Shown: one piece after another, positions 1-64,000 of the stretch
Layout: each line of letters opens with the position of its first letter
Numbering within the stretch: the first letter of the stretch is position 1
From: Candidatus Saccharimonadota bacterium
Lineage (GTDB): Bacteria; Patescibacteriota; Saccharimonadia; Saccharimonadales; Saccharimonadaceae
Reading direction: 5' to 3'
Assembly (NCBI GenBank): GCA_017404725.1
Contig: JAFRBS010000022.1
Location: 1-64,000, forward strand
DNA: 64,000 nucleotides
The notes under the pieces: generated by a model
Databases searched by the model: none
Told to the model about the DNA's origin: nothing
What the model saw: the letters and a program-made list of their open reading frames with translations, nothing else
Made by a program: the position numbers and the translations under genes

Positions 1-2
1 CA

Positions 3-383
3 GCTGGAACTGGCGTCTATGGCACCAGTGCAGGCGTAAACGCAACGGCGAGTATCTGTCCGAAGGGTTGGAAACTGCCAACCGGCGGTTCTGGCGGGAA
101 CTTCGCTAACCTCGACATCGCCTACGGCGGCTCAGGTTCTAACCGTACCGACGCAGACCAGAGAAACAAATTCATGGCAGCACCTTTAAACTTTAATTAT
201 ACCGGCTACCGCGACGGCGGCTCGGTCAACTACCCGTCAGACTTCGCGGGCTACTGGTCGTCTACGGCGTATTCCGAGGTGGGCGCGTACCGCTTGGGCT
301 TCTACTCCGGTGGCTACTTCAGCCCTCAGGGCGGCAGCAACAAGTACGTCGGATTTGCCGTACGCTGCGTAGCCGCCTCATAA
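3..383 (+). CDS. C-terminal part of FISUMP-domain surface protein (5' truncated)
   Basis: An open frame enters from the window edge and ends at TAA 381-383. The visible 126 residues contain ICPKGWKLPTGG, GYWSSTAYSE and VGFAVRCVA, the hallmarks of the Fibrobacter succinogenes major paralogous (FISUMP) domain, with paired Cys at its start and end. Such domains close long secreted proteins in several gut bacteria and in Saccharibacteria; their function is not known, and surface display is inferred. The start, signal peptide and N-terminal half lie outside the window. The gene at 57942 looks like the N-terminal part of a related protein that has lost this domain. Confidence 0.8.
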   Translation, partial: AGTGVYGTSAGVNATASICPKGWKLPTGGSGGNFANLDIAYGGSGSNRTDADQRNKFMAAPLNFNYTGYRDGGSVNYPSDFAGYWSSTAYSEVGAYRLGFYSGGYFSPQGGSNKYVGFAVRCVAAS

Positions 384-432
384 TCTGATAACTCTGCTGG
401 CCAAAACCTCTAATTATAGCACAAATTAAGAG

Positions 433-490
433 AAATTTACAAGAGAATTGCAAAACAAAATTTCATCTCCTAAACCTCTTGTAAAAATTT
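433..490. repeat. Inverted repeat between the FISUMP gene and the RNA unit
   Basis: AAATTTACAAGAG (433-445) is matched by CTCTTGTA plus AAATTT (476-490), leaving a bulged base or two. It lies downstream of the FISUMP stop codon and its right arm overlaps the TTGTAA -35 box of the next transcript. It could be a weak terminator or an operator; no U-run follows it. Confidence 0.4.
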
Positions 491-512
491 CAAAATGTGT
501 TATATGCTGACC

Positions 513-776
513 ATCGTGGGGTTTTGGGCTATGGTTAATTGGAATATGAACTGCGAAGCAGTACTAGGCACCAGCTTGGACATATTCCAGAAAGGAGGTG
601 CATGAGATTAGACTTTCTGACACTCCGTGTTAAAAGCCTCAAGATTATACTCCTGACCATAAAGAGAACCCGCCGCTAAAACGGCGAGTACTCTTTAAAC
701 CCTAAAGGAGTTATCTCATCTCCTAGTGATGAGATATCCCCGATAATTCCATATTATCATAATCGGGATCTTTTTT
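513..776 (+). ncRNA. Free-standing structured RNA, about 264 nt
   Basis: Promoter TTGTAA (479-484), 16-nt spacer, TATATG (501-506). The predicted transcript has successive hairpins: 508-537 (TGACCAT with TATGGTTA), 541-588 (GGAATATG with CATATTCC, enclosing ACTGC-gaa-GCAGT), 661-696 (AAAGAG with CTCTTT, enclosing CGCCG with CGGCG), 713-735 (ATCTCATC with GATGAGAT) and a terminator at 736-776 followed by six T. No gene follows on this strand before 3371, so it is not an ordinary leader. It lacks the signatures of SRP RNA, RNase P RNA and tmRNA. A small reading frame lies inside it. The class is unknown to me. Confidence 0.55.
602..679 (+). CDS. Possible 25-residue basic peptide inside the structured RNA
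   Basis: ATG at 602 follows a strong ribosome-binding site, AAAGGAGGTG, at 591-600, and the frame runs 25 codons to TAA at 677-679. The peptide starts MRLDFLTLRV and ends KRTRR: hydrophobic in the middle and strongly basic at the end. The stop codon sits in the loop of the 661-696 hairpin, so translation and RNA folding would affect each other, as in leader-peptide attenuators or dual-function RNAs. Nothing but the ribosome-binding site supports translation. Confidence 0.35.
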   Translation: MRLDFLTLRVKSLKIILLTIKRTRR

Positions 777-790
777 CAAGAATAGCCCCT

Positions 791-822
791 AAAAAACGGA
801 AATACGCCCCTTGGTAGGGGCG
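791..822 (-). terminator. Terminator of the GT-GH57 operon
   Basis: Read on the minus strand: CGCCCCT-acca-AGGGGCG followed after eight bases by six T. It lies just past the stop of the GH57 gene. Confidence 0.6.
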
Positions 823-857
823 CATCTGCGTTAGGTCAACCTTATATCTCCATTATA

Positions 858-2087
858 TCACACTTGCGCTATTTTGTCAAGAGCGGCGCCGGAAAACTCC
901 AGCCGCCACTCGAGGTCGCGCAAAATATTCATGTAATACATAAACGCATCATACGGCGAATCGTACGCCGAGAAATACGCATGGACATCGCCGTCGTTCC
1001 AGTACTTCGTACACATATAGTAAGCATGGTCTGAGGTCGTCAGCCGGCGAAAATCTTCGAGCAGCCGAACATCGCCACTCTCGAGAATCCGCGGCCGCAT
1101 CGAATAAAGCGTATTCATCGCCTCATGCTGGATCTCGTTGCCCATCCAGGCCGACAAATCGCGCTCCGTATCGGCCCAAGTCACGGTCGAAGGCATCGAA
1201 ATCTCGTCCGCCGGCTCCTCAAGCAAACAGGCCTCTGAAACCGTCACAAATTTATTGTCGTACTCCGATAGCCAGCGCGAAATAAACTGCTCAAAGAACT
1301 CGAAAATCCCGGTATCTTCCCACTGGTGTTCGCCGAAGGTCTCAAAGTCCATAAACAGATTAACGAGCGGCCCGCGCAAGCAGTCGTCCTCGACCCAGCG
1401 CAAGTATTTCTCGACGGTCAGCGGCCACTCTTTCCAACCGCGGTCCGAAAAACGGAAGGCTAGATCATCAGATAAACGATAATTTTTAAGCAGCAGCCGC
1501 GTTCGCGAACCATTAGCGACTCGATAAACATGATTCGGCGAACGCCAGCCGAGCACCTTGTCCCAACCCTCAGCTAAAACGCCAGAAAGCCCATGCTCGT
1601 CGCACCATTTCCCCAGCTCGTCATTATAAGCCAACTCAGTGTTCCTAAACACCTTCGGATGGTACCCAAAAGTCTGGACAATCTTCTGATAATGTTTTTT
1701 AACTTGCGCCTCAAACTCCGCGCGGTCGTAAAAGAAGCTCATCGAATGGTAATAAGTCTCCGCCAAAATCTCAACCTGCCCAGTCGCCACCATTCTGCGG
1801 ATCTGCGAAATCAGATCCGGCCCCCAAAGTTCCGCCTGCTCGACCCAAGTCCCGGTAATAGAGAGTGAAATCTTAAACTCTGGGTGTTCCATCAAGCTCC
1901 GCTCTAGAAGCGACAACATCGGCCGGTAAGACTTCTTCGCGACTTTCTCAAAAATCCGCTGGTTATTCTGCTTGTCGTAATAATCGATCTCATCCCAGTA
2001 ATTATGGTCGTGCGAAACGTCAAAAATACTGTACCGTTCGTATCGCCACGGCTGATGCATATGTAGATACAAACAAATCGCGCGCAC
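858..2087 (-). CDS. Glycoside hydrolase family 57 (alpha-amylase-like)
   Basis: 409 residues with all five GH57 signature regions in order: HMHQPW (9-14), GTWVEQAELWG (79-89), FRNTEL with the probable nucleophile Glu151, FMDFETFGEHQ with the probable acid/base Asp247, and WADTERDLSAWMGNE near 305. The family cleaves or transfers alpha-1,4-glucan. There is no signal peptide, so it is cytoplasmic. Its start is one base past the stop of the upstream glycosyltransferase, so the two form an operon. GH57 enzymes next to GT4/GT5 enzymes are commonly linked to storage alpha-glucan turnover. Whether this one is an amylase, a 4-alpha-glucanotransferase or a branching enzyme cannot be told from the motifs. 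Confidence 0.9.
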   Translation of the reverse strand: MRAICLYLHMHQPWRYERYSIFDVSHDHNYWDEIDYYDKQNNQRIFEKVAKKSYRPMLSLLERSLMEHPEFKISLSITGTWVEQAELWGPDLISQIRRMVATGQVEILAETYYHSMSFFYDRAEFEAQVKKHYQKIVQTFGYHPKVFRNTELAYNDELGKWCDEHGLSGVLAEGWDKVLGWRSPNHVYRVANGSRTRLLLKNYRLSDDLAFRFSDRGWKEWPLTVEKYLRWVEDDCLRGPLVNLFMDFETFGEHQWEDTGIFEFFEQFISRWLSEYDNKFVTVSEACLLEEPADEISMPSTVTWADTERDLSAWMGNEIQHEAMNTLYSMRPRILESGDVRLLEDFRRLTTSDHAYYMCTKYWNDGDVHAYFSAYDSPYDAFMYYMNILRDLEWRLEFSGAALDKIAQV

Positions 2088-2088
2088 G

Positions 2089-3324
2089 CTAAATTACCTC
2101 TCCATTCCGTTTATGTTTCTCCACTTCATTATAAACCGAAATCACTTTTTCTGCAACATCATTCCAGGAAATTTTGCGATATTCTCTAGATACGCCGCTC
2201 TGCAAAGTATGGCGCAGTCCCTCCGAACGGGTAACCGCCACGATCTCGTCCGCCAGCTTATTTTCGTCCCAAAAATCATACTCCATCGCGCTCCGAATCA
2301 CTTCCGCGACCCCTGATTGTTTCGTCAGAATCAAAACATCGCCATGATGCGCCGCCTCGAGCGCAGTCAGACCAAACGGCTCAGAAATCGAGCTCATCAC
2401 GAAAATGTCCGAAACCGTATAAATATCGCGCAGCTGCTTCCCGCGTACAAACCCCGTAAAGACCACGTTTTTCGAAATTTTAAGCCGCGCCGAAAGCTCG
2501 ATCAGCTCTTTTTTCTGCTCACCGTCGCCGGCAAACACGAAAATCAGCCGCGGCTCCTTCGAGAGCGCCTTTGCCGCCGCCCGCATCATGTTCGAAAGCC
2601 CTTTCTGGATCGTGAAACGACCGACCGTCGAAACAATCGTATAGCCAAGCGACTTCATCGTCTCGAGATAGCGATAATCGTCGCGATCGTAACTATACGC
2701 CGAGCGCAAAAACTCCTCATCAAGCGAATTATAAACTACGTCGATTTTCGAAAGCGGAATGTCATATTTCTCATGAATAATCTGGCGCGTCGCTTGAGAG
2801 ACCGCGATAATCTTATCGGCCAGAAGCAGCCCTTCGCGCTCAATTTCGTGGACCAAGTGATTTCCTCCGTGCATCCCCGAACGGTCATATTCGGTCGCGT
2901 GGACATGCGCAATCAGCGGCACGCCATAATTTTTCTTCGCCAAAACTCCCGCCTCGAAGGTCAGCCAATCATGCGCATGAACAATGTCCGGCTTGTATTC
3001 CATCAGGTAGTCCTCGACAAATTTACAGTAATTTTTCTGGACCTCGCGAATCGAAATCATTTTCTGTTTGTCTTCGGTCGGCAGGATCATATCTTCGATC
3101 CGGTCGGAATCATAAGCGCCTATCCCATAGCGATATAAGGGATCAAGCTTCATCGCCGAATGAACTTTCATGAATTTAATATCAGAATGGTCCGCCTCGT
3201 ACGGGACGACAAAATCAATCTGCGCACCTTCATTCGCCAGCGCGCGCGCCAAATTCAAACAGGCCACCCCGAGCCCCCCACTATTATGCGGCGGCAACTC
3301 CCAACCTAGCATAAGTACTTTCAC
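2089..3324 (-). CDS. GT4/GT5-like glycosyltransferase (glycogen-synthase-like)
   Basis: About 411 residues with the GT-B fold signature: an N-terminal glycine-rich loop (PPHNSGGLG), HAHDWLTFEAG, and the C-terminal nucleotide-sugar site SEPFGLTALEAAHHG with the E-x7-E arrangement. Upstream is TATAAT, whose last bases overlap the ATG at 3333. That ATG therefore cannot be in the mRNA, so I chose GTG at 3324, which would start at or near the first transcribed base (leaderless). The partner GH57 gene follows at one-base spacing. The likely role is elongation of an alpha-glucan from a sugar nucleotide. A surface-glycan GT4 activity is the alternative. Confidence 0.85.
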   Translation of the reverse strand: MKVLMLGWELPPHNSGGLGVACLNLARALANEGAQIDFVVPYEADHSDIKFMKVHSAMKLDPLYRYGIGAYDSDRIEDMILPTEDKQKMISIREVQKNYCKFVEDYLMEYKPDIVHAHDWLTFEAGVLAKKNYGVPLIAHVHATEYDRSGMHGGNHLVHEIEREGLLLADKIIAVSQATRQIIHEKYDIPLSKIDVVYNSLDEEFLRSAYSYDRDDYRYLETMKSLGYTIVSTVGRFTIQKGLSNMMRAAAKALSKEPRLIFVFAGDGEQKKELIELSARLKISKNVVFTGFVRGKQLRDIYTVSDIFVMSSISEPFGLTALEAAHHGDVLILTKQSGVAEVIRSAMEYDFWDENKLADEIVAVTRSEGLRHTLQSGVSREYRKISWNDVAEKVISVYNEVEKHKRNGEVI

Positions 3325-3332
3325 AATTACCA

Positions 3333-3363
3333 TTATACCACACTTATGCTTTTATGGTATAAT
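3333..3363. promoter_or_regulatory. Back-to-back promoters for the GT-GH57 operon and the peptidase gene
   Basis: Plus strand: TATGGTATAAT with -10 at 3358-3363, only seven bases before ATG 3371. Minus strand: GTGGTATAAT with its -10 ending inside the codon at 3333. Both predict leaderless or almost leaderless messages. No good -35 boxes are seen, which fits the TGn extended -10 form. Confidence 0.6.
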
Positions 3364-3370
3364 TTAATTT

Positions 3371-4771
3371 ATGGAAGGCATGAAAAATATCGAAAATAGC
3401 GCAAACCAGGGACTCCAGGGCGAATGGCAAAAATTAGCCGAAGACTACGAAAAAGCTCCGTCGTTTGACGAACTCATGGAGAAAATCAGCGCCACGGATA
3501 TTTCTGTCTTAACTAGTCAGAACAATACGAACAAAGAAGAAGCTAAGGCTGAATTTTTCGAGAACCCGAACTTAAGGAAGCCGAACAACCGCTGGGACAA
3601 ACTCAATGGCCCAAAATATCAGCAGAACCTTGAAACCTTGACAGAGGTCGAGAAAGATGTTAAAACTGGGTTTTTATCACAGCCAGAAAGAGCGCTCGCC
3701 GAAACCGTTTCGGGATTTATTACATTAAAAAACGAGTTGGCGTTATCGAGTTACAACTATAACAACGCCGAAAATGCCGAGGATAAACTCGTCGCCGCGC
3801 GCGAGCATGACCGCGTGAATAAAGAGATGTACGGCCTGCCGGATAAGGATACCTTCTATTCGCTTCTAGACCAGAAAATCAACTCCATCGATTATGACGG
3901 GTTGTCGCCAGAAGACAAGGCCGAATACGACGAGATGATCGAGATGATTGGCGAGCGAGAAATTCCAGAAAAGCCCGCCTATCGTCCAAAAGAAGAGACG
4001 GTTAAGCAATTTGGTGAGATGATCGAGATGTTTTATGGCAATCTTTTTCAGCACATCCCCGAGGGGAAAGAGGCTTTTACGACCGCCGAAGCCAGGGACA
4101 TTATGAACGAGGCGATCGCTGAGGAAATTGGCCCGGAAACTGGATGGAAAGTCGAACTTAATTCGAAATCCGGCATGGCGTCGGTAAATCCTGACAAGAA
4201 GACGGTTAAATTGCCAGAAAAACGCAACATGGGCGACTATACGCGGACAGCCTTAAAGGCCATTTTGGCACACGAGCTAGGAACTCACGCCATGCGGAGC
4301 ATTGCTTATGAGGAAGCGAATATCGATGCCTTTAAAACTTCGGTATTTCCTGGTCGGGAAGTCTCGGAGGAGGGGATCGCGAAGGCTATGGAGCAGGCTA
4401 TCGCCGGGACTTACGACGACCCGACGAATACTGCCCCGACGCGCTATATCGAAATCGGCTTGATTGAGCATAAAAATACCGATTTTCGCCAGACTTTCGA
4501 GATTATTAAGCGCCTAGAACATCTGACTGGCGGCTGGAATGAAGATATGTGCTTCGAGAACGTCCAGCGCGCCTTTAGGGGGACCGGAGAGTTATTGAAC
4601 AGTAAAGATTTAGCCTATTATAACGGCAATATCGAAGCCTGGAAATACATCGAAGGACATCTCGACGATCCGAATTTGTTCGATGATTTGTTTTTGTCCG
4701 GCAAGACGGACCCATTTGACCAGGATCAACAGCGCCTAACTTACGAAATGAAAACCGGCAGTCTAGCCTAG
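3371..4771 (+). CDS. DUF1704/MATCAP-like zinc metallopeptidase
   Basis: 466 residues, no signal peptide. The C-terminal half carries HELGTH (301-306) inside ILAHELGTHAMRS, then EEGIA (333-337), which corresponds to the QEGLA motif of DUF1704 proteins. The eukaryotic members (MATCAP) are tyrosine carboxypeptidases with the HExxxH plus EGLA zinc site; the bacterial substrates are not known. The N-terminal 200 residues are acidic and helical. The start is uncertain: ATG 3371 is almost at the predicted first transcribed base, while ATG 3380 is an alternative. It is monocistronic, divergent from the GT-GH57 operon. Confidence 0.75.
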   Translation: MEGMKNIENSANQGLQGEWQKLAEDYEKAPSFDELMEKISATDISVLTSQNNTNKEEAKAEFFENPNLRKPNNRWDKLNGPKYQQNLETLTEVEKDVKTGFLSQPERALAETVSGFITLKNELALSSYNYNNAENAEDKLVAAREHDRVNKEMYGLPDKDTFYSLLDQKINSIDYDGLSPEDKAEYDEMIEMIGEREIPEKPAYRPKEETVKQFGEMIEMFYGNLFQHIPEGKEAFTTAEARDIMNEAIAEEIGPETGWKVELNSKSGMASVNPDKKTVKLPEKRNMGDYTRTALKAILAHELGTHAMRSIAYEEANIDAFKTSVFPGREVSEEGIAKAMEQAIAGTYDDPTNTAPTRYIEIGLIEHKNTDFRQTFEIIKRLEHLTGGWNEDMCFENVQRAFRGTGELLNSKDLAYYNGNIEAWKYIEGHLDDPNLFDDLFLSGKTDPFDQDQQRLTYEMKTGSLA

Positions 4772-4786
4772 CTACAAAAACCGTGT

Positions 4787-4936
4787 TATAATAATATAAA
4801 GCTAATTTCATTAAAGTTAGCTTTGGTTAAGTTTACATGCTAAAAACCATTCCAGAATTAGGACATGCGCCTAATTTTGGAATCATACTAAGTTTCTTTC
4901 GTTGGGGCTTTCTTTTTAAAAGAAAGCCCCACCTCC
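4787..4936 (+). ncRNA. Long structured 5' leader of tRNA-Trp
   Basis: Extended -10 TGTTATAAT (4784-4792) lies about 150 bases before the tRNA. Three hairpins follow: AAAGCTAA/TTAGCTTT (4798-4824), a 14-bp stem with one G-U pair (4849-4862 with 4870-4883), and TGGGGCTTTC/GAAAGCCCCA (4903-4931) ending nine bases before the tRNA. No U-run follows the last stem, so it is more likely a processing or spacing element than a terminator. No T-box core is present. It could also be a separate small RNA. Confidence 0.45.
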
Positions 4937-4939
4937 CAT

Positions 4940-5015
4940 AGGGGTATAGCTCAGCTGGTAGAGCACAGGTCTCCAAAACCTGGTGTCGGGGGTTCAAGTC
5001 CCTCTGCCCCTGCCA
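4940..5015 (+). tRNA. tRNA-Trp (CCA anticodon)
   Basis: A 76-base cloverleaf. The acceptor stem AGGGGTA pairs with TGCCCCT (one U-G pair), the D arm is GCTC-agctggta-GAGC, the anticodon stem CAGGT/ACCTG encloses CTCCAAA with anticodon CCA, and the T arm is GGGGG-TTCAAGT-CCCTC-like. The discriminator base is G, as usual for bacterial tRNA-Trp, and CCA is encoded. The last 27 bases plus the three that follow are repeated 77 bases further on. Confidence 0.97.
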
Positions 5016-5095
5016 AGTTCAAGGTGCAGTGCCCTTGAACCCCCGACGCGTCCCAAGGGGCGAACGGGGTTCAAGTCCCTCTGCCCCTGCCAAGT
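4989..5095. repeat. Duplicated tRNA-Trp 3' end around a palindromic repeat
   Basis: A perfect 30-bp direct repeat (4989-5018 and 5066-5095) covers the T arm, acceptor end and CCAAGT of tRNA-Trp. Between the copies are a hairpin GTTCAAGG/CCTTGAAC (5017-5040), the inverted repeat CTTGAACCCC (5034-5043)/GGGGTTCAAG (5066-5075), and the reverse-oriented family 16-mer CGCGTCCCAAGGGGCG (5047-5062). The tRNA itself stays intact. The direct repeat looks like the trace of an insertion that rebuilt the tRNA end; no integrase gene is nearby. Confidence 0.8.
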
Positions 5096-5104
5096 AAATT
5101 CCGT

Positions 5105-6043
5105 ATGAGAAGCAGGCTAGACAGAATGAAAATTTTCCGCCGGTCGAGGTTGCGCCGCAGGCGCCGCCCCCTAGTTAGACTGGCACTTTTTGTCGCGATT
5201 GTTTTTGCCCTGCCGACAGTTTTGATTATCAGCGGTCAGCCGAAGGACGAAGACCGAATAAACAGCGTGATTAACCAGAGGGATGTGTTAGAGGACCCAG
5301 TCATCGATTTTCGTGAAGTTTCCGCCAAAGATTCTGAGGCCGAGGAGCCTTCTGAGCAGAATCCTGAGCCAGATCCTGAGCCAGAAGAGCCTGAACAGAC
5401 CCCAGAACAGGCCGCAAAAACCGGAGAAATTATCTACTTAACTTTTGACGATGGTCCGAGCCCGTACACGGCTAACCTCCTTGACATTCTGAAGAAATAT
5501 GGTATAAAAGCAACGTTTTTCGTCACTGGCGCAGGGGACGAATCGCTAATTACGCGCGAGTATAACGAGGGCCACGCCATCGGCCTCCATACTATGACCC
5601 ATCGTTACGATTTGGTTTACAGTAGTCCGGAAGCGTTTTTCGCCGAACTCGACGCCGTCCAGGCGCGCGTAAAAAACGCTACCGGAAAAACGACGAACCT
5701 GGTCCGTTTTCCAGGCGGCAGCTCGAATACGATTAGCCGGCGCTACGATCACGGCACGCATATCATGAGTTATCTTGCCCAGGAAACAACCAACCGCGGG
5801 CTAGTTTACTTCGACTGGAACGTCGACAGTAACGATGCTGGGACCGCGAAAACCGCGGGCGAAGTTTATACGAACGTGGTCACGACACTAAAGCCTGGCG
5901 AATCGGTCGTGCTCCAGCATGACAATCGGGATTTCTCCGTCGCGGCGGTCGAAAGCATTATTCAGTATGGCCTAGAGCATGGTTATACTTTCGCGAAGCT
6001 CGACGCCGGTTCGTTTACCGCACATCATGGAGTAGCGAACTAA
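5105..6043 (+). CDS. Membrane-anchored polysaccharide deacetylase (NodB domain)
   Basis: 312 residues: a very basic N-terminus, one membrane segment (about 24-44), an acidic Pro/Glu linker (75-105) and a NodB domain. Seen motifs are TFDDGP (113-118), metal ligands H162 and H166 in HTMTH, RFPGGSSN, DWNVDSNDA and LQHD. The family removes N- or O-acetyl groups from chitin-like or peptidoglycan sugars outside the membrane. Modification of peptidoglycan or host-surface glycan is inferred. There is no clear ribosome-binding site before ATG 5105; ATG 5129 is an alternative start. The next gene overlaps its stop in TAATG. Confidence 0.9.
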   Translation: MRSRLDRMKIFRRSRLRRRRRPLVRLALFVAIVFALPTVLIISGQPKDEDRINSVINQRDVLEDPVIDFREVSAKDSEAEEPSEQNPEPDPEPEEPEQTPEQAAKTGEIIYLTFDDGPSPYTANLLDILKKYGIKATFFVTGAGDESLITREYNEGHAIGLHTMTHRYDLVYSSPEAFFAELDAVQARVKNATGKTTNLVRFPGGSSNTISRRYDHGTHIMSYLAQETTNRGLVYFDWNVDSNDAGTAKTAGEVYTNVVTTLKPGESVVLQHDNRDFSVAAVESIIQYGLEHGYTFAKLDAGSFTAHHGVAN

Positions 6044-6708
6044 TGGCCATAAAAATTCCTTTCGACCGCCGCTGGCTCATCGTCTGGGGCCTGATTTATG
6101 CCGGTTTTCTCATTTTATCCATCTTCGCGCCCGATGCACTCGGAGTTTTGCTGCTCCGCTGCTCTGGCATCGCCCTCGCCCTTGTCTACGTTTTCATGAA
6201 ATTCCCCCAAGATCGCCTCTTAAAACTTGCGCTCGGCTTTACGCTCGCCGCCGACATTTTGCTCGCGATCGACAACGTCTCTGTCATTGGCGTTGCAGTT
6301 TTCTGTTTTGCTCAATTTTTCCACTTCTGCCGCCTCCGTCATACGAATCCGTATTTTCTCCCGGCCTACTTCGTCCTAGTCGCCAGCGTCTTTACTCTGA
6401 GCCTGGTCCTGGGCGCCGATCCGATGTTCGCTGTCGCGGGCATCTATGGCTTAACTCTGCTATCGAACGTCGGTCTCGCGATTTATTGGCACCATAAAGC
6501 CCCGTCTTTTGCGAGCAGTTGCGCGATGTATGGCTTCATTTTGTTCTTACTCTGCGACCTCTGCGTCGGCGCTTCGTATCTGTCGAACACCGCCGTTTTC
6601 CCGTCGGCGCTTTATCCGTTCGCGAACTATTTCGCCTGGGCGTTTTACTACCCGTCCCAAATTTTATTATCAAATAGTTCCAAACTAAAAAAATCTGTGT
6701 TACAATAG
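6043..6708 (+). CDS. Polytopic membrane protein, YhhN-like
   Basis: 221 residues with seven or eight hydrophobic segments across the whole length and a short basic tail. The length, the segment count and an AADILLA motif recall the YhhN/TMEM86 (lysoplasmalogenase) family, but this is a weak match made from memory. It starts in the TAATG overlap with the deacetylase gene, so it is translationally coupled to it. Function unknown. Confidence 0.6.
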   Translation: MAIKIPFDRRWLIVWGLIYAGFLILSIFAPDALGVLLLRCSGIALALVYVFMKFPQDRLLKLALGFTLAADILLAIDNVSVIGVAVFCFAQFFHFCRLRHTNPYFLPAYFVLVASVFTLSLVLGADPMFAVAGIYGLTLLSNVGLAIYWHHKAPSFASSCAMYGFILFLLCDLCVGASYLSNTAVFPSALYPFANYFAWAFYYPSQILLSNSSKLKKSVLQ

Positions 6709-6715
6709 AATTATT

Positions 6716-7198
6716 ATGGAAGGTAATAAATCACAATCAAGAGCTATTCTGGTTTTCGGTGCGCCAGCTAGCGGCAAAACAACATTCTGCGAGAAATTCT
6801 CTCGACAGTTCCGAGCGCCATATTATAACCTAAACGACCTCGAGTCCGAGCACGGTTTTAAGCGGAATAAACAGCTCGTCATCTTGGACCTCTTGGCCCA
6901 GACTGGCCAGAACATCATCATCGAGGGCGGCCTCGATACGTTCGCCGACCGCGACGAGATTAATAAACTTTTCCGCTCACGCGGTTATACGCCGTCTCTC
7001 GTCTGGATCCAGACCGATGTTAATACGATTAAGTCGCGCCTTAAGGCTCGCCTGAAATCAGTTTCGACAGCGAAAGAAACTTACGACTCGAAGATGGAAG
7101 TCTTGGAGGCTCCCGCCGAAGAGGAAGAGCCGATCGTCCTCTCTGGTAAGCATACTTTCGAGACCCAGCTAAAAGCCGTCCTGTCCCAGCTCGCTTAG
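6716..7198 (+). CDS. Small P-loop NTPase or kinase
   Basis: 160 residues with Walker A GAPASGKT (15-22) after a hydrophobic strand, and a probable substrate-binding or lid region with Lys/Arg-rich RLKARLKS near 105. This suits an AAA_33/zeta-toxin-type nucleotide or small-molecule kinase. -10 TACAAT lies nine bases before ATG, so the message is nearly leaderless. It is followed directly by the metallopeptidase gene. Substrate unknown. Confidence 0.65.
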   Translation: MEGNKSQSRAILVFGAPASGKTTFCEKFSRQFRAPYYNLNDLESEHGFKRNKQLVILDLLAQTGQNIIIEGGLDTFADRDEINKLFRSRGYTPSLVWIQTDVNTIKSRLKARLKSVSTAKETYDSKMEVLEAPAEEEEPIVLSGKHTFETQLKAVLSQLA

Positions 7199-7744
7199 AT
7201 GATTATTAAAGACAAAGAATTCGGCGAGGTCGTCGTCAGGAGAAACGCTCTATCTTCCGGCGTTCGCTTTTCCGTGTCGACCTCCGGCCGGCTCCAGATG
7301 TCCGTGCCGAAATATACTTCCGAATTTCTGGCGAAGCGCTTTTTGAACCAGAGCCGAGAGGTCGTACGGGAGAAATTACCGGTAAAAGACCCGGCTTCCC
7401 AGCGTGCTCGCGACGCGAAAAAGAAGATTTTGATGAAAAAAGCCAAAGAATATCTGCCGTATCGCCTCGAGTATTACGCAAAATTATATGGTTATAAATA
7501 CGACCGCGTTCGGCTTTCCCACGCTAACACGCGCTGGGGTAGTTGTTCAAGCAACCGCACGATCTCTTTAAACATCGGTTTGATGCAAGTTCCGGAGGTT
7601 TTGCGTGACTATGTGATTTTACACGAGCTAGCACATCTTAACCATATGGATCATTCCAGCGCTTTTTGGCGCGAAGTTGGGGCTCACGACCCCAGATATA
7701 AAGAACATAGGAAAAAATTAAACCAATTCTCTCCAGGGGTGTAA
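7199..7744 (+). CDS. YgjP-like metallopeptidase (SprT/DUF45 type)
   Basis: 181 residues. The C-terminal half has TRWGSCSS, then HELAH (142-146) and a third ligand His152 in HMDHSSAFW, the usual YgjP/WLM zinc site. The N-terminal half is a basic beta-rich region. The start codon follows the previous stop without a gap, so the two are co-translated. The biological substrate of the family is poorly known. Confidence 0.88.
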   Translation: MIIKDKEFGEVVVRRNALSSGVRFSVSTSGRLQMSVPKYTSEFLAKRFLNQSREVVREKLPVKDPASQRARDAKKKILMKKAKEYLPYRLEYYAKLYGYKYDRVRLSHANTRWGSCSSNRTISLNIGLMQVPEVLRDYVILHELAHLNHMDHSSAFWREVGAHDPRYKEHRKKLNQFSPGV

Positions 7745-7774
7745 CAGGGAAGCGCTTTTTCTTGCCAAAACGCT

Positions 7775-7806
7775 TGAAATATTTCGTAATTTGTGGTATA
7801 ATGGAA
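7775..7806 (+). promoter_or_regulatory. Promoter of the sortase-like gene
   Basis: TTGAAA, 17-base spacer, TATAAT in the recurrent TTGTGGTATAATGG context. GGGAG lies seven bases before the ATG at 7840. Confidence 0.7.
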
Positions 7807-7839
7807 GTATAAACTAAAGAGTGTTATGGGAGTTACACG

Positions 7840-8529
7840 ATGAGTTTAAAGCGGATTTTTTCTGATAAGGTCAGAAAATGCCGCCCCGAAGAGGTCGGCA
7901 TCGCCCTCATTTTGGCGGCGTTGGCGGCTTTCGGTTTCTCTCGTACCTCTGTTCTTGCCGAAGAAATAGCCGGAAAACCGGTTACGACCGACGCGATTAC
8001 GACTCCTATACACGAACAGCTTGAAAAAATCAACACATCTGAGAAAAAACATACAGAGGAAACCTTAAAGTCCAGTTTTAAGAGCAGTGCCGCGGCGGCC
8101 TTGGGCAGTAGCGCTTCTTCTAGCAGCGCGAAGACCCATACGGCTGCCGCGGGCGGCGCGTTCGTAACGATAAATGGCGTAGATATTCCGATGTTTGCCG
8201 CCATGGACACGACGGTCAACCCCGGAAGCCGCGCCGCCCTGTACGGCCGTCTCTTATACGGCCACCGCGGCACTGCTTTCGGTGCTATCTCGTCTCTGCC
8301 TATCGGCGCGCAATTCACCATCACCCGAAACGGCGCGACTGAAACTTACGTTGTTGTAAATTCTACAACATTAGACCGAGACACTACGGCGCGCTTCATG
8401 TACGCCTTGACTAGCTCCGCAAGTTTCAAAGGCCAGACTTATAGCCTCACTCTGATGACTTGCGCCGGCGCCCCTGGTGATAACGGCGATGCGTCCCATC
8501 GCTCCATCGTTTTCGCCAACCGTATCTAA
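7840..8529 (+). CDS. Sortase-family protein with N-terminal membrane anchor
   Basis: 229 residues: a cytoplasmic basic start, one membrane segment (19-40), an Ala/Ser-rich linker (80-105) and a C-terminal sortase-like beta domain. The three sortase catalytic residues can be placed: His142 in LYGHRGTAFG, Cys208 in LTLMTCAG and Arg221 in SHRSIVFA. Sortases join or anchor proteins at the cell surface by transpeptidation. The class is probably D, E or F by length. No LPxTG-type sorting signal was seen in the large surface proteins of this window, so the substrates must be elsewhere or use another motif. Confidence 0.8.
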   Translation: MSLKRIFSDKVRKCRPEEVGIALILAALAAFGFSRTSVLAEEIAGKPVTTDAITTPIHEQLEKINTSEKKHTEETLKSSFKSSAAAALGSSASSSSAKTHTAAAGGAFVTINGVDIPMFAAMDTTVNPGSRAALYGRLLYGHRGTAFGAISSLPIGAQFTITRNGATETYVVVNSTTLDRDTTARFMYALTSSASFKGQTYSLTLMTCAGAPGDNGDASHRSIVFANRI

Positions 8530-8581
8530 GTTGTAATATCTAAAAAGATTATGCTATAATAAAACAAAGGAGATTTTTATT

Positions 8582-9187
8582 ATGGCAAATAGAAGAAAAT
8601 ATACTGAAAGCCACTGGCTAGTTTTCGCTTTTCAAGGCGTAGTCGGGCTTTTGTTCGGTTGGTACGTAATGTTTACGAACGTTACGGATCTTGCGGTCTT
8701 GGTCACGATCGTCGCGGCGACTCTGCTCGTCCTCGGCATCATCAGTATCTTGAACCTGGTCCATCGCAAACGCCTCCAGCACGCTTGGGGCCTAACCCTC
8801 GTCGACGCGATCATCGAAATCGCGATCGCTGGCGTCCTTTTCTTCGCCAAAAATGCAGATTATACCCTGAAAATTTCGCTGATCGCCGGCTATACGCTGT
8901 TCCGCGGCGCGCTAGAAATGCTGATCGGTCTGAAGTCTCTGACCGACCGTACCGACCGCTTTATGTGGACGGTCTGCGGAATCTGTGGCGTAATTCTCGC
9001 CTTTGTCATCTTTAACGCTGGCGCCTTCGCCGACCAGACGACCTTCATCAAATTCTTCGGCACTTACATGATGATTTACGGTATTACGAACTTGATTTAC
9101 GGCGTCCATAACAAAAACGAGCTCTCCGAGGAGAAAGAGCATCGTCGCAAGTTGGCCAGAGAGAGGAGTCATAAATCAAGTAAATAA
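8582..9187 (+). CDS. HdeD/DUF308-like membrane protein
   Basis: 201 residues with six membrane segments in three pairs and a charged Lys/Arg/Glu tail, the pattern of the HdeD/DUF308 family. The E. coli member is linked to acid resistance; the role here is unknown. The promoter is TTGTAA, 18 bases, TGCTATAAT, and the ribosome-binding site is AAAGGAG. The last codons and the stop form the left arm of a 21-bp inverted repeat that encloses a copy of the palindromic repeat. Confidence 0.75.
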   Translation: MANRRKYTESHWLVFAFQGVVGLLFGWYVMFTNVTDLAVLVTIVAATLLVLGIISILNLVHRKRLQHAWGLTLVDAIIEIAIAGVLFFAKNADYTLKISLIAGYTLFRGALEMLIGLKSLTDRTDRFMWTVCGICGVILAFVIFNAGAFADQTTFIKFFGTYMMIYGITNLIYGVHNKNELSEEKEHRRKLARERSHKSSK

Positions 9188-9282
9188 ACGATTTCGAAGG
9201 GCCTAAGACTTGGCCGCTCGCCCCTTGGGACGCGGATAGCGGCCCGGAGCGGCCCGAGAAACGTTTATTTGCTTGATTTATG
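9170..9282. repeat. Palindromic repeat copy before galU, with 21-bp inverted arms
   Basis: The arms at 9170-9190 and 9262-9282 are inverted copies with 20 of 21 matches. Inside lies a second stem GGCCGCT/AGCGGCC (9212-9218 with 9237-9243), and its loop holds the family 16-mer CGCCCCTTGGGACGCG (9219-9234). The left arm encodes the last residues of the upstream protein and the right arm runs into the galU promoter. It may also act as a terminator between the two genes, though there is no U-run. Confidence 0.85.
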
Positions 9283-9295
9283 GTATAATAGGGCT

Positions 9296-10183
9296 ATGTA
9301 TAGGAAACCTACTAAAGCAATCATCACCGATGCTGGCTTCGCGAGCCGGTATCTACCAATCACCAAAACCATTCCGAAGGCGATGCTTCCGCTCGGAAAC
9401 CGCCCGATTATGCAGCTAGTCGTTGAGGAATGCGCCGAAGCGGGGATCGAAGAGATTATCATCGTCGCGACCCATGAAGGCAAGCCGATTTACGAAGACT
9501 ATTTTAACAACTCCGTAAACCGTATCAGAAAACAGCTCGCTTCCCAGGGCAAGGAAGACCGCTACGAGCCGATCCAGAAAGTCCTCGATTTTCCGAAAAT
9601 CGTGGTTATCGAACAGGACCCGGCTTACCCATACGGTAACGGCTCTCCGATCGCCAGCGCGAAGCCATTCATTAACGACGACGAGGCTTTTGTCGTCGCT
9701 TACTCTGATGACGTCGTTTTCGGCAGCTCCGACATGAAGACTTTGATTGACTCTTACGAAAAACACGCGGATGCGAAAGCGATTATCATTTCCCAAGAAA
9801 TGCCGCGCGAAGTTTTGAACAAATACGGGATCATTAAGCTTAAAGACGAAGGAAAGATGACGCTCGATAACATCGTCGAGAAGCCAGCGATCGAAGACGC
9901 GCCGAGTAACCTAACCTCTTATGGCCGCTATCTCTTGACCCCAGAAGTCTTCGAACATCTCGACCCGAAGAACACCGGCCTTGACGGCGAGCTCTGGACG
10001 GTCGACGCGATCACGAAGATGGCGAAATCTGGCGATGTTTACGTCGAGAAAACCGAAGGCGAATGGATGACGACTGGCGATCCGAAAAACTACTTCATGG
10101 CGCATTTGAAATACACGCTCGACAGTGGCGAGTTTAATGAAGACATCTATGAATTTATCGATAATTATAAGGAGAAAAATTAA
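9296..10183 (+). CDS. galU: UTP--glucose-1-phosphate uridylyltransferase
   Basis: 295 residues. The N-terminal nucleotide-binding motif is KAIITDAGFASRYLPITKTIPKAMLPLG, read in two parts, followed by NRPIMQLVVEE, SDDVVFG and GRYLLTPEVFE, all typical of GalU. It makes UDP-glucose for the surface glycan and glucan pathways encoded on both sides. I chose ATG 9296 because TATAAT (9284-9289) is six bases upstream, giving a leaderless message; an upstream in-frame start would fall before the promoter. The usual GLGTRFLP is GFASRYLP here, a moderate deviation in the phosphate-binding loop. Confidence 0.9.
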   Translation: MYRKPTKAIITDAGFASRYLPITKTIPKAMLPLGNRPIMQLVVEECAEAGIEEIIIVATHEGKPIYEDYFNNSVNRIRKQLASQGKEDRYEPIQKVLDFPKIVVIEQDPAYPYGNGSPIASAKPFINDDEAFVVAYSDDVVFGSSDMKTLIDSYEKHADAKAIIISQEMPREVLNKYGIIKLKDEGKMTLDNIVEKPAIEDAPSNLTSYGRYLLTPEVFEHLDPKNTGLDGELWTVDAITKMAKSGDVYVEKTEGEWMTTGDPKNYFMAHLKYTLDSGEFNEDIYEFIDNYKEKN

Positions 10184-10473
10184 TGAACGTTGCGGAATGG
10201 ATTTTAGTTTGCATCTTATCAGTCACGCTTTTCGTATTCTTAATCGTTGGCATTATCTTCCTAATTAAGTTGATGGGTCTGATTAAGGAAGCTAAGAAGG
10301 TTACGATTACTGCCCAGTCGATCGCCGACAAGGCTAACTCGATTGCGGGGAAGGCCGACGATGTCGCAACTAATGTTAAGCAGATAACCTATGCCGGAAG
10401 TCTTTCTAGCCTTGCGAATTTAATCAAGAATCGTTATAATATGAGTAAAGAAAATAAGAAAGGAAAAGAATAA
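10183..10473 (+). CDS. Small membrane protein, DUF948-like
   Basis: 96 residues: one membrane segment (5-30) followed by a helical, coiled-coil-like region rich in Ala, Lys and Asp (SIADKANSIAGKADDVATNV), as in DUF948 proteins. It starts in a TAATG overlap with galU and overlaps the next start by one base, so galU and these two genes form an operon. Function unknown. Confidence 0.6.
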   Translation: MNVAEWILVCILSVTLFVFLIVGIIFLIKLMGLIKEAKKVTITAQSIADKANSIAGKADDVATNVKQITYAGSLSSLANLIKNRYNMSKENKKGKE

Positions 10474-10769
10474 TGGGTAAAAAAGGCGGATTTTTCTTAG
10501 GAGCAGCGCTCGGCGCCGTCGCAGGCGCAGTTGCGGGGATCCTGACCGCGCCGAAAGCCGGCAAGGAAACTAGAAAAGATCTAGAAAAACAGGGCAAAAA
10601 GGCCTTAAAACAAGCCAAGGTCGAAGGCAAAAAAGCCGTAAATACAGTTAAGACCGAAAGCAAAAAAGTTGCGAAGACCGCTGAGAAAAAAGGCAAACAG
10701 GCTAAGGCCTCCGCGAAAAAAGTCGGCAGCGTCGCCAAAGCCGAAGCGAAGAAGATTGCTAAAGCTTAA
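10473..10769 (+). CDS. YtxH-like protein with Lys/Ala-rich tail
   Basis: 98 residues: a Gly/Ala-rich membrane hairpin (FFLGAALGAVAGAVAG), then LTAPKAGKETRKDL, the YtxH signature, then a long basic Lys/Ala tail with heptad character. YtxH proteins are small envelope or stress proteins of unclear function. The basic tail could bind nucleic acid or membrane surfaces. Last gene of the galU operon. Confidence 0.7.
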   Translation: MGKKGGFFLGAALGAVAGAVAGILTAPKAGKETRKDLEKQGKKALKQAKVEGKKAVNTVKTESKKVAKTAEKKGKQAKASAKKVGSVAKAEAKKIAKA

Positions 10770-10784
10770 GTCCTAGAATTAAAC

Positions 10785-10836
10785 AACTTAACCTCCTGCG
10801 TATGATATAATAAATATATATGCAGGAGGTTAAGTT
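10785..10836. repeat. Perfect 15-bp inverted repeat around the dnaE promoter and start codon
   Basis: The arms are 10785-10799 and 10822-10836 and match perfectly, 22 bases apart. Between them lie the extended -10 TGATATAAT (10803-10811) and the ATG (10820). The left arm covers the -35 region; the right arm begins at the last base of ATG and contains GGAGG inside the coding sequence. It could be an operator for a dimeric repressor or a cruciform. Confidence 0.85.
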
Positions 10837-13800
10837 TTCCAAACTTTCGTCTAAATCCGACGGTTCAGATTTGAAACCGTCCGATTTTGTGCACCTCCAT
10901 AACCATACGCATTATTCGCTTCTCGACGGTTTAACGAAAATCCCGGATTTAATCGGCTTTGTTAAAGATTCCGGCATGGAGGCGGTCGCGGTAACCGACC
11001 ACGGCACGATGTCTGGCCTCGTCGAACTCTATAAAACTGCTTACGATAAAGAGATTAAGCCGATTTTAGGCATTGAGGCTTATGTCGCGGCGAGAAAACT
11101 GACCGACAAAGACCCGACCCATGATAAAGAGCGTTTCCATATCACGCTCCTCGCCATGAATAATAAAGGCTACGAAAACCTTTGCCGCATGGCGACTGAG
11201 TCCGAAGTGAACGGGATGTATTATAAGCCGCGGATCGACCACGAGCTGATGGAAAAGTATAACGAGGGCATCATCTGCCTTTCCGGCTGCGCGAGCTCCG
11301 AGATTTCCGTTTGTCTAAAAGAGGGCGATTATGAGCGCGCGAAAAAGCTAGTCGACTGGTACTCGAAAGTTTTTAAGGATCGTTTCTATCTAGAGATGCA
11401 GGACCATGGCCACCCTGATTCGCCGACTCATTGGGCTTCCCAGAATCGTATTAATGAAGGGCTCCAGAAACTCGCGAAAGAAACTGGCCTGCCGCTCGTC
11501 ATTACTTGCGACGGGCATTACCTAAAACACGAAGACCAAGATGCGCACGAGATTCTACTTTGTGTCGGTACCGCCAGTAATCTTTCCGACCCGAACCGTA
11601 TGTCGCTTAAAGATTTCGAACTCCACGTTATTCCGCCGGAGGATATTATTAAACGCTGGGGCAAAGATTTTCCGGAAGCGATCAGGAATACGAAACGTAT
11701 CGCCGAGCGCTGCAACGTCGATCTTCAGCTCGGGCGGATTTTGATCCCGAAATTCCCAGGCATTCCGAAAGGCGATGACGAAAAGTCCTATCTTGACAAA
11801 TTAGTATTTCGTGGTCTAGTATGCAGATATGCCGGGAAGACCGAGGAGGAAGCTGAAAAATTATCCGTCGAAGATTGCCGAAAGTTACTCGATCAGCCAG
11901 TTCTCGACCGCATCGATTACGAGCTTAAAACTGTCGATAAAATGGGTTATAATGGCTACTTCTTAATCGTCCAAGACTTCATCAACTGGGGTAAAAAACA
12001 GCGTATCGTTTACGGCCCAGGGCGCGGTTCGGCGGCCGGCTCGCTCCTCGCTTATGCTTTAAGAATTACTGAGTTAGACCCTCTAAAATACGACCTGCTT
12101 TTCGAGCGGTTCTTAAACCCAGACCGCATCTCTATGCCAGATATCGATACCGACATCCAGGACACTCGTCGCGACGAGGTAATTAAATATTGCACCGAAA
12201 AATACGGCCGCGGCCGGGTTTCGAATATTGTGACCTTCGGTAAAATGATGGGAAAAAGCGCGGTCAGGGATGTCGCCCGCGTCATGGAAGTTCCGTATGC
12301 CGAATCCGATCGTATCGCGAAACTCGTTCCGGATCCAGTCATGGGTCATCATGTTCATCTCCAGGATGCGGTCAAAGAAGACCCAGATTTAAAGCAGGAG
12401 TATGAAACGAACCCGACCGCGAAGGAGGTAATCGACTTCGCCTCCCAGCTCGAGGGCACGATTCGTTCGCATGGTGTCCACGCTTGCGGCGTCATCATCG
12501 CCCCGGACGATCTCGTAAAATATCTCCCGCTCGAAGTCGCCCGGAAAACCGGCGCAGACGGCGAGATGGTCCTCTCTGCCCAATTTCCGATGACCCAAGT
12601 CGAAGAGCTAGGCCTGCTTAAAATGGACTTTCTCGGTCTTTCGAACCTCTCGGTCATTAATAACGCCCTGCGCATGATTCGCAAAGTCTATGGCGACGAC
12701 ATCGATATGTACTCTGTTCCGCTCGACGATAAAAAGACTTTCGAGCTTCTTCAGCGCGCCGAAACGACCGGCGTCTTCCAGCTTGAATCTGCCGGCATGA
12801 AACGCTATCTGAAAGATCTGAAGGCCTCAACTTTCGAGGATATTATCGCGATGGTAGCGCTCTACCGTCCTGGCCCGATGCAGTTTATCGACAGCTTCAT
12901 TCGCCGGAAGCATGGCAAAGAGCCGATCACCTATCTTCACCCCGGCCTAGAAAATTCCCTGAAATCGACTTATGGAATTCTGATTTACCAGGAGCAGTTC
13001 ATGCAGATTTCGCGCGAATGGTGCGGCTTTACCGGCGGCGAATCGGACACTCTGCGTAAGGCGGTCGGTAAGAAAAAAATCGATCTAATGGCGAAAATGA
13101 AGCCGAAATTTGTCGAAGGCGCGCAGAAAGTCGGCGGCGCGACAAAAGAGCAGGCCGAAACTTTCTGGAACCAGCTCTTAGACTTTGCAAACTACTGTTT
13201 CAACAAGTCCCACGCCGCGTGTTACGCCTTAATCGCGTACTGGACCGCGTATCTTAAGGCGCATTACCCCGATGCTTTCATGGCAGCGCTAATGACGTCT
13301 GATATGCGCTGGACCGATCGCCTGGCGATTGAGATCGCCGAGAGTAAACGCATGGGCTTAAAAGTCCTCGGCCCAGACGTCAACGAATCGTACGGCGATT
13401 TCGGCATCGTTAAAGACAAGAAAACTATTCGCTTCGGGCTCTCCGGCGTCAAAAATATGGGCAAGGGTTTAATCGAGGATATCGTCATTCCGGAGCGCGA
13501 TAAAAACGGGCCGTTTAAGTCGCCTTGCGATTTTAGTAAGCGCGTTAATTCCACAAAGTTTAACAAAAAATCTTGGGAGGCTGCGATCCAGACCGGCGCG
13601 TTCGATCGCTTCGCGAAGCCTGGTCAAGACCGCGGCAGCTGGCGTTCGGATTTACTATTCAACTTGGAAGCCATCCAAGGCTACGGAGCGAAAATCCAGA
13701 AAGACACCGCTTCGGGTCAGACGGATTTGTTTGGCGCGTTCGGCTCGGCTGGTGAGGTCCCAGAGCCAGAAATGAAGCCTGCGCCGACGAAAATCGATGA

Positions 13801-14551
13801 GAAGGAGATGCTTCTTGCCGAACGCGACTTGATGGGCCTCTACCTTTCTGCGCATCCGCTCGATAAGTATGACGTCTATTTCGAGGAGCAGACTCACCCG
13901 CTCTCGCTCGTCACCGCCGAAAATGATAATCGTGTTCTGACCGTTGGCGGAATTATTACTAATGTTCGCACGATTTTTACGAAAAAGAACGACAAAATGG
14001 CCTTCGTTAAAATTGAGAATAAAACTGGCGAGCAGGAAATCGTGGTCTTCCCGAAAGTCTTTGCCGAGCATGGCGCGAAGCTAGTTCAGGATAATGTCGT
14101 AAAAATCACTGGCACAGTTAACGCGCGCGATAAAAACGGCAACGTCGTTCCCGACGTAAAAATTCTTGCCGACTCTGTCGAACTAGTTTCTGACGATATC
14201 TTAAAGGGCTACGTTCCGACCGGTACGAAGTTGCCTTCCCCGAAGCCTGCCGCCCCGAAGCGCACCTGGACCCGCGCCACCCGGGTTGCCGGCGGAAACG
14301 GACGGACTGATGCCTCCAGGCGGCGTGCGGAGAGATTGTATTGCTTGGTCAAGGATCCGAACGACACCGGCGTCCTGTCGGAGATTAAGCACCTCTGCGA
14401 CGATCACCCCGGCATCCAAGAAATCATCCTAGTCATGAAAGAAAACGGCGAAAAACGCGCCCTAAAGATGCCGTTTAAGATTAACGCGACCGAAGATTTA
14501 ACTGCGCCACTAAAAAAGCTCCTTGGCGAAGATTGCGTTAAGCTAAAATAA
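10820..14551 (+). CDS. dnaE: DNA polymerase III alpha subunit
   Basis: 1243 residues. In order: PHP domain (HLHNHTHYSLLDG at 25-37), DNA polymerase palm with GPGRGSAAGS and the catalytic PDIDTDIQD near 440, fingers (HACGVIIAP), a tandem helix-hairpin-helix region, an OB-fold domain (VGGIITNVRTIFTKKNDKMAFVKI, in two strands, near 1040) and a divergent C-terminal domain. The length fits bacterial DnaE1. It is the replicative polymerase. -10 TATAAT is eight bases before ATG, so the message is probably leaderless, and the start lies between two arms of a perfect inverted repeat. Confidence 0.96.
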   Translation: MQEVKFSKLSSKSDGSDLKPSDFVHLHNHTHYSLLDGLTKIPDLIGFVKDSGMEAVAVTDHGTMSGLVELYKTAYDKEIKPILGIEAYVAARKLTDKDPTHDKERFHITLLAMNNKGYENLCRMATESEVNGMYYKPRIDHELMEKYNEGIICLSGCASSEISVCLKEGDYERAKKLVDWYSKVFKDRFYLEMQDHGHPDSPTHWASQNRINEGLQKLAKETGLPLVITCDGHYLKHEDQDAHEILLCVGTASNLSDPNRMSLKDFELHVIPPEDIIKRWGKDFPEAIRNTKRIAERCNVDLQLGRILIPKFPGIPKGDDEKSYLDKLVFRGLVCRYAGKTEEEAEKLSVEDCRKLLDQPVLDRIDYELKTVDKMGYNGYFLIVQDFINWGKKQRIVYGPGRGSAAGSLLAYALRITELDPLKYDLLFERFLNPDRISMPDIDTDIQDTRRDEVIKYCTEKYGRGRVSNIVTFGKMMGKSAVRDVARVMEVPYAESDRIAKLVPDPVMGHHVHLQDAVKEDPDLKQEYETNPTAKEVIDFASQLEGTIRSHGVHACGVIIAPDDLVKYLPLEVARKTGADGEMVLSAQFPMTQVEELGLLKMDFLGLSNLSVINNALRMIRKVYGDDIDMYSVPLDDKKTFELLQRAETTGVFQLESAGMKRYLKDLKASTFEDIIAMVALYRPGPMQFIDSFIRRKHGKEPITYLHPGLENSLKSTYGILIYQEQFMQISREWCGFTGGESDTLRKAVGKKKIDLMAKMKPKFVEGAQKVGGATKEQAETFWNQLLDFANYCFNKSHAACYALIAYWTAYLKAHYPDAFMAALMTSDMRWTDRLAIEIAESKRMGLKVLGPDVNESYGDFGIVKDKKTIRFGLSGVKNMGKGLIEDIVIPERDKNGPFKSPCDFSKRVNSTKFNKKSWEAAIQTGAFDRFAKPGQDRGSWRSDLLFNLEAIQGYGAKIQKDTASGQTDLFGAFGSAGEVPEPEMKPAPTKIDEKEMLLAERDLMGLYLSAHPLDKYDVYFEEQTHPLSLVTAENDNRVLTVGGIITNVRTIFTKKNDKMAFVKIENKTGEQEIVVFPKVFAEHGAKLVQDNVVKITGTVNARDKNGNVVPDVKILADSVELVSDDILKGYVPTGTKLPSPKPAAPKRTWTRATRVAGGNGRTDASRRRAERLYCLVKDPNDTGVLSEIKHLCDDHPGIQEIILVMKENGEKRALKMPFKINATEDLTAPLKKLLGEDCVKLK

Positions 14552-14552
14552 G

Positions 14553-15071
14553 CTATTCTCCCTCCATGAGTTCGTAAAACGCCACCCCTGTAGCAACAGA
14601 GACGTTAAATGACTCCTTCGAGCCTTTCATTGGAATTTCAAAAATCACGTCTAAAAGTTCCAGTATCTCTTTAGAAATGCCATCAACTTCTTCTCCGACG
14701 ACTAAAATCGCGCGTGAGGCGCCGTCTAAAGCCTCTTTACAAGAAGACAGCGGTCTAACCCTACTATCGGCAATATTGTTCTCTAAGCCTACGAGAACGC
14801 TTCCTGCGGCCTTTTCGCTTGACAAAAACTCTAAAATATCGTCTATAAACGCCACCGAAAGCGTCTTTTCCGCCCCTAGAGCAGTTTTCCCGATTTGGCG
14901 GTCCAATTTTTCGGCGAGATGTGGCAAAATCCCTGGACGAGCAGAACAAGGGGTAAAACCTGAACAAACTACAGAGGTCCCGCCAAAACCCTCGAACGTT
15001 CGCAGAATCGCCCCGACGTTATAGGTCGAGCGGATGTTATGTAAAACTAAGACAACTTCTGGGTCAGACAT
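14553..15071 (-). CDS. TrmH/SpoU-family (SPOUT) RNA methyltransferase
   Basis: 172 residues. Motif 1 is HNIRSTYNVGAILRTFEGFG, motif 2 is ILVVGEEVDGIS and motif 3 is IPMKGSKESFNVSVATGVAFYEL, the knotted S-adenosylmethionine site of SPOUT enzymes. The family methylates 2'-O of ribose in tRNA or rRNA; the exact target cannot be told. I chose ATG 15071 because TATAAT lies nine bases before it, so the longer in-frame start at 15110 would be upstream of the promoter. Convergent with dnaE, with one base between the stops. Confidence 0.9.
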   Translation of the reverse strand: MSDPEVVLVLHNIRSTYNVGAILRTFEGFGGTSVVCSGFTPCSARPGILPHLAEKLDRQIGKTALGAEKTLSVAFIDDILEFLSSEKAAGSVLVGLENNIADSRVRPLSSCKEALDGASRAILVVGEEVDGISKEILELLDVIFEIPMKGSKESFNVSVATGVAFYELMEGE

Positions 15072-15090
15072 AGTAGAGAAATTATACCAT

Positions 15091-15122
15091 AAAAAAGCCC
15101 GCAAGTCCAAAACTTACGGGCT
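15091..15122 (-). terminator. Terminator overlapping the stop of the next minus gene
   Basis: Minus strand: AGCCCG...CGGGCT with inner pairs AGT/ACT, then six T. It holds the TAA stop of the 15114 gene and is followed at once by the promoter of the methyltransferase gene. Confidence 0.75.
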
Positions 15123-15677
15123 AAGAGAGGATTCTAAATCGGCCATGTTATCTACGACGCAGATTACGGTTTTCCAGAACGCTTGAAGCTGGGCCATCTC
15201 GAATTTATTCCAGCCGAGATCGTAATGCGCATCGAGCAGTCGCCCGTCGTAAAACCACGACGCGGCGAGATACGGCAGAAATCCGATCGCCAATATGCCG
15301 ATCGTTATCGCGATAATAAAGGGATGAAACCCAAACCCGAATACTAGGGCAGCTGTTACGATAAGCGCAAGACAGGCAATGTTCTTGGCCAGGATCCAAA
15401 AAAGGCCAACTTTGACTTTCCGGCGGATTGCCCGTTCGACAAATTTCTCGGTCCACTCTATCTCCTCAGCACATCCGAGATGTTCCTCGGCGATTTCTTC
15501 GAGACTCATCTCTCCGAGCGCACTTCCGAAATCCCATTGCTCGACGGCGTCTTTAAACCCTTTTTCGCGCCAGGCCTCTAAAGTTCCGTCAACATTCTCA
15601 TGAAAAATCTTCATAGCGTCGTCAAAAGTTTCTTTCCTCTTAAAGGTCAGATCATAGATCTCTCGTATTGGATTCAT
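15114..15677 (-). CDS. Hypothetical protein with two membrane segments
   Basis: 187 residues. The N-terminal about 90 residues are acidic and helical; two hydrophobic segments follow (about 98-120 and 125-148), then a short amphipathic tail. I do not recognise a family. The start is ATG 15677, preceded by AGGAGGTGA. The promoter is TTGCGG, 17 bases, TATAAT (15752 to 15724 on the minus strand), divergent from and overlapping the leuS promoter. Confidence 0.7.
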   Translation of the reverse strand: MNPIREIYDLTFKRKETFDDAMKIFHENVDGTLEAWREKGFKDAVEQWDFGSALGEMSLEEIAEEHLGCAEEIEWTEKFVERAIRRKVKVGLFWILAKNIACLALIVTAALVFGFGFHPFIIAITIGILAIGFLPYLAASWFYDGRLLDAHYDLGWNKFEMAQLQAFWKTVICVVDNMADLESSLSP

Positions 15678-15723
15678 ATTCCTCACCTCCTAATGTACCA
15701 AACTCGCCACCAATTACGCCTAA

Positions 15724-15765
15724 ATTATATCATTTTTTGTCATAAACCGCAAATTATAGTATAAT
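15724..15765. promoter_or_regulatory. Overlapping divergent promoters for leuS and the 15114 gene
   Basis: Plus: TTGTCA (15737-15742), 17 bases, TATAAT (15760-15765). Minus: TTGCGG (15752-15747), 17 bases, TATAAT (15729-15724). The minus -35 lies within the plus spacer, so RNA polymerase cannot occupy both at once. Confidence 0.75.
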
Positions 15766-15790
15766 GTTTCTTGGTAATAAGAGGACAAAT

Positions 15791-18343
15791 ATGGACAGAT
15801 ACGATCCAAAAACAATCGAAGAAAAATGGCAAAAAATCTGGGAAGAAAGTGAGGCCTTTAAAGCTAGCGACGACGAAACGAAGCCGAAAATGTATCTCGC
15901 AGAGATGTTCCCGTACCCTTCTGGGGCTGGCCTCCACGTTGGCCATGTCCGCAACTTTACCATCGTTGATGTCCTGACCCGTTTTTATACCCAGCAAGAG
16001 ATGAATGTCCTCCGTCCGTTTGGGTATGACACCTTTGGTCTTCCGGCTGAGAATTACGCGATTAAAACCGGCACTGCCCCTCAGGACGTGACGAAGACCA
16101 ATATTGCGAATTTCCGCCGCCAGGCTAAGCGTCTCGGCCTGGCGATCGACTGGTCGCGCGAGATTAACACTTCCGATCCGGAATATTATCGCTGGACCCA
16201 GTGGTGCTTCTTACAGCTCTACAAAAAAGGCCTGGCTTATCGTAAAGAATCTTATCAGTGGTGGTGCCCAGTAGATCAGACTGTCCTCGCGAACGAGCAG
16301 GTCGAAAGTGGTAAGTGTTGGCGTTGTGGTACCGAGGTCGAGAAGAAGAAAATGAAGCAATGGTTCTTCAAGATCACCGATTACGCCGACGAGCTCTTAA
16401 ACGACGTCGACGCTCTCGACTGGCCAGAGAAGATTAAGACGATGCAGAAAAACTGGATCGGCCGCTCCGAAGGCGCAGTAGTAGAATTTGAAATTGCAGG
16501 AGGCTTGTCTGAGCCGAGTATGTCGGAGTTACGACGAGACTTAAGCGGCGCGGCCCCCGCGACGACCGCCCCTTGGGACGCGGAAGGCCGAAGGCCTACG
16601 GGCGGACGCGACCGCGTCTCGGCTGGACAAGCCGATGCAATTTCAAATACGATTACCGTGTTTACGACACGTCCGGACACGCTATTTGGCGCGACCTTCC
16701 TCGTCCTCGCCCCAGAACATCCACTAGTTAAGAAACTGGTCAATGACAAAACTCGCGAAGAAGTTGAAAAATACTGCGCGGACGCGATGAAAAAGTCCGA
16801 AATTGAGCGCCAGGAAAATAAGGAAAAAACTGGGGTCTATACCGGCTCGAACGCCATCAACCCGGCAACCGGCGAGGAAATCCCGATTTGGGTTTCCGAC
16901 TACGTTTTGATGGGCTACGGCGAAGGCGCGATCATGGCTGTCCCAGCGCATGACGAGCGCGACTATGAGTTTGCTAAGAAGTTTGACCTGCCGATTAAAA
17001 CCGTAATTGAAAAACCAGAAGACTCGACTGACGACGAAAAATGTTACCACGGTGAAGGTGAGCTCGTAAATTCTGGCCGCTTTGATGGCGTACGCTCCGA
17101 AGATGCTCGCGAGCAGATTGTCGCTTGGCTTGAACAACAGGGGCAGGGAAAGGCCAAAGTAACCTATCGCATGCGCGACTGGCTGATTTCTCGCCAGCGT
17201 TATTGGGGCTGCCCGATCCCTATCGCTTATGATGAAGACGGCAACGAATATCCGATCCCAGAAGACCAGCTTCCAGTCATCATCCCAGAGGTAGAAGACT
17301 ATCAGCCAGACAACACTGGCCGTTCCGCCCTCGCGAAGGCTAAGGATTGGTTGACTTTCGAAATGGAAGTCGAGGATCCTAAGACCGGCAAAAAAGTAAA
17401 AAAGACCTTAACTCGCGAGACCGATACCTTGGATGGCTACGCTTGCTCAAGCTGGTATCTCTGGCGCTATGTTAGTCCGCATGATAAAGAACACGCTTGG
17501 AACCCAGACGCGATTAAATACTGGGCCCCGACCGATGTTTATGTCGGTGGCGACCACGCCGTAGCGCACCTCTTATACATCCGCTTCTGGGCGAAATTTT
17601 TTGCCGACCAGAAGCTCCTGCCGTTCCGCGAGCCGGTAAAAACCCTGCTTTATAACGGCTACATCAACGCTCCAGACGGCAAGAAAATGAGTAAATCTAA
17701 AGGCAATGTCATCGATCCGCTCGACGTTATCGATAGCGGTTATGGCGCCGATACTTTGCGTACCTACGAGATGTTTATCGGCCCATACGACCAAGACGCC
17801 GCTTGGGACACCAAGGCCATCGGCGGCGTCTACCGCTTCCTAAACCGCTGCTGGAGCTTGGTCTTTGATAACGGCGGCGCAACGCGGCAGGACCCCGCCA
17901 ATGCCGTTATCAGAAACCAAACGATCAAGAAGGTAACCGAAGATCTCCATCGCCGCAGCTTCAACACCGCTGTCGCCGCCCTGATGGAATATGTCAATGA
18001 ACTCTACAAACAGGGCGCAACAAACGAAGATTTGACGACCCTAGCGAAACTCTTAAAGCCATTTGCGCCACATCTCGCTTCAGAAATGCTAGAAAAATTA
18101 GAAGAAAATGATGTTTGGCCGACTTGGGATGAAAAGGCCTTAAAGGCCGAAACCGCCCTGGTCGTCGTCCAGGTAAACGGCAAACTCCGCGCGAAACTCG
18201 AAGTCCCGACCGATGGTCTTAAGGACCAAGAAAAAATCGAAAAACTTGCCCTAGAAGACGAAAACGTCAAGAAATTCGTCAAACAAAAGCCAAAGAAAAT
18301 CATCTATGTCGAGCGCGCAAAAATCTTAAACATCGTCGCCTAA
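15791..18343 (+). CDS. leuS: Leucyl-tRNA synthetase with in-frame palindromic insertion
   Basis: 850 residues. Class I signatures: the HIGH equivalent HVGH near 47-50 (YPSGAGLHVGHVRNF) and KMSKS near 630. A zinc-type cluster CPVDQ...CWRCG is kept at the start of the editing (CP1) region, and the editing motif TTRPDTLFGATF is present. Charges tRNA-Leu and removes mischarged residues. ATG 15791 is chosen for its AAGAGG site and promoter distance. Residues about 237-281 are an Arg/Gly/Pro-rich insertion between EFEI and ITVFTTRPDT, where the family normally has only a short turn; it is encoded by a palindromic repeat. The frame is kept. Confidence 0.95.
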   Translation: MDRYDPKTIEEKWQKIWEESEAFKASDDETKPKMYLAEMFPYPSGAGLHVGHVRNFTIVDVLTRFYTQQEMNVLRPFGYDTFGLPAENYAIKTGTAPQDVTKTNIANFRRQAKRLGLAIDWSREINTSDPEYYRWTQWCFLQLYKKGLAYRKESYQWWCPVDQTVLANEQVESGKCWRCGTEVEKKKMKQWFFKITDYADELLNDVDALDWPEKIKTMQKNWIGRSEGAVVEFEIAGGLSEPSMSELRRDLSGAAPATTAPWDAEGRRPTGGRDRVSAGQADAISNTITVFTTRPDTLFGATFLVLAPEHPLVKKLVNDKTREEVEKYCADAMKKSEIERQENKEKTGVYTGSNAINPATGEEIPIWVSDYVLMGYGEGAIMAVPAHDERDYEFAKKFDLPIKTVIEKPEDSTDDEKCYHGEGELVNSGRFDGVRSEDAREQIVAWLEQQGQGKAKVTYRMRDWLISRQRYWGCPIPIAYDEDGNEYPIPEDQLPVIIPEVEDYQPDNTGRSALAKAKDWLTFEMEVEDPKTGKKVKKTLTRETDTLDGYACSSWYLWRYVSPHDKEHAWNPDAIKYWAPTDVYVGGDHAVAHLLYIRFWAKFFADQKLLPFREPVKTLLYNGYINAPDGKKMSKSKGNVIDPLDVIDSGYGADTLRTYEMFIGPYDQDAAWDTKAIGGVYRFLNRCWSLVFDNGGATRQDPANAVIRNQTIKKVTEDLHRRSFNTAVAALMEYVNELYKQGATNEDLTTLAKLLKPFAPHLASEMLEKLEENDVWPTWDEKALKAETALVVVQVNGKLRAKLEVPTDGLKDQEKIEKLALEDENVKKFVKQKPKKIIYVERAKILNIVA
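16486..16648. repeat. Palindromic repeat copy inside leuS
   Basis: A quasi-palindrome of 163 bp. Outer arms ATTTGAAATTGCA/TGCAATTTCAAAT (16486-16498, 16636-16648), then GGCTTGTC/GACAAGCC (16502-16509, 16626-16633), AGCCGAG/CTCGGCT (16512-16518, 16618-16624) and an inner GAGAC...GTCTC region. The centre, 16563-16599, is a 37-base segment identical to one in gatA; it contains CGCCCCTTGGGACGCG and ends in the small hairpin AGGCC-gaa-GGCCT. It is translated in frame with leuS. Confidence 0.88.
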
Positions 18344-18406
18344 ACCCTTCTTGACTTTTGCGAAATAAGTGCTAAAATAATATGCGCAGCAGTCGGCTTT
18401 ACGGCC

Positions 18407-18788
18407 ATGTTTTTAGACCTAACAAACTTACTTCCGGCCAAAACGGCTCCGGCTTGGTACAGGTTTGGCATACTCGCGCCGATGGCATTGATTATGCTGG
18501 TATCGATTATCGGATTCTTTCTCTTAGTAGGAGCCGTCCCCAGTACGGGGCTCGACAGCTACACTGAAAAATGCGTCCTATGTCTTGCGTGTCCAGCTCG
18601 AGCCTCCGCCGGAAGGCGTCAAAAACCCAGAGGATTTCGAAGAAGAGCCTCTGAAATTCGTCGGCACAGAAGCCTATAACTTCGTGTCCGAGATTGGCGA
18701 CCGGGTCGGGGTCTCCGTTCTTCGCAGCTACGACAAGAAAAGACGCCTCTTAAAGATCCGCTACGGACTAAAATCCCCCGCAGACTAA
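18407..18788 (+). pseudogene. Membrane protein split by a frameshift
   Basis: Frame 2 from ATG 18407 gives a membrane protein N-terminus (MFLDLTNLLPAK, then a hydrophobic segment APMALIMLVSIIGFFLLVG) and continues to VPSTGLDSYTEK. A sensible acidic and basic C-terminal part (YVLRVQLEPPPEG ... VLRSYDKKRRLLKIRYGL) continues in frame 3 and has no start of its own except TTG 18585. One extra base near the five-A run at 18567-18571 would explain the split. A sequencing indel, a pseudogene or a programmed +1 shift are all possible. Promoter TTGACT, 16 bases, TAAAAT (18373-18378). The stop lies in the loop of the terminator. Confidence 0.55.
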
Positions 18789-18807
18789 TCTGCGGGGATC
18801 GCACTTT
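18776..18807 (+). terminator. Terminator containing the stop codon
   Basis: CCCCGCAGA-ctaa-TCTGCGGGG (18776-18797) followed by T5 at 18803-18807. The TAA stop at 18786-18788 forms the loop. Confidence 0.8.
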
Positions 18808-18856
18808 TTAAGGCATGGTTGTAAATCGTTCGCACATATTTCGAGGGGGTGATTAT

Positions 18857-19087
18857 ATGAGACAAACGAATGAATGTTACAACATCACAAGAGCTTACGT
18901 CGGCTACCCGATTTACCGGATTAAACGGGGGCAAATCGCCGTGAGGTGGATCATGAACAGCACGGAGTTCGAAGAGGAAGAAATCCAGGAGATACCTCTG
19001 CGCGGTGACAAGGTCAGTCGTACAAAGGTCATCAAACGTTACGACAAAAAAGGTCGGCTCATCGAAAAACTTTTCCAGGCGCTATAA
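18857..19087 (+). CDS. Hypothetical small basic protein
   Basis: 76 residues beginning MRQTNECYNITRAYV. The start is ATG 18857, with GGGGGTG five bases upstream. The C-terminus VIKRYDKKGRLIEKL resembles VLRSYDKKRRLLKIR at the end of the preceding split gene, so the two may share a domain by duplication. Function unknown. It ends 9 bases before a strong bidirectional terminator. Confidence 0.6.
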   Translation: MRQTNECYNITRAYVGYPIYRIKRGQIAVRWIMNSTEFEEEEIQEIPLRGDKVSRTKVIKRYDKKGRLIEKLFQAL

Positions 19088-19095
19088 CGCCACAA

Positions 19096-19127
19096 AAATC
19101 CCCCCGCGAAATCGCGGGGGATTTTTT
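19096..19127. terminator. Bidirectional terminator between convergent genes
   Basis: CCCCCGCGA-aa-TCGCGGGGG extended by AAAT/ATTT on each side, with T6 on the plus strand and T5 on the minus strand. It serves the 18857 gene and the operon ending at 19126. Confidence 0.85.
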
Positions 19128-19860
19128 AAGAGGTGTTTTTCGATAAGAACGGGACAACATCCTCGATAAATCGAGTATTATCAGGGATGTTGTTCCCGAC
19201 TAGCCATCTGATACAATCGAGCTGAGACTCAGTAAGAATAAGCCCCAGCTCCTCGTCCTGAAATAGGACCGTAGGTAAAAGCGCCGAGTCCTCAGGCCCG
19301 ATGGTCAGCTCCCCGAAGAAACACTGATACTCTCGCGTCAGCGAAATCGGAAAGCCTCCAGGCTTCCGCACCGTCGCCTCGACAAAGAATTTTTCTTCGT
19401 CTTCAGCGTCGTATGTGGTCGCCAGCCGCAAGGCGTCTTCGCAGTCAGGAAGCTCAGCCGAGACTTCCGCCGGGCCGTTCGCCGTCGTCGCCGAAGCGGA
19501 GATGTTAGTAAATCCCAACTTCTCCAGCTCAGAAACGAGGTTGATCGACACCATGCGCCCTTCGCGGACGTAACCGCCGGACTTCTCTGGCTCAGCCAAA
19601 TCGCGTAGTCCAACGATCACGCTCAAGGCTTTGCCATCCGGCCCGACTTCAGCCTTGGCTTCGGTCGTCTCAGCAGGTGCCTCGGCAGCTTTAGTCTTCG
19701 CCTCAGCCTCAGCCCGTGCGCCCGCGAGCGCCTCCTCAGCATCATGCGCGTGCGCGGCCATCAACACCGCGATTATCGCCGTAACGCTAAGCAGCAGCGT
19801 CAGAACTCCGATTACGAGCCCAACGCGTACCGGCTGATGGGGTTTTCTGATAATCGACAT
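19126..19860 (-). CDS. Hypothetical single-pass membrane protein, Ala/Glu-rich
   Basis: 244 residues: a short cytoplasmic start, one membrane segment (about 14-37), a long Ala/Glu/Lys-rich probable coiled coil (40-70), then an extracytoplasmic region with no family I recognise. The start has GGGGTGAT six bases upstream. It is second in an operon with the 19865 gene, four bases apart. Confidence 0.65.
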   Translation of the reverse strand: MSIIRKPHQPVRVGLVIGVLTLLLSVTAIIAVLMAAHAHDAEEALAGARAEAEAKTKAAEAPAETTEAKAEVGPDGKALSVIVGLRDLAEPEKSGGYVREGRMVSINLVSELEKLGFTNISASATTANGPAEVSAELPDCEDALRLATTYDAEDEEKFFVEATVRKPGGFPISLTREYQCFFGELTIGPEDSALLPTVLFQDEELGLILTESQLDCIRWLVGNNIPDNTRFIEDVVPFLSKNTS

Positions 19861-19864
19861 ATTA

Positions 19865-20320
19865 TCACCCCACTTTCTTTACATCCGTGAAGACCCGATG
19901 CTGCAGCCGGCCTCTCGGAGACTCGGTGTCAAAGACCCGATACTCGAGCGCAGAAATTTTAATCTCTGCGCCGTCTTCGACTTCAGTGTACACCCCTTTC
20001 TCGACTTCGACCTTAAACTCGGTCTTCTCCGAGGCCTTGCAGGCGAGGATGTACTTTCGCCCGCCGAGAAATCCCGGCCGCGACACGATCTCATGCCTTA
20101 AGACCTTGCTACCATTAGTCTGGTAGGTCTTAAACTCGACCATGTCCGCCCCGAGTCTGTACCAAAGCATCTTTACCCGCATGGGGTTTGATGCAATGAT
20201 TATGACGACGCCGACAGCCGCGACGATTAACGCCGCCAGCCCTACCCAGAAAATCCGGGAAATAAGGATCAGCCCCAGAACCAGGGCAACAAACGAAACA
20301 ACACCTATTTTCTTTTTCAT
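19865..20320 (-). CDS. Hypothetical membrane protein with two N-terminal segments
   Basis: 151 residues. The start is ATG 20320 (MKKKIGVVSF), placed by GAGGAGGTG seven bases upstream; the longer in-frame start has no such site. Two hydrophobic segments (about 6-23 and 25-45) precede a basic, beta-rich soluble region. The promoter, TTGACT, 17 bases, TATAAT at 20427-20399 (minus), leaves a leader of about 70 bases with a small hairpin (20365-20390). Function unknown; first gene of a two-gene operon. Confidence 0.65.
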   Translation of the reverse strand: MKKKIGVVSFVALVLGLILISRIFWVGLAALIVAAVGVVIIIASNPMRVKMLWYRLGADMVEFKTYQTNGSKVLRHEIVSRPGFLGGRKYILACKASEKTEFKVEVEKGVYTEVEDGAEIKISALEYRVFDTESPRGRLQHRVFTDVKKVG

Positions 20321-20498
20321 CTTTAGCACCTCCTCTGCCAGATGAAACACCTCTTATTTCAAACTACAAGAGGCCATGCCTTAGCCTCTCTTACCACCAT
20401 TATACCACAAACAATATAAAAAGTCAAGAGTTGACACCTAAAGAATACGTGGTAAAATAGATAACAAGTTATTATACATTATTAAAAGGAGCATTTAA

Positions 20499-20675
20499 AT
20501 GCCTGAACCTAAAAAACAGAGCAGCCCAAGGAAAACCGGCCTTAGAAGGAGCCATTTACGCCTGAAGCTTGCTCGTACAGTTAACAAGAAATCCCCGGTC
20601 AAAGCTTATGAGACCGCGAAAAAGACCCCTAATTTGAAGGTTAAAACCGTCAAGAAAGGTACAAAGAAGAAGTAA
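20499..20675 (+). CDS. rpmF: Ribosomal protein L32
   Basis: 58 residues beginning MPEPKKQSSPRKTGLRRSHLRLKL, read in two parts as MPEPKK then RKTGLRRSHLRLKL; this is the L32 N-terminus (MAVPKxKxSKxRxxxRRAH). The zinc-binding cysteines of classical L32 are absent, so it is a zinc-free form. The ribosome-binding site AAAGGAG is nine bases before ATG. nusB starts two bases after the stop, placing rpmF first in an rpmF-nusB-Nudix-rnc operon. Confidence 0.8.
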   Translation: MPEPKKQSSPRKTGLRRSHLRLKLARTVNKKSPVKAYETAKKTPNLKVKTVKKGTKKK

Positions 20676-20677
20676 TT

Positions 20678-21229
20678 ATGGCCAGCAATCGACACCTCGG
20701 CAGAATTATCACCTTACAGAGCCTATACGAGCTCGAGTTTAGGAAAAAGGCGGGCGATGCCACAGTCGACCTGGACACGATTATTGCCAAAAATATCGAG
20801 CCTTACGAGAAGGCTCTCGGGGACACAGAGTTTGTTTACGCTCTGTCGCGCGGAGTTGCCGGAAAGATTAAGGAACTAGACGGCATTTTGACGCCGATTG
20901 CGCCGGAATGGCCGATTTCTGACATCGCCGCGATCGATCGCAACGTCCTTCGGATGGGCGTTTACGAGCTAAAATACTCTGGGGCGACCGTCCCCCCGAA
21001 AGTTGCTATTAACGAAGCCGTTGAGCTTGCGAAAGCTTTCGGCTCAGATAACTCCTCCAAGTTCATTAACGGCGTGCTCGGCACAGTCTTCCGTGAGCTT
21101 GGACTAGACGATACGAAGGAAGAAAATGAACAACCAGCCAAGAAATCAAATGAGAGTGGTAAAGACGCCAAAGCTGACGCGTCCAAGCCAGACGAAAAAG
21201 CCGAATCGCCAGCCGAACCAGAAGCGTAA
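20678..21229 (+). CDS. nusB: Transcription antitermination factor NusB
   Basis: 183 residues. The helical NusB domain covers 1-145, with ALSRGV, IAAIDRNVLRMGVYEL and AINEAVELAKAFGSDNSSKFINGVLG, the RNA- and S10-binding surface of the family. It binds boxA RNA with S10 during rRNA synthesis. The last 38 residues are a low-complexity acidic/Lys tail that overlaps the next gene in a different frame. Two bases separate it from rpmF. Confidence 0.93.
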   Translation: MASNRHLGRIITLQSLYELEFRKKAGDATVDLDTIIAKNIEPYEKALGDTEFVYALSRGVAGKIKELDGILTPIAPEWPISDIAAIDRNVLRMGVYELKYSGATVPPKVAINEAVELAKAFGSDNSSKFINGVLGTVFRELGLDDTKEENEQPAKKSNESGKDAKADASKPDEKAESPAEPEA

Positions 21230-21743
21230 AGTTCCTGAGGCGCTGCCGACGAAGCCGTATAAAGAATCGCCATTTTCGAAGCTGTTTCGCAAGAAGCCAG
21301 CAATTAAAGAGATCGTGCGCGAACCGACCTCTGGTGGGATTATTTTCCGCTTGAGCAAAGACCAGAAAGACATCGAAATTTTGCTGATCCAGGATTCGAA
21401 GAACCGCTGGACGATCCCGAAGGGACATATCGAGCCGGGCGAGAACGCTAAACAGACCGCGATTCGCGAAATCGGCGAGGAGACGGGCTTGCATCATATC
21501 TCAGTACTCGGTTGGCTCGGAAAAATCAACTTTAAATACCGCCGCGTCGATAAGTTGGTCTTAATGACGACCCAGATTTACCTCGTTCGCTCTCTGGACA
21601 ACCACGAAGTCGCCCAGAAGGAAAAATGGATGAACGGAATAAAATGGTTCAGTTTTGCCGATGCGCTGGACGCGATTGAGTACGAGGACATTGAGAAACT
21701 GATGCTGATCGCGAAGAAGAAGATTCGCGCAGGAGAATTTTAA
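21126..21743 (+). CDS. Nudix hydrolase
   Basis: 205 residues as called. The Nudix box is complete: GHIEPGENAKQTAIREIGEETGL in two parts, with REIGEE binding the metal. The domain covers about 65-200; the first 60 residues are basic and disordered. The 5' end overlaps the nusB tail by 104 bases in another frame. ATG 21126 has only a weak AAGGAAG site, so a later start (ATG 21150 or beyond) is possible. The family cleaves nucleoside diphosphates linked to another group; the substrate is unknown. Confidence 0.88.
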   Translation: MNNQPRNQMRVVKTPKLTRPSQTKKPNRQPNQKRKVPEALPTKPYKESPFSKLFRKKPAIKEIVREPTSGGIIFRLSKDQKDIEILLIQDSKNRWTIPKGHIEPGENAKQTAIREIGEETGLHHISVLGWLGKINFKYRRVDKLVLMTTQIYLVRSLDNHEVAQKEKWMNGIKWFSFADALDAIEYEDIEKLMLIAKKKIRAGEF

Positions 21744-21752
21744 GGAGGGAAA

Positions 21753-22514
21753 ATGCTTGACGCAACAGTAACTAGAGCACAAATTGAAGAATATCGCAAA
21801 TTCGGCAGGGAAAAACTGGGCGCGGATTTTAAAGACATTAGCCTCCTGATTACCGCCCTGACCCATAGAAGCTTCGTCAACGAACACCGCAAGATCAGGG
21901 TCGACCATAACGAACGCCTAGAATTTCTCGGCGATGCGATTCTCGAAATGGTCGTAACAGATTATATCTACCGGAGGTTCAACCAAGACGAGGGCGTTAT
22001 GACCGCTTGGCGCTCGGCCTTAGTTCGCACAGAATCAAACGCTGATGCCGGCGAGAAACTGGGGTACGAGCCCCTGATCCGCCTGTCGCACGGCGAAAAA
22101 GATGGCATTGTCGCGCGCGCCCGGACCTCGATTCTCGCAGACTGTTACGAGGCGATTATCGGCGCGCTCTATATCGACCAGGGCTACAATTTTGTGGTTG
22201 ATTTTATTCATAAGCACACGATTTACAAGCTAAGAGGGATCATCGAAGACGAATCTTGGCGCGATCCGAAATCGTATTTCCAGGAGCTTGCCCAGCATTA
22301 CGACGGTATCATCCCGCATTACCATACGCTTAAAGTCGAGGGCCCAGACCACGACCGAATCTACACAATCGCTCTGTTCGTCGGAAACCATAAAGTCGGC
22401 GAGGCGACCGCGCGCTCGAAGCAGAAAGCCCAGGTCGAGCTGGCGCAGAAGGGCGTCCGGATGTATAAGGCCGCCGGAAAGACCTTGCCGCTACATAACC
22501 TGGAAAATCTCTAG
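21753..22514 (+). CDS. rnc: Ribonuclease III
   Basis: 253 residues. The endonuclease domain has the signature NERLEFLGDAILEM (catalytic Glu and Asp) and DCYEAIIGALYID; a double-stranded-RNA-binding domain follows (SYFQELAQHY ... GEATARSKQKAQVELAQKGV). It processes rRNA precursors and long RNA stems. The ribosome-binding site AAGGAGGG is nine bases upstream. The many long perfect stems in this genome would be natural substrates. Confidence 0.95.
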   Translation: MLDATVTRAQIEEYRKFGREKLGADFKDISLLITALTHRSFVNEHRKIRVDHNERLEFLGDAILEMVVTDYIYRRFNQDEGVMTAWRSALVRTESNADAGEKLGYEPLIRLSHGEKDGIVARARTSILADCYEAIIGALYIDQGYNFVVDFIHKHTIYKLRGIIEDESWRDPKSYFQELAQHYDGIIPHYHTLKVEGPDHDRIYTIALFVGNHKVGEATARSKQKAQVELAQKGVRMYKAAGKTLPLHNLENL

Positions 22515-22540
22515 ACTTTTCCTAGAGGATGTGCTATAAT
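22512..22540 (+). promoter_or_regulatory. Promoter of rpsP
   Basis: TAGACT (22512-22517), 17 bases, TATAAT (22535-22540). The -35 overlaps the rnc stop codon. Confidence 0.55.
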
Positions 22541-22570
22541 TAGGGCAGTTTAAGTAAATTAAGGAGAAAT

Positions 22571-22924
22571 ATGCTAGCAATTCGCATGCAACGTAATGGC
22601 CGAGCACATTACCCTGTGTATCGGATAGTCGTCCAAGAAGCGCAGCGTCATCCCCTCTCTGGGCGTGTCGTAGCTGAGGTCGGCAACTACAACCCCCATA
22701 CTAAGGCCACGGTCTTAGACAAAGAAAAAATCGAGTTTTATTTAAGCCATGGTGCCCAGCCGTCTTCGCGCGTCGCGAGACTCCTAAAGGCGAACAAGGT
22801 CAAGCTTCCGGCTTGGGTCAAAGAGGCTACGAAGAAATCTGCCGTCGCGAAACACGCGGACAAACTTCGCAAAAACCAGCCGAAGGAAGAGGCGCCAGCC
22901 GAGGAAGCCCCTGCTGCTGAATAA
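22571..22924 (+). CDS. rpsP: Ribosomal protein S16
   Basis: 117 residues. MLAIRMQRNGRAHYPVYRIVV and SGRVVAEVGNYNPHT are the S16 core; the last 30 residues are a Lys/Glu/Ala-rich tail not found in short S16 proteins. Small-subunit assembly protein. Monocistronic, between its own promoter and a strong terminator, next to khpA as in many bacteria. Confidence 0.95.
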   Translation: MLAIRMQRNGRAHYPVYRIVVQEAQRHPLSGRVVAEVGNYNPHTKATVLDKEKIEFYLSHGAQPSSRVARLLKANKVKLPAWVKEATKKSAVAKHADKLRKNQPKEEAPAEEAPAAE

Positions 22925-22928
22925 TCTT

Positions 22929-22960
22929 AAAAAAGAGCCTTGAACACGAGGCTCTTTTTT
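22929..22960. terminator. Terminator after rpsP
   Basis: AAAAAGAGCCT...AGGCTCTTTTTT with an eight-base loop; bidirectional in form. TTGTTATAAT, the khpA -10 region, follows at once. Confidence 0.85.
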
Positions 22961-23006
22961 GTTATAATGGTAACGTATTACTAATAACTAATTTCGGAGA
23001 ATGAAT

Positions 23007-23441
23007 ATGTCAACAATCGACCAACAATTCGTAGAATACATCGTAAAAACCCTCGTAAATAACCCCGACAAGGTAGAAGTTAGCCGAAAAATCGACGAAA
23101 AAGGCGTGCTTTTAGAGCTGACCGTCGATCCTGAGGACGTCGGCCGCGTAATCGGTCGCCACGGCATTACTGCCCAGTCCATGCGCACGCTTCTTCGCGC
23201 CCTCGGTACGAAAAACGACGCTCGCTATAACCTGAAGATTATGAACGACGAAGAGGGCCAGCCGCGACCTAGCTCCGCTGATTCGGCCGTTAAGGAAGCG
23301 CCTGCTGAGGAAAACGCCGCCCCGGCCGAAGCCGTATCGGAAGAAACTTTTGGCGACGACGAACCTGAGGAGAGCGCGACTTCCGACATCGCCGAGCGCA
23401 CTCGCGCCGAACTCGCTGATTTAGACGATCTCGAGATTTAA
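23007..23441 (+). CDS. khpA: KH-domain RNA-binding protein KhpA
   Basis: 144 residues. A single KH domain with the GxxG loop GRHG inside DVGRVIGRHGITAQSMRTLL, followed by an acidic Glu/Ala-rich tail of about 60 residues. KhpA forms a heterodimer with KhpB and binds many RNAs. ATG 23007 is chosen because CGGAGA is seven bases before it; ATG 23001 is too close to this site. Confidence 0.9.
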   Translation: MSTIDQQFVEYIVKTLVNNPDKVEVSRKIDEKGVLLELTVDPEDVGRVIGRHGITAQSMRTLLRALGTKNDARYNLKIMNDEEGQPRPSSADSAVKEAPAEENAAPAEAVSEETFGDDEPEESATSDIAERTRAELADLDDLEI

Positions 23442-23473
23442 GTCTAAAAGTTTAAAAAAGTCTAAAAAAGTAC

Positions 23474-23502
23474 TTGCATTTTTAAAAACGCTCGTGTATA
23501 AT
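23474..23502 (+). promoter_or_regulatory. Promoter of the small RNA
   Basis: TTGCAT (23474-23479), 17 bases, TATAAT (23497-23502). Confidence 0.75.
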
Positions 23503-23508
23503 AAAACC

Positions 23509-23590
23509 TAGGCTAACTGCGAGATTAGCTTATAAAGTTGAGAGTTTAATAGGTTCAAAAATCCGCCTCTAGACAGGTGGATTTTTGGAT
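23509..23590 (+). ncRNA. Small RNA, about 80 nt
   Basis: A good promoter is followed by AACCTA (23505-23510) pairing with TAGGTT (23550-23555), an inner GCTAA/TTAGC stem (23512-23529) and a 13-bp terminator-like stem CAAAAATCCGCCT/AGGTGGATTTTTG (23556-23587) whose 3' strand holds the U-run. No reading frame of use fits, and the next gene is on the opposite strand, so this is a free-standing RNA. Family not recognised. Confidence 0.6.
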
Positions 23591-23592
23591 GA

Positions 23593-23621
23593 AAAGCCCC
23601 CGCGCTTACGCCACGGGGGCA
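23593..23621 (-). terminator. Terminator of the 23606 gene
   Basis: Minus strand: GCCCCCG...CGGGGGC followed by TTTTC. The TAA stop at 23608-23606 is in the loop. Confidence 0.7.
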
Positions 23622-23989
23622 TCTTGGCGCTTCTTGCGCCGCTTTTGGGATTTCTCGATCTGTCGCATAGCTTCCTCATGTAGCTCTATTACCGAAATCG
23701 GGTTGCGCTTATGCCGCTTCGCTATCTTTCGATAAACCCGACGTGTTCTGCGATCAAACACGTTGTTTAAGAAGACGGTTATTTCGCGCTGACTCAGCCT
23801 CCCGAGACCTAGCTGGAAACTGAGCTCCGAAAGCTCCTCGGCCAGGCTCCTGTTCCGCCGGATTAGCGTATGCGTAAACTTCAGCTTCCGGCTGTCGTCA
23901 TCGAGCAGTACCGCAAGATATTTTTTCGAAATCGCACAGATCTCCTCGAAAACATCCCAGTACCTCTTTACAAGGTTCGTCTCTCGCAT
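23606..23989 (-). CDS. Hypothetical basic helical protein
   Basis: 127 residues, mostly helical, with a strongly basic C-terminus (IEKSQKRRKKRQ). No membrane segment and no family recognised. The start has GAGGGGGTGAT four bases upstream. The promoter is TTGACT, 16 bases, TATAAT (24051 to 24024, minus); its -35 is the loop of the terminator of the gene before it. Nucleic-acid binding is possible from the charge alone. Confidence 0.65.
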   Translation of the reverse strand: MRETNLVKRYWDVFEEICAISKKYLAVLLDDDSRKLKFTHTLIRRNRSLAEELSELSFQLGLGRLSQREITVFLNNVFDRRTRRVYRKIAKRHKRNPISVIELHEEAMRQIEKSQKRRKKRQDAPVA

Positions 23990-24033
23990 CTTATCACCCC
24001 CTCATTCTCGCGAGTTATTTCCGATTATACCAT

Positions 24034-24059
24034 AAAAAGAGCCCCAGTCAAGGGGCCCT
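24034..24059 (-). terminator. Terminator with a promoter -35 box in its loop
   Basis: Minus strand: AGGGCCCC-ttgact-GGGGCTCT then T5. The loop TTGACT is the -35 of the promoter for the 23606 gene. Confidence 0.75.
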
Positions 24060-24093
24060 AGGGTTTTTAGAGTTTTTGCGCTTATGCATGCGC

Positions 24094-24606
24094 TTATGCA
24101 ACCTTGCGCATCAGCGCATGCAGTTCTGACATCGGTAGCAGCATATGCCTGCCAGCATAATCATTGACTAACTGGTCACATTGCCTCCGAAAAGCAGGAT
24201 CTTCGTTGCTGAAGTCCTGCTCGAGTTGGCAACGGATCCCGTCGTCGAGACTCGGCAGACCGAGTACAACTGCTATCTCTGATAACGCGTTCATCGCGTC
24301 GTTTAGCCGCTTCGGTAAATAGCCGACGCGCCCGAACCGTTTACGCTGGTCGCGCATTTTTCGGCAAATCTTTGCGACTTCGCGAACCGCTTTCCAGTAG
24401 TTCGCAATCCATCTTTGCGCCCGGCGCTCGGCTTCGGTCGGCCGGGACTTTGACCTCTCGAACTCGGTCCGAAGGCCAATCAGGCCGAAGAAGTTAATGC
24501 CGCCGCCTATGCCGCAGACTTCGGCATATTCTTCCGGATGAAGAACTTCTTTGCCGCCGTCTGTGAACTCTATAACAACTTTTCCATCTGCAATTGTACT
24601 TAACAT
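24094..24606 (-). CDS. Hypothetical protein
   Basis: 170 residues from ATG 24606, which has GGAGGTGAT six bases upstream; an in-frame ATG at 24621 overlaps this site and is rejected. The N-terminal 50 residues are beta-rich with a Gly-rich turn (GIGGGINFFG); the rest is helical and basic in the middle. No family recognised. Promoter TTGACT, 17 bases, TATAAT (24675 to 24647, minus). Confidence 0.65.
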   Translation of the reverse strand: MLSTIADGKVVIEFTDGGKEVLHPEEYAEVCGIGGGINFFGLIGLRTEFERSKSRPTEAERRAQRWIANYWKAVREVAKICRKMRDQRKRFGRVGYLPKRLNDAMNALSEIAVVLGLPSLDDGIRCQLEQDFSNEDPAFRRQCDQLVNDYAGRHMLLPMSELHALMRKVA

Positions 24607-24646
24607 AAGATCACCTCCCAAATAGTAGACCTATAGTTACACTTAC

Positions 24647-24675
24647 ATTATACCACAAGCGTGATAAAAAGTCAA
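24647..24675 (-). promoter_or_regulatory. Near-consensus promoter of the 24094 gene
   Basis: TTGACT, 17 bases, TATAAT. The spacer ends in CTTGTGG, shared with the promoters of the 19865, 24724 and 48949 genes. Confidence 0.8.
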
Positions 24676-24701
24676 GTATAAGGCAACAAATCTGCCGCAT
24701 G

Positions 24702-24725
24702 AAAAAGGGCCCCGTAAGGAGCCCT
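24702..24725 (-). terminator. Terminator of the 24724 gene
   Basis: Minus strand: AGGGCTCC-ttac-GGGGCCCT then T5; it begins at the stop codon of the gene. Confidence 0.75.
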
Positions 24726-25305
24726 ATCGTCGCGATTGTCTACCAGCGTGCACCCGGCAATATAGAGTATCTACCGGTATGATCTCGCCGGCTTCGAGGC
24801 AACGGTCGATTCGCCTCTGGTATTTCCGGCGAATCGCCGGATCCTTGAGGTCCTCTGTAACCTCACCTCTAGTGACAGAGTTGATAGCCCCGAACCCGAG
24901 CAGCTCCCCGGCCTCATCGAGCATTTGCCAAGCAAATTCGACGTCGTGCCAGAGACGACCTATGAACTGGCCGCGCCGTTTCTTCTCGGCGTAACTCGCA
25001 ACCTTCTTCGTCAGGTTGTTCAGTTTCGCCCAGAAGACTTGTTCTCGGGTCTTGCCGTCGTAAAACAGGTACGGGCGGTTTTCTCGCCACCATTTCTCCT
25101 GCTCGGCGCTAAGCCTGATCGGCCTCGGTTTCTCAACCTCAGCGATCGGAGTCCGCTGCCTATCTTCGGCCTCGATCGGCGGCGCTACGTACTGATAGTA
25201 GACGTCCGGGTACATCATCCGGATTTCATTATCAGTCAGTATCTCGTCTGTTTCCAGATCGACGATTTCGCGATTATGCGCGCCGTACGTGTAAATGTTC
25301 CCCAT
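24724..25305 (-). CDS. Hypothetical protein
   Basis: 193 residues from ATG 25305 (MGNIYTYGAHN); AGGAGGTG is seven bases upstream, and the GTG nine bases before this ATG is part of that site. Tyr/Asp-rich N-terminus, basic helical middle (KKVASYAEKKRRGQF), no membrane segment. I do not recognise it. Promoter TTGACA, 17 bases, TATAAT (25374 to 25346, minus) matches the sigma-70 consensus in all positions. Confidence 0.65.
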   Translation of the reverse strand: MGNIYTYGAHNREIVDLETDEILTDNEIRMMYPDVYYQYVAPPIEAEDRQRTPIAEVEKPRPIRLSAEQEKWWRENRPYLFYDGKTREQVFWAKLNNLTKKVASYAEKKRRGQFIGRLWHDVEFAWQMLDEAGELLGFGAINSVTRGEVTEDLKDPAIRRKYQRRIDRCLEAGEIIPVDTLYCRVHAGRQSRR

Positions 25306-25447
25306 ATTTTTCACCTCCTAAAAGCGAAGCTACAGCTACTCTTTAATTATACCACAACCGCAATAAAATGTCAAGAGAAAACAGGAGCTAACTACAGGCG
25401 CTCAAGTCCGTTCTGAAGAGTAACTTCCGTTTTCCCGATATTTTCTC

Positions 25448-25600
25448 TTGCTTTTATCATCTTTTTGTGTATAATAAGGAATAAGAAGTAGTGTGTTGTA
25501 TTTTTTGGGTGTACTCGAAACTGGCGAATTCAGGGTACGAAAATACAGCAGTATTCTTCGGCGCTAAAGAATATCAAAGCACTAATAATAAGAGGTAATA
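25448..25600 (+). promoter_or_regulatory. rpoB promoter and structured leader
   Basis: TTGCTT (25448-25453), 16 bases, TATAAT (25470-25475), leader about 118 bases. Stem 1: TGTATTTT (25497-25504) with AAAATACA (25540-25547). Stem 2: GTATTCTT (25551-25558) with AAGAATAT (25567-25574). The 14-mer GCTAAAGAATATCA (25563-25576), which forms the 3' side of stem 2, occurs again at the same distance from the start codon of rplC. Confidence 0.65.
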
Positions 25601-28600
25601 ATGGCTACAAAGCAGAAGACTGATAGTCGCGTTCTGTTTACTGAAGGCGACAACGCCCTGCCGATTCCTGATCTGATTGCACATCAGAAGGACTCTTGGG
25701 CTGATTTTGTCGAGTCGGGCCTCCGCGAGGTATTTACCGAGCTGAACCCGATCGACGATTATACCGGACAGAAATTGTCCCTAAGGTTCAAAGATTACAA
25801 ATTCCACGAACCAAAAGAAAATGAGCACGACGCAAAACGTAACCTCGCGACTTACGAGGCTCCGCTCCATGTCCAGGTTGAGCTCGAAAACAAAGTAACG
25901 GGCGAGAAGAAGGAGCAAGACATCTTCTTCGGCGACTACCCTTGGATGACCGACCGCGCAAGCTTCATCATCAACGGCACCGAGCGCGTCGTCGTTTCCC
26001 AGCTCATCCGTTCCGCCGGCGTTTTCTTCACTGCTGATAATATCGCAGGTCGAAACTACTACGGTGCGAAGGTTATTCCAGGTCGTGGCGCTTGGCTCGA
26101 ATTCGAGACTGCCCAAAACGGCGCAATCTACGTTAAAATCGACCGCCGCCGCAAGATCCCGGTAACGACTCTTCTTCGCGCCCTTGGCGTTTCTAAGAAA
26201 TCTGAAATTAAAGAGAAATTCGAGAAAATCGACACCGGCGAGATTAGCTACATCGACGCGACCTTAGAGCGCGACGGTACCGCCGGTCAGTCCGAGGCTC
26301 TTATCGAAGTTTACCGCAGGTTAAGACCAGGCGATCTCGCGACCGTTGAGAACGCGAAATCCATGATCGAAAAGACCTTCTTCGATTACAAACGCTACGA
26401 TTATTCAGAGGTCGGACGCTACAAAATCAACCAGCGCCTTGGTTTTGATACCCCTAACGACAGCGCCCACCGCACTCTCCAGATGGAAGATTTGATCGCG
26501 ATTATTAGCGAAATCATCCGCCTGAACAATACTCAGGAAGCTCCAGACGATATTGACTCACTCGCGAACCGCCGCATCAAACTTGTCGGCGAGCTCGTCC
26601 AGCGCCAATTCCGCCTTGGTATGCTCCGCTTACAGAGAAACATCCTAGACCGTATGTCTATGGCCAATGTTGATGAGGTTACCCCATCCCAGCTGATTAA
26701 CGCTCGCCCGGTTACGGCGGCGGTCAAAGAGTTCTTCGCCAGCTCTCAGCTATCCCAGCTCATGGATGAGACTAACCCATTCTCCGAACTTGCCCACAAA
26801 CGCCGCCTATCTTCGATGGGTCCAGGGGGCTTAACCAGGGAGCGCGCCGGCTTCGATGTCCGTGACGCCCACCCTACTCACTACGGTCGTATCTGTACCG
26901 TTGAGACTCCTGAAGGTGCAAACGTCGGTCTCGTACTTAACCTTGCGACCTACGCCCAGATTAACACCTACGGCTTCATTGAAGCTCCATACCGCGTAAT
27001 TAAGGACGGCAAGGTAACCGATGAGGTCGTCTACGTAGACGCTGCCGAAGAAGAGAATATGATCATCGCTGACGCTTCGGCGAAACTTGATAAGAACGGC
27101 AAATTCGTCGATGCGCGTGTTTCGGCTCGTGTTAAGGGTGCTCCGGTTCAGGTCGAATCGAGCAAAGTTACCCATATCGATGCCGCTCACAAAGAGATTC
27201 TTGGCGTTTCCGCTAGCTTGATTCCATTCGTTGAGAAAAACCGTGTTGACCGCTCGCTCATGGCCTGCGCCATGCAGAAACAGGCGGTTCCTCTACTTCG
27301 CCAGGACAACCCAGTTGTCGGTACCGGTATTGAAGCAGAAGTTGCAAGAAACACTTCCCAGATTATCCTCGCTGAGGACAAGGGTGAAGTCGTTAAGGCT
27401 GATGGTGAATCTGTCATCGTTAAATATGACAAACTCGGCGAAAAAGAATACAAACTCACTCACTTCGAGATGACTAACGACTCTCGCTGCTACAATCAGC
27501 GCACAGAGGTCGCTCGTGGTCAGAAGGTTAAGAAGGGTGATATTCTCATCGAAGGTGCTTCGATTAAAAATGGCGAGCTCGCGCTCGGTCGCGACCTCCT
27601 CGTCGCCTTCATGCCATGGCGTGGTTATAACATGGATGATGCGATCGTCATCAGTAGCCGCCTGGTCCAGGATGATACCTTGACCTCGATCAACATCAAA
27701 GACTACGATGTCGAGGTCCGCGAAACTAAACTCGGTCCAGAGCAGGTTACCCGCGATATTCCTAACGTTTCCGAACATTCGTTAAGGCACCTCGGCGAAG
27801 ACGGTATCGTCACTATCGGCGCCGAAGTCCAGAATGGTGATATCCTCGTCGGCAAGATTACCCCGAAGGGCGAACAAGAGCTCAGCTCCGAGGAGCGCCT
27901 GCTTCGCGCCATCTTCGGTGAAAAAGCCAAAGATGTCCGCGATACCTCCGTTCGAATGAACGGCTCCTCGACTGGTAAAGTCGTTGATGTCCGCGTTTAT
28001 ACTCGCGAACAGGGCCACGATCTTAAGGCCGGCGTCCTGATGCAGATTAAAATCTTCGTCGCTGAGATGAGAAAAATCGGCGTCGGCGATAAGCTTTCCG
28101 GTCGTCATGGTAACAAGGGTGTAGTTTCCCGCGTTCTCCCGGTTGAGGACATGCCATTCATGGAAGATGGTACTCCAATCGACGTAATTCTATCCCCGAT
28201 GGGCGTGCCTTCTCGTATGAACCTCGGTCAGCTCTTTGAGATTCACCTTGGTATGGCCGCTCGCGCGCTTGGCTACAAAGTTGCAACCCCTCCGTTTAAC
28301 GGGGTTTCCGACGAAGTAATCAGCTCCGAGCTAGAGAAAGCCGGATTCAGCCGCGACGGCCGCGTCCAGCTCTATGATGGTCTAACTGGTGAGCCATTTG
28401 AGGAAAGGACCTCTGTCGGCGTCATGCACATGTTGAAACTTCACCACATGGTTGATGATAAGATCCACGCTCGTTCTACTGGTCCATACACTATGGTTAC
28501 TCAGCAGCCGCTCGGTGGTAAGGCTCAGAACGGTGGTCAGCGCTTCGGTGAAATGGAGGTTTGGGCACTTGAAGCTTACGGCGCCGCAACTATCCTTCAA

Positions 28601-28987
28601 GAGATGTTGACTATTAAGTCTGATGACGTCTATGGACGTGCAAAGGCTTATGAGGCGATCATCAAGCGCGAACCGATCGAAGGTCCAAAACTTCCGGAAG
28701 GCTTTAACGTTCTCGTTAAAGAGCTTCAGGGCCTTGGTCTGAAGGTTGACCTCTTAGACCACGGCGAATCGAGCGACGCCTCTGACGTAATTGAGGAGAC
28801 CACTCGCGAGATCGAGAAGTCGGAAGACGACAGTTTAATTTACGCCCAACATCAGAAAAACAGCGAACTCGACATGGATAACATCGATGACGAGACCGCT
28901 GCGGAACTGATGGATGAGGACGAAGATGATATTGAGATAACAGAGGAAGACGATGATGGAACCGTTGACCTCGGGGAGGATTTCTAA
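25601..28987 (+). CDS. rpoB: RNA polymerase beta subunit
   Basis: 1128 residues, collinear with RpoB: the rifampicin-region core SQLSQLMDETNPFSELAHKRRLSSMGPGG (in two parts), GMLRLQRNILDRM, the catalytic-side KVGVGDKLSGRHGNKG-like stretch IGVGDKLSGRHGNKGVVS, and MHMLKLHHMVDDKIHARSTGPY at the C-terminal end. The C-terminus ends in an acidic tail of about 60 residues. Catalytic core of transcription. AGAGG lies before ATG; rpoC follows one base after its stop. Confidence 0.98.
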   Translation: MATKQKTDSRVLFTEGDNALPIPDLIAHQKDSWADFVESGLREVFTELNPIDDYTGQKLSLRFKDYKFHEPKENEHDAKRNLATYEAPLHVQVELENKVTGEKKEQDIFFGDYPWMTDRASFIINGTERVVVSQLIRSAGVFFTADNIAGRNYYGAKVIPGRGAWLEFETAQNGAIYVKIDRRRKIPVTTLLRALGVSKKSEIKEKFEKIDTGEISYIDATLERDGTAGQSEALIEVYRRLRPGDLATVENAKSMIEKTFFDYKRYDYSEVGRYKINQRLGFDTPNDSAHRTLQMEDLIAIISEIIRLNNTQEAPDDIDSLANRRIKLVGELVQRQFRLGMLRLQRNILDRMSMANVDEVTPSQLINARPVTAAVKEFFASSQLSQLMDETNPFSELAHKRRLSSMGPGGLTRERAGFDVRDAHPTHYGRICTVETPEGANVGLVLNLATYAQINTYGFIEAPYRVIKDGKVTDEVVYVDAAEEENMIIADASAKLDKNGKFVDARVSARVKGAPVQVESSKVTHIDAAHKEILGVSASLIPFVEKNRVDRSLMACAMQKQAVPLLRQDNPVVGTGIEAEVARNTSQIILAEDKGEVVKADGESVIVKYDKLGEKEYKLTHFEMTNDSRCYNQRTEVARGQKVKKGDILIEGASIKNGELALGRDLLVAFMPWRGYNMDDAIVISSRLVQDDTLTSINIKDYDVEVRETKLGPEQVTRDIPNVSEHSLRHLGEDGIVTIGAEVQNGDILVGKITPKGEQELSSEERLLRAIFGEKAKDVRDTSVRMNGSSTGKVVDVRVYTREQGHDLKAGVLMQIKIFVAEMRKIGVGDKLSGRHGNKGVVSRVLPVEDMPFMEDGTPIDVILSPMGVPSRMNLGQLFEIHLGMAARALGYKVATPPFNGVSDEVISSELEKAGFSRDGRVQLYDGLTGEPFEERTSVGVMHMLKLHHMVDDKIHARSTGPYTMVTQQPLGGKAQNGGQRFGEMEVWALEAYGAATILQEMLTIKSDDVYGRAKAYEAIIKREPIEGPKLPEGFNVLVKELQGLGLKVDLLDHGESSDASDVIEETTREIEKSEDDSLIYAQHQKNSELDMDNIDDETAAELMDEDEDDIEITEEDDDGTVDLGEDF

Positions 28988-28988
28988 A

Positions 28989-31900
28989 ATGGCTTGGATG
29001 GACAATTTTATCAGCGCATCAGATTTCGACTCCATTAGGTTGTCAGTGGCATCTGCCGAAGACATCCTAAACTGGAGCTATGGCGAGGTCTTGAAGCCTG
29101 AAACTATTAACTATCGTACACAAAAACCTGAGCGGGATGGTCTTTTCTGCGAGCGTATTTTCGGCCCAACGAAGGACATCAATCCGCACGATTCGAAACT
29201 AAAAGGCGTACGTTCGCGTGAGGCGGCGGTCGACAAAGAGGGTAACCTCGTTACGAAGTCGATCTCTCGTCGTGAGCGCATGGGCCATATCGCCCTTGCC
29301 GCCCCTGTTGCGCACGTTTGGTTCATGCGTGGAACCCCTAGCGCGCTAAGTTTGCTACTTGATCTGACCGTCAAAAACATCGAGCGTGTGGTCTATTTCG
29401 CTGCTTATCTGATTACCGAGAGCGATGATGCGAAAATTGACCAGAAAATCGCCGATTTGGACGCTCAGACCGAAGCAGGCCGCCAGGCTATCCGCCTGCG
29501 CTATGAAGAGGCCGCTAAGGAGGAAGGCGCCGATGCTAAAGCTCTAGCGAATGCCGAGACTAAGGAGTTAGAGGAGCTAGAAACTGAGTACAACACGAAT
29601 AAAACCACGCTCCAGAGCCTCAGAAAGGGCAACGTCATCTCTGAGGTCGATTATCGTAATCTCGAGGTTGAACACGAGGACTATGTAGAACTCGTGAAAG
29701 TTGAGATGGGCGCGACCGCGGTGAAGAAGATGCTTGACGAGATTGTCGTCGAGGACTTGATCGAGAGCCTGCGCGCCGAAGTTGCCGAGGCTAAGGGCCA
29801 GAAAGAAAAGCGCCTAACCAAGCGCCTGAAGCTGATTGAGGGTATGGAAGCTGCCGGCATTAAGCCGTCCGATCTCGTTCTCACAGTCGTCCCGGTCATC
29901 CCACCGGATCTTCGCCCGATGATTTCGCTCCCTGGCGGTCGGTTTGCGACCTCTGATCTAAACGATCTCTATCGCCGCGTGATTAACCGTAATAACCGTT
30001 TGAAGAAACTTCTTGATCTTAACGCTCCAGAAGTTATCTGTCGAAACGAAATGCGCATGCTCCAGGAAGCGGTCGACGCTCTGATCGACAACGCCGCGAC
30101 TCACGGCAATCGCGCCGCGAACTCGACCAACGGTCGTAGAAAGCTCAAATCTCTGTCTGACCTCTTAAAGGGTAAACAGGGTCGCTTCCGCCAGAACCTT
30201 CTCGGTAAGCGTGTCGACTACTCTGGTCGTTCGGTCATCGTTGTCGGCCCAGAGCTAAAACTTAACGAATGTGGTCTGCCAAAACAGATGGCCTTAGAGC
30301 TCTTTAAACCATTCGTCATCTCTTGGTTGATGGAAAACGAGCACGCCGCGAACATCCGCGCCGCGACTCGTATGATCGAGGCTAACGAAAACATCGTTTG
30401 GGACGCCCTCGACGAAGTAATTAAGGGGAAATACGTTCTTCTTAACCGTGCTCCGTCGCTTCACCGTCTCTCGATCCAGGCTTTCCAGCCAAAACTCATC
30501 GATGGTAAAGCAATCCAGCTCCATCCGCTCGTTGCGACCGGCTTTAACGCTGACTACGATGGTGACCAGATGGCGGTCCATCTACCTCTGTCCGCTGACG
30601 CTCAGGCTGAAGCGCGCGAATTGATGGCTGCCACTAAGAACCTTTTGAAGCCTGCTGATGGCGCTCCTGTGCTTTCGATTTACCAGGATGTCGTTCTCGG
30701 TATTTACTACCTAACCTACGACAAACCAGGCACTTCGACCGAAGAGGTTAAACCATATAGCTCGGTTTACGAAGCTGAAATGGCTTACGACCAGGGTTTG
30801 ATCCATCTCCAGACCCCGATCCGCGTATTTGCGAAGAAGGAAATCAGAGAAACCACTCTCGGCCGCGTCATCTTCAACGAAGTTCTACCCGAAGATTATC
30901 CGTACGATAACTCGGTTCAGACCTCTAAGCAGCTAAAGAAAGTCATGGCGGACATTTTCGACCGTTATGGCGCTGAAACTACGGTTAAAATCGCTGACGC
31001 GGTCAAAAATCTTGCCTTCGAATACGAGACTGTCGCCTCTGTTTCGACCGCAAAAGATGATTACCCGACTTACCCTGAGATCCAAGACTTCTTGGCTGAG
31101 GGCGACGGTAAGACTGCGCTGATCCAAGAGCAGTTTGACCAGGGCCTCATTACCGAGGAAGAGCGCTACGGTTTGACCGTTAAGAACTGGCGCGAAATCG
31201 ACGATAAGATTTCCGATTTCCTAAAGAGCAAGCTTTCCGAAATGGATACCGACATCGCCGTGATGGTTAACTCCGGCGCTCGTGGTTCCGTTTCGAACAT
31301 CAAGCTCGCCTCCGCAGAGATTGGTATCATGGTCGATATTAACAACAACGAAATCGAGCTCCCGGTTAAATCTTCGTACAAGGACGGTTTAAACACGCTT
31401 GAATCCTTCATCGCGACTCGAGGTGCACGTCAGGGTCAGGTTTCCACCGCGCTTCGTACTGCGGACTCTGGTTACCTTACCCGCCGTCTCGTTGATGTGG
31501 CCCAGGATGTCTTCACGACCGATGAAATCGCCGAAGATCCAGGCTTCACTGTCTATAAGGAAGAGGTGCGCGAGGCTGGCGTCGAGTTCTCCGCTTGGAT
31601 TTCTGGCCGCTATACCGCGCAACCAGTCCCAGGTTACCTCGAGGCTGATCAACTAATCACCCCTGAAGTCGCCGAGAAGATCGAAGACGATCCGAAGGTT
31701 ACTGAGGTCACGATCCAGTCTATCCTCACCACTACCGCTAAGGGTGGCATTCCACAGAAGGCTTACGGTATCGATATGGCGACCCGTGAATTGGTCAAAC
31801 CATATCAGCCAGTCGGCGTTATCGCTGCCCAGTCGCTTGGTGAGCCTGGTACCCAGCTTACCCTTGATACTAAGCACGGTTCCGGTGTTGCGGGTTCTGG

Positions 31901-32831
31901 TGCGATCGCTCGCGGTCTTCCGCGTGTTGAGGAGCTTCTTGAGGCCCGTTCGCCGAAGGGTCAGGCGTGGATTTCCCCTACCGACGGCGTCGTCGAGGTT
32001 TGGGAAGATGGCAACCACTATGTCGTCCAAATCACCCCTGAAACTGGTAAGCCAGAGCGCATCGAACTCGAAGACCGCACTGCTCGTGTCAAAGACGGCG
32101 CCGATGTTAAGGCTGGCGATATTATTGCTTCGAAGGCTAAGGGCGCTTCGCCGATTAAGGCTAAATACGACGGCAATGCCCAGCTCGTTGAAGGCGCGAT
32201 TATTCTCGTCGCTAACGCTGGCACCCCTGTTCGCGTAGAGGTTCCAGGCGACGCTGAGCTCGTTGTAAAGAGCAACGACTCTATTAAGGCTGGTGATCGC
32301 ATCACTACCGGTTCTTTGAATCTTCAGGATCTCTTGAAGTACAAGGGCCGCGAGGCTACCGCGCGCTACATTATGAACGACGTCCTTTCGGTTTACGCCG
32401 CACAGGGCCACGAAATCTCCAGTAAACACCTTGAGATTATCGTTCGCCAGATGTTCAGCCGCGTAATCATTGATGAGGCTGGTGATTCTAGCTTCGTCAT
32501 GGGCGACATCGTCTCTGAAACTGCCGTTGAAACTGAGAACAAGGAACTCGAGGAAGAGGGCAAAGCTCTCGCCGAGTACACCCACCTTCTCCTCGGTATC
32601 ACCAAGGTTTCGATTTGGTCCGATTCGTTCCTCTCTGCCGCGTCCTTCCAGGATACGACTCGCGTGCTTATCAACTCGGCCATCTCTGGTCGTGTGGATC
32701 ACTTGCACGGTCTGAAAGAGAACGTCATCATCGGCCGCAAGATCCCTGTCGGTACTGGCGCCATCCCTCTCGCCGAAGAGGTTGAAAACGCGCCATCCGA
32801 ACCGACCGCCGAAGACGTCGAAGGCGTCTAA
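28989..32831 (+). CDS. rpoC: RNA polymerase beta' subunit, without the classical zinc-site cysteines
   Basis: 1280 residues from ATG 28989 (GGGGAGGA site). The active-site loop NADYDGDQMAVH near 519 binds the catalytic magnesium, and the bridge-helix and trigger-loop regions (GEPGTQLTLDTKH) are present. The N-terminal zinc ribbon, usually four Cys between ERIFGPTKD and RRERMGHI, has no Cys here; the second site before AAQSLGEPGT reads LTTTAKGGIPQKAYG where LTCxxxxGVCxxCYG is usual. Both structural zinc sites therefore appear lost. One large coiled-coil insertion lies near residues 150-290. Confidence 0.97.
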   Translation: MAWMDNFISASDFDSIRLSVASAEDILNWSYGEVLKPETINYRTQKPERDGLFCERIFGPTKDINPHDSKLKGVRSREAAVDKEGNLVTKSISRRERMGHIALAAPVAHVWFMRGTPSALSLLLDLTVKNIERVVYFAAYLITESDDAKIDQKIADLDAQTEAGRQAIRLRYEEAAKEEGADAKALANAETKELEELETEYNTNKTTLQSLRKGNVISEVDYRNLEVEHEDYVELVKVEMGATAVKKMLDEIVVEDLIESLRAEVAEAKGQKEKRLTKRLKLIEGMEAAGIKPSDLVLTVVPVIPPDLRPMISLPGGRFATSDLNDLYRRVINRNNRLKKLLDLNAPEVICRNEMRMLQEAVDALIDNAATHGNRAANSTNGRRKLKSLSDLLKGKQGRFRQNLLGKRVDYSGRSVIVVGPELKLNECGLPKQMALELFKPFVISWLMENEHAANIRAATRMIEANENIVWDALDEVIKGKYVLLNRAPSLHRLSIQAFQPKLIDGKAIQLHPLVATGFNADYDGDQMAVHLPLSADAQAEARELMAATKNLLKPADGAPVLSIYQDVVLGIYYLTYDKPGTSTEEVKPYSSVYEAEMAYDQGLIHLQTPIRVFAKKEIRETTLGRVIFNEVLPEDYPYDNSVQTSKQLKKVMADIFDRYGAETTVKIADAVKNLAFEYETVASVSTAKDDYPTYPEIQDFLAEGDGKTALIQEQFDQGLITEEERYGLTVKNWREIDDKISDFLKSKLSEMDTDIAVMVNSGARGSVSNIKLASAEIGIMVDINNNEIELPVKSSYKDGLNTLESFIATRGARQGQVSTALRTADSGYLTRRLVDVAQDVFTTDEIAEDPGFTVYKEEVREAGVEFSAWISGRYTAQPVPGYLEADQLITPEVAEKIEDDPKVTEVTIQSILTTTAKGGIPQKAYGIDMATRELVKPYQPVGVIAAQSLGEPGTQLTLDTKHGSGVAGSGAIARGLPRVEELLEARSPKGQAWISPTDGVVEVWEDGNHYVVQITPETGKPERIELEDRTARVKDGADVKAGDIIASKAKGASPIKAKYDGNAQLVEGAIILVANAGTPVRVEVPGDAELVVKSNDSIKAGDRITTGSLNLQDLLKYKGREATARYIMNDVLSVYAAQGHEISSKHLEIIVRQMFSRVIIDEAGDSSFVMGDIVSETAVETENKELEEEGKALAEYTHLLLGITKVSIWSDSFLSAASFQDTTRVLINSAISGRVDHLHGLKENVIIGRKIPVGTGAIPLAEEVENAPSEPTAEDVEGV

Positions 32832-32840
32832 AAACAAAAT

Positions 32841-32879
32841 AGATAAAAAACAAGCCCGAAAAGGGCTTGTTTTTTATCT
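32841..32879. terminator. Bidirectional terminator after rpoC
   Basis: A perfect 17-bp stem (32841-32857 with 32863-32879), loop five bases, with AAGCCC/GGGCTT at its centre and A/T runs outside. Its T-run provides the -35 box of the rplC promoter. Confidence 0.9.
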
Positions 32880-33100
32880 CAGAGTATGCTAAGATAAAAA
32901 TAGTATATTCTAATAAGTAGGACATACCGCTAGACGCAAGATGTAAGTCTGGGTGGTTTGGCCATTGCCGAAAAGCGATCGCCACTCCCGAAGGAAACTG
33001 CTCATAAGTCTAGTTTCAGTCATGTTTTGGACCCTTTTCTAGTCCTACGGGGAACAAAACAGGGCTAAAGAATATCACTAATATTAACGAAAGGAAACAG
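32867..33100 (+). promoter_or_regulatory. Promoter and structured leader of the ribosomal protein operon
   Basis: TTGTTT (32867-32872), 17 bases, TGCTAAGAT (-10 at 32890-32895). The leader of about 200 bases has an outer stem GTAGGAC/GTCCTAC (32917-32923, 33042-33048), an inner CTAGAC/GTCTAG (32930-32935, 33008-33013), and a hairpin GGC-c-ATTGC/GCGAT-c-GCC in 32951-32988. GCTAAAGAATATCA (33064-33077) lies 37 bases before ATG, as in rpoB. A ribosomal protein binding it for autoregulation is the likely role, by inference. Confidence 0.65.
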
Positions 33101-33718
33101 ATGCAAGTCATCCTAGGCACCAAAGTTGGTATGACCCAGATCATCGGCGAGGATGGTATCGTGACCCCTGTTACGATTATCCAAGCTGGCCCGGCTACTG
33201 TGACTCAGATTAAAACTGTCGAAAAAGACGGTTATAACGCAGTACAGCTCGGTTACGGTCAGGGTAAGAATCTGAGCAAGGCGGTTTCCGGTCACGCCAA
33301 AAAGGCCGGAGAAAATCTCAGCCCTAAAGTCCTGAAGGAGTTTAGAACTGAGGAGGCTCCAGAGGCTAAACTCGGCGATGTCCTGACGGTTGAACAGTTC
33401 AACCTCGGCGACAAAGTCACTATTACTGGCACCTCTAAGGGTAAAGGTTTCGCCGGTACAGTTAAGCGCTGGAACTTCATTGAGTCCCGGAATACCCACG
33501 GCTTTAAGGGGAACATCCGTCGCGTCGGTTCGATCGGCTCGATGTACCCACAAAAAGTCTGGAAGGGCAAGAAAATGCCGGGCCGTATGGGCCACGATCA
33601 GGTTACCGTTAAGAACCTCGTCGTTGCTTATATCGACAAAGAAAACAATCTCCTCGGGGTTAAGGGCGCAGTCCCTGGTCCGAAAAAAGGAGTAGTAAGC
33701 GTGGAGGGAAAGGAGTAA
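33101..33718 (+). CDS. rplC: Ribosomal protein L3
   Basis: 205 residues: starts MQVILGTKVGMTQI, has VTITGTSKGKGFAGTVKRWNF and GSIGSMYPQKVWKGKKMPGRMG, the conserved L3 loop near the peptidyl-transferase centre. First gene of the operon; rpsJ (S10), which usually comes before it, is not here. AAAGGAAAC before ATG. Confidence 0.97.
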   Translation: MQVILGTKVGMTQIIGEDGIVTPVTIIQAGPATVTQIKTVEKDGYNAVQLGYGQGKNLSKAVSGHAKKAGENLSPKVLKEFRTEEAPEAKLGDVLTVEQFNLGDKVTITGTSKGKGFAGTVKRWNFIESRNTHGFKGNIRRVGSIGSMYPQKVWKGKKMPGRMGHDQVTVKNLVVAYIDKENNLLGVKGAVPGPKKGVVSVEGKE

Positions 33719-33719
33719 T

Positions 33720-34322
33720 ATGGCACTAGATAAAGACATTTTCTCTCTAGAAGTTGAGAATCACGAACTACTAAAACTCGCTTACGACGCTTACCTTGCT
33801 AACTCTAGAAGCAGCCACGCGAAAACTTTGAAGCGCGGTGAAGTCAGAGGTGGCGGTAAGAAACCTTGGAAACAGAAAGGCACTGGTCGCGCTCGTTTCG
33901 GCTCGACGAGAAACCCTATCTGGCGCCATGGTGGTGTTGCCTTCGGCCGCACCGGCGAGGAAAACTTCGAAAAGAAACTCAGTAAGACCTCTAAGCGTGT
34001 CGCTGTTCGCCAGGCCCTAAGCCTCCAGAACAAAGACAAGAAAATCGTAGAGATTGCTGATTTCGCCGTTAAAAACGGTAAAACTAAGGAAGCTTTGAAG
34101 AATTTTGAAACCGCAAAGGTTTCTCTAAACGGCAAAGTTCTCTTGGTCATCCCAGAAAAAACCGAGCTAATTCTTCGCGCTACGAACAATTTGAATACCG
34201 TCAAAATCGTTCGTCCTACTTATTTGAACGTCTTTGACATCTTAAATGCTGACAAAATCGTCATCAGCGAAAAAGCTATGCCAGAACTTAAGAGCTGGCT
34301 CATCGGAAAGGAGGAGAAGTAA
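33720..34322 (+). CDS. rplD: Ribosomal protein L4
   Basis: 200 residues; the extended loop GEVRGGGKKPWKQKGTGRARFGS (in two parts, 39-61) that lines the exit tunnel is intact. One base after rplC, and overlapping rplW by one base (TAATG). Early large-subunit assembly protein; a repressor of its own operon in E. coli, but no such target is identified here. Confidence 0.96.
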   Translation: MALDKDIFSLEVENHELLKLAYDAYLANSRSSHAKTLKRGEVRGGGKKPWKQKGTGRARFGSTRNPIWRHGGVAFGRTGEENFEKKLSKTSKRVAVRQALSLQNKDKKIVEIADFAVKNGKTKEALKNFETAKVSLNGKVLLVIPEKTELILRATNNLNTVKIVRPTYLNVFDILNADKIVISEKAMPELKSWLIGKEEK

Positions 34323-34801
34323 TGGCTACTAAGACTACCGCTAAGGTTAAAAAAGTCGAAGAGAAAGCTACGCCTAGCATCATCTCCGCTCCGCGTGTAA
34401 CTGAAAAAACTTATTCCGCACAGGTTGATCGCACCTATGTCTTCGAGGTCCCAGCGAAAGCTTCGAAACAGGCCGTCGCTAAAGCCGTTGAAGAAGAGCA
34501 CAAGGTCACCGTCACCTCTGTTCGTGTACTAGTTAGAAAAGGCAAGAAAACTCGTTTTTCTCGTGGCAAACACGCCTATCCTGGTACGACTTATCGCCAA
34601 GATAAGAAATATGCCTACGTTACCCTAAAGGAGGGCGACAAAATCAAGGTAGAGGCTTTCGAAGAGGCTAACGAAGAGATGGCTAAACAGGAAGCTGCTG
34701 CGAAGAAAACTGATAAGAAAGCCGATAAGGCTGATAAGAAATCCGCAAAGACCGAAGAAAAGACCAAAAAGTCTTCGGAAAAGAAAGGAGATAAGAAATA
34801 A
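34322..34801 (+). CDS. rplW: Ribosomal protein L23 with long basic tail
   Basis: 159 residues against about 95-100 in most bacteria. The L23 core is at 20-110 (APRVTEKTYSAQVDRTYVFEV ... RFSRGKHAYPGTTYRQDKKYAYV). The last 45 residues are a Lys/Glu/Ala repeat of KKADKADKKSAK type. L23 surrounds the tunnel exit, so the tail would be exposed near the docking site of trigger factor and SRP. Starts in a TAATG overlap. Confidence 0.92.
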   Translation: MATKTTAKVKKVEEKATPSIISAPRVTEKTYSAQVDRTYVFEVPAKASKQAVAKAVEEEHKVTVTSVRVLVRKGKKTRFSRGKHAYPGTTYRQDKKYAYVTLKEGDKIKVEAFEEANEEMAKQEAAAKKTDKKADKADKKSAKTEEKTKKSSEKKGDKK

Positions 34802-35637
34802 TGGCAATTAAAGCTTATCGCCCGACTACCCCTGCGCAACGCCAGAAAACGACTCAAGATTTCGATCAGATCACCACTAAAAAGCCGATGAAATCTTTGA
34901 CCATGGCGAAAAAGCAGAATGCTGGGCGCAACAACAGCGGTCGTATTACCGTTCGCCATCGTGGCGGCGGGGTAAAACGCCACTACCGCATCCTGACGCA
35001 TAATTTGCCGAAGGATCTGACGCTAACGATCGAAGAAATCGAGTACGATCCAAACCGCAGCGCACGCATCGCTCGCGTTAAAGATCAGAACGGCGTTTAC
35101 TACTACGTTCTCGCTGATACGAATATGAGAAAAGGCAACAAATTCACTACCGGCGACGAAGTCGCTATCGAGGAGAGCAACCGTCTTCCACTAGAGAACA
35201 TCCCGGTCGGTACTTTCGTTTATGCGATTGAGCTTACTCCGGGCCGCGGCGCACAGATTGCTCGCGCTGCTGGAACTTCTGTCCAGCTCATGGCGAAGGA
35301 AAACGGCTACGCTACCTTAAAGATGCCATCTGGTGAAATGAGAAAAGTTCTACTTTCCTGCCAGGCATCCATCGGTACTGTTGGTAACGTTCAACATCAG
35401 AACATCAAGCTCGGCTCCGCCGGTCGTGTTCGCCGCAAAGGCATCCGCCCGACCGTTCGTGGTGTCGTAATGAACGCCGCAGACCACCCACACGGTGGTG
35501 GTGACGGTGGTCGCCACGGTTCTGGTAAAGCGCCACGCACCCCTTGGGGTCAGCTCACGCTTGGTTACCGCACTCGTCGTAATAAGAAAACTAATAAGTA
35601 TATCGTGCGCAGTCGCCACGAAGGAAAGAGGAGATAG
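34801..35637 (+). CDS. rplB: Ribosomal protein L2
   Basis: 278 residues, usual length. Conserved GRNNSGRITVRHRGGG and, near the end, GVVMNAADHPHGGGDGG with the conserved His needed at the peptidyl-transferase centre. Starts in a TAATG overlap with rplW. Confidence 0.97.
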   Translation: MAIKAYRPTTPAQRQKTTQDFDQITTKKPMKSLTMAKKQNAGRNNSGRITVRHRGGGVKRHYRILTHNLPKDLTLTIEEIEYDPNRSARIARVKDQNGVYYYVLADTNMRKGNKFTTGDEVAIEESNRLPLENIPVGTFVYAIELTPGRGAQIARAAGTSVQLMAKENGYATLKMPSGEMRKVLLSCQASIGTVGNVQHQNIKLGSAGRVRRKGIRPTVRGVVMNAADHPHGGGDGGRHGSGKAPRTPWGQLTLGYRTRRNKKTNKYIVRSRHEGKRR

Positions 35638-35640
35638 TCT

Positions 35641-35919
35641 ATGGGAAGAAGTCTAAAGAAAGGCCCATTTGTAGACGTTAAGCTACAGAAGAAAATCGAA
35701 GCTCTCTCCGCCGACGATCGAACTGTGATTAAAACTTGGGCGCGCTGCTCGACTATCTCTCCAGAGATGGTTGGCCGCACTATCGCCGTCCATAACGGTA
35801 AAGTCCACGTCCCAGTTTTCATCAGCGAAAATATGGTCGGTCATAAACTCGGCGAGTTTGCTCCAACCCGTAAATTCCGTCGCCACGGCGGTAAGAAAGC
35901 TGCAGAGGGAGGTAAGTAA
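35641..35919 (+). CDS. rpsS: Ribosomal protein S19
   Basis: 92 residues: [29 protein letters not shown] and [17 protein letters not shown] are diagnostic. Small-subunit head protein. Overlaps rplV by one base (TAATG). Confidence 0.97.
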
Positions 35920-36347
35920 TGGCTGATAATACTCACTTTGCACACGCATACATCAAAGGGGTAGATAGCATGCCAAGAAAAACTGGCATCGTCGCTAGCC
36001 TCGTTCGCGATCGCTATGTTGCTGACGCTATCGTTATCTTGGAAAACACCCCACGCCGCGCTGCTCGCCCAGTCTTAAAGGCGATCCAGTCGGCGAACGC
36101 TAATCTGTTAAATGGCAAAGCTACGATCGATCCAAAGACCGTACGCATCGCTCGCATCTCGGTTACCGCTGGTACGCGCATTCGCCGCTACAAACCAGCT
36201 TCCCGTGGTCGCGCCTTGCCGTTTGAGAAAGTTTCTAGCAACATCTTTGTAGAGGTTGCTGGCGAAGAAAAAGCCGCTAAGAAGCCGGCCGCTAAGGCAG
36301 AAGCCAAACCAGCCGCTAAAGCTGCGGACAAGAAGGAGGAGAAATAA
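35919..36347 (+). CDS. rplV: Ribosomal protein L22
   Basis: 142 residues; the L22 core has VRDRYVADAIVILENTPRRAARPVLKAIQSA (in parts) and the tunnel loop RARISVTAGTRIRRYKPASRGRA-like region VTAGTRIRRYKPASRGRA. A Lys/Ala tail of about 25 residues is extra. Overlaps rpsC by one base. Confidence 0.95.
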   Translation: MADNTHFAHAYIKGVDSMPRKTGIVASLVRDRYVADAIVILENTPRRAARPVLKAIQSANANLLNGKATIDPKTVRIARISVTAGTRIRRYKPASRGRALPFEKVSSNIFVEVAGEEKAAKKPAAKAEAKPAAKAADKKEEK

Positions 36348-36973
36348 TGGGACAGAAAGTAAATCCATTATCTTATCGTCTTCAAGTCAGTAAAGATTGG
36401 TCTTCGAAGTGGTTCACTAAGAAAGCCGACTTTCGCCATTGGCTAGTCGAAGACATTAAGATCAGAGAAACGATTGAAAATCGCTTCAAATCCCGCCCGA
36501 CTATCGCTAAGATTAACATTGAGAGAAGCAGTAATCTGACTACGATCACGATTTTGACCAACAAAGCCGGTGCTGTCATCGGTAAGCAGGGCGCAGGCAT
36601 CAATGAACTGAAAGCTGAGCTCGAGAAATTCGTTTCCCAGCCAGTTCGCCTGAACGTTGAAGAAGTTAAAAAAGCTGAACTTTCCGCTAAATTGGTCGCC
36701 GAGAACATCGGTTTCCAGCTCGGCAAGCGCATGAACTTCCGCCGCGCCGTTAAAATGGCCTGCCAGTCCACTATGGCTGCCGGGGCTAAGGGCGTGCGCA
36801 TCGAAGTTTCTGGACGTTTGAACGGCGCAGAAATGTCTCGTCGCGAGAAGTTTATTGAGGGCTCGGTTCCTCTACATACTCTCCGCGCCGACATTGATTT
36901 CTACTGCCACCACGCCCAGACCGTCGCCGGCATCGTAGGCGTTAAAGTTTGGATCTATAAGGGGGAGAAATAA
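36347..36973 (+). CDS. rpsC: Ribosomal protein S3
   Basis: 208 residues: MGQKVNPLSYRL start, KH domain with GAVIGKQGAGINEL (GxxG loop GKQG), and a C-terminal domain with GRLNGAEMSRREKFIEGSVPLHTLRADIDF (in parts). Binds mRNA at the entry of the small subunit. Confidence 0.97.
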   Translation: MGQKVNPLSYRLQVSKDWSSKWFTKKADFRHWLVEDIKIRETIENRFKSRPTIAKINIERSSNLTTITILTNKAGAVIGKQGAGINELKAELEKFVSQPVRLNVEEVKKAELSAKLVAENIGFQLGKRMNFRRAVKMACQSTMAAGAKGVRIEVSGRLNGAEMSRREKFIEGSVPLHTLRADIDFYCHHAQTVAGIVGVKVWIYKGEK

Positions 36974-36975
36974 TT

Positions 36976-37395
36976 ATGGCTATTTTAACACCTAGAAAAA
37001 CCCCGCATCGCAAGGTGCGCAAAGGCAAGAATAACGGCATCGCTACGCGTTGCAACTCCGTCGATTTCGGCGAATGGGGCTTAATGTCGCTCGATAACGA
37101 GCGCGTAACCTCCCGCCAGATTGAGGCGGCGCGTCAGTCGATTACCCGCTACATTAAGCGTGGCGGTAAAATCTGGATTCGCATTTTCCCGCATACCCCT
37201 GTTACCAAGAAGCCTCTTGATGTGAAGATGGGTGGCGGTAAAGGTGAACCACAGTACTATGTTGCGAAAGTTAAAGCTGGGACCGTGATGTTTGAGCTCG
37301 CCGGCGTGACCGAAGAACAGGCTCGCGAGGCGCTTCGCCTAGCATCCCATAAGCTTCCAGTTCGTTGTAAGATTATTAAGAGAGAGGAGTTTTAA
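36976..37395 (+). CDS. rplP: Ribosomal protein L16
   Basis: 139 residues: starts [17 protein letters not shown], with [22 protein letters not shown] and [18 protein letters not shown]. The next gene is rpsQ, one base after the stop, with no rpmC between. Confidence 0.97.
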
Positions 37396-37396
37396 C

Positions 37397-37702
37397 ATGG
37401 CACAGACAACTCTTACTGGCGTCGTTACCTCCGACAAGCGTGACAAGACGATTACCGTCTCTATCGCCTCTCGGGAAACGCACCCGCTCTATCGCAAGCA
37501 GTACACGAAAACTCGTAAATATACTGCACACGATGAGAAGAATGAAGCCAAACTCGGCGATCGCGTCGAAATCGTCGCTTGCCGCCCGTTCAGCAAAACC
37601 GTTACCTATAACCTGGTCAAAATCGTTGAGCGTGCCCACGGCAGCGTCGAGCTAAAAGATAACGTAATGGAGGCGGAGCTTCCTGAGAAGGAGGTTAAAT
37701 AA
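37397..37702 (+). CDS. rpsQ: Ribosomal protein S17
   Basis: 101 residues; GVVTSDKRDKTITVSIASRETHPLYRKQYTKTRKYTAHDE (in parts), GDRVEIVACRPFSKTVTYNLVKIVER is typical S17, with an acidic tail of about 18 residues. Directly follows rplP: no room for L29 between them. Confidence 0.96.
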   Translation: MAQTTLTGVVTSDKRDKTITVSIASRETHPLYRKQYTKTRKYTAHDEKNEAKLGDRVEIVACRPFSKTVTYNLVKIVERAHGSVELKDNVMEAELPEKEVK

Positions 37703-38071
37703 ATGATCCAGCAGGAAACTAGATTAAAAGTCGCAGATAACAGCGGCGCCAAAGAACTTGGCGTAATCCGGGTCCTTGGCGGAACTCGCGCTCGTTACGC
37801 TCGCGTTGGCGACGTCGTCACCGCCAGCGTCAAAGACGCCTCCCCAACCGGCAACGTTAAGAAAAAGGCCGTCGTTCGCGCCGTAATCGTTAGAACTCGC
37901 GGCCAGATTCGTCGTCCAGATGGCTCGACCATCCGCTTCGACGACAACGCCGCCGTCCTGATCAACGACGATAAGACCCCTAAAGGTACGCGTGTTTTCG
38001 GGCCAGTCCCCCGCGAGTTGCGCGACCTCGGATATTCGAAGATTATTAGCTTAGCACCGGAGGTACTCTAA
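37703..38071 (+). CDS. rplN: Ribosomal protein L14
   Basis: 122 residues: [42 protein letters not shown] and [12 protein letters not shown] are all typical. Begins right after the rpsQ stop. Confidence 0.97.
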
Positions 38072-38311
38072 ATGGCACAGAATTTGAAAACTGGCGACAC
38101 CGTTAAGGTCATTTCCGGCGATAACAAGGGTAAAACCGCTAAAATCGTCAAAATGGACAAGAAAAACGGCAAGGCAATGCTCGAAGGTATCGGCATAGTC
38201 GAACGCCATATGAAGAAAACGCAATATAACCCTCAGGGCGGAAAGAAGAAAGTCCATGTCGGCATCGATCTTTCTAACCTGAAAAAAGTTACGGAGGGTA
38301 AGAAGAAATAA
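38072..38311 (+). CDS. rplX: Ribosomal protein L24, short form
   Basis: 79 residues against the usual 100-105. The KOW motif is GDTVKVISGDNKGKTAKIVKMDK, followed by GIGIVERHMKKTQ; the C-terminal domain is reduced. Overlaps rplE by one base. Assembly-initiator protein of the large subunit. Confidence 0.94.
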   Translation: MAQNLKTGDTVKVISGDNKGKTAKIVKMDKKNGKAMLEGIGIVERHMKKTQYNPQGGKKKVHVGIDLSNLKKVTEGKKK

Positions 38312-38883
38312 TGGCAGAGAAGAAATATACCCCAAGATTAAAGGCGTTATATAACGATAAAATCGTCAAAACTCTTGAAAAAGAGCTAAAACTAGATAAC
38401 GTCAACCAAGTTCCGAAGCTCGAGAAGGTAATCGTCAGCTCCGGCGTCGGTAAAAAACGCGAAGATAAGCGCTTTACCGAGACCGTCGAGCTAACCTTGG
38501 CAAAGATTACTGGCCAGGCGACGACTTCTCGCCTCGCGAAAAAATCGATCGCGACCTTTAAGATTCGTGGCGGCATGGGTGCGCCGATTGGCTATCTGAC
38601 GACGCTCCGAAACGACAAGATGTACGAGTTCGTCGATCGTCTGATTAACGTGGCTTTGCCGCACGTCCGCGATTTTCACGGTGTTTCGCGAAAATCGTTC
38701 GACGCACAGGGTAACTACAGCCTCGGCCTGACCGAACAAACCGTCTTCCCAGAGATCACCTTCGAAGACGCGAGCGTTCTCCATGGCCTTGAAGTTACCT
38801 TTGTTATTAAAAATGGATCTAAAGAAGGGAGCATGAAGTTGTTAGAACTCTTTGGGATGCCGTTTGAAAGGGAGGAGAAATAG
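38311..38883 (+). CDS. rplE: Ribosomal protein L5
   Basis: 190 residues: [52 protein letters not shown] (in parts), [30 protein letters not shown]. Binds 5S rRNA and the P-site tRNA loop. Confidence 0.97.
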
Positions 38884-38884
38884 T

Positions 38885-39154
38885 ATGGCGAAGAAAAGCG
38901 CAGTTCTCCGTGACCAAAAACGGCAGAAAATGTACGAGAAATATAAAGCCAAGCGCGAAGCTTTGAAGGCGGCGGGTGATCTTGAGGGGCTCCAGAAGTT
39001 GCCTCGAAATTCCAGTCCAACTCGCCTTAAAAACCGCGACCTCTTGGACGGTCGTCCGCGCGGTTATATGCGCCGCTTCGGGCTTTCCCGTATCAATTTC
39101 CGTGAAAAAGCAAGCAAGGGCGAAATCCCTGGTGTAACAAAGAGTAGCTGGTAA
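38885..39154 (+). CDS. rpsN: Ribosomal protein S14, zinc-free type
   Basis: 89 residues from ATG 38885 (GGAGG upstream). [36 protein letters not shown] is the S14 core, read in parts. It has no Cys, so it is the zinc-independent C-minus form, matching the zinc-free L32 and RpoC in this window. Confidence 0.96.
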
Positions 39155-39171
39155 GGAGAAAGGAGAAGATT

Positions 39172-39573
39172 ATGTCATTACAATCAACAGATCAAATCGC
39201 AGATTTAATCACCCGTATCCGCAACGCTATGATGGTGGGGAAGACCGAAATTCGTGTCCCAACTTCGAAGCTTAAAGTTGCCGTTGTAGAGGTCTTAAAG
39301 AAGGCCGGCTATATCGACGACTATAAGATCGAGAAGGCCGAGCCGCGCGGGATCTTAAACGTGAAGATTAACGCCGAGGACACGCCGGCCCGCATTACCG
39401 AGATTTCCAAGGTTTCGAAGCCTGGTCGCCGGATTTATACTTCGGCGGAAGACATCCCGGTTATTAAATCCGGCCGCGGTATCGTGATTATCTCGACATC
39501 GAAAGGCCTGATGACCGGCCGCGAAGCCAAGAAAAACCGTCTTGGCGGCGAAATTTTAGTAAAAGTTTACTAA
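39172..39573 (+). CDS. rpsH: Ribosomal protein S8
   Basis: 133 residues: DQIADLITRIRNAMMVGKTEI, VLKKAGYIDDYKI, and the C-terminal GIVIISTSKGLMTGREAKKNRLGGEIL. It is the last gene of the operon: a terminator follows at 39591, while rplF, rplR, rpsE, rplO and secY, which usually come next, are not here. Confidence 0.97.
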   Translation: MSLQSTDQIADLITRIRNAMMVGKTEIRVPTSKLKVAVVEVLKKAGYIDDYKIEKAEPRGILNVKINAEDTPARITEISKVSKPGRRIYTSAEDIPVIKSGRGIVIISTSKGLMTGREAKKNRLGGEILVKVY

Positions 39574-39590
39574 AATAAGCATAAAAATTT

Positions 39591-39623
39591 AAAAAATTGG
39601 CCCCAAACAGGGGTCAATTTTTT
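39591..39623. terminator. Terminator of the ribosomal operon
   Basis: A 14-bp stem (39591-39604 with 39610-39623) with one G-T pair and T6 in the 3' strand. Confidence 0.88.
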
Positions 39624-39636
39624 GTGCAAAATGCTT

Positions 39637-39720
39637 GACTTTTAGTCTGGGTGGTATATAATTAAAAGTATATCAATTAATTTTTGTAGAGTGTTGAGCT
39701 CTACGAAAGGAGAAAAGGTT
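39637..39720 (+). promoter_or_regulatory. Promoter and leader hairpin of the lectin-domain protein
   Basis: TTGACT, 16 bases, TATAAT. The leader has the hairpin GTAGAG-tgttgag-CTCTAC directly before the ribosome-binding site GAAAGGAG. Confidence 0.65.
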
Positions 39721-42700
39721 ATGAATAAATCAACCAAAAACTTCGGGTACGGTTTCTCGGCCTTAGCGCTCGCGCTGAGCTCGGTAAATCTCCCGGCGAT
39801 TCTTGGTACTGCCTCGGCTAGCGCGGCTGATTGTCCGACGGGCAGTGAAACCGTCGACGCAACTTGTGTCTACACGGTAAAAACCGCTGCTGCCTTCAAA
39901 GAAGTCGCAAGCTCGGCGGCTATCGATGAGAAAACGACGGTAATCAAGCTCGGTGCAGACATCGACACGACTACAGTCGAAAACGGCGCAGTCTTCGCTA
40001 CTGCTAAGACCATCGATCTTAACGGCAAGACCCTTACTGGCGGTCTGACGATTAAGAAAGGCGCGAACGTAATCGTTAAAGATTCTTCCGCTAAGAAGAC
40101 TGGTAAAATCGTTGCGAACGGTGCAGTTGTTACCGTAAACATCGAACAGGGTGGTAACGCCGCCATCGAACTTATGGCTGGTAACTACTCTGGTACTACT
40201 TTAGTATCCCGTTCTGGCGACACGCTTGGTGGCGAGAGAGTTACGATCTCTGGTGGTGACTATACTAAGGTTGCCGCTTTGACCGACGGAACTGATTACG
40301 CTCGCTCGATTCTTCTTGCGGGTAATGTTTCCGCTGGCGTCTTCGCTGCAAGCCCGATCGACTACGTCGATAACGCTGCGCAGAACGTCGTTTCCGACGG
40401 CACTCATTACGCAGTTGCTGCTAAGACCACGCTTAACACTACCATATCAGCTGACGGTACATACAACAACGGTGGCGACGAAGAAGAAGCCCTTCTTGGT
40501 ACGCTTACCTATAGCAATACCCCTGTTGAAGACACTTACAAGATCAGCAGTGCTCTTAGCTACACCGTCACTACCGAAGATGAGGATGGCGAGGCAGTTG
40601 AGGTTGATTTCGATAATCTCTTTGTCCTAGGTGACGCTACCGTTAACAAAGACACTAAGACGACCACTATCCCTGTCTCTGTTAAGGAAGGTGCTCCGGC
40701 TGGTGCATATAAGTTAACTGTTAAGACTTCTGACATCGCTAAAGAAGCCGCTAACGTAAGCTCCGAAGAATTTGATGTCACTATCGTTGACGCTGCTGAG
40801 CAGCTTATCGGTGATTTCTTCATCGCTAAAGGCGCAGAGGATCAGGCTGTCGTAATCGACACCGACGCGGTTGCTGAATTCATCGAAGCGCAAGGCTTTA
40901 CTGGTGTAACTTACACTTCGAGCAACGCTGGCAAGGTAGCTGTTGACGCTAACGGCCAGGTTACGGTCAAGGCTGGCGCTGAGGGTGTTTACACGATTAC
41001 CGCTAACTTTGATGATGCGACCAGCTTCTCTTACAAGGTTAACGTTCTCGATACGACCGCAGTCGTTACTATCGCTGACGTAACTGACGAAGATGCTATC
41101 GTCGAAACAGATCTCGGCACCTTCACGGGTTGGGCCGACGCTACTATTAGCGACAAGGGCGAGACTACCTTTGAAGACAAGTATGATGGTGAGCACACCT
41201 GGGATCAGGAATACACGAACACCGTATTTACCCCATCCTCGAACGTTGGTACTTCTACCCGTACTTACACCCACAGCGGCGCTATCGCTACTTTGAACAC
41301 CGAGACCAACAAGATCGAGGTAAAGAAGAACAGCAAGATCGAAAAGACCGTTAAGGTCTACACGGTTAAACTTTCGAAGTCCGAAGTTGCTTTGAAATAC
41401 GACGCTACTAAGCCAGAAACCTTGGATCTTACGACCCTCGCTTTGGCTCCTAGCGACGTAGCTGTAGCAGTTGCTCTTGACGAAGCTGGTGATCCAGCCG
41501 CTACGGCTAAGGTAGACGACGAAAGTCCTGCCAGCAACGTTAAAGCTGCGCACGCAAAAGCTACGGATACCTTCGAGGTTACCTTTAGCGCTACTGGGGC
41601 CGCGAATGTTGTAGCTCCTTTAACCGTTTCGACTTACGCTGAGTCTGAAGACCCAATGGTTGCTGAAGCTGATGCTATTCAATACGTTGAAATCGGCAAC
41701 AGCGTAACCAGCACCACCGCGCTCAACCAAATCGGTTCGGGCAGCGAATTCGAAACCAGCACCGACGAAGCTACTGTTAACGACGCTAACAAAGTTGTCT
41801 ATAACGGTACTAAGAACGGTTCCGAGAAAGTCACGATCAGCGAAGTTCTCGGTGGCCAGACCATCAACACCGGTACTATCGAATATCGCACGGTTGGCCT
41901 CGACCTAGAGACTGACAGATATGTCAAACCAGGCGAAGCTTTGACCCTCACGGCTGAAGAGCTTACCGAAAACTACGGTAGCGTAAAGGTTAGCACTACT
42001 GACGCTCTAGCTACTAAGAACTCTGACGGTTCGTACACCTTTACTTCTAGCGCTAAGGCTGGTGAAACCTACACCATCACCCTCTCTGACACGCTTGACA
42101 AAGACGTACGCGCAAAGATCGGTCACGACCTAGCAGACAAGACCATCACAGTCCACGTCGATGACTACTTCATCACCTCGACCGAAGATTCCTTCGTTAT
42201 CGAGAGCGGTGAGACCTCTGATTCGTTCAAGGTCGAAACCAGCGACAAGAAATTACCAGACTACGAAATCGTTGATTCCCAAGATCAGGCCGCAGCTGGT
42301 ATTACTCTCGAGCAGGTTTCCTTCGCTAGCGGCGTAACGACCTACAAGATTAAGACAACTGCTGCTATGCCTGGCAACTACACCGTTAAATTCGCGCTCA
42401 AAGACAATCCTGTCGAGACCGTTGAAGTTAAGGTTAAAGTTACCCAGCACGTTACTATGCTCCCAGATGGCATCTACACTATCGCCAGCATCATTGATGA
42501 GAATGCAGTAATCGATATCCCTGGCCAGAGCAAGAACGACGGCGCAAGCGCTCAGGTTTACAAAGCCAACGGCACCCGCGCACAGCAGTTCTCCTTCACC
42601 AAGGATGAGGACGGTTTTTACACCATCCGCAACCTCGCTTCCGGTAAGGTCCTCGAGGCTACTGCTACTATCAACAATGGTGACGTCCAGCAAAACTCGA

Positions 42701-43419
42701 TCAACGGTAAAGACAACCAGAAATGGGCTATCTTACTGAACGTCGACCCAGTAGAGGATGGCGATCCGATCATCTCCTTCACCCTCGCCTCCAAGGCTGA
42801 TGAAAACTACGTCATCGACCTTCCAGGCCGTGGTACGAAGAACGGCACCAACGTCCAGGTCTACAAGGCTAACGACACTGTCGCTCAGAAGTTCACTATC
42901 GCTCGTGATGAGAGCTTTGACGAAGATAAAATCGGTAACGCTCTTGACGGCAAGACCTACAAGATCCGCAGCACGAAGAATACCGACATGGTACTCGACG
43001 TCGCTGGCCGTAGCAAAGAAAACGGCGGTAACGTCCAAGCCTACGAAGGCTACGATCCTGAAGACGGTGTAAACGTTGCTCAAGCCTTCACCTTTGAATG
43101 GGTCAACGATAACAACGAAGGCTTCTACGTAATCCACACCAACACCGACGAAGGTACTGATCGCGTACTCGACGTCGCCAACGGTGGCACCGCTAGCGGT
43201 AGCAACGTCTGGCAGTACAAGTACAACGGTACTCTCGCCCAGAAGTGGATCGTCAAAGAAGTTGGCGACGGTAAGTACTCGTTCCAGTCGGCTCTGAGTG
43301 GTCTCTACCTTGACCTCGCGAACAATCCGTTCACGGTCAACAACGGTTCGAACCTCCAGACCTATACTGGCAACGGTACAACCGCTCAAATCTTCACCCT
43401 CGACGAAGTCGACGAGTAA
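39721..43419 (+). CDS. Giant secreted protein with C-terminal beta-trefoil lectin repeats
   Basis: 1232 residues. A signal peptide of about 40 residues ends near ASASAAD. The N-terminal third is beta-rich with a Gly/Thr-rich stretch resembling a short parallel beta-helix (about 65-180); several Ig-like beta repeats follow. The last 330 residues hold at least four ricin-B-type repeats: VIDIPGQSKNDGASAQVYKANG, VIDLPGRGTKNGTNVQVYKAND, VLDVAGRSKENGGNVQAYEG, VLDVANGGTASGSNVWQYKYNG (each with the QxW-like end). Such domains bind carbohydrate. Surface adhesion to host glycans is inferred. No LPxTG or membrane anchor is seen at the C-terminus, so it is released or held non-covalently. Confidence 0.85.
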   Translation: MNKSTKNFGYGFSALALALSSVNLPAILGTASASAADCPTGSETVDATCVYTVKTAAAFKEVASSAAIDEKTTVIKLGADIDTTTVENGAVFATAKTIDLNGKTLTGGLTIKKGANVIVKDSSAKKTGKIVANGAVVTVNIEQGGNAAIELMAGNYSGTTLVSRSGDTLGGERVTISGGDYTKVAALTDGTDYARSILLAGNVSAGVFAASPIDYVDNAAQNVVSDGTHYAVAAKTTLNTTISADGTYNNGGDEEEALLGTLTYSNTPVEDTYKISSALSYTVTTEDEDGEAVEVDFDNLFVLGDATVNKDTKTTTIPVSVKEGAPAGAYKLTVKTSDIAKEAANVSSEEFDVTIVDAAEQLIGDFFIAKGAEDQAVVIDTDAVAEFIEAQGFTGVTYTSSNAGKVAVDANGQVTVKAGAEGVYTITANFDDATSFSYKVNVLDTTAVVTIADVTDEDAIVETDLGTFTGWADATISDKGETTFEDKYDGEHTWDQEYTNTVFTPSSNVGTSTRTYTHSGAIATLNTETNKIEVKKNSKIEKTVKVYTVKLSKSEVALKYDATKPETLDLTTLALAPSDVAVAVALDEAGDPAATAKVDDESPASNVKAAHAKATDTFEVTFSATGAANVVAPLTVSTYAESEDPMVAEADAIQYVEIGNSVTSTTALNQIGSGSEFETSTDEATVNDANKVVYNGTKNGSEKVTISEVLGGQTINTGTIEYRTVGLDLETDRYVKPGEALTLTAEELTENYGSVKVSTTDALATKNSDGSYTFTSSAKAGETYTITLSDTLDKDVRAKIGHDLADKTITVHVDDYFITSTEDSFVIESGETSDSFKVETSDKKLPDYEIVDSQDQAAAGITLEQVSFASGVTTYKIKTTAAMPGNYTVKFALKDNPVETVEVKVKVTQHVTMLPDGIYTIASIIDENAVIDIPGQSKNDGASAQVYKANGTRAQQFSFTKDEDGFYTIRNLASGKVLEATATINNGDVQQNSINGKDNQKWAILLNVDPVEDGDPIISFTLASKADENYVIDLPGRGTKNGTNVQVYKANDTVAQKFTIARDESFDEDKIGNALDGKTYKIRSTKNTDMVLDVAGRSKENGGNVQAYEGYDPEDGVNVAQAFTFEWVNDNNEGFYVIHTNTDEGTDRVLDVANGGTASGSNVWQYKYNGTLAQKWIVKEVGDGKYSFQSALSGLYLDLANNPFTVNNGSNLQTYTGNGTTAQIFTLDEVDE

Positions 43420-43470
43420 GATCGCACTTCTCCCAAGGCGTAGCGCCACCAAGGCGCCCGCCTAGCACCC

Positions 43471-43499
43471 AAAAAGCCCCCTCTCCGAAGGGGCTTTTT
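43471..43499. terminator. Terminator after the lectin-domain gene
   Basis: AAAAAGCCCC-ctctccgaa-GGGGCTTTTT, bidirectional in form. Confidence 0.85.
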
Positions 43500-43584
43500 G
43501 GCGCCCCCGCCCCGAAAAACCCTTGCAAAAAATGTGCCCATTCCGCTTATGTTGTAAAATTTACATCATTTTGCCGGAAAACGC

Positions 43585-43853
43585 TTGACTTTTAACGGGA
43601 AGCGTGCTAGAATAAATAAGTTAGTTTAAAAAAGTCTTGAATTTTCGGTGGGGATTCAATCTGATGATTTTCTGACGACAATTCGTTAAGAGGCTTTTTA
43701 AAGGCACATTCAAAATTTGGAGAAAGATATAGTCTAAAAAGGAGGTGAAAGTTTTTCTCAGACGATTCCGAATGTGCCAGGTAACTTATCAACTTCACAT
43801 ATGTAACTGAAAGTTTTGCAACCCCTTCGGGGGAAGAAAGTTGAGGTAACATT
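43585..43853 (+). promoter_or_regulatory. Promoter and long structured leader of the InlB-like repeat protein
   Basis: TTGACT (43585-43590), 17 bases, TAGAAT (43608-43613); leader about 235 bases. Stem GGCACATTC/GAATGTGCC (43703-43711, 43770-43778) encloses a hairpin GTCTAAAAA...TTTTT-ctc-AGAC (43732-43763) whose loop carries AGGAGGTGAAAG, a strong ribosome-binding site with no useful start codon after it. A second hairpin CCCC-TTCG-GGGG (43822-43833) lies before the real start. Confidence 0.6.
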
Positions 43854-46800
43854 ATGAAAGTAAAATCAAGGTTACGTAGACCGATGGCGGCGGTCATGTC
43901 CGTCATCTTAGCACTCGCCATGACGGTTGGCGTTATGCCGGTTACCCCGGCTGCGGCGGCTGTACTTGACGAAGACGAAACGTATACGATCAACTATGAC
44001 CTGAACACGGCCGGCGGCACTGCTGCGGTATTCAATATACCAGAAGCGGATGGCGTAGACGGCACGACACAGGAAAACGTGATCACCATCACCGGTGGCG
44101 ACGGCAACTATACAGGAGAAACGTATACCATCCCGAGCCCGACCCGTACAGGGTATGAGTTCGGCGGCTGGAAAGATGCCGATACAGAAGAGCCGATCGT
44201 CGACGACACAGATCCGAACAATCCGGTAGCTAACCGGGTAGTCTTGGAAGCCGACGGCGAGATCAATGTCAAAGCATCTTGGAGCGAGGCTAGCTATAAC
44301 ATCATCTACGAAGATGAGTCTGGCGAAGTCTATGGCGACCCGGAGGATCCTGACAATCTGCCGCCCGAGCCGTCTTCCTATACTTATGCTGAGGAAGACG
44401 ATCAGGCAATTACCCTTCCGGCGGTCCAGACTACGGTAGAGCCTGACGAAGGCTATGTATGGGTATGGAACGATAGCGAGGATGATTATGCCGGCGGCGC
44501 AGAGTATACTATAGCTGCTGGCAAAACCGGCGATCTCACGTTCACCGAAACTCAGGTTCCGGCGACTTATAGTATCTCTTACTATGGCGCAGAGGCAACC
44601 TTGCCGTATGAAAACGTCAATCCGAGTAGCTACACATATACTACCGTAGATAGCGCAAAGATCACTCTGCCGGCTATTCAGGCAGAAGAAGACCCTGATG
44701 AAGCTGGTTATGAGTGGCAGTGGAGCGGCGACAGCGACATCTATGAGGCTGGCGACGATTACCCGATAACTGGACTGACCGGTGATCTTGAATTTACCGA
44801 GGTCGCAGTTCCGATCACCTATACGATTTCGTATCAGGATAAGGACGGATCAGGAATCGTACCGCCCGGCGCGACGACGGAATACACCGTTGAAATCGCA
44901 GACGGAAAATTCGCTCTTCCGGCAGAGCAGGTTTCCGAAACGCCTGAAGGCTACACATTTGCAGGCTGGAATGACGGAACGGATACTTACGAAGCTGGAG
45001 ACGACTACGACATCGATACCGACGATCCTGGAAACCTCGTATTCAAAGAGACCTGGAAGCCGATTGGCTATGCCGTGGCTTTCGTAAGCCAGGGTCAAGT
45101 CATCACTGGCGAGGGTTACGACAATGTAACATTTAATGTTGAAGACACAACATTTGATCTTCCGGCAGCTCCGACTGCTCCGGATGGATACCATTTCGAC
45201 AGTTGGCAAATCGACGAAAATTCGTTTGACCCGGGTGATGAATTCGACGCCGCTGAATATTTCGACGGCGAACCATTCGACAATGTAACATTCACGGCTG
45301 TTTGGGAAGCGAATACCTACACGATCCGGCTCGACGTTGATACCGACGTAGTAGACGATGCAGCGCTCACCGGTTTCGGAGATGCGACTGAAGGCGTTTA
45401 CACGGTTAACGCTACATACGGCGAAACATACGAAGGCAATGTCCTCAGCTTGGAGGATGTAGTTCCGACAACAGAGCAGACAGCTAAGTACGCGTTCGGC
45501 GGCTGGTATGACGAAAGCGACAGCCTCGTCACAGAAATTGATCTGACCGACTTCGACAACGAAGCCGTAATCGTCATCACCGCAGACTGGCTCATGAAGT
45601 ACACGGTAACCTATAACCTTGACGGCGGATCAATCTACGTTGATGAGGAGACGACCTACCAAGATGGCTACGTCGACGCAATCACCGACGATGATTTAGT
45701 AGACGGTAAATATCTCACCTACGTTCCACAGAAAGCTGGCCACGTGCTGACTAAATGGGGTGTAACTGGCGAACATCTGACCACAGATTACACGGACGGT
45801 ATCGCTGTAGCAGACCCGACGCTCAGCGCCGAAGTCAACTTCGCTGGCATTGAACCTGGAGATAACATTACCTTGACCGCAACTTGGGCAAGTTCAGTAA
45901 CTGTAAACTATGACTACGGCGACGGAACAGCCCCGACAGGAGCTAACGCGAACCCGACGTTCTATACGACGGGCGAGCCCGACAGTCCTGAAGTACTGAC
46001 TCTGAACAATCCGACTCCGGTAGTCGGCTATAAGTTCACAGGCTGGGAAGCTGTAGTAGCAGAAGGCGATAACATCGCATTCGATTTGGAAAATGAGGAC
46101 GACACCTCAGTTGACATTGACATCGTTGATTTTGCAGATGCCATAGTCAATGATGAAGGCGTAAAATCAGTAACCTTCCTTGCGAAGTACACGCCAATCG
46201 AGTATACCATCGCCTACACCGAGCCGGATGAAGCTCACGGCGGCAACGCTGCGACAATCGCCTCTGGCACGGCGGACAAGGACAAGTATACCGTGGTTAG
46301 CGTAGTAGCTTTCCCGACGGTAGAAGAAGTAACAGCTAACGACAATTTCACAATCGACGAAGGTTACGAGTTTATCGGCTGGTATGATACTACCGATGAT
46401 GACAAAACGATCATCGATGACACCACTGATCTCCACGCTAACCTCACTCTGGTTGCGAAGTATGCCCCGATCGAGTACGACGTAACTCTGACTGGTCTGA
46501 CTGGCATCACCGACGAAAGCGTTACCGCGCTCACGGCCGCTGAATTCGCAGCCGTAGCAGGTAGCGAAGGCACGATGAAGGGAACATTCACGGTCGAAGA
46601 CCTGGATGAGACCGAGCATACTCTGGCAATTCCAAACGTAGCTAAAGCTGGCTACGAGTTCGATGGCTGGAAAATCGGAGAAGCAGACGCTGATAAGGAC
46701 GTTGAATTGACGAAGGCACAGCTCATGTCTAGCCCGACGCTCGCAGCGACCTTTAGCGAAAAGCCATACACTATCACTCTGACCAACATCGACACCGAAG

Positions 46801-48824
46801 CAAAAGTAGAGGCAGTAACGGAAGTTGGATTTGCATCAGCAGACCCTGACGATGACACTTGTACAACCTATGTTAAAACCGTAACCATCTCGACCGATTC
46901 GTTCGATCTTCCGGTTCTTGCCGACGATACGGACGCTCACGAGAGATTTGACGGCTGGCAGAAGGGTACAGACGAACCGGTAAAAGAGGTTACCATCGCA
47001 GAAACTACTGCGGACGCGACCTACGACGCCGTGTTTACGGAGGTACCGAAAGTAACTATTAACTTCAACCTCAGCGGCGGCGCATTTAGCGACGACGATG
47101 CGGAGGCCCTGAATGCATTTGGATATGTAGCAACAACCAACGAAAAAATCATCATCTACACTGACGCTACTGCTGGCATCGACGCAATCACTCCGCTTCC
47201 GGCTCCAGAGAAAGATGAATCAATATTCTCAGGCTGGGCATGGGCAGGCTACCAGGATGGCGATCCGTTAGTTATGCAGTTCGACGTTGCGGAACCCCTC
47301 GGGATAGCTGAGGAGTTCGATGATGATATCGAAATCAACCTCACAGCACACTACGAGGATGCCGTCCCCGGCGAAACCGTAGTAGTAGCCGAAGGATCGG
47401 CAAGAAATGAGATCGACGCCGATTTGTTAGCAGAGATCAAAGACCTTGTCGAAGACGAGCTTCAGCTTCCTGAAGGCGCGGTTGCCATTACTAAGGTAGT
47501 CGCTGACACGGAAAACCCAATCTTCCATCAGGATGATGATCTCGAAGAAAAAGTCACAGACGTACTGGTAGGCGGAACCGTAAAACTGGCATATGTCGGC
47601 GTTACGATCACGACCTACATCACCTACCCTGATGGCGATGTTTACAACGAAGAGTATAAGCATACTGAACTTAGCAGTGTGCTCGACATCGCTTACGATA
47701 ATAGCATCGTACCGGACGGCGTAGAAGCAGGCGACCTGAAGATGGTTGTCAGACAGCATGAAGGCGGGCTCCAGCTTGCCGCTGTGGCAGATCCTGAGGA
47801 AGACCCAGTTTACTCCTATACGACCTTCACAAAGCTGAGCGAAAAGCCGGCCGCGGGAGCGGAAGTTGACGGAACCTTCTGGGTTGACCCAGTCACGAAC
47901 AAGACGCACGTTTATAGTAGCCTGTATTCGACCTTCGCGTTTGGATACGCTACTGGCGGCTATAATGTAACCTTTGACGCAAACGGCGGAACGTTCAGTG
48001 ACGGATCGGCTACTAAGTCTATCTACACTAACACACTTCCGTCAGCACCTCCGACGGCTACCAGAAGTGGTTATACACTGACCGGTTGGACAGATTCCGC
48101 CGGCGCAACATACGAAGGTAGCACGACGGTTGCAAGCGATGCGGTTTATACCGCTCAGTGGAAGAAGGACGCGGCTCCGACGACAGCGCCGAAGCCGACT
48201 TCGAATCCTGGCGGTGGTGGCGGCGGTTCAAGCTCGACCCCGTATACTGCGCCTGGCGGCACAGCAACACCGACTCCGACCCCGACCGCTCCGGCCACGG
48301 TAACCACCCCGACAACGCCTCCGGCAGCCACTCCGACCGCGGCTCCGACTACAGCACCGACCACTGCGCCGGTAACTGAGCCGACCCCGGCCGAAAAAGG
48401 CACAAAGATGACCACAGCCGACGGTTTCACCTTCGTCTCTAACGGCGACGGAACCGCAAAGCTGGTTAAATTCGAGGGCTCGGGAACCAAAGTAACTGTT
48501 GACAAAGTCACCGGCACCGACGGGTATGAGTACACGATTACCTCTATCGGGCCGAAGGCATTCGCAGAAAAAGACCTGACCGAAGTCACCATCGGCAAGA
48601 GCGTAGTAAAGATAGGCGTAAAAGCCTTCTGGGAATGCTCGAGCTTAGGGTTGATCAAGGTCAAGACCACGAAACTGACTAAAGCTTCACGCGTAGGCAA
48701 AAACAGTTTCGGCCGCATCAAGAAAAAGGCTCTCTTCAAGCTCCGGAAGAAGAACTTCAAGAAGACCAGAAAGGCCTTCAGGAAGAAATCTGGGGCAAAG
48801 AAGCCGAGATACAAAAAAGTCTGA
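43854..48824 (+). CDS. Giant secreted protein: InlB-like beta repeats, Pro/Thr linker, LRR_5-like end
   Basis: 1656 residues. A signal peptide ends near TPAAAAV. Residues 40-1390 are tandem repeats of about 70-90 residues with the pattern YTI-x-Y...GYEFGGWKDADTEEPI...ASW, the Listeria-Bacteroides (InlB B-repeat, Flg_new) family, at least a dozen copies of varying quality. A linker rich in Gly, Pro and Thr follows (about 1440-1510), then a BspA-type leucine-rich repeat end (ITSIGPKAFAEKDLTEVTIGKSVVKIGVKAFWECSSL, in parts) and a very basic tail (KKKALFKLRKKNFKKTRK). The last part looks like Lachnospiraceae surface proteins; transfer is inferred. Probable adhesin. Confidence 0.85.
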   Translation: MKVKSRLRRPMAAVMSVILALAMTVGVMPVTPAAAAVLDEDETYTINYDLNTAGGTAAVFNIPEADGVDGTTQENVITITGGDGNYTGETYTIPSPTRTGYEFGGWKDADTEEPIVDDTDPNNPVANRVVLEADGEINVKASWSEASYNIIYEDESGEVYGDPEDPDNLPPEPSSYTYAEEDDQAITLPAVQTTVEPDEGYVWVWNDSEDDYAGGAEYTIAAGKTGDLTFTETQVPATYSISYYGAEATLPYENVNPSSYTYTTVDSAKITLPAIQAEEDPDEAGYEWQWSGDSDIYEAGDDYPITGLTGDLEFTEVAVPITYTISYQDKDGSGIVPPGATTEYTVEIADGKFALPAEQVSETPEGYTFAGWNDGTDTYEAGDDYDIDTDDPGNLVFKETWKPIGYAVAFVSQGQVITGEGYDNVTFNVEDTTFDLPAAPTAPDGYHFDSWQIDENSFDPGDEFDAAEYFDGEPFDNVTFTAVWEANTYTIRLDVDTDVVDDAALTGFGDATEGVYTVNATYGETYEGNVLSLEDVVPTTEQTAKYAFGGWYDESDSLVTEIDLTDFDNEAVIVITADWLMKYTVTYNLDGGSIYVDEETTYQDGYVDAITDDDLVDGKYLTYVPQKAGHVLTKWGVTGEHLTTDYTDGIAVADPTLSAEVNFAGIEPGDNITLTATWASSVTVNYDYGDGTAPTGANANPTFYTTGEPDSPEVLTLNNPTPVVGYKFTGWEAVVAEGDNIAFDLENEDDTSVDIDIVDFADAIVNDEGVKSVTFLAKYTPIEYTIAYTEPDEAHGGNAATIASGTADKDKYTVVSVVAFPTVEEVTANDNFTIDEGYEFIGWYDTTDDDKTIIDDTTDLHANLTLVAKYAPIEYDVTLTGLTGITDESVTALTAAEFAAVAGSEGTMKGTFTVEDLDETEHTLAIPNVAKAGYEFDGWKIGEADADKDVELTKAQLMSSPTLAATFSEKPYTITLTNIDTEAKVEAVTEVGFASADPDDDTCTTYVKTVTISTDSFDLPVLADDTDAHERFDGWQKGTDEPVKEVTIAETTADATYDAVFTEVPKVTINFNLSGGAFSDDDAEALNAFGYVATTNEKIIIYTDATAGIDAITPLPAPEKDESIFSGWAWAGYQDGDPLVMQFDVAEPLGIAEEFDDDIEINLTAHYEDAVPGETVVVAEGSARNEIDADLLAEIKDLVEDELQLPEGAVAITKVVADTENPIFHQDDDLEEKVTDVLVGGTVKLAYVGVTITTYITYPDGDVYNEEYKHTELSSVLDIAYDNSIVPDGVEAGDLKMVVRQHEGGLQLAAVADPEEDPVYSYTTFTKLSEKPAAGAEVDGTFWVDPVTNKTHVYSSLYSTFAFGYATGGYNVTFDANGGTFSDGSATKSIYTNTLPSAPPTATRSGYTLTGWTDSAGATYEGSTTVASDAVYTAQWKKDAAPTTAPKPTSNPGGGGGGSSSTPYTAPGGTATPTPTPTAPATVTTPTTPPAATPTAAPTTAPTTAPVTEPTPAEKGTKMTTADGFTFVSNGDGTAKLVKFEGSGTKVTVDKVTGTDGYEYTITSIGPKAFAEKDLTEVTIGKSVVKIGVKAFWECSSLGLIKVKTTKLTKASRVGKNSFGRIKKKALFKLRKKNFKKTRKAFRKKSGAKKPRYKKV

Positions 48825-48858
48825 GGTTCAAACGGCTTTAGACTAACTTTCTCCATCA

Positions 48859-48886
48859 AGGGGTGCTCTTTCGGGCACCCCTTTTT
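48859..48886 (+). terminator. Terminator after the InlB-like protein
   Basis: AGGGGTGC...GCACCCCT followed by TTTTAATT. Confidence 0.8.
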
Positions 48887-48913
48887 AATTGGGGCGAAAA
48901 TATGTCCTACCTC

Positions 48914-48943
48914 TTGACTTTCCAAGCCGTTTGTGGTATAATG
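48914..48943 (+). promoter_or_regulatory. Promoter of the surface glycan operon
   Basis: TTGACT, 17 bases, TATAAT with the recurrent GTTTGTGG before the -10. The ATG is six bases after the -10, so the message is leaderless. Confidence 0.8.
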
Positions 48944-48948
48944 GAATT

Positions 48949-49587
48949 ATGAACTTAGTGTATAGCGGAGTTAAGCGAATTTTTGATATTTTCCTCAGTT
49001 TTTTCGGCTTGATTTTGCTCTCGCCCCTGTTTATCTCCATCGCTATCGCTATAAAACTTGACTCTAAAGGCCCCGTTTTCTTTACCCAGAGGCGAACAGG
49101 GAAGAACGGCCGGGTTTTTCGCATCTATAAATTCCGCACCATGGCCGAAGATAACGACATCCATGACACGACTTGTCAAGATAAGCGTACCCGCGTCGGC
49201 TCGGCGCTTCGCGTTTTCTCTCTGGATGAGCTACCCCAGCTCTGGAATGTTTTAAAGGGCGATATGTCGATCGTCGGCCCGCGCCCCTGGATTACTGATT
49301 ATCTGCTTTATATGGCGCCGTCCGAGCGTCGCCGCCTCCGCGTCCGCCCCGGAATTACCGGCCTGGCGCAAGTTTCCGGCCGCAACAACCTCTCGATCCA
49401 CCAGAAAATCCGCTACGACCTCGAGTATATCGATCGTCTAAGCGTGCATTTCGGCCTATTCGAGGACATAAAAGTCGTCGCCCGTACGATAAAATCACTG
49501 CTTTTCCCGAAAAAGTCCGAGGTCGAAAGCAGCAAAAGCCTGGTCTATTCCGAGCTCGACGAGCTAAAATACGCCTCGGCGGCCTAG
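48949..49587 (+). CDS. Undecaprenyl-phosphate sugar-1-phosphate transferase
   Basis: 212 residues: one membrane helix (about 10-32, KRIFDIFLSFFGLILLSP), then PVFFTQRRTGKNGRVFRIYKFRTM, SLDELPQLWNVLKGDMSIVGPRPW and VRPGITGLAQVSGRNNLS, the complete bacterial sugar transferase (PF02397) signature. It puts the first sugar phosphate on the lipid carrier. The ATG 48949 was chosen from the promoter. Opens a six-gene operon (to 56242). Confidence 0.93.
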   Translation: MNLVYSGVKRIFDIFLSFFGLILLSPLFISIAIAIKLDSKGPVFFTQRRTGKNGRVFRIYKFRTMAEDNDIHDTTCQDKRTRVGSALRVFSLDELPQLWNVLKGDMSIVGPRPWITDYLLYMAPSERRRLRVRPGITGLAQVSGRNNLSIHQKIRYDLEYIDRLSVHFGLFEDIKVVARTIKSLLFPKKSEVESSKSLVYSELDELKYASAA

Positions 49588-49598
49588 GAGGATCCTAA

Positions 49599-50714
49599 AT
49601 GGACAACGGGAAAAAGCATAGCAAAAAGGTTTTGTTTGTAGCGACAGTCGATTCGCATATCGAGCTTTTTCATCTGCCGTTTTTAGATTGGTTCAAACGC
49701 CACGGGTATGAAATTCACGTTGCAACCAACACTGATAAGCCGATTCGCCTTTGCGACAAGAAGATTAAGCTGTCGATTAAGCGTAGTCCGTTGTCGCCAG
49801 CTAATCTCCAAGCGATTCGTCAGCTGAAAAAACACATTCGCCGCGAAAAGTACGACATTATTCAGGCGAATACCCCTATGGGCGGAGTTGTAGCACGCCT
49901 AGCGGCTAGATCTTTTAGAAAGCGCGGCACGAGAGTCATTTACATGGCCCACGGGCTCCATTTCTACAAGGGTGCACCCCGCAAAAATTGGTTAATTTTC
50001 TACCCGGTCGAGAAGTATCTCGCGAGATATACCGATACGTTAATCCTGATCAACCGTGAAGATTTTTCGCTAGCGAAGGAAAGGTTTGTCAGCTGTTCAG
50101 ATGTCCAATACGTCCCAGGCGTTGGCATAGATGGTAAAAAATTTCAGCGCCATTTAACAGAAGCGCAGAAGCATGATTTCCGAGCAGCACTAGGCCTAAG
50201 GGATGATGATTTTATCATGCTCTGTGTAGGGCGTTTAGATAAAAATAAGAATCAAGGATTTCTCATATCGAGTACGAAAAAGTTACTAGAAGATAGCGAT
50301 AAATACCATTTAGTTTTAGTCGGGCCAGATGAATTCGACGGCAAATATCAAAAACAGGTGCAAACATTAGGCATAGAGGACCATGTACATTTTCTGGGCT
50401 TCCGTAAAGACATTGCTGACCTCCTAGAAATATCTGATGTCGCAGTTTCGGCTAGCTTACGAGAGGGGTTGCCTGTAAACATTCTAGAGGCCATGGCAGC
50501 AGAAAAGCCAGTCGTGGCCATCAGAAACCGCGGAGTGGTCGACTTGCTCTCCGGCAAAGATGGTATAGTCGACGATATGGATAGCTTCGTTCGGAATATT
50601 CAGCTAATCCGAGAAGTTGGCTATAACTCTTCCGTAAGCAGGGCGACAGAAAACCTAGAAAAATACGATACGATTAGCATAGTTCGAAGAATGGGGGTAA
50701 TTTATGGGCAGTAA
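49599..50714 (+). CDS. GT4 glycosyltransferase
   Basis: 371 residues, GT-B fold: MAHGLHFYKGAPRKNW, VGRLDKNKNQGFLI and the nucleotide-sugar site SLREGLPVNILEAMAAEKPVVA (E-x7-E). GAGGAT lies before ATG. It overlaps the next gene by 11 bases. Adds a sugar to the lipid-linked repeat unit; donor and acceptor unknown. Confidence 0.9.
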   Translation: MDNGKKHSKKVLFVATVDSHIELFHLPFLDWFKRHGYEIHVATNTDKPIRLCDKKIKLSIKRSPLSPANLQAIRQLKKHIRREKYDIIQANTPMGGVVARLAARSFRKRGTRVIYMAHGLHFYKGAPRKNWLIFYPVEKYLARYTDTLILINREDFSLAKERFVSCSDVQYVPGVGIDGKKFQRHLTEAQKHDFRAALGLRDDDFIMLCVGRLDKNKNQGFLISSTKKLLEDSDKYHLVLVGPDEFDGKYQKQVQTLGIEDHVHFLGFRKDIADLLEISDVAVSASLREGLPVNILEAMAAEKPVVAIRNRGVVDLLSGKDGIVDDMDSFVRNIQLIREVGYNSSVSRATENLEKYDTISIVRRMGVIYGQ

Positions 50715-51825
50715 GATTCTGGCCGCGTTAATTAGCCTTTTTCGATATTGGTATTTTTCGGTATATGTGCGTCTGAAGCATATCGACAATTCTGACGTCT
50801 GGCTTCTATCTGAGCGCGGGGTCGATGCTAGAGACAATGGGTTTAGTTTTTATAGCTATTTGAAAAAGGTGCACCCAGAGATAAAGATCAAGTATGTCAT
50901 AAGTAAAACTTCCCCAGACCGTAAAAAAATTCAGAAAGCTGACATTATAGGTTTCAAGTCAAAAGAACACTACATTTTATTCCTTACCGCGGGCAAGCTA
51001 ATTAGTACGCATATTATGGGGTATTCTCCAAATATGAGTCTATTTCGCCGACTAGACGAACGCGGATTATTGCGCCTTAGCGGTAAACGTATTTTCCTCC
51101 AGCACGGCATCACAAAAGACGCGATTCCAATGTTTAAGCGGCAGAAAAGCTTAGACTTATTCGTTTGTGGGGCGGAGCCGGAGTACAAGTTTTTGTTGGA
51201 TTATACTGAGTTTGGCAAAAATATCGTAAAATATTTAGGCTTCGCGCGGTACGACACCATAAAAAATAATCCAAAAAATCAAATTTTGGTTATGCCGACT
51301 TTCCGACGCGGCCTGAAGTCTTCCCGGAATTTCAGGAAAAGTGAATTCTGCCAAAGGTGGAGTGAATTTCTATCAGACCCAGAATTAAAAGAGTATTTAA
51401 AGATTGCGCAAAAAACCTTGATTTTTTACCCCCATCATGAATTCCAGAAAAATCTAGCATTTTTCAAATCATTCAGAGATGAGAATATTGTAATTGCTGA
51501 CGAAAAAAACTATGATGTCCAGAAACTAATTTCCGAGTCGGAGCTTCTCGTTACTGATTACTCTAGCGTGGCCTTCGATTTTGCGTATCTTAAAAAACCA
51601 GTGATCTATTATCAGTTCGACTACGAAAATTACCGAAAAACGCACTATAAAGAGGGCTATTTCAGCTATGAAGAAGATGGTTTCGGCCCAGTGGTTTATT
51701 CTGCACGAGGAGTAATAGAGCTATTTAAAAAGGCGCCAGACCAAATGTATAGCGATCGAGCCGCCAGATTTTTCGTAAAAAATGACCGGAAGAACTGCGA
51801 AAGATTATACGAGGCCATAAAATGA
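50704..51825 (+). CDS. CDP-glycerol glycerophosphotransferase family protein
   Basis: 373 residues. HGITKDAIP, the P-loop-like VMPTFRRGLK, HHEF, and LVTDYSSVAFDFAYLKKPVIYYQFD are signatures of the TagB/TagF (Glyphos_transf) family, which moves glycerol phosphate or ribitol phosphate onto a polymer. This suggests a phosphate-containing or teichoic-acid-like surface polymer. Overlaps both neighbours (11 bases and ATGA). Confidence 0.87.
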   Translation: MGSKILAALISLFRYWYFSVYVRLKHIDNSDVWLLSERGVDARDNGFSFYSYLKKVHPEIKIKYVISKTSPDRKKIQKADIIGFKSKEHYILFLTAGKLISTHIMGYSPNMSLFRRLDERGLLRLSGKRIFLQHGITKDAIPMFKRQKSLDLFVCGAEPEYKFLLDYTEFGKNIVKYLGFARYDTIKNNPKNQILVMPTFRRGLKSSRNFRKSEFCQRWSEFLSDPELKEYLKIAQKTLIFYPHHEFQKNLAFFKSFRDENIVIADEKNYDVQKLISESELLVTDYSSVAFDFAYLKKPVIYYQFDYENYRKTHYKEGYFSYEEDGFGPVVYSARGVIELFKKAPDQMYSDRAARFFVKNDRKNCERLYEAIK

Positions 51826-53780
51826 AAGTAAGCATCATCGTTCCAGTTTATAATACCGAAAAGTATCTTGCAAGATGCCTAAGTTCGCTTGTTGGTCAGA
51901 CGTATCGAAACACAGAAATCGTCATCATAGACGACGGTTCTACGGACAAATCTCTAAAAATTGCAGAATCGTACGCGAAAGACGACGGCAGAGTAAAAGT
52001 CCTGACGAAAAAACATACCGGAGCCAATCTTGCGCGCAAGAAAGGAATCGAAAACGCGACCGGCGATTACTTTATGTTCATCGACAGCGACGACTGGATC
52101 GAACATGACACGATCGAAAAATTAACGCAAATTCTCCGTAGAAAACGTTATGATATTATCAAATTTAACGCCGTGAATGAGCCTAGTGGCAAAAATGTTC
52201 CGGGCCTAGACCTAAAAGGCGAGAAGGAAAGGGAATTCGCCCCAGGCGATATAAAAAGGCTAGCGCTAGAAACTAAATTGCTGCGGAGCTTGGCTTATGA
52301 AATTATCAGCGAGGAAGTAGTAAAAGCCGCAAAGAGTTTCGGCCGTGCAATGTCTTACGGTGAAGATTATCTGGCTAATCTAGAGATTATCGATAATGCC
52401 TCGAGTTTCCTTGCGGTCGATGATGTATTTTACCACTACCGGAAAGATACCTGCTCGTCTACAACTACTTCGCGAGACAAAGCGATCGCCATACGGAATT
52501 TTGAGGACACGGAAAAGGTGTGCGAAAGTATGATAAAATATGCGAAAAAATGGGGGGTTGAAAACAGTAATCATGCCGCATTCATCGTACTAGATACCTA
52601 TCGAAATTCAATCTACCATCTACTCGAAGTCGGCCAAGTTACAGAAGACGAATTTTGCTCCTTAATCGGTAGCATTTCTAGCACTCTGGAAAAAATCCGC
52701 GCTAGAACATCTCTGCCCGAGCTCTTCAAGGTTTTGCTTAGGCGGCCGTTGTCCTACCAAGTTAAACATTCGGCCGAAATAATTTATGTCTTTAACGGCG
52801 ATTACGATCGTCTATGGGCGAGAAAACGTTTCTACCGAACTGGCGACGGCTCGATTAACAAATATATGCATGGCCGCCTAGGCAACCAACTTTTCCAGTA
52901 CGCCGCGGTCCGCCAAATTCAAGAAAAAAACGGCGGCGGCGACCGAATTCGCCTCAATTTCTCCAAGTATATTTATAGCAAGGGCTTCGACGATGAACTC
53001 AGGAATTTCAACGTAAAACCTTATGAAGAGGTTAACCATATTCATTTTACGCCGATCCAGCTCGCCGAAATTCTGCGATATAAAATCATTAAAAGGATTT
53101 ACCGATTTAGGCGTCCAGAGAGTTATTACGATTTTCGCGCCAAGTTAGAGATGAAAAACCGGAAAAAACTCCAGGGAGAAGGTATTTACTGGAAGGAAGA
53201 TGGAAAATTGGTTATCTGCCCAACCGACAAAAAACGCAAAATCGTCATCGGACATTTTGAGTCTAGCGCGAATTTTGATAAAATTAGGCCGCAGCTCCTA
53301 GAAGAGATTACGCCGAAAAAACCGCCGCTAAGGAAAAATTCCGAACTTTATGATATTATAGCGGATACTAATTCGGTCTGCATTTCGATTCGTCGCGGCG
53401 ATTTTGTGTCCAACCCTGAGTTTGCCAAGAGATTTAATGTTTGCGGCCCAGAATATTTTAAGCGCGCTATCTCAGAAATTAAGAAGCACGTCAAAAATCC
53501 GACGTTTATCATGTTCTCTGACGATATCGAGTGGTGCAAAGAAAACATCAAAGTCCCAGGCGAAGTTTATTATGAAGACGGGACTGATCCAGTCTGGGAG
53601 AAACTGCGGCTGATGTATTCCTGCAAACATTTTATCATCAGCAACAGTACATTTAGCTGGTGGGCTCAATATCTGTCGCGGAATGAGGAAAAAATCGTTA
53701 TAGCACCAGCAGTTTGGCAGAATTTCGGGTATAATAAAGACATATATGATAAGAAATGGATTTTAGTAGACAATGCGTAG
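51822..53780 (+). CDS. Fusion of GT2 and GT11 (fucosyltransferase-like) glycosyltransferases
   Basis: 652 residues. Residues 1-about 300 are a GT2 domain (SIIVPVYNTEKYLARCLSSL, IDDGSTD, FMFIDSDDWIE with the DxD site). Residues about 345-652 are GT11: HGRLGNQLFQYAAVRQI, the sugar-nucleotide motif SIRRGDFV, and SNSTFSWWAQYLS. GT11 enzymes are alpha-1,2-fucosyltransferases or related. A single chain adding two sugars in turn is inferred. Starts in an ATGA overlap. Confidence 0.88.
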   Translation: MKVSIIVPVYNTEKYLARCLSSLVGQTYRNTEIVIIDDGSTDKSLKIAESYAKDDGRVKVLTKKHTGANLARKKGIENATGDYFMFIDSDDWIEHDTIEKLTQILRRKRYDIIKFNAVNEPSGKNVPGLDLKGEKEREFAPGDIKRLALETKLLRSLAYEIISEEVVKAAKSFGRAMSYGEDYLANLEIIDNASSFLAVDDVFYHYRKDTCSSTTTSRDKAIAIRNFEDTEKVCESMIKYAKKWGVENSNHAAFIVLDTYRNSIYHLLEVGQVTEDEFCSLIGSISSTLEKIRARTSLPELFKVLLRRPLSYQVKHSAEIIYVFNGDYDRLWARKRFYRTGDGSINKYMHGRLGNQLFQYAAVRQIQEKNGGGDRIRLNFSKYIYSKGFDDELRNFNVKPYEEVNHIHFTPIQLAEILRYKIIKRIYRFRRPESYYDFRAKLEMKNRKKLQGEGIYWKEDGKLVICPTDKKRKIVIGHFESSANFDKIRPQLLEEITPKKPPLRKNSELYDIIADTNSVCISIRRGDFVSNPEFAKRFNVCGPEYFKRAISEIKKHVKNPTFIMFSDDIEWCKENIKVPGEVYYEDGTDPVWEKLRLMYSCKHFIISNSTFSWWAQYLSRNEEKIVIAPAVWQNFGYNKDIYDKKWILVDNA

Positions 53781-54885
53781 AATCTTGAGTAAACGAAGAC
53801 TGTCCGGGGGTATGATCATGTATTATGTGGCTTTTTCCGTGATCGTTCTTCATAGACTAGCTAGCAGTTCGACGCTGATAATGGTTCCTGAAATCGTTTC
53901 GCACATATTAATCCTTGCGGCATCAATAATTTTTCTCGTCAAAATCATCTTAGACCGACACAAATTTTCTGAGCTTATAGCCACAATAGCCCTCTCCTTA
54001 CTTTCCTTGTATATCTATTTTACTACTGGGGCATCCTTTTTCTTGACGACCTTCTTGGCCATCGTCGCGATAAAAGGTGTGAGCCTAAAGTCGGTTATTA
54101 AACTCGACGTCTTGTTTAAGTCAGTATTTCTATTTTCGCACGCTTTACTCTTCCTGTTAGATTATATTTTCGGCCTAGGCGACGCCCTGACATATATTAG
54201 CGAGTCCACTAAGGGAACCAGCTATTTTCTATACTTTATTAACCCTAATACCACTGGCCTGATCGCAACTTGGCTTGCTATCGATATTCTCTATCTATAC
54301 GACAACCCGAAATTCAAACAGTTTATTCTCCCGACTATCTTAGTAATAGCCGCCTTCTTAATCACTCGCTCTCGCACCCCATTCTATTGCTACGTATTGT
54401 ATCTAGTTTTGCATTTTTTCAAGGGAGAGAAAACGCTTACTGTCGCCCAGAAAATAATTTATCCAGTAGCCGCGCTGGCTTCGCTGATCATCGTTAGATT
54501 TTTGAGCGTGGACAACGGTGTGTTTATGACGTTAAACTCAGTTTTCTCGGGCCGACTATTATTCTCGGCGCAAGCTTTCTCTGAAACCGGCATGCAAGTT
54601 TTACCAAGCGCGGCTGGCAGCGAAATTCTCGAAAACTTCATCATCGATAATTTTTACGTACGTTGTTTCATATTTTACGGGCTAATTACTCTGGTTTTGT
54701 TCTATCTGCCGCATCTATTTCTGCCCAAGAAGGGGGCCAAAAAAGCAAAGCGAATATCGATCGTTACCTCTGTATATCTGTTCTTCGAGACGGCCCTAGT
54801 GAACGTGGGCTTCGGCATCCCGTATTTAATGTTGGCGGACAGCATAGTTAATCGGAAGGACAAAAATGAAGCGCCTAAAGAATAA
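53773..54885 (+). CDS. Wzy-like polysaccharide polymerase (O-antigen ligase type)
   Basis: 370 residues with 10-11 hydrophobic segments and a larger outside loop (about 255-290). No strong sequence motif, which is usual for Wzy. Its place between the glycosyltransferases and the flippase supports the call. Overlaps its neighbours by 8 and 20 bases. AT-rich relative to the housekeeping genes. Confidence 0.7.
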   Translation: MRRILSKRRLSGGMIMYYVAFSVIVLHRLASSSTLIMVPEIVSHILILAASIIFLVKIILDRHKFSELIATIALSLLSLYIYFTTGASFFLTTFLAIVAIKGVSLKSVIKLDVLFKSVFLFSHALLFLLDYIFGLGDALTYISESTKGTSYFLYFINPNTTGLIATWLAIDILYLYDNPKFKQFILPTILVIAAFLITRSRTPFYCYVLYLVLHFFKGEKTLTVAQKIIYPVAALASLIIVRFLSVDNGVFMTLNSVFSGRLLFSAQAFSETGMQVLPSAAGSEILENFIIDNFYVRCFIFYGLITLVLFYLPHLFLPKKGAKKAKRISIVTSVYLFFETALVNVGFGIPYLMLADSIVNRKDKNEAPKE

Positions 54886-56242
54886 AACTCCGTTAAAAAA
54901 CTCCCTGACCGCCCTGATCGCTAACGGCGTTGCCATTCTTCTCGGTTTTATTGCTCAGCGAGTTTTCGCGAACGCGCTTGGCCCGGAGTATTTGGGTATA
55001 AACGGGTTTTTTTCCAATATTATTTCCATGCTCAGTGTCGCCGAACTCGGCATTGGTTCTGCTATTATCTACAACCTATACCGTCCGATGAAGCTCGGTG
55101 ACAAAGAGCTCATAAAATCACTAGCTGGCTTCTATAAGAAAGCCTACCGGGTTATCATGCTGGCGATCTCTGGCATAGGCCTCGCCATCTTGCCGTCTCT
55201 AGGGCTGATAGTCGGCGATTTGACCATCGACACGAACATTTACCTGATTTTCAGTCTGTTCATCATAGATTCGGTCGCGTCGTACCTGCTCGCTTATCGT
55301 CGCAGTATTCTCTACGCTGATCGCAAAAACTATTTAATCTCCCTGGTACATATCGGCTACCTTGTGGTTCTGAATGCTCTCCAGATCCTACTCTTGATTT
55401 TGACGCAAAATTTCTATCTGTATCTTATCGTCAGGATTCTCCTGCGGCTTGTCGAGAACTACGTTTTATACCAGATGACCGCGAAGCGCTACCCGTACTT
55501 AAAAGAGCAAGCCAAGGAACTGCCAAAGAAGATCAAGAAGGACATCTTTATTAAGACCAAGGGCCTACTCTTCCATAAAATTGGGAGTTTCGTCATTCTC
55601 GGTACGGACAACTTAGTCATATCTTGTTTCTTGGGCATCACCACGGTCGGGTTTTACTCTAACTACGCGATGATTATTGTGGCATTAAACACGGTGTTTA
55701 GCCAGGCGATTTTTGCGCTCATTCCGTCGGTCGGGCATCTGCTCGTCGAGAAGGACCAGCCGCGAAATTTTGCCACGTTTAGGAAAGTCCGCCAGACCAC
55801 TTTTCTCGTCGCGCTTCTTACCAGCGTCGGGCTGCTCGTCCTCGCCACGCCGTTCGTTAAACTTTGGCTCGGCGAGAGCTATCTTTTGCCATTAATCACG
55901 CTGTTTATTTTGACCATCAACTATTTCCAGCAGCTCATGCGCGCCAGTTTCGTGACGTTTAAAGAGGCCGCCGGCATTTACCATGAGGACCGTTTCGCTC
56001 CACTCGTCGAGTCCGCTGTCAATATTGTCGCGTCAATCGTGCTCGTCCAGTGGCTCGGTCTCCCAGGCGTATTCATCGGCACGATCCTCTCGAGCCTAGT
56101 CCTCTGGTGCTTCAGCTACCCGAAATTCGTCTATAAGCCGCTTTTCGGCCGTTCTTATCGCCAATATGCCCTCGAGATTGGCGCCTATTTTGCGATATTC
56201 GCCGCCATTATTACGCCGATCTACCTGTTGCTCACCGCTTAA
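54866..56242 (+). CDS. Wzx-like polysaccharide flippase
   Basis: 458 residues, 12-14 membrane segments, MATE/MOP superfamily pattern: LTALIANGVAILLGFIAQRVFANALGPEYLGINGFFSNI (in parts) at the N-terminus. Moves lipid-linked repeat units across the membrane. Overlaps the polymerase gene by 20 bases; last gene of the operon. Confidence 0.87.
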   Translation: MKRLKNKTPLKNSLTALIANGVAILLGFIAQRVFANALGPEYLGINGFFSNIISMLSVAELGIGSAIIYNLYRPMKLGDKELIKSLAGFYKKAYRVIMLAISGIGLAILPSLGLIVGDLTIDTNIYLIFSLFIIDSVASYLLAYRRSILYADRKNYLISLVHIGYLVVLNALQILLLILTQNFYLYLIVRILLRLVENYVLYQMTAKRYPYLKEQAKELPKKIKKDIFIKTKGLLFHKIGSFVILGTDNLVISCFLGITTVGFYSNYAMIIVALNTVFSQAIFALIPSVGHLLVEKDQPRNFATFRKVRQTTFLVALLTSVGLLVLATPFVKLWLGESYLLPLITLFILTINYFQQLMRASFVTFKEAAGIYHEDRFAPLVESAVNIVASIVLVQWLGLPGVFIGTILSSLVLWCFSYPKFVYKPLFGRSYRQYALEIGAYFAIFAAIITPIYLLLTA

Positions 56243-56272
56243 AGCGAAGTCTAAAGCGAAGTTTTTCCGCTC

Positions 56273-56329
56273 ATACCCGTAAAAACTCCCAAAAATCCCC
56301 GACTTTTTACGGTTATACCCGTAAAAACT
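56273..56329 (+). promoter_or_regulatory. Repeated CCGTAAAAA motifs before the LCP promoter
   Basis: CCGTAAAAA at 56277-56285 and 56319-56327, exactly 42 bases apart, and an inverted copy TTTTTACGG at 56304-56312. The two direct copies sit in a longer shared ATACCCGTAAAAACT. They lie upstream of TTGACA (56347-56352), 17 bases, TAAAAT (56370-56375). A regulator-binding array is inferred. Confidence 0.6.
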
Positions 56330-56384
56330 TGACATAAGCGTAGCAGTTGACATTTCCCGCATTTTAGTGTAAAATATAGGTAAT

Positions 56385-57716
56385 ATGTCAGATTTTGACT
56401 ACAGAGCGGGAAGGCATAAACAGCCTATCTGGAAAGTTATCCTGAAAGTTATTGGGGCGCTGCTTTTGATCGCCACGATCTTTGTTGGGATTTATACTCT
56501 TTATGCCCGTCATCGCCTCAATAATTTCCTAAAAACCGCGACCGAAACAACGAAAGAAACCCAGTCTTATTCTGTTGCAACCCTAAAAACCAGCAGTTTT
56601 AACGAAATCTCGCGACTAAAAGACAAGAAAATCGGCTTTCTGTCAACGAACCCATACCTCGAGAAGGCAGAGAAAAAGCTTCGCGAAGCGGTCGATTATC
56701 GTACCGGCCTCGAGAACGATCCCGAGGCGCTGCTCGAAAATCTCAGAGACGGGAACGACTTCTTGGCGATCGCGCTCGAGAGCAACTATTTTGACGAACT
56801 AAGCGGTGAAACCAGCCCAACCAGCCAATCCAGCGAAACCAGCCAGCTAGACGACCTGAAAATCATCTACACTTTCGAAATCACTCTTGACGACGAAATC
56901 GCCGAAGGCGACGAAACGCCGAGCCCGCTGAGCGAGCCGTTCGTCGCCTATATCTCCGGCAGCGACTCGCGTGGCGACCTCTCCCAGACCGCCCGTTCCG
57001 ACGTCAACATCCTCGCGGTCGTGAACCCGAAAACCGCGAAAATCCTCCTGATAAACACCCCGCGCGACTACTACGTCCAGCTCCACGGCACAACGGGCAC
57101 GAAGGACAAGCTGACCCACGCCGGCGTCTACGGGACCAAGATGAGCAAAAACACCCTCGAGGACCTTTACGGCGTGAACGTCGACTATACGGTTAAGGTC
57201 GGCTTCAAAGCCGTTTCCGGCATCGTCAACGCGATCGACGGCATTGACCTCGATTCTGATCAAGAATTGACCCTGAAAACCGAGGGTAAGGACCCGAAAA
57301 CTTGTCACTTTATCGTCGGCGTCCAGCACGTCGACGGTGACTGCGCCCTCAGGTTCGCGCGCGAGCGAAAATCCTACGCCTCCGGCGATCGCCACCGCGG
57401 CGAAAACCAGCAGCAGGTCATCGAAAAAGTCGTCAGCAAAATCTCCAGTAACAAAGGCTACCTCTTAAAATGGGCCGAAATCCTCGGTGCCGTCGAAGGC
57501 TCGCTCGAAATTTCTGCCCCGTTCGAGGACGTCTCGAAATTCGTCCGCGACCAAATCAAATCCCCGAAAAACTGGCAAGTCGAGTCCATCGCTGTCGACG
57601 GCACCGGCTCGATGCAACCGACCTATTCGATGGGCTCCCGCCCGCTTTACGTCATGATCCCGGACGAGGCTACGGTCGCCGCCGCCAAGGCCAAAATCGC
57701 CGAATATTTAAAATAG
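56385..57716 (+). CDS. LytR-CpsA-Psr (LCP) family glycopolymer ligase
   Basis: 443 residues: a short cytoplasmic part, one membrane segment (about 18-42), a linker with coiled-coil character, then the LCP domain from about 185: YISGSDSRGDLSQTARSDVNIL, LLINTPRDYYV, GVYG, DYTVKVGFKAV and ALRFARERKSYASGDRHRGENQQQV with the conserved Arg residues that bind the pyrophosphate lipid. LCP proteins attach lipid-linked glycopolymers to peptidoglycan, which suits the glycan operon just upstream. ATG is about ten bases after the -10, so the leader is very short. Confidence 0.92.
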   Translation: MSDFDYRAGRHKQPIWKVILKVIGALLLIATIFVGIYTLYARHRLNNFLKTATETTKETQSYSVATLKTSSFNEISRLKDKKIGFLSTNPYLEKAEKKLREAVDYRTGLENDPEALLENLRDGNDFLAIALESNYFDELSGETSPTSQSSETSQLDDLKIIYTFEITLDDEIAEGDETPSPLSEPFVAYISGSDSRGDLSQTARSDVNILAVVNPKTAKILLINTPRDYYVQLHGTTGTKDKLTHAGVYGTKMSKNTLEDLYGVNVDYTVKVGFKAVSGIVNAIDGIDLDSDQELTLKTEGKDPKTCHFIVGVQHVDGDCALRFARERKSYASGDRHRGENQQQVIEKVVSKISSNKGYLLKWAEILGAVEGSLEISAPFEDVSKFVRDQIKSPKNWQVESIAVDGTGSMQPTYSMGSRPLYVMIPDEATVAAAKAKIAEYLK

Positions 57717-57719
57717 CCC

Positions 57720-57941
57720 TTGCGCTTTCTGGACGAAATGTGCTATACTAGAGCTAGCAATTCCTAGCAAGAATTGGTAAGTAATGTATTCACGCAGTCT
57801 TCGGACGAAGGTGCAATTAATGCGGCCGTTCAGTAGTGCTGCATTCACCTTTGTGGATACATGCGCGATTCTTGCTAGGAAAGCTGGACGGTCGCATTTT
57901 TTGATAGCGGCCTCCGAATAAAGTAAGCATTAGGAGGTAAA
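57720..57941 (+). promoter_or_regulatory. Leader RNA with interleaved terminator and anti-terminator
   Basis: TTGCGC (57720-57725), 18 bases, TGCTATACT (-10 at 57744-57749). A long rod can form: CCTAGCAAGAAT/ATTCTTGCTAGG (57763-57774, 57868-57879), TGTATTCAC/GTGGATACA (57785-57793, 57853-57861), AAGGTG/CACCTT (57808-57813, 57846-57851) and AATGCGGC/GCTGCATT (57819-57826, 57838-57845). A competing 13-bp stem TGCGGCCGTTCAG/CTGGACGGTCGCA (57821-57833, 57884-57896) is followed by T6. The two cannot form together, the layout of an attenuator or riboswitch. Ligand unknown. Confidence 0.65.
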
Positions 57942-59123
57942 ATGAACTATCAAAACGTTAATATCAAGATCTTAATCTCTTCTTTAACGCTTATGCTTTT
58001 TGCGGCTGGCGCCGCCAGCGCCGTCTCCGCAACCTCCGCCTCCGGCACCACTCGCATAGAGATGGAAGTCGCCACGGCGATCGCCATGAAAATCGTTTCT
58101 CCGAACGATGTCGACCCAGATTGTATCGCGGAAGCCGGCGTAACCTACGGCGTAGCGAACAGATACGCCAGCAGCACCGGAGACAATTCCGGCAAGGTAG
58201 TCGATACCTTTAACGGCAACGTTGGTGAAGCTGATGAGATTAACGCCAATACCTCCTGTTCCAAACTCTCCATGGCCCCGAACACCTTCGACTCTACCTA
58301 TTCCGACGTTACTGTTTATACAAACTCTCCGTCTGGTTATGCCCTAACCATACAGCCAGCAACCGGCGAAAGCGCCGACCTAGTCAATGTCTTAGACGGT
58401 ACTAAGACGATCCCAGCCGGCGTGTTAACAGAGAGTAGCGGCACAGTTATCGGCGGCCAAAACCTCTGGAGCTATAAGACCGATAATGGCCTCCCTACCT
58501 CCTGGACCGCCATGACTTCCTCCCCGGCGACGATTAAGGCTTATAGCCAAGAAACCTCCAGCGGCGATACGACGCGAGTAACCTACGGCGTTAGCGCCGG
58601 CACCAACCCTTCAGGAACCTATAACACGACCTTAACTTATACTGCTACGATGTTTGATGGGCCTAACCCATACGTAGGCAATATAGAAACAAATACAGTA
58701 GCGAACCTAACAGTTTCCCCAACCTCCCTAAAGATCGCCAGAAACCAGTCTAAGACTTTAACCGTAACCCCAGCAGAAGGTTATTACTTAAGCGAAGTTA
58801 CCTGCCCTACTGGTTATGCTTGTTCTGGATATACTACCGATAAATCAGACAGCGCTTCAGCCGAACCTCAAGACATTACGGTTAAGAATGAATCTGCCTC
58901 CTCGACAGCCGCTACGGTTGGGCTGGAGGTTGAGAAACTGGCGCCGGAATTCTTTGAAATTACGACGATGCAGCAGATGACCCCGAGCGTCTGCAATTCC
59001 GTTCCAACGCCATCAGCATCCGCTACAACGTCCATGACGGCCGCAAATTACGATTCAGACCTTCTTGTCGAGGGCGGGTCTTATGTCGCACAAGGTTGCT
59101 TGTGCGACATAAGGGTGCTATAA
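57942..59123 (+). CDS. Secreted surface protein, apparently lacking its FISUMP domain
   Basis: 393 residues. A signal peptide ends near ASAVSA. Ser/Thr-rich beta domains follow, then a Bacterial-Ig-like region (NLTVSPTSLKIARNQSKTLTVTP) and TTMQQMTPSVCNSVPTPSASATTSM. In FISUMP surface proteins of this lineage such a region normally leads into the FISUMP domain. Here the frame ends after 20 more residues, inside a perfect 14-bp inverted repeat. AGGAGGT lies before ATG. It is preceded by the attenuator-like leader. The truncation is inferred from family pattern, not from alignment. Confidence 0.7.
   Translation: MNYQNVNIKILISSLTLMLFAAGAASAVSATSASGTTRIEMEVATAIAMKIVSPNDVDPDCIAEAGVTYGVANRYASSTGDNSGKVVDTFNGNVGEADEINANTSCSKLSMAPNTFDSTYSDVTVYTNSPSGYALTIQPATGESADLVNVLDGTKTIPAGVLTESSGTVIGGQNLWSYKTDNGLPTSWTAMTSSPATIKAYSQETSSGDTTRVTYGVSAGTNPSGTYNTTLTYTATMFDGPNPYVGNIETNTVANLTVSPTSLKIARNQSKTLTVTPAEGYYLSEVTCPTGYACSGYTTDKSDSASAEPQDITVKNESASSTAATVGLEVEKLAPEFFEITTMQQMTPSVCNSVPTPSASATTSMTAANYDSDLLVEGGSYVAQGCLCDIRVL
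59080..59113. repeat. Perfect 14-bp inverted repeat at the end of the truncated gene
   Basis: CTTATGTCGCACAA (59080-59093), loop ggttgc, TTGTGCGACATAAG (59100-59113). It encodes the last residues of the 57942 protein. The loop and right arm supply the -35 (TTGCTT, 59097-59102) of the gatC promoter, with TATAAT at 59119-59124. It has no U-run. Confidence 0.85.
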
Positions 59124-59130
59124 TAAAAAG

Positions 59131-59418
59131 ATGGAAATCACACGCGAGGAAATTGACCATCTAGCCCAGCTTTCGAACTTCTCCCTGGAAGACGCGGAGG
59201 CGAATGCCTTGGGTAAAGATCTAAACCAGATTATCAGCTATATTTCCCAGCTTGACGAGCTCGATACCGAGGGCGTCGAGCCGACTTATCAGGTTTTCGA
59301 GATGGAAAATGTCTGGCGTGATGACGAGATTAAAACTCAGGAGGCGGACAGGGAAGCTTTGCTCGCGCTTGCCCCTGAACAGCAGGAACATCAAATTAAA
59401 GTGCCGAAGGTTTTGTAG
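59131..59418 (+). CDS. gatC: Aspartyl/glutamyl-tRNA amidotransferase subunit C
   Basis: 95 residues: EITREEIDHLAQLSNFSLEDAEANAL, LNQIISYISQLDELDTEGVEPTYQVFEMENVWRDDE (in parts) is classical GatC. It wraps around GatA and GatB in the complex that makes Gln-tRNA or Asn-tRNA. ATG is six bases after TATAAT: leaderless. Confidence 0.95.
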   Translation: MEITREEIDHLAQLSNFSLEDAEANALGKDLNQIISYISQLDELDTEGVEPTYQVFEMENVWRDDEIKTQEADREALLALAPEQQEHQIKVPKVL

Positions 59419-59419
59419 C

Positions 59420-59506
59420 ATGGACGAAGATCTAGAGAAGTTATTAGAAGAAGAACGCGAGAACGCGGAAAACGTAGAAAGGGACGAGCATGCAGATTGC
59501 GAGTAA
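59420..59506 (+). CDS. Possible 28-residue acidic peptide between gatC and gatA
   Basis: ATG 59420, two bases after the gatC stop, opens a frame of 28 codons (MDEDLEKLLEEERENAENVE...) ending at TAA 59506, inside the first codons of gatA in another frame. Highly charged, helical. It could be a coupling device that carries ribosomes to the gatA start, or a chance frame. Confidence 0.35.
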   Translation: MDEDLEKLLEEERENAENVERDEHADCE

Positions 59507-60962
59507 AGAACTTTCGGCGGTCGAGATGGTAAAAACCGCGCTAGAAAAAGCTAAAGCGGCCCAAGAAAAATACAGCGTCTTCATCAGCTTGAACAAAGAA
59601 GCCGCATTAAAACGCGCAGCAGAAATCGACGGGAAAATCAAAAACGGCGAAAATCCAGGTCGGCTCGCCGGCGTGCCATATGCCCTGAAAGATAACTTCC
59701 TAAGTAAAGACGGAAATACTACCGCCGCGAGCAAAATTCTAGAACCTATGAAGAGCCCGATTACCGCGACTTCGGTTAAGAAGCTCGAAGACGAAGGCGC
59801 GATTATGATCGGCCGCACGAACCTCGACGCGTTTGCGCATGGCTCCTCGACCGAGAACTCCTATTTTGGCCCGACGAAGAACTCGAAAGACGCAGCGCGC
59901 GTCGCTGGCGGCTCATCCGGCGGCTCAGCGGTCGCGGTCGCGCTCGACATTGTCCAGTTTGCGACTGGAACTGATACCGGCGGCTCGATCCGCCAGCCCG
60001 CCTCGTTTAACGGCGTCTACGGCTTTAAGCCGACTTATGGCACGATTTCTCGCTATGGCGTCGTCGCAATGGCCTCGAGTACAGATTGCGTCGGCTTCTT
60101 CGCTAACTCCGCCGAAGACATCGACCTCCTCATGTCTATCACCGCCGGCCAAGACCCCTACGACATGACAACCTTACCGGACTATTACGGCGCCGATTTT
60201 ACAAGGGGTGACGCGTTGCGGGGTCCCGCCGGCCCCGAGCCGCAGGCGAGCGGGTCGGATGGGCGATACAACGCGACCGCCCCTTGGGACGCGGAAGGCC
60301 GAAGGCCTACAGGACCCCGTAAAATCGGCGTGATCAAGGACTTCGATATCAAAGGCGACATCAAAGACGCCCTGGACAAAAAGATTAAAGACTTAAAGTC
60401 CAAGGGATACGAAATCGTCGAACTTGAAATGCCGACCTTAAAATACGCTCTCGCGGTCTACTACATCGTCGTCCCTGCCGAAATCTCCAGCAATTTAAGC
60501 CGCTACGACGGCATCCGCTACGCCTATCGAAACAGCTCCGCAAAATCCCTAGATGAGGTTTACGGTAAATCGCGCTCGGATGGCTTCATGCCAGAAAACA
60601 AGCGCCGCATCATGATCGGAAACTTCGTTCTAAGCTCTGGTTTTTATGACGCTTATTATCTAAAAGCCCAGAAAGCCAGAACCCTAATCATCAAAGAATA
60701 CGAAGAAGCGTTTAAAAAATGCGACTTTATCTTAAGCCCAGTAACCCCGAACCCGGCCTTTAAGCTCGGCGAAAAAACTGACGACCCTGTTTCCATGTAT
60801 CTTGAAGATGTGATGAGCGTGCCAATTAACCTCGCGGGCTTGCCGAGCCTGGCCTTCCCAGTCGGCGAGACAAAAGACGGGCTAAGCCTCGGGCTCCAGC
60901 TCATCGGTCCGAGAAGAAGTGATAAAGCCCTTCTGGACTTCGCTGGAAAGGAGCTAAAATAA
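59490..60962 (+). CDS. gatA: Glutamyl-tRNA(Gln) amidotransferase subunit A with in-frame palindromic insertion
   Basis: 490 residues, amidase signature family. Catalytic Lys in PYALKDN (near 65), the Gly/Ser-rich core GGSSGGSAVAVA and GTDTGGSIRQPAS with the cis-Ser and nucleophilic Ser. It makes ammonia from glutamine and passes it to GatB. Residues about 238-276 are an insertion between GADFT and KIGVIKDF, encoded by a palindromic repeat; it contains GDALRGPAGPEPQASGSDGR, also found in GatB, and TAPWDAEGRRPTG, also found in LeuS. It replaces a short loop, and the frame is kept. Confidence 0.95.
   Translation: MQIASKELSAVEMVKTALEKAKAAQEKYSVFISLNKEAALKRAAEIDGKIKNGENPGRLAGVPYALKDNFLSKDGNTTAASKILEPMKSPITATSVKKLEDEGAIMIGRTNLDAFAHGSSTENSYFGPTKNSKDAARVAGGSSGGSAVAVALDIVQFATGTDTGGSIRQPASFNGVYGFKPTYGTISRYGVVAMASSTDCVGFFANSAEDIDLLMSITAGQDPYDMTTLPDYYGADFTRGDALRGPAGPEPQASGSDGRYNATAPWDAEGRRPTGPRKIGVIKDFDIKGDIKDALDKKIKDLKSKGYEIVELEMPTLKYALAVYYIVVPAEISSNLSRYDGIRYAYRNSSAKSLDEVYGKSRSDGFMPENKRRIMIGNFVLSSGFYDAYYLKAQKARTLIIKEYEEAFKKCDFILSPVTPNPAFKLGEKTDDPVSMYLEDVMSVPINLAGLPSLAFPVGETKDGLSLGLQLIGPRRSDKALLDFAGKELK
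60191..60330. repeat. Composite palindromic repeat inside gatA
   Basis: Locus-specific arms CGCCGATTTTAC (60191-60202) and GTAAAATCGGCG (60319-60330), then GGGGT/ACCCC (60205-60209, 60314-60318). Module 1 (60204-60266) matches gatB 62368-62430 at 60 of 63 bases. Stem GCGTTG/CAACGC (60213-60218, 60269-60274). Module 2 (60274-60310, 37 bases) is identical to leuS 16563-16599. So this copy holds both modules known singly elsewhere. Confidence 0.9.
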
Positions 60963-61387
60963 TGGACGCCTCGCTAATTTTCCTACTTCTCGCGATTTTA
61001 ATCGTTGCAGTCTTCGTTTTTGTGGCTATCAGCCTATCTTCGAAAAAAACCTATTCCTTCGACGTCGAAGAATATCAAGTCGCTTGGCTTAAGATTGAAA
61101 ATTCTCTAACTCGCGAAAATAAAGCCTCTTATCCGGCGGCGATTATCGAGGCAGACAAATTGCTCGACAAGGCGATGCACGAAATGGGTACCCCTGGGAA
61201 AAACATGGGCGAACGCTTAAAACACCTTGGTTCAGCACATAAGTTTTCTCAGCTAAACTCCGTCTGGTATGTCCATAAAATCAGGAACCAAATCGCCCAC
61301 GAATCTGGATTTTCCGTTGATTATAACCAGGCGAAACACGCCCTCTCGACCTATAAACAAGCCTTAAAAGATTTAGGAGCGATCTAA
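60962..61387 (+). CDS. Membrane-anchored HEPN-like protein in the gat operon
   Basis: 141 residues: an N-terminal membrane segment (4-26), then a helical domain with VHKIRNQIAHESGF (about 104-117). The R-x4-H in RNQIAH matches the HEPN motif; HEPN proteins are often metal-independent RNases, but also include binding proteins without activity. It starts on the last base of the gatA stop (TAATG) and its stop overlaps the gatB start, so it is tightly coupled to both. Its role with GatCAB is not known to me. Confidence 0.6.
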   Translation: MDASLIFLLLAILIVAVFVFVAISLSSKKTYSFDVEEYQVAWLKIENSLTRENKASYPAAIIEADKLLDKAMHEMGTPGKNMGERLKHLGSAHKFSQLNSVWYVHKIRNQIAHESGFSVDYNQAKHALSTYKQALKDLGAI

Positions 61388-62886
61388 TGAAAGACTATGA
61401 AATCACCATCGGTATCGAATGCCACGTCCAGCTCGCGACGAGAACAAAGCTCTTTTCCGAAGTCGACAACGACGCGCGCGAAAAAGAGCCGAATTCCTGC
61501 GTCTCCCCTGTTGATTATGCTTTGCCGGGCATGCTTCCGCGCCTAAATAAAGAGGCAGTAAAGATGGCGGTCATCGCCGGCCATGCGCTTAACTCAGAGA
61601 TAAATTTGATCAGCCGTTTCGATCGTAAACATTATTATTACCCAGATCTGCCGAAAGGCTACCAGATTTCTCAGCTCTACCAGCCGATTATCGGCGCGGG
61701 CTACGTAAAGCTCCCAGATGGAACGAAAGTGCGGATTGAACACGCCCATATGGAGGAAGACGCTGGAAAACTCAGTCATTTTGCCGGTTATTCGCTGGTC
61801 GATTTGAACCGCGCCGGCACACCGCTGATCGAGATCGTCAGTATGCCAGACATCCATTCCGCCGCCCACGCTCGCGACTATTGTAAAGAGCTCTGGCGGA
61901 TTATGACCTACGCCGGCGTTTGTTTCGGCGACCTCTATAATGGCAACATGCGCTTTGATGTTAATATCTCGCTTGCGAAGCCGGGCGAGCCGCTCGGTAC
62001 GCGCGCCGAGATTAAGAATTTAAATAGCTTCCGTAGCGTCGAACGCGCAGTCGAATACGAGTATAAGCGCCAGTCTAAACTCTTAGACAAGGACGAAAAA
62101 GTCGTTCAGGAAACTCGCGGCTGGTCCGACGATACCGGCGAAACGACTTCGCAGCGCTCAAAAGAAGAGGCCCAAGATTATCGTTACATGCCGGAGCCAG
62201 ACATCCCGCCGATTCACCTGACGAAAGAATTTGTCGAGGAGCAGAAGGCGAAGATGCCAAAACTCCCGGAAGATTACCGCGAGCAGTTTAAAGGCCAAAT
62301 CGCCGACGATACCCTCGAAATCTTGCTCGATTACCAGCCGCTGATGGGCAAGCTAGACGAGCTGGCGAGGGGTGACGCGCTGAGGGGCCCCGCCGGCCCC
62401 GAGCCGCAGGCGAGCGGGTCGGATGGGCGAGACAGCGCGGCAGGACCCCGAGCCAGTATCGTTAAGCGTGTCGCGAACTGGTTCGCGAGCGTCCTCCTCG
62501 CCGAGGAAAAATCTGCGGAGTATTTAAACGACTTGCCTTCCGCAAAGCAGCTAGACGACCTCGCCGAGATGACCGAAAAATCCGAGCTCAGCTCGACCGG
62601 CGCGAAAGAAGTGTTCTTAAAGTTCTTTGATCCCCAGATGAGAAACCGCGACGCCCGCGAGATCGCGAAGGAATTAAACGTTCTCCAGGAGAACGACGCT
62701 GGCGCGCTCGAGAAAATTGTCGACGAAGTCCTAAGCGACCCAGCCTGCGCGAAGGCGGTCGAAGATTATAAAGCCGGCTCCGAGAAAGTCCTCGGCTTCC
62801 TCGTCGGCCAGGTTATGAAAGCGTCGAAAGGCAAGGCGAACCCCGCCGCTGTCCAGCCGATCCTGAAGAAAAAGTTGTCGAAATAA
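61387..62886 (+). CDS. gatB: Glutamyl-tRNA(Gln) amidotransferase subunit B with in-frame palindromic insertion
   Basis: 499 residues. Kinase-like cradle domain: IGIECHVQLATRTKLFSE, HYYYPDLPKGYQISQLYQP, HMEEDAGKLSH, VDLNRAGTPLIEIVS, RFDVNISLA; then helical and YqeY-like tail domains (AREIAKELNVLQ ... KASKGKANP). It activates and amidates Glu- or Asp-tRNA. Residues about 326-355 are an insertion with GDALRGPAGPEPQASGSDGR at the junction between the cradle and the helical domain, where a loop is expected. The rest is of normal pattern. Confidence 0.95.
   Translation: MKDYEITIGIECHVQLATRTKLFSEVDNDAREKEPNSCVSPVDYALPGMLPRLNKEAVKMAVIAGHALNSEINLISRFDRKHYYYPDLPKGYQISQLYQPIIGAGYVKLPDGTKVRIEHAHMEEDAGKLSHFAGYSLVDLNRAGTPLIEIVSMPDIHSAAHARDYCKELWRIMTYAGVCFGDLYNGNMRFDVNISLAKPGEPLGTRAEIKNLNSFRSVERAVEYEYKRQSKLLDKDEKVVQETRGWSDDTGETTSQRSKEEAQDYRYMPEPDIPPIHLTKEFVEEQKAKMPKLPEDYREQFKGQIADDTLEILLDYQPLMGKLDELARGDALRGPAGPEPQASGSDGRDSAAGPRASIVKRVANWFASVLLAEEKSAEYLNDLPSAKQLDDLAEMTEKSELSSTGAKEVFLKFFDPQMRNRDAREIAKELNVLQENDAGALEKIVDEVLSDPACAKAVEDYKAGSEKVLGFLVGQVMKASKGKANPAAVQPILKKKLSK
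62362..62456. repeat. Palindromic repeat copy inside gatB
   Basis: Outer stem CTGGC-GA-GGGGT/ACCCC-GA-GCCAG (62362-62373, 62445-62456) with a tandem G-A mismatch. Module 1 is at 62368-62430. Stem GCGCTG/CAGCGC (62377-62382, 62433-62438) and hairpin GGGGCC-ccgcc-GGCCCC (62384-62400). It lacks module 2 (the CGCCCCTTGGGACGCG segment). Confidence 0.88.
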
Positions 62887-62897
62887 TCTTAAACCCC

Positions 62898-63039
62898 TTG
62901 TTTTTTCGAAAAATCTGCGCTATAATGAGAGGATGTTGCGTGGTCGTGGAGCATAACCAGAACGCCAGCTGGAGCACGCGTATCTAAGGCTAAAGCTCTG
63001 CGGCCGCGTGATAAAAATATTATAGGAGGTGGTTATTCT
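62898..63039 (+). promoter_or_regulatory. Promoter and G-U-rich stem leader of the 63040 gene
   Basis: TTGTTT (62898-62903), 17 bases, TATAAT (62921-62926). In the leader, 62937-62952 pairs with 62995-63010 over 16 positions, six of them G-U; the pairing exists only as RNA. The enclosed part holds CCAG...CTGG. The ribosome-binding site AGGAGGTGG follows the stem. Function unknown; no known riboswitch core recognised. Confidence 0.6.
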
Positions 63040-63393
63040 ATGGCAGATCTAACGACGCCAAGAGAAGCCAAGCAACTTATCAACCTAACACAAAAGCCGA
63101 TCGCGATCCTCGTTCCGGACGGAAAGAAGAAGGGCAAGACTCGGGAGATTGTGTTGTCCCCGGAAAAGCCGGAAGATTGGCTGGGGAAAAGACTAGGCGA
63201 AGCCATGACAATGTTCATCGTGGACGATAATGTCATCAGTTGGGCGGACAAGATCCACCGCACGACTACTGATTTCGTTATCGCACTTCTCTCAGGCACA
63301 GGACCAGCGAGAGAGACAGACGATGGCGCGCCCATCTCGACTTGTGAATTGCTCACCCTCAAAGGTGGACATCCGGTCAAGTTTGTAGCATAA
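63040..63393 (+). CDS. Hypothetical protein
   Basis: 117 residues, soluble, beta-rich: MADLTTPREAKQLINLTQKPIAILVPDGKKKGKTREIVLS (start given in parts), a central helical region and a hydrophobic end (LTLKGGHPVKFVA). No family recognised. It has its own promoter, a structured leader and a strong terminator, so it is separately regulated between gatB and fusA. Confidence 0.65.
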   Translation: MADLTTPREAKQLINLTQKPIAILVPDGKKKGKTREIVLSPEKPEDWLGKRLGEAMTMFIVDDNVISWADKIHRTTTDFVIALLSGTGPARETDDGAPISTCELLTLKGGHPVKFVA

Positions 63394-63410
63394 ACCTCAG
63401 TACATTATGG

Positions 63411-63440
63411 GCCTGCGAAATTTGCGCAGGCTCTTTTTTT
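63411..63440 (+). terminator. Terminator before fusA
   Basis: GCCTGCG-aaatttg-CGCAGGC then TCTTTTTTT. The fusA -10 TGCTAAAAT (63442-63450) follows directly. Confidence 0.88.
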
Positions 63441-63505
63441 GTGCTAAAATAGATTGAAGAACAATTTTTTAATGCATTAAAACTACAAGAGGAGCATAAA
63501 CCATT

Positions 63506-64000
63506 ATGGCAACAGAAGTCAAAGACTTATCAAAGTTCCGCAATATCGGCATCATCGCCCATATCGATGCGGGTAAAACTACTACTTCCGAGGCGATTCT
63601 TTATCGTACCGGCTTGAAACACAAAATTGACCTAGTTAAAGGCGACACCGGCGGTGCTACGACCGACTGGATGGAGCAGGAAAAAGACCGTGGTATTACG
63701 ATTACTTCCGCGGCGGTTACCGCTTACTGGAAGGGTTGCCAGATCAACATCATCGACACCCCGGGCCACATCGACTTTACCGCTGAGGTTGAGCGTTCGC
63801 TTCGCGTGCTCGACGGCGCGGTCGTGGTCTTCGACGGTAAGATGGGTGTCGAGGCTCAGTCCGAGACCGTTTGGCGCCAGGCTACTAAGTATGGTATTCC
63901 TCGTATCTGTTTTGTCAACAAAATCAACCAGACCGGTGGTGATTTCTACAAATCCCTCGAGTCTATCCATAAACGTCTTTCTAAGAACGCCGTTGCGATC
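63506..64000 (+). CDS. fusA: Elongation factor G (3' truncated by window)
   Basis: The first 165 residues of about 700. G1 AHIDAGKTT, switch [10 protein letters not shown] and [16 protein letters not shown] are typical EF-G. The G4 motif, NKxD in almost all translational GTPases, reads NKIN here ([12 protein letters not shown]), confirmed from codons aac-aaa-atc-aac. AAGAGGAG before ATG. EF-G moves tRNAs and mRNA after peptide transfer. Confidence 0.96.

Follow-up and report, generated by a model that had tools for sequence, protein, structure and literature searches.

Palindromic insertions with a constant hairpin tip in a Saccharibacteria genus and their possible spread by fold-back template switching at GT^C

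Among the small palindromic repeats of bacteria, the Rickettsia palindromic elements (RPEs) are 105-150 bp long, have terminal inverted repeats and lie in frame in conserved protein genes as well as in RNA genes, and no enzyme that mobilises them is known (PMC10969869, PMC2229807). The CGTC-tagged REPs have no dedicated transposase, include RPE-4 and RPE-6, lie in some cases within larger palindromes and have intragenic copies in the genes of tRNA pseudouridine synthase B, DNA polymerase I and tRNA synthetases (PMC3733652). Template switching is also an established source of perfect hairpins, as in template-switch hairpins and quasipalindrome mutations, in which a neighbouring strand is copied in reverse (PMC8794818, PMC8604942, PMC7202029). 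Moreover, the coding sequences of nematomorph mitochondria contain inverted repeats whose arms are translated, and template switching has been proposed for them (PMC6649704). How small palindromes without a transposase, like the RPEs and the CGTC REPs, are spread has been an open question for more than 20 years. GTAG REPs, which go along with RAYT transposases, are palindromes of 20-40 bp and often occur in pairs. For Saccharibacteria no literature on such elements was found in a search whose coverage lacked most subscription journals. The hairpins in tRNA genes, control sites and essential genes of Saccharibacteria described here may be a clue to how such DNA moves without a recognised enzyme.

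The locus lies in a stretch of 64,000 nucleotides (the window) of a Candidatus Saccharimonadota genome of 739 kb in 32 contigs, which is 98% complete. An intact tRNA-Trp (CCA) gene is present at 4940-5015 on the plus strand, to which all features of this locus refer; it was recognised by ARAGORN and by Rfam (RF00005, 66.7 bits) and is the only copy able to yield a tRNA. Its last 27 nt plus the three nt AGT form a 30-nt direct repeat, the first copy of which (4989-5018) is exactly identical to a second, non-functional copy at 5066-5095, and the repeat search places 47 nt between the two. The insert is ordered as follows: behind the first copy of the target end (T1, up to 5018) comes the spacer TCAAGGTGCAGTGCC (5019-5033), then CTTGAACCCCCGAC (5034-5047), in which the T-arm of the tRNA is copied in reverse and which is 100% complementary to 4985-4998, then the core CGTCCCAAGGGGCGAA and finally the second T1. 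The hairpin loop of the insert is formed by CGCGTCCCAAGGGGCGAAC (5047-5065), found by a pattern scan, and within it the family core CGCGTCCCAAGGGGC occupies 5047-5061, in the orientation opposite to the other three exact copies of the window (9220, 16568 and 60279, all minus); the genome contains 13 exact 15-mers. An earlier note, made from the sequence alone, had described an intact tRNA, a perfect 30-bp repeat with about 47 bases between its copies and a reversed family core in the insert, all of which our searches reproduced, whereas the 14-nt reverse copy of the T-arm goes beyond that account. The target junction is putatively GT^C, between T 4986 and C 4987 where the T-stem begins, as judged from the rule to which eight of eight distinct sites of the second core form adhere (see below), and the tRNA-Trp site itself obeys this rule if the second copy has lost one G. 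Because this end is present twice, the tRNA itself remains complete.

This arrangement, [target end][spacer][reverse copy of target start][core][target end again], was met again at further tRNAs as well as at CIRCE operators. In the own genome (45 tRNA entries by ARAGORN versus 44 matches by Rfam) the tRNA scan located a core 36-42 nt past four of the 45 tRNAs, namely Trp, Val-GAC, Ala-CGC and Asp-GTC, and reverse copies of at least 9 nt lie downstream of four of the 45 and upstream of none. Three of these four sites use a second core form, GAACGTCCCAAGGGGTAAAC, which is found at ten listed places in six of the 99 genus genomes, whereas its reversed control pattern gave no match. Seven of the ten places are located just past tRNAs, two at CIRCE-like operators (TAGCACTC-N9-GAGTGCTAA), beside a Cpn60 gene in L342 and an HSP70 gene in L343, and one elsewhere, and by sequence reading all ten have the structure [T1][spacer][reverse copy][core][T1]. 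At all eight distinct sites of this form that were measured, CIRCE included, the T1 of the intact copy starts with C after GT. Where measured, T1 is 11-52 nt long and runs to or past the tRNA 3' end, and its end coincides with that of the operator at the CIRCE site L342, while the spacers comprise about 15-19 nt at most tRNA sites, like the one at tRNA-Trp. Equivalent anatomy was read at Trp, Leu, Thr, Cys and Ser tRNAs of other genomes; the target GT^C has exceptions here, as the Thr and Cys sites begin with GTA and the Ser sites with CT^C. Since these sites were gathered by their core sequence, the pooled tRNA counts are biased, whereas the own-genome tRNA scan and the tRNA-Trp survey are independent of the core. 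Direct repeats of at least 10 nt beside cores exceed chance: 16 of 224 tests gave one, compared with 4 of 872 when the positions were shifted. As the anatomy recurs in this way and exposes both GT^C and the reverse copy of the target, the suggestion of the earlier note that tRNA-Trp might be the clearest trace of how the family moves is borne out. At the tRNA and CIRCE sites an intact target adjoins the insertion and reveals the copied sequence, the direction of copying and the base at which it began, so that the old question becomes testable.

A comparison with the tRNA-Trp loci of 29 other species revealed in most of them a single tRNA 3' end followed by other sequence. A direct copy of the 3' end is present in L272, L276, L284, L285 and L287 and a partial one in L262, and these copies carry the same or a differing hairpin tip. 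A second tRNA gene, of which the two copies would be remnants and which the earlier note had set against an insertion, was not seen among these loci, and this candidate was rejected: copy 2 comprises only the 3' end and is preceded by a reversed T-arm, and the 3' end is single in most relatives. The tRNA-Trp locus L284 of genome G010 contains tandem units of tRNA 3' end and hairpin whose tip is GACCTAGCGGTG and not the usual core, which suggests that other cores exist in other lineages.

The arms of the stems are specific for each locus. Complementarity between left and right flank has a median score of 15.5 within the same locus versus 7.5 for mismatched loci, a score of at least 15 is reached by 57% of the loci and by no control, and the signal is gone 300 nt away. 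Over 68 loci the arms have a median length of 41.5 nt and 83% identity, a measure which takes in part of the body. Read in mRNA sense, the arm mismatches comprise 91 G-T versus 104 A-C, and as there is no G-T excess the arms give no sign of selection at the RNA level. The total fold energy is similar between the strands, and together with the lack of a G-U excess this led us to discard a strand-specific RNA.

The constant part of the family is only about 18-33 nt long. At 60 of 102 distinct sites, some class boundaries being set by eye, the core lies within a double hairpin, which consists of a perfect 12-16-nt hairpin, a 4-nt linker (nearly always T(T/C)CG), the core and 2 nt. This form is preceded by GT at 47 and by NT at 59 of the 60 sites; of all 102 cores, 92 show a C three bases behind the 14-mer. 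The mini-element often occupies the loops of larger palindromic bodies (CCCGT^CGCCACGGG, GGT^CGTAACC), and by reading its common forms add 33 or 36 nt relative to the uninterrupted loop. Insertion takes place at GT^C and often within hairpin-forming DNA. One intergenic member of the window (9170-9282, by pattern and repeat searches) has its core at 9220-9234 (minus) between 24-nt arms that are 92% complementary. The core family is nearly limited to one Saccharibacteria genus. The exact 14-mer CGTCCCAAGGGGCG is present in 41 of the 99 genus genomes and absent from the other 58, the reversed control was found in none, and a 16-mer occurs in three of 379 genomes sampled phylum-wide, all three of the same genus. 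Almost all records that share the core belong to Candidatus Saccharibacteria, the majority coming from ruminant gut, and nearly all named records are metagenome assemblies.

Besides the tRNAs, protein genes are hit as well. Fifty of the 102 cores lie within one continuous open reading frame, in both orientations and in all three frames. In the ten genes tested the Pfam domains are conserved (LeuS, the amidase GatA, Der, RNase HII plus UPF0102, MurG, LepA, Obg, TruB and PolA), while some of the spanning frames outside these ten, e.g. L039, L050 and L057, may not be real genes. None of five loci with split reading frames that were tested looked like one broken gene. The leuS member (16488-16652; core 16568-16582, minus) lies in frame and comprises a body and the right arm TGCAATTTCAAAT, which was copied in reverse from the native left sequence ATTTGAAATTGCA; L129 is the mirror case. 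The conserved anchors of this site are 237 nt apart here versus 93-102 nt in empty relatives, i.e. about 138 nt longer, and other species harbor differing palindromic inserts or a longer inserted domain at the same site. L156/L148 and L159 have an in-frame insert of about 160-200 amino acids there, which by eye resembles a NUDIX hydrolase domain. The LeuS gene of G097 (L147/L161) has two near-perfect in-frame hairpins without the family core, e.g. TGGGACTCTTCTTC-CGAA-GAAGAGTCCCA. A second palindromic in-frame insert in the leuS gene of the window, found by repeat search (17858-17920; 18-nt arms, 89%), also lacks the core and has a body fragment in common with 62426-62450, which belongs to the gatA/gatB body. 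The gatA gene contains an in-frame member at 60191-60330 (repeat and pattern searches, Pfam) with a 72-nt body (60204-60275), the core at 60279-60293 (minus) and the arms CGCCGATTTTAC and GTAAAATCGGCG, and gatB carries a body without mini-element (62368-62450), which the repeat search found to be 93% identical to that of gatA over 72 nt. The gatA body with its mini-element (60204-60313) and the gatB body are a filled and an empty copy in the same window; as the sample has one genome per species, no empty site of the same species was seen. Tiny hairpins thus remodel essential proteins and tRNAs of a bacterium with a reduced genome and are an in-genome source of new protein segments.

In their behaviour the RPEs appear nearest to this family, as judged by their description. 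Both are dispersed short palindromes in a reduced genome, which lie in frame in conserved genes (here the 50 of 102 cores in spanning frames) and also in structural RNA genes, here in tRNA genes whose end is rebuilt. However, the constant part is 18-33 nt here, the outer arms come from each target, the target is GT^C and the phylum is a different one. With the CGTC REPs the family shares the CGTC itself, the lack of a linked Y1 transposase, the location of some copies inside larger palindromes and similar target genes (here TruB, PolA and LeuS). In contrast to these REPs, the C, T and C of CGTC are paired here (columns 53, 55 and 56 of A1 in the consensus fold), so that no unpaired tag exists, and the stem is not of the 8-9 bp type with A/T first pairs. 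Neither arms copied from the target nor a duplication of the tRNA end is described for RPEs or CGTC REPs in the accessible parts of the respective papers (PMC10969869, PMC2229807, PMC3733652). Palindromes of 20-40 bp that are often paired are a likeness to the GTAG REPs, but the GTAG foot is absent here as a rule and a Y1 (HUH) transposase is missing from this genome. Unlike in MITEs, the arms are locus-specific and not shared terminal inverted repeats; a parent transposon was sought as Y1 type. The family differs from template-switch hairpins by its constant core, which is inserted at a fixed target and is now dispersed over unrelated loci, and the nematomorph palindromes have neither a shared core nor an insertion.

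With a probability of about 0.55, we regard the insertion behind tRNA-Trp as one member of a lineage-specific family of tiny palindromic mobile elements that arises by fold-back template switching at GT^C, presumably at the DNA level. A growing strand would gain the core at GT^C, the core would fold into a hairpin, and the polymerase would copy its own target strand backwards and then go back to the normal template, so that the new DNA would read [reverse copy of the target's first bases]-[core]-[target resumed]. In the survivors at tRNAs and operators re-entry would have happened at a point sufficiently upstream for the 3' end to be restored in full, which would lead to the direct duplication and the intact tRNA, and in protein genes only stop-free events that preserve the frame would survive. 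A T1 of variable length with a fixed functional end is what would be expected if only target-rebuilding insertions survive. However, a target fixed at GT^C would rather be expected from an enzyme than from switching at random. Furthermore, simple re-entry would predict that the spacers repeat the sequence behind the second copy, which most of them do not (L276 and L284 are among those that do), and template switching leaves the travel of the core to new loci as well as the mostly 15-19-nt spacers unexplained. Whether the family stands for a class of mobile DNA of its own, with a constant hairpin tip of 18-33 nt, insertion at GT^C, arms made by copying the target backwards, no own transposase and spread via host replication or repair, can be proposed only tentatively.

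The main rival assumes an unrecognised host nuclease or recombinase that would cleave hairpins at GT^C and attach the core there as a cap that is itself a hairpin, and predicts the same junctions as template switching. Opening the cap off-centre would leave a reverse copy (cf. P-nucleotides), and joining to a sister molecule would duplicate the tRNA end. The fixed cut at GT^C, the core as the invariable tip of each new palindrome and the bias towards targets that form hairpins, namely tRNA arms, CIRCE and the loops of larger palindromes, are all in line with it, but no candidate gene was found, and among the families searched neither Y1 transposase nor reverse transcriptase tracks the core; we rate it as rather unlikely. 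A Y1 transposase (Y1_Tnp, the class searched) is encoded nowhere in the genome of the window and in three of the 99 genus genomes, and its lack in this genome speaks against mobilisation of the RAYT/IS200 kind. By hand count, 20 of the 41 genomes with the core and 40 of the 58 without it have a reverse transcriptase, and 21 of the 41 core-positive genomes, near-complete ones such as G046 included, have no RVT_1 match. As these enzymes are common in the genus and not associated with the core, dependence on reverse transcription or an origin as product of a diversity-generating retroelement was dismissed.

It is very improbable that an island or phage used tRNA-Trp as attachment site and was then deleted, the direct repeat being left behind, although attachment sites are classically recognised by just such an exactly repeated tRNA 3' end and the earlier note had considered a remnant of this kind. 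The insert is just 47 nt long, carries the family core and has neither integrase nor cargo between the repeats; the same arrangement, with repeats of 11-52 nt, is found at many tRNAs and CIRCE operators, the core recurs at unrelated targets, and most relatives have a single-copy tRNA-Trp without core and no island within 110 nt downstream. As viral contigs contain the 16-mer in unrelated contexts only, a phage-borne origin of the family was likewise discarded. A functional RNA or DNA signal under selection that is mobile in looks only, e.g. a tRNA terminator or a 3'-processing hairpin, would account for strong hairpins after tRNAs and for compensatory changes at 12 of the 20 predicted pairs of the body, but we hold it for improbable, since the hairpin is present at just four of 45 tRNAs, lies inside reading frames in both orientations and in its exact form is missing from 58 of 99 relatives. 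Moreover, reverse copying alone gives matched arms, so the paired changes are no proof of an RNA function, and the arms have no G-U excess. A palindrome with a constant tip also looks like a read from a hairpin adapter, yet an assembly or library artefact is hardly credible, because the core recurs in many independent metagenome-assembled genomes almost only of Saccharibacteria (phylum-wide in one genus), the spanning cases are in frame and stop-free, and the reversed control pattern has no match.

At the gathering threshold of Rfam tRNA was the only RNA family matched, and weak matches below the threshold in seven loci were not accepted as real. Reverse transcriptases occur in 60 of the 99 genus genomes, with three in the genome of the window, and possibly belong to diversity-generating retroelements. 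Finally, the window contains 45-nt repeated units spaced 174-303 nt apart at 42508-43209, which possibly encode a repetitive protein.

Follow-up and report, generated by a model that had tools for sequence, protein, structure and literature searches.

Short palindromic elements in a ruminant Candidatus Saccharibacteria species are bracketed by inverted arms that are unique to each locus. At several loci one arm is ancestral host DNA and the other is an inverted copy of it that accompanies the element, and fold-back or template-switch synthesis probably copies this one flank as the core inserts. We analyzed a window of 64,000 nucleotides (contig C11) from a genome of 738,871 bp, whose DnaE is at most 85% identical to the nearest named records, which are ruminant Candidatus Saccharibacteria MAGs. 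The sister genome used for the empty-site comparison (G085) was covered over ∼540 kb and is 77% identical to the host genome over long aligned blocks (∼23% diverged), and filled and empty sites were compared side by side after anchoring. Gene names were assigned from translations, with a Pfam check of the window genes.

The repeat described in an earlier note on the window is a nested set of palindromic cores, which we term A (CGCC..GGGACGCG), B (GGGTGACGC..CAGGACCC), and C (CGAAGGGCCTAAGACTTGGCC..GGCCCGAG). Copies of module A share the piece CGCCCCTTGGGACGCG, and the internal short stems of the module occur in several versions that differ but are complementary. Module A lies in the loop of core C in the element that follows the DUF308 gene of the window and at C24:40050 (contig:position), giving a 64-bp combined form that is also present in the sister, while most C copies lack A and are 43 bp long. 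It also lies within the tail of core B, at gatA and elsewhere, and C copies are often nested in a B frame, with the host arms outside that frame. Core D (ATAATGAGATTTAGACCAGA..TCAAGTCC) is intergenic and unrelated in sequence to the other three; its sites (C19:38938, C24:26145, C23:16958, C7:34467, C9:13820, and C19:49738) are located within terminator-like stems at gene ends, and their internal stem pairs co-vary from copy to copy.

We located 34 sites, ∼24 of them in long open frames of housekeeping genes, including those for ValS, LeuS, IleS, AlaS, ArgS (twice), GatA, GatB, TypA, LigA, DnaX, Der, TopA, MurG, and MnmA. Elements occur in either orientation within genes and the frame stays open; judged from the reading frames, this favors translation of the inserts (for example, TAPWDAEGRRPTG) over their bypass. 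A search for core A allowing two mismatches recovered it from about half of the 36 genomes of the genus and, among 380 genomes sampled across the phylum, from no other genus apart from one weak exception. The best explanation is that these sequences are modular, in many cases nested palindromic elements of Saccharibacteria, short and non-autonomous, which are tolerated in frame in protein loops and at gene ends.

Arm strength was assessed by setting the aligned flanks against 20,000 positions drawn at random from the genome with the same spacing. The arms at the DUF308 locus, CATAAATCAAG(T/C)AAATAAACG, pair over 21 bp with one mismatch and are equalled by 2 of these positions, the perfect 12-bp arms at gatA by 14, and the leuS arms (13, 8, and 7 bp with small gaps) by 35. 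At tRNA-Trp the 10-bp arms adjoin the core, and 383 random positions are as good, which makes them marginal when taken alone; the 5 + 5 bp arms at gatB are indistinguishable from chance. The earlier note had listed five copies with arms of these lengths, and its description of locus-specific inverted arms stands for the first four loci but not for gatB, where the pairing is at chance level. The arm sequences are different at each locus and nearly absent from the rest of the genome. Coordinates of all features in the window are given in the table.

Table. Elements, arms, and host sequences in the window (positions on the forward strand of the 64,000-nucleotide stretch)
Locus	Feature	Start	End	Strand	Remarks
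DUF308	Left arm	9170	9190	+	Host DNA: end of DUF308 gene (ORF 8582-9187), final codons and stop
DUF308	Core C (CGAAGGGCCTAAGACTTGGCC..GGCCCGAG), loop holding module A	9195	9258	+	
DUF308	Module A core CGCCCCTTGGGACGCG	9219	9234	+	
DUF308	Right arm, inverted copy of 9170-9190	9262	9282	+	
tRNA-Trp	Host T arm (tRNA 4940-5015), source of inverted copy	4985	4998	+	
tRNA-Trp	Inverted T-arm copy CTTGAACCCCCGAC, 14 nt	5034	5047	+	Absent in sister
tRNA-Trp	Module A core	5047	5062	-	
tRNA-Trp	Direct 30-nt second copy of tRNA 3' end (4989-5018)	5066	5095	+	Absent in sister
leuS	Left arm (13+8+7 bp)	16486	16518	+	Outer part is conserved VEFEIAG codons, ancestral
leuS	Module A	16563	16603	+	
leuS	Right arm, inverted copy of left flank	16618	16648	+	Without homologue in relatives
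gatA	Left arm CGCCGATTTTAC	60191	60202	+	New copy
gatA	Core B with module A (60278-60293) in tail	60205	60318	+	
gatA	Right arm GTAAAATCGGCG	60319	60330	+	Conserved KIGV codons, ancestral
gatB	Core B with weak 5+5 bp arms (e.g., 62362-62366 / 62452-62456)	62361	62456	+	Sister empty

A family-wide control, in which the left flank of a copy was paired with the right flanks of other copies, extended this result beyond the window. Among 31 distinct copies of core C in the genus, 29 score above the 95th percentile of these mismatched pairs, which is 8; the median arm score is 15 against a control mean of 5.6, although part of this pairing belongs to the B frame, since C copies often lie inside one. 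All eight copies of core D (six in the host genome and two in the sister) have arms of 19 to 38 bp. For core B, 9 of 15 copies lie above the 95th percentile of the mismatched pairs, and at least five perfect pairs stand at the very edge of the core in 8 of the 15 versus 1% of controls.

Empty sites in relatives show which arm is ancestral. In the empty leuS sites of the sister and 14 other relatives, VEFEI-type codons match the left arm and the right arm is missing, and their palindrome scores are 3 to 6, whereas the two species that carry inserts score 16. At gatA a single arm is present in 10 empty sites, which score 5 to 7 versus 13 for the filled site. The left arm also aligns with the sister protein in an RlmD/TrmA-like gene (C2:2472) and in der (C24:13735), and the right arm is its inverted copy, perfect over 22 to 24 bp in the former and imperfect over ∼23 bp in the latter. 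The earlier note had held that at least one arm is host DNA, and this is borne out by an ancestral left arm at leuS, the RlmD/TrmA-like gene, and der and an ancestral right arm at gatA. It had also proposed looking in relatives for empty sites that already contain both arms, and we found a single arm at all four of these loci. Since these sites carry one arm only, the arms there are neither transposon termini, as the note had also maintained, nor older than the insertion.

At the DUF308 locus the palindrome is confined to the two species with the element, the host and its sister; the lysine-rich C-terminal end and stop of the gene resemble those of element-free relatives, from which the right arm is missing. 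This arm abuts a -10-like TATAAT (9284-9289) of a nucleotidyltransferase gene, filling the space before the box. The sister locus at tRNA-Trp is a plain tRNA that lacks the inverted copy, the core, and the direct copy. In murG (C24:40050) the right arm is ancestral, and the empty site in the sister reads AGACGAA-TCCTTCAAACC-TTCGTCT, with a 7-bp inverted repeat, while the filled site reads AGACGAA-GGTTTTGAAGG-core-CCTTCAAACC-TTCGTCT, the reverse complement of the loop having been added. A reverse-complement copy of local sequence that is absent from the ancestor is therefore found at leuS, gatA, the RlmD/TrmA-like gene, der, murG, and tRNA-Trp. Neither arm is clearly ancestral at C19:26983 and C24:20496, and at C19:12919 the sister keeps a 3' remnant, so that deletion may account for the state of the sister at some sites.

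The same protein loops have received other inserts in congeners. In leuS of one congener (G004) a different insert occupies the same loop and has its own 16-bp arms, derived from its own IEF codons, and the gatA loop of at least three congeners holds other palindromic inserts, each with its own arms. We separately note that leuS of G013 (L221) carries, at the loop of the window's insert, a Nudix-like in-frame insert of ∼580 bp followed by a palindromic element, and that an insert of similar size occupies this loop in G024.

An alternative that we consider unlikely is target choice, in which elements insert into the loops of existing hairpins (terminators or chance palindromes) and the arms are older than the insertion. 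Such a preference has a precedent in the YPAL elements of Yersinia, which insert at or beside dyad symmetry (PMC2229807), and core D lies at gene ends within terminator-like stems; the D family may well be sitting in older terminator stems. At the terminator site C23:16946 the element-free sister has AACCTTAAAATA..TATTTTAAGGTT, the outer 12 bp of arms that are extended in the host genome, which together with the 7-bp repeat in the empty murG site indicates that part of some arms is older. The view that arms do not predate the insertion thus holds at leuS, gatA, the RlmD/TrmA-like gene, and der, but needs qualification at murG and C23:16946, where they partly pre-existed. Against target choice, the empty leuS and gatA sites contain no palindrome and lack the second arm, and nearly all of the ∼90 other sequences at the DUF308 locus score 4 to 12; one (L178) reaches 16, but with a different sequence that represents a palindrome unrelated to the element. 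Target choice is already contradicted at the four loci with one-armed empty sites.

Less probable still is growth after insertion, in which an armless core inserts and its stem is later extended, beyond the core, by successive quasi-palindrome template switches. Processes of this kind are known elsewhere: template switching between inverted repeats in yeast homogenizes arms and inverts the spacer (PMC8604942), and RNA genes have been argued to gain stems in one event (PMC8794818). Both marks of the yeast process are seen at one locus, C19:38938, where the D core lies in opposite orientations in the host genome and the sister and the arms differ by several matched changes. Arms and core stems also co-vary among species, and arms go on co-changing after insertion. 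However, nearly all C and D copies already have arms, some of them perfect over 23 to 29 bp, and we found no young armless copies of either core. For D, selection on the terminator could also maintain the arm pairing, and the copies in coding sequence argue more strongly for copying.

The earlier note had also offered selection of the flanks to lengthen the stem. In this reading point changes in the flanks would be driven by an advantage of the longer stem, as RNA or as DNA, for example in bypass, processing, or recognition. Although the DUF308 arms co-vary, G-T wobble included, and translation bypasses the palindromes of mitochondrial genes in Magnusiomyces (as cited in PMC6649704), we regard this as very improbable, because selection alone would need many directed changes across at least 20 bases on a single flank within a single lineage, point changes are an implausible source of perfect inverted copies of at least 22 bp of a coding flank, and the frame is open in either element orientation, as expected of translated inserts.

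We accordingly return to copying of one flank during insertion, for which the earlier proposal that insertion copies adjacent host DNA in inverted form finds support in the one-armed empty sites. Under this mechanism, a 3' end would fold back at the target and copy the neighboring strand in reverse, and the core would be incorporated during this synthesis to yield flank, core, and reverse complement of the flank, or the mirror image. A short inverted repeat at the target, where present, would prime the fold-back, and the loop of that repeat would be copied. Synthesis would then return to the original template, sometimes upstream, which would leave the direct recopy at tRNA-Trp, and later template switches between the arms would maintain their complementarity and could flip the core. 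The evidence in hand comprises the single ancestral arm at several loci, the inverted copy that accompanies the element, the co-change of arms, the inversion of the core, and the double recopy at tRNA-Trp; from these we infer that the copying belongs to the insertion event itself, as we infer a polymerase and primer and the core's route to a new locus. We suggest only tentatively the fuller possibility that hairpin-primed target copying furnishes every insertion with terminal inverted repeats made from host DNA, without transposase-defined ends or target duplications, and that loss of SbcCD permits this.

SbcCD is homologous to Mre11-Rad50. Fold-back inverted duplications are the major class of rearrangement in yeast deficient in the Mre11 nuclease (PMC10622511). 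SbcD exceeded its cut-off in 0 of 30 relatives from the order versus 8 of 14 control genomes. No relative passed the cut-off for SbcC, for which there were weak ATPase-type matches, and this is a weak test since just one control genome passed. Lack of a detectable SbcCD hairpin nuclease is plausibly a permissive condition for palindromes in this group.

The nearest counterparts of the elements are the protein-coding palindromes of Rickettsia and template-switch mutation. Like the palindromic elements (RPE) of Rickettsia and Wolbachia, they are short palindromic repeats without a gene of their own that lie in frame in the conserved genes, and in the RNA genes, of one clade; compared by description, they differ in their locus-specific host-derived inverted arms, which are not among the RPE features in PMC2229807. 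With template-switch mutations they share the inverted copy of the neighboring strand, arm homogenization, spacer inversion, and priming by short inverted repeats, but here these are coupled to a repeated mobile core that has arrived at dozens of sites. The coding palindromes of Nematomorpha mitochondria are likewise long inverted repeats in translated genes, and conversion is thought to equalize their arms, although a shared repeated core is not described there. REP/RAYT sequences and MITEs (YPAL, ERIC, and RUP) are also small non-autonomous palindromic repeats, and YPAL shares the association with dyad symmetry, but the elements described here have no constant terminal repeats past the core, no regular target duplication, and no Y1 transposase in their genome.

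Several origins were rejected. The absence of a Y1 transposase (PF01797) from the genome speaks against a REP/RAYT origin, and a MITE or other transposon would have constant outer terminal inverted repeats, whereas the arms differ at every locus. No regular target-site duplication was seen by eye in the side-by-side empty sites, apart from the 30-nt direct recopy at tRNA-Trp. Rfam matches were to tRNAs only, which argues against a known RNA family, and viral contigs lacked the exact core patterns expected of phage carriage. Mobility through reverse transcriptase was also set aside, as the three reverse transcriptase genes look like diversity-generating retroelements and no link to the cores was seen. 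These genes (C24:62361, C23:25085, and C10:13059; L374 to L376) encode proteins of 395 to 409 aa with IGNLTSQ-type and YVDDF motifs, and an ORF of 256 to 321 aa lies ahead of each.

Literature searches with thin coverage of subscription papers turned up no account of elements like these from Saccharibacteria, which is weak evidence of novelty. The movement of protein-coding palindromes, such as those of Rickettsia, has stayed an open question because no transposase or target signature is known for them. Host-copied arms represent such a signature, one that points to fold-back synthesis and can be read in any pair of genomes. If the proposed copying is correct, it would provide a one-step origin for long stems inside genes and terminators and a route by which the proteins of reduced CPR genomes acquire new loops.

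Two further palindromic arrangements were observed. Upstream of a small gene at C1:31196-31300, a CIRCE-type repeat (GCACTC..GAGTGC) appears doubled, with CCCCTTGGGACG in the loop of one copy, and the sister has a single plain repeat. The second arrangement (L050:2750-2930 and L073:2520-2610) consists of two palindromic copies, nearly identical, that surround a short ORF starting MNYQNVNNINKKSAVLAHRQ and are bracketed by matching inverted ends.

Follow-up and report, generated by a model that had tools for sequence, protein, structure and literature searches.

A candidate two-fold leader RNA ahead of a surface-protein gene in Saccharibacteria and a family of similar leaders in its relatives

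Attenuating riboswitches and leader RNAs choose between two mutually exclusive folds, one of which is a helix followed by a U-run, ahead of the gene that they control. The leaders described here resemble them in having exclusive predicted folds, a helix with a U-run and a place before a gene that may be controlled. They differ from them in having no match in Rfam and no ligand pocket that we recognise, in placing the 5' arm of the putative terminator in the apical region of a rod that begins at the transcript 5' end, and in reaching up to 54 copies per genome. In the attenuators and pseudoknots of the pT181 and IncI plasmids, which are controlled by antisense RNA, the loop of a rod pairs with a downstream stretch. 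The present leaders share this pairing, the order A-B-A'-B' of the paired segments and possibly a specificity that diverges between copies, but they precede chromosomal surface genes rather than replication genes, and a simple consensus scan listed no promoter-like site on the minus strand between 56401 and 59230, around the leader under study. T-box leaders, which are represented in Rfam, likewise set a terminator against an antiterminator in a long structured leader, whereas the leaders considered here stand before genes that are not amino-acid genes. A search of Rfam 15 (4227 families) gave no match for either leader type, with scores far below the gathering cut-offs, in agreement with the initial annotation of this DNA, which had recognised no known riboswitch class; a Trp_leader label was rejected (16.1 bits against a cut-off of 41).

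Another comparison is Rli51 of Listeria, the 5' leader of a virulence gene, which is reported to act as a transcription attenuator and to give rise to an RNA that works in trans (PMC11394854); it is a single locus in another phylum, set beside the present leaders by its description only. Passages of a further paper name riboswitches only as possible tools (PMC11665869). Open-access titles and the opening lines of abstracts on Saccharibacteria, Patescibacteria and CPR mention no such leader RNA, and this kind of switch seems to be undescribed.

The window, that is, the whole 64-kb stretch of DNA analysed here, carries the leader at 57757-57941. Scored for a stem whose loop pairs with the 3' flank, this locus ranks highest on both strands of the window (72.0), the next separate site reaching 57.5 and Markov sequence (0.96 Mb) at most 55. 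Its features are listed below, with their basis in brackets; C28 is a paralogous leader in the same genome.

57741..57749, plus strand: extended -10 promoter element TGCTATACT (read from the sequence)
57761..57776, plus strand: A, the left arm of P1, the outer stem of the rod (fold, complementarity)
57784..57793, plus strand: left arm of P2, pairing with 57853-57862 (fold, complementarity)
57797..57806, plus strand: small side hairpin GTC-TTCG-GAC, forming a three-way junction (fold)
57807..57813, plus strand: left arm of P2b, pairing with 57846-57852 (fold)
57819..57834, plus strand: B, the apical segment, of which 57819-57826 is the left arm of P3 (all 16 nt pair alternatively with B')
57838..57845, plus strand: right arm of P3 (fold, comparison with C28)
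57846..57852, plus strand: right arm of P2b (fold)
57853..57862, plus strand: right arm of P2 (fold, comparison with C28)
57866..57881, plus strand: A', the right arm of P1 (complementarity, comparison with C28)
57883..57898, plus strand: B', the 3' arm of the alternative, putative terminator helix, directly after P1 (complementarity, shuffles)
57897..57902, plus strand: T6 run (read from the sequence)
57907..57912, plus strand: GCGGCC, able to pair with 57890-57895 within B' (putative B''-like element)
57910..57919, plus strand: GCCTCCGAAT, able to pair with the Shine-Dalgarno region 57929-57938 (putative role)
57932..57937, plus strand: Shine-Dalgarno sequence AGGAGG (common to three paralogous genes)
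57942..59123, plus strand: gene for a secreted surface protein of 393 aa, with its ATG at 57942 (translation, paralogue comparison)

The rod that the initial annotation had drawn in this leader is borne out by its stability. The stretch 57752-57882 folds with a minimum free energy of -55.5 kcal/mol (z -7.44; 0 of 200 shuffles equally stable), and together with the downstream part it reaches -62.1 kcal/mol (z -5.99). The alternative helix between B and B' consists of 16 consecutive pairs, three of them G-U; B' starts 1 nt past the end of P1, the helix runs into the T6 run, and none of 1000 shuffles of the 35 nt downstream pairs as well. What had been described as a 13-bp terminator stem followed by T6 does share the P3 arm 57819-57826, but it actually has 16 pairs, and the proposed pseudoknot between CGTTCAG and CTGGACG exists as a pairing but is the other half of this same B:B' helix. 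The computed energies are -54.6 kcal/mol for the rod fold and -45.1 kcal/mol for the B:B' fold. By reading, P1 begins 11 nt past TATACT, and the extended -10 element, the Shine-Dalgarno sequence and the ATG lie at the expected places; a sigma-70 promoter scan did not report the site at 57741-57749. An ATG frame of 33 codons opens at 57820 within the leader, and an insertion in C28 shifts it.

The protein encoded behind the leader begins with a segment that reads like a signal peptide, and a domain search found no domain in it. Its N-terminal domain has 11 matches in its own genome (G000), which form its family, and five of these carry rod leaders, namely C11 (that of the window), C28, C15, C30 and C17. 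By reading, L039, L042, L044, L045, L046 and L047 have short or ordinary leaders, and the Candidatus Saccharibacteria relatives L048, L049 and L050 are without a rod leader. Relative to the FISUMP paralogue on C30, the window protein has a short C-terminus. Its gene carries a perfect 15-bp inverted repeat, CTTATGTCGCACAAG-GTTG-CTTGTGCGACATAAG (59080-59113), at the 3' end, where this early end of the protein falls.

The C28 leader is 79% identical to that of the window, and a DNA search through 60 genomes returned no other full-length relative. Each of the 37 rod pairs is present in both leaders, seven of them through compensatory changes on both sides, while slid-register controls keep 31-49% of cells; B together with its flanks, B' and the T-run are identical. 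This likeness spans the promoter and continues into the coding start, as in gene duplication, and a mobile element is therefore not favoured. The C15, C30 and C17 leaders follow the A-B-A'-B' plan too, but in other sequences. Local alignment shows some sharing between C30 and C15 (z 5.2), a weak signal between C11 and C15 (z 2.8) and no likeness between C11 and C30 (score 21 vs 25.2 shuffled); the C30 and window genes have the same Shine-Dalgarno sequence and first codons, and their protein domains are 72% identical. In each of the five leaders, P1 (16-18 nt) and B:B' (16-21 nt) belong to the strongest self-complementary stretches, and B:B' surpasses 1000 of 1000 shuffles. Behind B', C11, C28 and C30 have a U-run, which C15 and C17 lack. 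The initial annotation had made the fate of the structures in homologous leaders a touchstone of its reading, and the leaders before the paralogous genes keep both.

Two further traits of these paralogous genes deserve record. In C28 and C15, the Shine-Dalgarno sequence and start codon are enclosed in a long hairpin formed with the signal-peptide coding sequence (GGAGGTAAAATGAAC / GTTCATTTTACCTCC), with some 30-45 pairs and a modelled pairing probability of 1.0 for both elements; the start-codon hairpin is found at L021 (about 4509-4549 with 4615-4659) and L022 (about 2265-2307 with 2373-2417), and the window and C30 genes are without the coding stretch that forms it. Runs of about ten G occur in L049 (about 2865-2890, in the spacer between -35-like and -10-like elements), in L046 on the minus strand near the start codon, and in L081 downstream of the leader. 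Judged by their sequence, these runs look as if they served phase variation of paralogous surface genes by strand slippage.

Similar leaders were found in other genomes with a motif-free detector of a stem plus a loop paired to the 3' flank, scored against a Markov background of 0.96 Mb. The five G000 leaders score 69-77, compared with at most 55 in Markov sequence. A reversed-sequence control was discarded, as the reversed strand re-detects the complement of the other strand, and Markov sequence and dinucleotide shuffles were used instead. The detector found leaders in two more species, namely in G007 (L035/L055) and in G009 (three in L057/L058), each ahead of a gene for a secreted protein. 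Eight matches scored at least 60: four leaders (L058 twice, L057, L055), L069 inside an open reading frame, and three complementary readings of a leader (L058 minus twice, L061 plus). The L009 minus match is a tRNA region by its sequence, and the L014, L028 and L004 minus matches, in or beside open reading frames, were set aside.

The B and B' segments of the G007 and G009 leaders agree with those of C30 and supplied a search pattern. In its strict form the pattern matches 38 of 174 genus genomes, with up to 32 copies per genome; read backwards, it gave no match among those listed for the 174 genomes. Since every purine/pyrimidine combination is allowed at the variable places, the pattern does not force variable matches, although it does fix the invariant B/B' positions. 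Many copies lie some 120-330 bases from contig ends (G005, G009, G012, G023, G088, G099, G118), as if the assemblies were broken in repeated downstream surface genes, and true copy numbers may be higher.

From these matches 91 distinct leaders were collected, of which 86 have a clear P1 (L083, L088, L091 minus, L139 and L160 were dropped for a weak one) and 77 were aligned (L084 and L095 failed a length filter; L085, L129, L135, L136, L137, L138 and L140 were left out by hand for length or variety). In the alignment, 96.6% of P1 cells are paired and 15 of 16 pairs are doubly changed; for B:B' the figures are 99.2% and three pairs. Covariation amounts to 0.546, against 0.190 in shuffled alignments (0 of 500 reach the observed value) and 0.05-0.11 in slid registers. 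All 86 leaders have a -10-like hexamer no more than 20 nt upstream of P1, with a spacing of 3-6 nt in 79 and a preceding TGN in 73, which places the family at the probable start of the transcript. Downstream, 71 of the 76 readable open reading frames have a hydrophobic segment within their first 110 residues, compared with 124 of 323 background frames, and the FISUMP domain appears at or near cut-offs behind C30, L058, L057 and L035. One same-plan leader with T6 (L015 minus / L061 minus 11154-11290), within the genus, precedes a gene (MNSERIMTSIKTATP...) whose product does not look secreted.

In 56 of 86 leaders a stretch similar to the first part of B recurs behind B', and pairing of the stretch after B' with B' averages 24.3 vs 14.7 in shuffles, 52 of 86 leaders beating all 40. 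In the genus type, B with its preceding base reads NTG or ACG, then Ala, Pro/Ser and stop, with ATG in 45 of 86; this reading is probably forced by the B:B' pairing and by the search pattern, which forces the stop. As regards a translated leader peptide of the trp type, ATG frames of at least 8 codons starting 5' of B occur in 22 of 86 leaders, and an SD-like motif precedes B in 5 of 86.

The arms of P1 pair with their own partners (cognate score 36.4 vs 13.3 for non-cognate arms), and the left arms are on average 38% identical, also within one genome. Because the arms are so diverse and pair only with their cognates, the rods are private to each leader, and B and B' are common. The 12 nt that follow B are complementary to the 3' strand of their own rod beyond expectation (11.80, vs 9.68 with sd 0.23 after exchange of strands between the 86 leaders; none of 300 exchanges reaches the observed value), whereas the same segment shows no excess against the left strand of the rod (8.98 vs 9.12). 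The excess is seen again in G088 taken by itself (20 leaders), in the set of G108, G118, G084 and G005 (19 leaders) and in that of G189 and G080 (16 leaders), with 0 of 200 controls reaching it each time. Since the segment after B pairs with the 3' strand of the rod, that strand has two partners, and the second fold would join this pairing to B:B' in one long hairpin ending at the U-run. Both folds are stable, with mean energies of -54.2 kcal/mol for the rod fold and -43.5 kcal/mol for the B:B' fold, the rod fold being the lower in 84 of 86 leaders. Two mutually exclusive predicted folds are, by this evidence, under selection in the family.

The leader of the window has the shape of the family, with P1 behind the -10 element, B:B' with a gap of 1 nt and a U-run. 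The covariance model R1, run on it with filters off, gave 4.9 bits for a mis-registered stretch only, and the model R2 of a second type described below gave no match. R1 finds the C30 leader at 67.8 bits (E 4.3e-15), C30 being one of the 77 rows of the model, and the C17 leader weakly at 16.3 bits (E 0.033), all R1 and R2 E-values resting on a short calibration; it does not find C11, C28 or C15. Matches of R1 at 16 bits in L021 and L022 fall on the start-codon hairpin and were rejected as leaders. A third model, R3, built from C11 and C28, matches only these two, in their own genome, among the 174 genus genomes. Because no covariance model of the family matches it, we file the window leader as family-like and not as a proven member; by its sequence it appears to work like the family, in the same place as a family member occupies before its paralogue.

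A covariance search ahead of other surface genes, as the initial annotation had proposed, is productive in relatives and leaves the window leader itself unmatched. In a fuller R1 search of 11 chosen genomes, with up to 150 candidates scored in each, matches numbered 54 in G088, 49 in G080, 48 in G189, 42 in G193, 28 in G118, 26 in G108, 18 in G009, 16 in G005, 13 in G007, 4 in G460 and 1 in G000, so that as many as 54 stand in 0.9 Mb, mostly ahead of secreted surface proteins. The wide covariance searches scored 7 to 16 candidates per genome; R1 matches 46 of the 392 genomes sampled from the order, with only 7 candidates scored per listed genome.

The R1 matches beyond the genus are of a second type, TGTCTTAAG...CTTAAGACACCTTGCGGTGTCGTTTTT, for which R2 was built from 18 leaders (L203 and L208 come from the genus). 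Its B:B' helix covaries on its own, with 5 of 13 pairs doubly changed. R2 matches 63 of 198 genomes of the taxonomic family, spread over 30 of its 53 genera. In a phylum sample it matches 17 of 380 genomes, including one of the same class and four of further families; the leaders of these five distant genomes follow the same plan with a U-run. Among the second-type and distant leaders with a correctly placed U-run (30 leaders; rows L194, L219, L221 and L227, in which a wrong T-run had been taken, left out), 29 have a short hairpin of at least 5 pairs between the end of P1 and B' that also ends at the U-run. The neighbouring genes include a Tsp45I-type restriction enzyme with a methylase (L197), a type III system (L206), an HsdR/MmeI-like protein (L225), a DNA cytosine methylase by reading of its translation (L228), OmpA-like proteins (L204, L208) and a DUF4352 protein (L193). 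As second open reading frames there are a metallo-beta-lactamase resembling the PADLOC PDC-M48B and LmuA models (L195) and an HSP70 (L205). The first open reading frames of L191, L195, L196, L198, L200, L201, L205 and L207 gave no domain match. A pattern search of viral contigs found neither the window type nor the second type. In the window itself, a weak R2 match lies at 32840-32924 on the minus strand (21.3 bits, E 0.099).

The comparison of sequences establishes both predicted structures, their conservation, their mutual exclusion across the family and their apparently promoter-proximal place before surface genes. We consider it somewhat more probable than not that the leader is a cis-acting transcription attenuator in which P1 of the rod is the antiterminator. 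P1 begins close behind the probable start site; if the rod were not formed in time, B would pair with B' before the U-run and polymerase would stop at about 57902, and in the family the segment after B would then pair with the 3' strand of the rod to give the single long hairpin. If the rod won, transcription would continue into the surface-protein gene. B:B' would be the terminator and the rod the ON state, with the balance presumably set by a ligand, a protein or only the speed of transcription. Given the lower energy of the rod fold, termination would be a matter of kinetics, decided by transcription speed or by something that holds the left strand. The paralogous leaders and the covariation in the family support the original suggestion of attenuator-like, mutually exclusive structures before a surface gene. 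Against an attenuator count this greater stability of the rod, the lack of a sequence match between the window leader and the family models, and the finding that the C11/C28 sequence type occurs in 1 of 174 genus genomes, its own; and because C15 and C17 are without a U-run after B', a purely transcriptional reading does not cover them.

Because the short hairpin between the end of P1 and B' also ends at the U-run, the roles could be reversed, such that a hairpin of the 3' end of P1 with the 3' half of B' terminates and a B:B' pseudoknot with the folded rod permits passage. The frequency of the short hairpin in second-type and distant leaders speaks for this, as do the genus-type leaders, where it has 5 pairs in 76 of 91 and 4 in 13 of 91, and B' would be expected to nucleate on B before the 3' arm of the short hairpin exists. 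However, by reading, the window leader and C28 are without the short hairpin, B:B' too runs into the U-run as terminators do, and the reversal gives no role to the pairing of the post-B segment with the rod; we regard it as unlikely. It is quite improbable, in our judgement, that the rod is a 5' guard stabilising an abundant surface-protein mRNA, with B:B' as a compaction pseudoknot and no regulated termination. The position of P1, which begins a few bases at most from the probable start of the transcript, the great stability of the rods and the lack of a U-run in C15 and C17 would suit such a guard, but a guard has no use for a B:B' helix of 12-16 bp that runs up to a U-run, or for another partner of the 3' strand of the rod.

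Control could also lie in translation, with B' and the stretch behind it governing the Shine-Dalgarno sequence. In the window, 57910-57919 is complementary to 57929-57938; in C28 and C15 the Shine-Dalgarno sequence and start codon are held within a long hairpin with coding sequence; and C28, C15 and C17 could work in this way without a U-run. Masking of the Shine-Dalgarno sequence is, however, built differently across the five leaders (in C30 it would lie within B'), whereas B:B' is common to all; we hold a translational switch to be very improbable. Lowest in probability we place a leader that, once terminated, is a source of small RNA acting in trans on other leaders: the numerous leaders of one genome have B and B' segments that hardly differ and rods that are private, as this would have it, but the covariation of B with B' within single leaders shows pairing in cis.

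Attenuation in cis remains our preferred reading, and its extension to a genome-wide network, in which up to 54 leaders per genome share a key (B/B') and keep private locks (the rods), is speculative and rather unlikely. If it were true, stopped leaders would be small RNAs whose B or B' pairs with any other leader, surface genes would affect each other's read-through with few displayed at once, and a further branch of this RNA class would govern restriction-modification genes and membrane genes throughout the phylum.

Patescibacteria, the Saccharibacteria among them, have very small genomes and live on host cells, and to our knowledge the regulation of the proteins that they display to their hosts is largely unknown. 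The leaders would form a large undescribed class of RNA ahead of surface genes, with kin before restriction-modification genes elsewhere in the phylum. The family offers a testable handle, with a defined candidate stop site, two folds and compensatory changes that mark the important pairs. The copies ahead of cell-surface genes in relatives point to a widespread way of choosing which proteins are displayed.
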